From a bacterium (GTDB taxonomy: Bacteria > JALSQH01), in NCBI GenBank assembly GCA_026985515.1, contig JALSQH010000122.1, positions 1-12,332 of the forward strand: 12,332 bases of DNA, in the 5' to 3' direction. Shown here piece by piece: positions 1 to 12,332 of this stretch (positions are counted from its first letter, which is position 1; each line of letters begins with the position of its first letter). The position numbers were made by a program, and so were the translations under genes. The notes beneath the pieces were generated by a model. The model worked only from the letters and a program-made list of their open reading frames with translations, did not search any database and was not told the origin of the DNA.

Positions 1-1
1 C

Positions 2-1198
2 AGAAACAGTTCAGACATGATTGTGGGATATCTTGCCGGGATTGTAAATTATTCTCCTCTCTTTGAAAGAATTTACTCAACAATACAGGACCTTTTCAAA
101 AATACAGCCTGGGGCATCACTGTATGCACCTCTACAGGTAAACTTCTCTATCATTACGGTGCTGGAGAGGAAAAATGTCCTCTCGGTGAACTCCTTCAGG
201 GGAAGGGACTGATTCAGGGGGAAACCACATTAAAAGCTTTCTACTATGAAAATCTGCTTGACTCCTTCATCACCCTTTATCTCTCAAAAAGTGACATACT
301 TGGTTATTACTACCGCAAGATAACGAAACTGATATACATAATTCTTCTTTTCCTTATTCCCACGGTACTCCTTTCCATATATCTCCTTGGACATACATTA
401 AAACCAATAGAAGATCTCCTCTGGGCTTCAGAGAGAGTGAGAGCCGGGGATCTCAATATCACACTTCCTGTCAGAAGATCTGATGAAATCGGTATGCTCA
501 TAAGAAGCTTCAATGAAATGGTGGAAACTCTGAGAGAAGACAAATTTGAACTGGAAAGAACAAATCAAAAATTGCAGGAGGCCTACAGAAAACTGGAAAC
601 AATAAACAGAACTCTTGCTGAAAGAAACAGAGAACTGGAAATGGCAAATCAGAAACTGCAAATTCTCTCAATTACAGATAGCCTCACTGGCCTGTACAAC
701 CACAGATTCCTTCAGGAAACACTGGAAAAGGAACTCCACCTTGCAAGAAGAATAAACGCTCCTATTTCCTACCTTATGATTGACATCGACAATTTTAAAA
801 TTTTCAACGATACATATGGACATCAGGCTGGAGACGCACTTCTATCTCAACTCGGAAAACTTATCGTTTCACAACTGAGATCTTCCGACATAGCCACAAG
901 ATATGGAGGGGAGGAATTTGGTATTATCCTCCCCAACACCGATAAAGATGGCTCAATTTTTCTTGCAAGCAAAATCAGACTCACAGTTGCACATCACCCA
1001 TTTAAGATAATGGAAAAAAATAACGAAATAGAGGTGCACATAACCGTAAGCATAGGTGCATCCACAAAGAAACCATTTGTCATAGGACCTCACAGCAGAG
1101 AGGAAATCATCAGAGAAGCGGATGAAGCCCTTTACTATGCGAAAAGAACAGGTAAAAATAAAGTGGTACACTACCATGACATAGCACTTCAGCAGTAA
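2..1198 (+). CDS. HAMP-GGDEF diguanylate cyclase, 5' end outside window
   Basis: Membrane-bound enzyme expected to make cyclic di-GMP from two GTP. The frame is open to the left edge and the first ATG (17) has no ribosome binding site, so the true start and a first membrane segment probably lie upstream. Numbering from that ATG, residues 1-100 look like the end of an extracytoplasmic sensor domain. A transmembrane helix spans about 103-125, HAMP about 126-172 and a coiled-coil linker about 174-217. The GGDEF domain runs from about 218 to 385, with DSLTGLYN (221-228), the metal/nucleotide region around D256-D258 and YGHQAGD (267-273), and active-site GGEEF (297-301). RSSD (288-291) lies five residues before GGEEF, the normal place of the product-inhibition I-site. 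Both sites are intact, so an active, feedback-inhibited cyclase is expected. The sensed ligand is unknown. The next gene starts one base after the stop. Confidence 0.94.
   Translation, partial: RNSSDMIVGYLAGIVNYSPLFERIYSTIQDLFKNTAWGITVCTSTGKLLYHYGAGEEKCPLGELLQGKGLIQGETTLKAFYYENLLDSFITLYLSKSDILGYYYRKITKLIYIILLFLIPTVLLSIYLLGHTLKPIEDLLWASERVRAGDLNITLPVRRSDEIGMLIRSFNEMVETLREDKFELERTNQKLQEAYRKLETINRTLAERNRELEMANQKLQILSITDSLTGLYNHRFLQETLEKELHLARRINAPISYLMIDIDNFKIFNDTYGHQAGDALLSQLGKLIVSQLRSSDIATRYGGEEFGIILPNTDKDGSIFLASKIRLTVAHHPFKIMEKNNEIEVHITVSIGASTKKPFVIGPHSREEIIREADEALYYAKRTGKNKVVHYHDIALQQ
548..661 (+). repeat. Imperfect 30-base repeat in the cyclase coiled-coil linker
   Basis: Bases 548-577 and 632-661 match at 24 of 30 positions. 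They encode ELERTNQKLQ (178-187) and ELEMANQKLQ (206-215), exactly 28 residues, or four heptads, apart. This is the signalling helix between HAMP and GGDEF and may reflect an internal duplication of the coiled coil. Confidence 0.6.
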
Positions 1199-1199
1199 A

Positions 1200-1991
1200 A
1201 TGTGCAGATACTACAGGACCCTGATTTTCTCCCACAGAGGCAGATGCAGATCACGGGAGGGGAGAATAGACAATACTCTCGGTGCAATCGAACAGATCAG
1301 AAAAGCGGGAATCAGAGGCGTAGAAATAGATCTGTGGCTCCTCAGAGATAATGAAACAGTGCTGTTTCATGATTCGGAATTTTACAGGACAGGTAAAAGA
1401 AAAAGAGTTTCTGAATCCACTATGGAGGACCTTGATCTCTCTTCTGTAACAGGAAACATTCCCGGCAAAAAGAAAAGGATCTGGCAGAAGTGGAAACAAC
1501 CTCCTGACCTTATAACACTTCTCGATTCTTTTCCTGAACTTTTCTTCAACCTTGAATTGAAATTTGAACACAATGAGGGATTGAGAGAAAGAGAAATCCT
1601 CTGGCTACGCTACCTCGTGGGACTACTTTCCATCAGAAAGGACCTTGATAGAATAATCATCTCAAGCTTTAACTGGGATGCAGTGGACTTCATAAAAAAA
1701 TCCTCTGAAACTCTTCAGACAGGATATCTCTTTGAAGAAAACCTTCTGGAAACCGCAATAAAGAGAGGATTGAGGAACTCCATTTACTCTCTCCACCCCC
1801 ACATCTCACTGGTTAATGAGACTCTGCTTGAGAAAGCAAGAGTGCATAATTTCAAAGTTATAGTATGGACCGTAAACAAACCTGACGAAATGGAAGAACT
1901 ATTTAAAATAGGAGTTGATGGAATAATAACTGATTATCCCCTCATAGCTGCCAGAATAAGGGAGAACCTCTGTGGCAATTCATCAACTTGA
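1200..1991 (+). CDS. Glycerophosphodiester phosphodiesterase (GDPD family)
   Basis: Hydrolyses glycerophosphodiesters (deacylated phospholipids) to sn-glycerol 3-phosphate and an alcohol; 263 residues, normal for the short bacterial form. It has no signal peptide, so it should be cytoplasmic. Visible GDPD motifs are SHRG (11-14, catalytic H12 with R13), DNT (24-26), GVEIDL (40-45, metal ligands E42 and D44), the second catalytic histidine in LFHD (55-58), NLELK (117-121, likely third metal ligand E119), HPH (199-201), the VIVWTVN strand (220-226) and GVDGIITDYP (238-247). The usual ENT is DNT, a conservative change of unknown effect. The ATG follows the cyclase stop by one base without a clear Shine-Dalgarno, so translational coupling is likely. 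Family assignment is secure; the natural substrate cannot be told. Confidence 0.93.
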   Translation: MCRYYRTLIFSHRGRCRSREGRIDNTLGAIEQIRKAGIRGVEIDLWLLRDNETVLFHDSEFYRTGKRKRVSESTMEDLDLSSVTGNIPGKKKRIWQKWKQPPDLITLLDSFPELFFNLELKFEHNEGLREREILWLRYLVGLLSIRKDLDRIIISSFNWDAVDFIKKSSETLQTGYLFEENLLETAIKRGLRNSIYSLHPHISLVNETLLEKARVHNFKVIVWTVNKPDEMEELFKIGVDGIITDYPLIAARIRENLCGNSST

Positions 1992-2024
1992 CTTAACCGG
2001 GAATAAAAGATAAGATTGATGGTG

Positions 2025-2465
2025 ATGGAAGATTTGAAAAGTGTAATCCCTGCTATTCTCCACAGGAATCTGGGAAAAATAGAGAAAGTAAGAAGTGCCT
2101 GGGAAAGCATTGGATGGAAAGAACTGCTTTCCAACACCTTTCCCTACCGGACAACTTCCTCAACCATCTACATTGCTGTTACTCATCCAATCTGGAAAAA
2201 TGAAATTATCAACAACAGCGACAGAATATTAAAGAAGATCAACAAGTTAACCGGGGAAAATTTCTCCAGAATTATTGTCGATGTCAACACCAGTTTTTTC
2301 CAGAAAAAGAGGAGCTCTGGTAGAGAAAATAAAAAGTTAAGAGAGCCCCTGACAGCGGAGGATATAAGAGAATTAATTTCAAAAATAAAATCAGACAGAA
2401 TCAGATCAAGACTCACTTCCTTACTTGAAAAAATGGAGGAAAGGAGGAAAAATGGTCAACCTTGA
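2025..2465 (+). CDS. DUF721 / DciA-like protein
   Basis: About 146 residues. The first 90 match the DUF721 pattern: SAWESIGW (24-31), a short run to YRTTSSTIYIAV (41-52), the characteristic tryptophan in HPIWKNEI (54-61), then a helix and ITG-type segment ending in a beta strand (IIVDVN, 83-88). DUF721 includes DciA, the loader of the replicative helicase DnaB in bacteria lacking DnaC. The C-terminal 55 residues are charged and helical, without a recognised domain. The start is uncertain: TTG 2016, ATG 2019, GTG 2022 and ATG 2025 share the frame. ATG 2025 is chosen because the weak purine stretch AGATAAG lies 10 bases before it. The 3' end overlaps the next gene by 14 bases. Its place among lipid and envelope genes is unusual, so a role in replication is inferred from family only. 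Confidence 0.78.
   Translation: MEDLKSVIPAILHRNLGKIEKVRSAWESIGWKELLSNTFPYRTTSSTIYIAVTHPIWKNEIINNSDRILKKINKLTGENFSRIIVDVNTSFFQKKRSSGRENKKLREPLTAEDIRELISKIKSDRIRSRLTSLLEKMEERRKNGQP
2441..2447 (+). promoter_or_regulatory. Ribosome binding site fixing the metallophosphoesterase start
   Basis: AAGGAGG lies four bases before ATG 2452, inside the end of the DUF721 gene. It favours ATG 2452 over the in-frame upstream TTG at 2425, and gives an N-terminus with a properly placed twin-arginine signal. Confidence 0.8.
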
Positions 2466-4134
2466 AGAGATCGTGAAAAAAAGAATCTCTCGAAGAGATT
2501 TCGCAAAATATCTTGCTAAGGGAGCAATTTCAATAGCAATACTACCATCATTTATTACCTCGTGCGGGAAAGAAAAAGTTAGCAAATCCTCCACCTATCC
2601 CTATCTTCCCGGTAGCAGTTACAAAATTGGTCCCTACTTCACCACCCTTAACAAAACAGTTAAACCAGTTCTGCCACTTCCAGAGGATGGAAATTATTAT
2701 CCAGAAGATCACCCCGACCTGGGAAAATACTCATTTGGAGAGGGTGAGAACATAATATTAAGAGACGATCCTCCTTTCACAAGAACAGATAACCCGCAGA
2801 GGGCTGTTCTTCTTTACTTTGTGCATCTCTCTGATATCCACCTCACAGATGAAGAATCCCCCATGAGGATGGTTGACGCTGACGCAAAAGGTGCGACTCA
2901 GGGAGCCTACAGAAGACAATCCATGTATTCCACCCAGGTACTGAACTCTGTGGTGAGGACCATCAATCACCTTGCCAAACCCAGAAAATTTGATTTTGTA
3001 ATTCTCACCGGGGATCTCATAGACAATGACGAATATGTGGAACTTCGATGGCTCATAGACATTATGGATGGGAAAGCTGTCAATCCCGATACAGGAAAAG
3101 ATGATGACCCCGTACCTGGACCAGCCAACGACTTTAACGATCCCTTTCAGGCGTGGGGACTCGATAAAAACATACCATGGTATGCGGTAATCGGGAATCA
3201 CGACCTCGGGGTTCAGGGAACCTTCTTCGCCACCGAATATTACAATCAATACGCCGTGGGTGACACAGTTTATGGTGGCAGTCAGGATGGTTCAAAACCT
3301 GACGCAACCAAAATCCGCTCCAACACAAAGGTGCCTTCTGATCCCAAAAGACACCTCCTGGGCACAAGGGTGAAAGATTATCAGGATGCTTCACCCTACA
3401 TTTCAGAATTTTTCAAAACATCCTCCAGCCCTGTGGGGCATGGATTCAGAAGCAAAGATGATAAAGTGGGATTCTACACAGTTGATCCGGGCAAGGGCTT
3501 TATAAGAATAATAGCCATGGATACCTACGATATAAAGAACGGCGGAGCAGATGGTTACATGAGCAGAGACCAGTGGGAAAATCTGGTTATACCTGCTATT
3601 GAACAGGCAAGGAAGGACAAAAAACTTGTTATCCTCACAAGTCACCATGCTTCATACTACATGAAGAGTAACTCGGAAGTTTCGGGAGAGGAAATTGTAA
3701 ACACCCTTCTACAGTATCCCCATGTAATTCTCCATCTGGTAGGTCATGGGCACCTGAACAGGATTGATTACCACATCAACAGTGAGGGTACAAATGGATA
3801 CTGGGAGATACAGACATCTTCCCTTATAGACTTTCCCCAGCAGGGAAGAATTATTGAGATTGTTTACAATGGGGATGGAACAGATTCAATTTTCACAGTT
3901 ATGCTTGACCACAACTCACCTGAGGGGTGCATGTCATACAGATCCAGAGAACTGGCTCTTCTTGAGATGCAGATAGGTGATGCAACAGGATGTGGACCCG
4001 GTAAACCTGAAGATAGAAACACAGAATTGATCTTTAAAGTACCTGATGAAATAAGACAGGTTATCGAATCAAAGATTGATCAGCTTGAAAAACAGACTGC
4101 AGCTGAAACCTTTCTCAAAGAGGAGATAACATGA
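2452..4134 (+). CDS. Tat-exported lipoprotein metallophosphoesterase
   Basis: A 560-residue calcineurin-like phosphoesterase. The N-terminus carries a twin-arginine signal SRRDFAK (13-19), a hydrophobic stretch (about 23-35) and a lipobox ITSC (35-38), so C38 should be lipidated after folded export. The metal-site motifs occur in order: SDIH (127-130; D128, H130), GDLID (187-191), GNHD (248-251), SHH (397-399) and GHGH (431-434). All ligands are present, so it should be active. Long inserts separate the motifs. Together with the Tat signal this resembles the large families modelled as TIGR03767/TIGR03768 (recalled, not searched). The substrate is unknown; a phosphomonoester or phosphodiester at the cell surface is likely. 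The gene starts inside the DUF721 gene and ends in an ATGA overlap with the first acyl-CoA dehydrogenase. Confidence 0.9.
   Translation: MVNLEEIVKKRISRRDFAKYLAKGAISIAILPSFITSCGKEKVSKSSTYPYLPGSSYKIGPYFTTLNKTVKPVLPLPEDGNYYPEDHPDLGKYSFGEGENIILRDDPPFTRTDNPQRAVLLYFVHLSDIHLTDEESPMRMVDADAKGATQGAYRRQSMYSTQVLNSVVRTINHLAKPRKFDFVILTGDLIDNDEYVELRWLIDIMDGKAVNPDTGKDDDPVPGPANDFNDPFQAWGLDKNIPWYAVIGNHDLGVQGTFFATEYYNQYAVGDTVYGGSQDGSKPDATKIRSNTKVPSDPKRHLLGTRVKDYQDASPYISEFFKTSSSPVGHGFRSKDDKVGFYTVDPGKGFIRIIAMDTYDIKNGGADGYMSRDQWENLVIPAIEQARKDKKLVILTSHHASYYMKSNSEVSGEEIVNTLLQYPHVILHLVGHGHLNRIDYHINSEGTNGYWEIQTSSLIDFPQQGRIIEIVYNGDGTDSIFTVMLDHNSPEGCMSYRSRELALLEMQIGDATGCGPGKPEDRNTELIFKVPDEIRQVIESKIDQLEKQTAAETFLKEEIT
4121..4125 (+). 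promoter_or_regulatory. Ribosome binding site for the first acyl-CoA dehydrogenase
   Basis: AGGAG lies five bases before ATG 4131, within the end of the metallophosphoesterase gene. It supports the ATGA overlap start. Confidence 0.75.
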
Positions 4135-5564
4135 AGTATCCCGAGGATCTCCCGTCAATCCCAGTCAACTATGCAGAGGAAAAACTCTTTTCTCCGGAGA
4201 TCAACCATCTCGTTGAAAAGAGATTGTCAAAAAGATTCGAAAAAATCAGAAGAGATGCAAGAGACTTCTCCGAAAAATTTATCTATCCCTCTGCCCTTAA
4301 AATCGACTGGATCATCAAAAACGAGGATCACGACTACACACCCTGGGACATAGTAAAAGAGGGGATGAAGAGGGGTTACCTCTCTTTCATGTATCCAAAA
4401 GTAACAGGTGGAAAAGGTGGCTTAACTGCTGAATTTGCAGTGCTTATGGAAGAACTCTCAGCAGCATGCCCTGGAATAGCCAACATCTTTGGAGCAAATG
4501 CTCTGGGTGCTGCAGCCATTGTCTTTTCCTTCAATCCCGACATTTGGGAAAGATACCTTGTAAGAGCTGTGGAAGCGGAAAAGATGGGAGAACCAGTTAT
4601 CTTTGCATGGGCGATAACTGAACCCTCTGCCGGCAGTGATGTGGAATATGATGAAGGGCTTGAGAAAGGGACCCTCACATGTGAGGCAAAGCCTGTAGTG
4701 GGCGGCTTCAGGTTATCTGGCAGAAAGGTTTTCATATCAAATGGGAGCATAGCAAAATACATTGTTGTCAAAGCAGCAACCGATAAGAAGAGGGGCAGGG
4801 AAACCTGGTCCACTTTCATAGTTTCCTCAAGTGCAGAGGGGTTCAGAGTCGTTCGTACAGAATACAAAATGGGTCAGGTAGCCTGTCCCGCAGCGGAGCT
4901 GGAATTTGACGAAGTTTTCATTTCCAGAAGGGATACCATTGGACCAGTTGGCTCAGGAAGAATCATGTCAAAATTGATCCTTGCAGCATCGAGGGGTCCC
5001 GTTGGAGCAATTTCTACAGGTATAGCACTTGGTGCATTCAGGCTTGCTGCAGGATATGCCATGAGGGAAGATACCCCATATTCAAGAAGCATAAGAAACC
5101 CGGTTATAAGAGAAATCCTGGTGGAGATGTTCAACAGGATCAGGACTGCAAGGCTTTCATATCTGGAAGCAACATCAAACTTTGACAAACTTCTTCTTCC
5201 CCCAAGAAGTATAATGGATGGTGCGGAAAAACCGTACAGAGCCCTGACCCCTCTCATAAGGCGTGAAAATATCCTGGAGAAACTCCACAGAATAGGTGAC
5301 AAGATACTTGAAAGATACTTTGACCACATAGTATCATCCGGAAAGCTGGATGCCCAGTACAAACTTGCATCCTCAGCCAAAGTGATCGGGTCAGATACAG
5401 CAGTATGGGTCGCTTCAAGAGCCCTTGATATTATCAGGCCAGGTGATCATCCATACTGGCTTGCTGCACAGAAACTCTACAGGGACGCAAAACTTGTGCA
5501 GATCTATGAAGGAACAAATCAACTGAACAAACAGAGCATAGGAAACTTTCTCCTGACAGGGTGA
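4131..5564 (+). CDS. Acyl-CoA dehydrogenase, catalytic-type subunit
   Basis: An ACAD-family flavoenzyme, expected to oxidise acyl-CoA to the trans-2-enoyl-CoA in the cytoplasm and pass electrons to ETF. At 477 residues it is longer than the usual 380-400. It has the N-terminal helical domain (about 30-155), signature AITEPSAGSD (161-170), the beta domain with GRKVFISNG (197-205), the C-terminal helical domain, and YEGTNQ (459-464) with probable catalytic base E460. Two motifs that normally bind the FAD of the partner subunit are lost at alignable positions. The R-x-Q-F-G position reads E-D-T-P-Y (313-317), and the Q-x-x-GGYGY position reads D433 then RPGDH (436-440). An extra stretch of about 45 residues lies near 350-405. 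The next gene keeps the lost motifs, so a heteromer is inferred. Confidence 0.93.
   Translation: MKYPEDLPSIPVNYAEEKLFSPEINHLVEKRLSKRFEKIRRDARDFSEKFIYPSALKIDWIIKNEDHDYTPWDIVKEGMKRGYLSFMYPKVTGGKGGLTAEFAVLMEELSAACPGIANIFGANALGAAAIVFSFNPDIWERYLVRAVEAEKMGEPVIFAWAITEPSAGSDVEYDEGLEKGTLTCEAKPVVGGFRLSGRKVFISNGSIAKYIVVKAATDKKRGRETWSTFIVSSSAEGFRVVRTEYKMGQVACPAAELEFDEVFISRRDTIGPVGSGRIMSKLILAASRGPVGAISTGIALGAFRLAAGYAMREDTPYSRSIRNPVIREILVEMFNRIRTARLSYLEATSNFDKLLLPPRSIMDGAEKPYRALTPLIRRENILEKLHRIGDKILERYFDHIVSSGKLDAQYKLASSAKVIGSDTAVWVASRALDIIRPGDHPYWLAAQKLYRDAKLVQIYEGTNQLNKQSIGNFLLTG
5560..5564 (+). promoter_or_regulatory. Ribosome binding site deciding the second ACAD start
   Basis: GGTGA overlaps the stop codon of the previous gene and lies five bases before ATG 5570. 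It favours ATG 5570 over the in-frame GTG at 5561, which has no suitably spaced site of its own. Confidence 0.6.
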
Positions 5565-5569
5565 GAATC

Positions 5570-6553
5570 ATGGAAGAAATTTTAAAACCGGTAGAAAAAT
5601 TTGTAAAAAAAGAATTGATTGAAAATTGCCACCTGTGGGATGCAGAGCCACAGCAGTTCAGAAAGGACACCTTCCGTCAGATTGAGAAAAAACTTGGCAT
5701 ACTGCAACTCCCTGAGATTGATAAAGAAAATTTCATCAGCAACGCAAGGGGAGTGGTAAGACTCTTAGCTTCTGGATGCGGAAGCATTGCCTTTATCTAT
5801 GCAGTTAATTTTGCAATAACTTCATTTCTTAAGGAGAGGACCAGTTTACCATCAGGAAAACTCTTTATTTCACCTGTGATCATTGAAAAGGATGACTGGC
5901 TCTTCTATTTTAAAAGAGAGAAAAAATTAAGTGGCAAACTTGATGGAATCATTGCAGGAGATCTTGGTGAAATCTTTTTCCTGCCGGTGGCAAGGGAAAA
6001 TGATGAAAGGGGATGGCTTTTAATTGAGGGGACAACCAGTTACTCTGAGGAGAATTCTTTTCTTCCCGGTTTAAGACCTCTTACGACTGGGAGAATCAAC
6101 TTTGAAAATTTCTCTCTTAAAGATGATCTCCTCTTTCTGCCCCAGGGAGAATGGTTTGAAGAATTTAAAAGCTGGTTTTTAATCTACCTCATCCCTCTTT
6201 TCTCCGGGCTGGTGGAAAATGCCCTCAACATATCTGAAAATTACGCAAAGGAGAGATTTCAGGGGGGACAGCCCATTATTGAAATTCCATCTGTGAGAAG
6301 ATTGCTCAACAGCATCAGAGCAACTCTCGCCACACTCAATCACTTGAGCAGTTACCCTATTAAGAGCAGATGGATCGAAGAAATCAGAAAAATATACATT
6401 TCGATAATTGATGATGCAGAAGAGGCTATTTTAAATTCCATTCAGGTAATGGGTGGTTATGGATATATGCAGGATTACAGAGTTGAGAGAATACTCCGTG
6501 ACTTCAGGAGCATTCGCTCCATTTTCTCTCCTCTTGAGTATATTACTGAGTAG
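5570..6553 (+). CDS. Short, divergent acyl-CoA dehydrogenase-like subunit
   Basis: A 327-residue ACAD relative, about 50 residues shorter than usual. The middle domain is recognisable (KLSGKLDG near 119-126; GLRPLTTGRINFEN, 167-180), but there is no TEPxxGSD signature. The C-terminal helical domain is the conserved part: YAKERFQGGQP (225-235) keeps R229, Q231 and G233, and IQVMGGYGY (291-299) keeps Q292 and the glycines, followed by VERILRD (305-311). These are the residues that in ACAD dimers hold the FAD of the neighbouring subunit. The protein stops soon after. The position of the catalytic YEGT reads FSPL (319-322), so the base is lost. On its own it should be inactive; it probably pairs with the preceding gene product. 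GTG 5561 is an alternative start. Confidence 0.85.
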   Translation: MEEILKPVEKFVKKELIENCHLWDAEPQQFRKDTFRQIEKKLGILQLPEIDKENFISNARGVVRLLASGCGSIAFIYAVNFAITSFLKERTSLPSGKLFISPVIIEKDDWLFYFKREKKLSGKLDGIIAGDLGEIFFLPVARENDERGWLLIEGTTSYSEENSFLPGLRPLTTGRINFENFSLKDDLLFLPQGEWFEEFKSWFLIYLIPLFSGLVENALNISENYAKERFQGGQPIIEIPSVRRLLNSIRATLATLNHLSSYPIKSRWIEEIRKIYISIIDDAEEAILNSIQVMGGYGYMQDYRVERILRDFRSIRSIFSPLEYITE

Positions 6554-7394
6554 CTTTCTCCTTTTTTTCCCTCTGACGGGAACAAACCTTCTGGGAGATG
6601 CATCTTCAGCGGGGAAAATCGTCATAACCGGAAAATTTTCCACCGGCAACAAATGGTTCAATGAATCGGGCAAAAGGGAAAGGATGTGGGTAAATCTGGA
6701 GAAAAAATCGGTCACCATAAGAACAGAACTTCCCATCTATCACTCATTTTTCACCGGACTTGAATCTTCACTTGTTAAAATATCAGGATTTTCCGAGTTC
6801 GGGATAATCATAAATGACAGGATTTACACTGCAAGAACAAAAGTAATCACCTCAGAGGGGATTGGAGATTCTGAGGCCTTTATGGGATTTGTTAAGGGGA
6901 AAAATATGCTGACCTTCTCTCTTCTCATTCCCAGCGGAGACAGTGATTTCTACTTTGATAAATTTCCCACAGGCTCAGGAAGGTGGGGGGTCAGACTCTC
7001 CTATGAACGGGAATCTTCTCTTCTCAGCAGAGATAAATTCTCAACCAGCGTTGAAGTGCTCCTTCCCAGAGATTACACCTACATTGATTATCTTGGAAAC
7101 TACCTCACATACAACGCACCTGTAAAGAAAAAGTTTTTCATAAGTTACTCCGCAGGTATCCACACAGGGATTTTCACAGCCACAGCGGGGTTCAACTACT
7201 ATCACGAAATTGCACTGAGCAGGGAAAACCTGCTGACAGTTTCATTGTGCATCTCTTCCCCTGACAGAAGGGGGGGAATAACTCTTGAATTACCTGTGTA
7301 CGGTAAATACTATCCATCGGAAATGCTCCCCTCCTTCTTCTGGGAAAGGGAATTTCCAGCTGGATATGAATTGAGCTTTTACCTGGAGATATGA
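6483..7394 (+). CDS. Putative outer-membrane beta-barrel protein
   Basis: About 303 residues, not firmly recognised. The N-terminus has a long hydrophobic stretch (about 13-31) with a possible signal-peptidase site near DASSA-GK (39-45). The rest is rich in amphipathic strands with alternating aromatic/hydrophobic residues and has GIGD (126-129), IPSG (149-152) and FPTGSGRWG (161-169). These resemble the outer-membrane family PF13557 (MetA-type aromatic degradation barrels); the match is by eye only. It lacks the usual terminal aromatic residue, ending in LEI. The start is uncertain. TTG 6483 is chosen because AGGA (6471-6474) precedes it by eight bases and it adds charged residues before the hydrophobic core; GTG 6453, GTG 6498 and TTG 6534 share the frame. 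It overlaps the preceding ACAD by 71 bases with this start. It may be a porin-like channel for hydrophobic substrates. Confidence 0.55.
   Translation: MREYSVTSGAFAPFSLLLSILLSSFLLFFPLTGTNLLGDASSAGKIVITGKFSTGNKWFNESGKRERMWVNLEKKSVTIRTELPIYHSFFTGLESSLVKISGFSEFGIIINDRIYTARTKVITSEGIGDSEAFMGFVKGKNMLTFSLLIPSGDSDFYFDKFPTGSGRWGVRLSYERESSLLSRDKFSTSVEVLLPRDYTYIDYLGNYLTYNAPVKKKFFISYSAGIHTGIFTATAGFNYYHEIALSRENLLTVSLCISSPDRRGGITLELPVYGKYYPSEMLPSFFWEREFPAGYELSFYLEI
7385..7388 (+). promoter_or_regulatory. Ribosome binding site deciding the protease-barrel start
   Basis: GGAG lies eight bases before ATG 7397 and only two before ATG 7391. The spacing favours 7397, although 7391 forms an ATGA overlap with the previous stop codon. 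Confidence 0.55.
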
Positions 7395-7396
7395 GG

Positions 7397-10153
7397 ATGA
7401 AAAAATTTTACCTTATTCTGTTCCTGATCCTCCTATCCTCCCCTCTGCAGGCAGGTTACCCCGAGATAAAATGGAGGGAAATAGAAACAGAGCACTTCAT
7501 TATCATTTTTCCTGAAGGAAGAGAAAGATACGCAGCCGAAGTGAGCAGAGTGGCAGAGAGAGCATACCCGGTTTACAGGGAAAAGTACGGGGTCACCCAT
7601 CCTGAGAAAACAATAATAACCCTCTGGGATACAGGGGAAATCTCCAACGGAGCCACCTATTATTTCTGGAACTTCATCAGAATAGATGGATTCAGGGGAT
7701 ACTTCTACCTGAGGGACACAACTTCCTGGTGGAGAAATGTTATAAGTCACGAATACAGTCACGATATCTCGCTCCTTTCCGCCCAGCCATTCACCAGATC
7801 CACGCAGGGAATATTTGCTGGAATAAATGGAACAACATCATGGGGAGAATATGGAGGGGAATTCTTCCTTCCATCATACACCATACCAAGATGGCTTGCT
7901 GAGGGGATAGCACAGAGTGATTCAGAGATGATGGGAGGGGATAGATGGGATAGCATAAGGGACATGCTTCTCAGGATGAAACTCCTTGGTGGAAAGTACC
8001 TGAAAATTGACCAGCTTGGAACGATAAGGGATAAAGGATTCACCGATGGGGAAATGGTTTACAATGAAGGATTCTCCCTCGTTAGATACATAAATTCCAG
8101 AAGTCCTGGACTAATTCCAGAAATTCTGAAGACGATGGGCAAAAAATGGTACCCCACCTTTGAAAGTGCATATTTTCATGTAACAGGTAAAAACTGGGAA
8201 AAGGAATATGCAGAATGGGTTTCTGAGCAAAGCAGAAGCTACATTGAAAGGATTAAAAATAAAATTCCCAGAACCGGTGCATCTGTTTCAAAGAGCTGGG
8301 AGATACTGAAAAAAATAAGATTTTACCACAACAAACCTCTCTTCATAGCCTCTCCCCCTGGAGGATACCCTCCGGGAAATCTCTATTCAGGTTACTTCAC
8401 TGGAGAAACAAAACTCATAAAAAAAGAGGTGTGGGACTTCACCACTGACCCACAGGGAAGAGGAATTTATATTTCCTCTTCGGACTACACTGATCCACTG
8501 GGTTACCACTACACCCGTCTATTCTTCTGGGATGGGAGAAAAATAAGAAGAATTCACACAGATGTCCGATTCTACGCCCTATCATCAACGGGAAACAAAA
8601 TATGTGGAGTGGGCTGGAAGGGAGACTCTCTAACATACTGTACCATGGAAAAAGGAGGATCTTTCATATGTGAGGAATTACCCTTTGAAGACATTCTCTC
8701 CCTTCTGTGCAGAAAAAATGGTGTTTTTATGGTGGTGAATTACAGGGGAAGGGGTCTCCTTGTAAAAAAAGTGGATGATCAATACTACTACCTTGCGGTA
8801 TCGGGGAATATCAGGGAGGTGTTTTTGAAGAAAAAGGAATTGTACTTTTCATGGGACAGAAATGGAATTTACAACATCTACGCCCTGAGTCTCACCGACA
8901 ACAGCGGCTTTCAGATTACAGACACAATCTCGGGAGCCTTCTCACCCTTCGTAAAAAATGGATTTCTCTACCATGTGGAATTTACCGGAGATGGTTTTCA
9001 GATTTACAAACTTCCCATAAAGCCTCTGAAGAAACTTCATTTTACATGGAAGAAACTGAAATTTAAAAAAGAGAAACTCCACCTTAAATCACACCCCTAT
9101 TCACTGAAATTTCTGCCTCCACTTCTCTTCCCGGAACTGATGGTTTCCTACGGAAGGTTTAAAGCGGGCTTTACGGCCATTATCAGAGATGCTCTTGATC
9201 TATACTCCCTGGAGGGAGAATTTCTCCTTGGCAGAGATGTGGATATAAGGATCAGGAACACCTTTGATTTCACAGTTCCCACCCTTTACCTTAATTTTTA
9301 CTACTTCAGGAGAAGTAAAGATTATCTTGCAAAATTTGGAAATCTCGAGTTAAAAAAGGATATCTACATCTATGAAGGTGGTTTCAAATACTCCTACCTC
9401 TATCCATTCTACTTTCAGGGTTACCTATACAACCGGAAGATAGAGGAAAAATTTATCGGTTTCAGGCATGAGGAGATGATGACAACAGAAGCCGGGATCA
9501 TTTCAGGATACTTCAGAGGGGATGACCTGGCAGAGGCAAATCCAAGGGACTCAACAGCCGTAATCTTAACACTTTCCGGTGGCCATTCAAGATTACCTGA
9601 GGTGAAGAATTTCACCAGTGAGAAAAAATACTCCTACTTCAAAATAACAGGCAACATAACCCTTTACTTCCCTCTTCCTGCAAACAGCTCCCTCTATTCA
9701 ATCACAAAGGGCGGTTTTATTGACCATCCTGTGGAAAGGTATGACAACTTCTTTATCGGGGGATGGATCAACTACCTCTCAGCTGGTGAGTATCACATTG
9801 AAAATTCCTTTCCAGGGTATGAGTTATTCTTTGCAAGGTGGTACTTTGATCAGACACTCGGGATCCGACTCCCGCTCTGGGAAGGAGAAAAACAAACGGG
9901 CGTTATAACTCATAAAGGAGTTTATTTTTCCATTTTCGGTGATGCGGGCATGGCAAAAAAAGTAACATATAACTCTATAAATTTCAAACTGGTGAAAAAG
10001 AAAGAAAAAATCTGGCTGAAAGATTATGGAGCAGAGCTCAGATACAAAAGTTACCTCTTCTACTCCAATCCCTGGGACAGTTTTCTGAAAATGGCTTACT
10101 CCCCCTCTGAGAAAAATTTCAGGATTTACGCTGGAATAGGAATTGGTTTTTAG
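7397..10153 (+). CDS. Secreted gluzincin metalloprotease fused to propeller-like and outer-membrane beta-barrel regions
   Basis: A 918-residue envelope protein in three parts. A signal peptide (1-19, ending LQA before G20) leads to a metalloprotease region (about 20-280) with zinc motif HEYSH (118-122) and WLAEGIAQ (166-173), where E169 is the likely third zinc ligand. YNEGFSLVRYI (222-232) follows, an arrangement like the peptidase MA family (PF13485). Residues about 305-543 show repeated short strands with D-G/N-G turns, such as WDRNGIYNIYALS (486-498), as in TolB/WD40-type propellers. From about 575 to the end are amphipathic strands, with FFIGG (785-789), SFPGY (804-808), IFGDAG (846-851) and a final AGIGIGF whose terminal Phe is the usual Bam signal. 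It should sit in the outer membrane with the protease in the periplasm or at the surface. ATG 7391 is an alternative start. The substrate is unknown. Confidence 0.82.
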   Translation: MKKFYLILFLILLSSPLQAGYPEIKWREIETEHFIIIFPEGRERYAAEVSRVAERAYPVYREKYGVTHPEKTIITLWDTGEISNGATYYFWNFIRIDGFRGYFYLRDTTSWWRNVISHEYSHDISLLSAQPFTRSTQGIFAGINGTTSWGEYGGEFFLPSYTIPRWLAEGIAQSDSEMMGGDRWDSIRDMLLRMKLLGGKYLKIDQLGTIRDKGFTDGEMVYNEGFSLVRYINSRSPGLIPEILKTMGKKWYPTFESAYFHVTGKNWEKEYAEWVSEQSRSYIERIKNKIPRTGASVSKSWEILKKIRFYHNKPLFIASPPGGYPPGNLYSGYFTGETKLIKKEVWDFTTDPQGRGIYISSSDYTDPLGYHYTRLFFWDGRKIRRIHTDVRFYALSSTGNKICGVGWKGDSLTYCTMEKGGSFICEELPFEDILSLLCRKNGVFMVVNYRGRGLLVKKVDDQYYYLAVSGNIREVFLKKKELYFSWDRNGIYNIYALSLTDNSGFQITDTISGAFSPFVKNGFLYHVEFTGDGFQIYKLPIKPLKKLHFTWKKLKFKKEKLHLKSHPYSLKFLPPLLFPELMVSYGRFKAGFTAIIRDALDLYSLEGEFLLGRDVDIRIRNTFDFTVPTLYLNFYYFRRSKDYLAKFGNLELKKDIYIYEGGFKYSYLYPFYFQGYLYNRKIEEKFIGFRHEEMMTTEAGIISGYFRGDDLAEANPRDSTAVILTLSGGHSRLPEVKNFTSEKKYSYFKITGNITLYFPLPANSSLYSITKGGFIDHPVERYDNFFIGGWINYLSAGEYHIENSFPGYELFFARWYFDQTLGIRLPLWEGEKQTGVITHKGVYFSIFGDAGMAKKVTYNSINFKLVKKKEKIWLKDYGAELRYKSYLFYSNPWDSFLKMAYSPSEKNFRIYAGIGIGF

Positions 10154-10179
10154 CTGCAAATTCATATAAAATAGAAAGT

Positions 10180-11421
10180 ATGAGGAAATTTCTGGCGATG
10201 CTTCTCCTGCTTGCAGGATGCAGTTCTCAATCTCTCACCTTCAACCCTTCACCTGAAACAGATCCTGTGAAGTTCAACTTTGCCTTCACATCCTTCTCAC
10301 GGATCCTCTTCTACCAGCAAGCCCTTCATAACATACCAGATTTCATTGATCTGACCACGGAAAAAAAGATAATATTACAACCTTTCCCATTTGAGGTCAC
10401 CTGCTATGAAAATTACCCCCTTGTAAAGAAATTCTCCTATCCCACATCAGACTCCGCCATCAGTGACATTGAAATTACAACCTACATAACGATTCCCTCT
10501 CCTCTCACAATCCTTGAAATTGACGGGAAAATAAGATACAGAAGCGGTGAAAAAAGAGATTTTACTGTAAACGAATATGGGAGAGAAAGAGATGGAAATA
10601 TTTTAACGGGAAGCATCATACTTAAAGAATCTATCACATATCCTGAGGATAAGGCAGCTTCTTCAACTGATCTCTCTGTAATCTTCACACATAGCGGGGA
10701 TAAACTTCTACCACTTTACAAAAGCCTCTCCTTCACATTCAAAGATGGTAGAGATAGTTTCATCACAATGAAATTCAACAATTACCAACAGAGTGTTACC
10801 ACGACCCGCTACACCAGAATAGAAGCACCGCTTCAATTTACAGTTGAAGAGGAAATGCACTGGTCAAAATTCAGTCTGAGAAGGTGGAAAACAAGGGTCA
10901 CAGGAAAAGACTTTCTCTGGAATGAATCAATAACAGCTTCGTCAGAAAAGTGGATCTGGAAAATCAACGATGGTGAAACAGGTTCAGGCTTTCTGGATGA
11001 CAAAAGTGCATATCTTGAGCTCTTCACTGGCGAGAATATCTGTCTCAACATTGAGAAAGAGTGCAGGATTTCAATTTACCGGAAACTTTCCAGCATCAAA
11101 ATAGAAAGTGAAGAAATATCAGGTGAGGGAACAGTGGACTTTTCAAATTCTTCTATCAGACTTAACATGGAAAATCTGGCCGGGACATACAGGGTTTATT
11201 TCTCAGGAAAAAATGACGCATCAGGGGTGGAGATTTACAGCTACATAAGAGATCTGACTCTGACAGATATGGAGAAAGATGAGGTTGGTGCAGGGATTGC
11301 AATTACTCCTCTTATATACACAGTAAAATGGGTGAAAAACTGGTTCAAAGGAAAAACCCTTTTTATCCTCCTTTTCCATTACCCATCCTTCAACCTGACT
11401 GAAAATCAGGGTGAACTGTAG
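10180..11421 (+). CDS. Lipoprotein of unknown function
   Basis: A 413-residue protein not recognised as any known family. It begins with a short lipoprotein signal: positive MRK, hydrophobic core LAMLLLLAG, and lipobox LAGC with C14 as the lipidated residue. Serine follows the cysteine, with no retention aspartate, so outer-membrane sorting is likely. The mature part is strand-rich and polar, with many S/T/K/E residues and no visible catalytic motif. Near the C-terminus there is a more hydrophobic segment (about 365-402) rich in I, L, F and W that could associate with a membrane. It follows the protease-barrel gene by 26 bases and is probably co-transcribed, suggesting an accessory envelope role. 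Only a weak purine stretch (GAAAG) precedes the ATG. Its 3' end overlaps the convergent TPR gene by 16 bases. Confidence 0.78.
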   Translation: MRKFLAMLLLLAGCSSQSLTFNPSPETDPVKFNFAFTSFSRILFYQQALHNIPDFIDLTTEKKIILQPFPFEVTCYENYPLVKKFSYPTSDSAISDIEITTYITIPSPLTILEIDGKIRYRSGEKRDFTVNEYGRERDGNILTGSIILKESITYPEDKAASSTDLSVIFTHSGDKLLPLYKSLSFTFKDGRDSFITMKFNNYQQSVTTTRYTRIEAPLQFTVEEEMHWSKFSLRRWKTRVTGKDFLWNESITASSEKWIWKINDGETGSGFLDDKSAYLELFTGENICLNIEKECRISIYRKLSSIKIESEEISGEGTVDFSNSSIRLNMENLAGTYRVYFSGKNDASGVEIYSYIRDLTLTDMEKDEVGAGIAITPLIYTVKWVKNWFKGKTLFILLFHYPSFNLTENQGEL

Positions 11422-12332
11422 GATATTATTCTCAGCAATCTCTCAATTTCATCCTTGATATCTGATGGGGGGTTGAATTTAAGAGCCAGCTTCAATTCCT
11501 TTCTGGCACTGGAAAAATCACCGATACTTTTGTAATACTTTCCAAGCCTGTAATGGGGTATGGGATTTTTGAAATCAAGTCTTATTGCCTTCTTATACAT
11601 CAGAATGGCAGAATCCTGCATTCCGAGGTCTTCCATCGCCTCCCCGAGGATTGTATAGGATTCTGAAGTTTTATAACCAGAAAGAATGGCCTTTCTGAGG
11701 TATTCATACGCCTTCTGCGGCTCTCCTGCAGCAAGATATGTTTTCCCCAGTAAAAAGTAGGCTCTGCTTTTATCTCTTCCCTTTGCAATGGCCAGAAAAG
11801 ATGAATAGGTACTTTCAGCCTCCTCGAAGTCACCAAGATTAAAGTAATATTCTCCAACTTTGAGAAGAGCCGGTATATAAGAACTGTTTATCGAAACAGC
11901 TTTTTTGAATTCATCAAAGGCATAACCTGATCTGCTTTCCTTTTCATAAATCAGACCCAGATAATAGTGATACACAGCATTATCAGGAGCAAGGGTAATG
12001 GCCTTTTTGATTGCATCCTCAGCCTGGAAAAAGGAATTCTGTTCAAAATAGGAAAGGGCAATGTAAAAGTACGCCTGGTCAAGATTGGGGTTTAAATCCA
12101 GAGCTCTTTCCAGTGCGTTGATAGCCTCATCATACTTTTTCAATTTATACAGACTCTTACCCAGCATCAGATAGTAATCAGGATCCCTCTGATTTATTAT
12201 CTTTGCCTTCTTAAAATCATCCACAGCACGGGAGTACTGACCAAGGTTGTAGTATGCAAGACCTCTGAAAAAGTAGGCTTTGTCACTGTAGGGGTGTTTC
12301 TTAATAACCGCATTTATCCTCGTGAGAGCCTC
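11406..12332 (-). CDS. Tetratricopeptide-repeat protein, 5' end outside window
   Basis: 308 codons are visible and the frame stays open to the right edge, so the start is not in the window. A GTG at 12222-12224 is only an internal valine within a repeat (SRAVDDF), not a credible start. The protein is almost entirely TPRs: about eight tandem 34-residue units with the usual A/G-Y-L-G and A-E/A-L pattern, beginning roughly at residues 18, 52, 85, 119, 152, 189, 223 and 257 counted from the window edge. Examples are YKLKKYDEAINALERAL and YYKSIGDFSSARKEL. A short helix closes the protein (DEIERLLRIISYSSP). TPR solenoids bind protein partners; the partner is unknown, and no signal peptide can be assessed. 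It converges on the lipoprotein gene with overlapping 3' ends. Confidence 0.93.
   Translation of the reverse strand, partial: EALTRINAVIKKHPYSDKAYFFRGLAYYNLGQYSRAVDDFKKAKIINQRDPDYYLMLGKSLYKLKKYDEAINALERALDLNPNLDQAYFYIALSYFEQNSFFQAEDAIKKAITLAPDNAVYHYYLGLIYEKESRSGYAFDEFKKAVSINSSYIPALLKVGEYYFNLGDFEEAESTYSSFLAIAKGRDKSRAYFLLGKTYLAAGEPQKAYEYLRKAILSGYKTSESYTILGEAMEDLGMQDSAILMYKKAIRLDFKNPIPHYRLGKYYKSIGDFSSARKELKLALKFNPPSDIKDEIERLLRIISYSSP

Follow-up and report, generated by a model that had tools for sequence, protein, structure and literature searches.

Adjacent acyl-CoA dehydrogenase genes with complementary motif losses predict a heteromeric enzyme with a compact FAD-clamping subunit

Results

The window, that is, the whole 12,332-nucleotide stretch of DNA analysed, carries two adjacent acyl-CoA dehydrogenase (ACAD) genes on the same strand, at the positions where an earlier note on this DNA had placed them. 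The first gene, A, encodes an alpha-type ACAD of 477 aa (4131..5564, + strand, with an ATG start and a TGA stop), and the second, B, encodes a beta-type ACAD of 327 aa counted from the ATG at 5570 (5570..6553, + strand). A metallophosphoesterase gene lies upstream of A and overlaps it by 4 bases. The ORF list starts B at a GTG (5561), which is still possible; the ATG at 5570, implied by the residue numbers that the earlier note used for B, has a good ribosome-binding sequence (AGGGTGAG) immediately 5′ of it. The codon usage of B correlated with that of its neighbors at 0.73 in frame and at 0.47 and 0.56 out of frame. A downstream ORF with a signal-peptide–like start (6453-7394) overlaps the 3′ end of B in a different frame, and this overlap may be linked to the early stop of B. 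Positions 7391-10153 encode a predicted secreted protein of 920 aa that lacks a Pfam match and contains HEYSH, a motif that looks metallopeptidase-like by eye. By Pfam, the window neighbors are GGDEF, GDPD, DciA, metallophosphoesterase, TPR, and unassigned envelope-type proteins, and no other beta-oxidation genes were found in the window neighborhood. In a domain search, the ACAD C-terminal domain was matched 20 times in the source genome assembly (2.36 Mb in 268 contigs, 97.6% complete), which also has an ETF gene pair on contig C252.

Both A and B are members of the ACAD family. Above the Pfam cut-off, A matched the N, middle, and C domains (Acyl-CoA_dh_N, Acyl-CoA_dh_M, and Acyl-CoA_dh_1), and B matched the C domain (Acyl-CoA_dh_1) alone. 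The AlphaFold model of A (pLDDT 83.7, pTM 0.87) found its best fold match in the T. thermophilus MCAD 1ukw (Z 47.1, 1.8 Å over 377 residues), and its structural matches also include caffeyl-CoA reductase, 3-sulfinopropionyl-CoA desulfinase, and a cysteine dehydrogenation enzyme. The model of B was of moderate quality (pLDDT 76.1, pTM 0.83) and superposed with 324 of its 327 residues on complete ACADs (Z about 30), indicating that B is a compacted ACAD. That B is a fragment missing a domain was ruled out, since all three ACAD regions are present, in compacted form, in the model.

In MCAD-type structures, the TEPxxGSD and YEGT motifs serve the flavin and substrate of their own subunit, and the R-x-Q and Q-x-x-G-G motifs reach the FAD of the neighboring subunit. 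We read the state of these motifs from a joint alignment of A, B, and their relatives with ordinary ACADs. A has the flavin-binding loop TEPSAGSD (T163-D170; 4617..4640, + strand), K199-V-F-I-S203, and Y459-E-G-T462 (5505..5516, + strand), which stands in an intact YEGTNQ and includes Glu460, the predicted catalytic base; TEP.AG.D and YEGTNQ are invariant in the alignment of A-type proteins (A1). The in-trans FAD contacts of A are lost at both positions, with E313-D-T-P-Y317 at the R-x-Q-F-G position (5067..5081, + strand) and D433...R436-P-G-D-H440 at the Q-x-x-G-G-Y-G-Y position (5427..5450, + strand). B retains both in-trans FAD motifs, R229-F-Q231-G-G233 (6254..6268, + strand), in the context YAKERFQGG, and Q292-V-M-G295-G296-Y-G-Y299 (6443..6466, + strand). 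The R-x-Q-G-G form of the former is shared by nearly all partners. TEPxxGSD is deleted in B, and I-F-S-P (6521..6532, + strand) stands opposite YEGT, leaving no catalytic base. The joint alignment bears out what the earlier note had read by eye, namely the retention of TEPSAGSD and YEGT with EDTPY and D433/RPGDH in A, and the retention of R229/Q231/G233 and Q292...GGYGY without TEPxxGSD in B. The loss of YEGT from B that it described also stands, although the residues at this site are I-F-S-P and not, as it had them, F-S-P-L.

The complementary motif split was found in 24 further adjacent, co-oriented pairs from lineages that include Thermodesulfobacteriota, Myxococcota, Actinomycetota, and Spirochaetota, which rules out an oddity private to the window. 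In the joint alignment, none of the 27 A-type proteins retained R-x-Q or Q-x-x-G-G, and none of the 26 B-type proteins retained TEPxxGSD or YEGT (the B protein of L009 ends with its contig before YEGT). Essentially all motifs were retained in 14 unpaired ACADs, a modest control set that came from the same search. When 84,980 genomes were scanned, each of the best seven relatives of A (L009-L014 and L021) had an adjoining ACAD, as did L016, L017, L025, and L080; the gene order in L009, the nearest relative, is likewise A then B. The phylum of the source genome is represented by only two genomes in the searched set.

Profile scans of 336 genomes detected A-type genes in 13 genomes including the source genome, mostly beside a B-type gene. 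Five A-type genes stood without an adjoining ACAD: three of them (L114, L116, and L117) make up a clade linked to guaA, L120 borders the end of its contig, and the fifth, L122, is divergent. The earlier note had proposed searching for conserved co-occurrence of both genes, and B-type genes did not regularly occur without A-type genes in this set: all nine B matches above 240 bits adjoined an A match, and the two clear cases of orphan, unlinked B-type genes, in G186 (L148/L172) and G318 (L173), each had an orphan A in the same genome. The apparently unlinked alpha–beta sets are L164 (A-type, beside guaA) with L148 in G186, and L184 with L173 in G318. As an unlinked orphan B was thus found in two of the three genomes of the guaA-linked clade, the partners co-occur there despite their separation. 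Only a weaker B candidate (L182) was found in G041. On contig C93 of the same genome, three consecutive ACAD genes are arranged in the order alpha–alpha–beta (L125, 160-4068). The next three B-profile matches were two ordinary ACADs and one B-like protein, L146 (1486-2607, in G137), which has AEELGSSL for TEPxxGSD and WCGP for YEGT and has no other ACAD in the surrounding stretch; from these motifs, it is possibly an orphan beta-type gene.

Only 11 columns were invariant in the alignment of 12 B-type proteins (A2), namely G213, Y225, R229, Q231, G233, I236, Q292, G295, G296, G298, and Y299, and they include all six FAD-clamp residues (R229, Q231, G233, Q292, G295, and G296). B shares about 20% identity with the other partners. 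Of the 22 positions with conservation of 90% or more among them, it nevertheless retains 18, as against 17 of the 184 poorly conserved ones, suggesting that B is under selection and not decaying. The retained FAD positions, together with the in-frame codon usage, argue for retention of the FAD face of B; these features and the intact frame exclude a pseudogene or a frameshift. The alpha and beta distance matrices correlated with r = 0.87 (25 pairs) and r = 0.53 (14 non-redundant pairs), with none of 5000 permutations as high, a correlation to which the shared species tree contributes. In a phylogenetic tree, the alphas except that of the L110 pair formed one group (31 rows, SH-aLRT 98), with L009_A as the row nearest to A (86), and the betas formed another (25 rows, SH-aLRT 100). 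By far the longest branch was that of B (3.87); because of this and the long-branch warnings in this quick tree, the beta placement is tentative.

The earlier note had described B as ending early and as much shorter than its partner. B does end early, but by about 10 residues only, and is indeed shorter than the other partners (327 versus about 370 aa), but "much shorter" overstated a modest difference, and the full ACAD fold remains. Most of the shortening lies in the middle domain: the spacing between the TEP and R-x-Q columns is 109 residues in B and 119-146 in nearly all other partners. L123_B is likewise short (316 aa), and the compaction is therefore not unique to B. In A, 122 residues separate R-x-Q from Q-x-x-G-G; the spacing is 62-71 residues in alphas without an insert and in ordinary ACADs, indicating that A carries a helical insert of about 52 residues (about 353-404; 5187..5342, + strand), as delimited from segment lengths and the model helices (324-371 and 375-402). 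Almost all members of the larger alpha subclade have a conserved spacing here of 121-124 residues; the insert is missing from the L080/L016/L017/L025/L121/L129 alpha group.

Discussion

The recurrence of the 24 pairs, the invariant FAD clamp in B, the co-divergence and co-occurrence of the partners, and the published alpha2beta2 ACADs support the prediction of the earlier note that A and B form a heteromer. On these sequence grounds, A and B very probably constitute a heteromeric ACAD in which A is catalytic, B clamps FAD, and each pair contains a single active site with a single FAD. We propose that the two proteins would assemble, most likely as alpha2beta2, with A providing Glu460 as the base and the binding sites for both the acyl-CoA and the flavin ring. 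B would be a catalytically dead paralogue that has been retained because its R-x-Q-G-G and Q-x-x-G-G-Y-G-Y motifs clasp the ADP moiety of the FAD bound in A; without B, FAD binding by A would be expected to be weak. Electrons from the reduced flavin would go to ETF, and the expected reaction is acyl-CoA alpha,beta-dehydrogenation with ETF as the acceptor. We infer the assembly of A with B, their dehydrogenase activity, and the role of ETF as electron acceptor, and likewise the obligate nature of the pairing and the FAD stoichiometry.

Two other explanations were weighed against this heteromeric dehydrogenase. A might be a self-sufficient homomeric ACAD that tolerates the loss of its in-trans FAD motifs, with B as a decaying duplicate; the A-type genes L114, L116, L117, and L122, which have no adjacent B, and the position of B as the most divergent partner, at the low identity given above, would agree with this. 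However, it is precisely the FAD-facing positions that B has kept, in an intact frame with normal codon usage, and A–B adjacency recurs across many lineages, making such decay very unlikely. We consider it equally improbable that the A–B heteromer performs a task other than acyl-CoA desaturation, for example, a reduction or a scaffold role. The ACAD fold serves several chemistries, as seen among the structural matches, and the operon neighbors are a phosphoesterase, a GDPD enzyme, and envelope-type proteins rather than beta-oxidation genes. On the other hand, A retains both the flavin loop and an intact YEGTNQ with its catalytic Glu, and related pairs (L010 and L016) adjoin thiolase-like, AMP-ligase, SDR, and nitroreductase-family genes, which are typical of acyl-CoA catabolism.

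The proposed division of labor between A and B has published counterparts. ChsE4-ChsE5 (FadE26-FadE27) and ChsE1-ChsE2 (FadE28-FadE29) of Mycobacterium tuberculosis are alpha2beta2 steroid acyl-CoA dehydrogenases (PMC11153573, PMC8399759) with two active sites per tetramer (PMC8399759); in alpha2beta2 ACADs, the alpha subunit has the isoalloxazine site, the substrate site, and the catalytic Glu, and the beta subunit contacts the ADP-ribose of FAD (PMC11153573). The earlier note had named both ChsE pairs as alpha2beta2 precedents, aptly, as these enzymes divide FAD in the same way. Like them, as known from published descriptions, the window pair consists of two ACAD subunits from separate genes with the same split of FAD roles. 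Unlike them, it is not in a steroid catabolism cluster and its B is shorter; A has the insert of about 52 residues, which the mycobacterial pair that we sampled (L080) lacks. ChsE chains, those of ChsE4 and ChsE5 included, were absent among the listed PDB sequence and fold matches, an absence that is no argument against kinship, and the tree had no ChsE rows. Tcur3481 of Thermomonospora curvata (PDB 6wy8/6wy9) matched the B-type profile with an E value of 6.8e-24, and we take this deposited chain to be a subunit of the alpha2beta2 bile-acid ACAD of that organism. The latter enzyme, reported in a review (PMC8399759), acts on a steroid side chain, whereas the window pair has no steroid neighborhood. 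CasC of Rhodococcus jostii RHA1 has two fused ACAD domains, one with the catalytic Glu and the other needed for FAD binding (PMC8399759), and it thus differs as a single fused chain from the two genes of the window. An adjacent ACAD gene pair also encodes the PimCD-like dicarboxylyl-CoA dehydrogenases, for which a heterotetramer was proposed from similarity to ChsE1-E2 (PMC12543098); these enzymes belong to a different pathway and are likened to the window pair by description only.

Judged by its motifs, the window pair follows a known heteromeric ACAD design and is distinguished by its insert-bearing alpha and compact beta. In our judgment, it is as likely as not that the pair represents a widespread class of heteromeric ACADs that has apparently escaped characterisation, with a conserved insert in alpha and with genes outside steroid clusters, and that beta is shrinking to an FAD clamp in this lineage. 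A catalytic copy paired with a dead, cofactor-holding paralogue would be a clear case of constructive loss following gene duplication, and a design characterised in steroid degraders would now extend to an uncultured lineage and, via its relatives, to several phyla. Annotators should leave B-type genes out of counts of active dehydrogenases.

The source genome contains a second overlapping ACAD pair with complementary losses (L110, 1755-4134, contig C229). Its first protein (412 aa) has TEPGFGSD and FEGT and lacks R-x-Q-F-G and QxxGG, and its second (384 aa) has RVAFG and QVLGGHGY, lacks TEP, and has LLAG at the YEGT position. This pair falls outside both clades of the window pair in the tree, which suggests that the alpha/beta motif split may have evolved repeatedly. 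A pair like L110 is also present in G186 (L152/L168).
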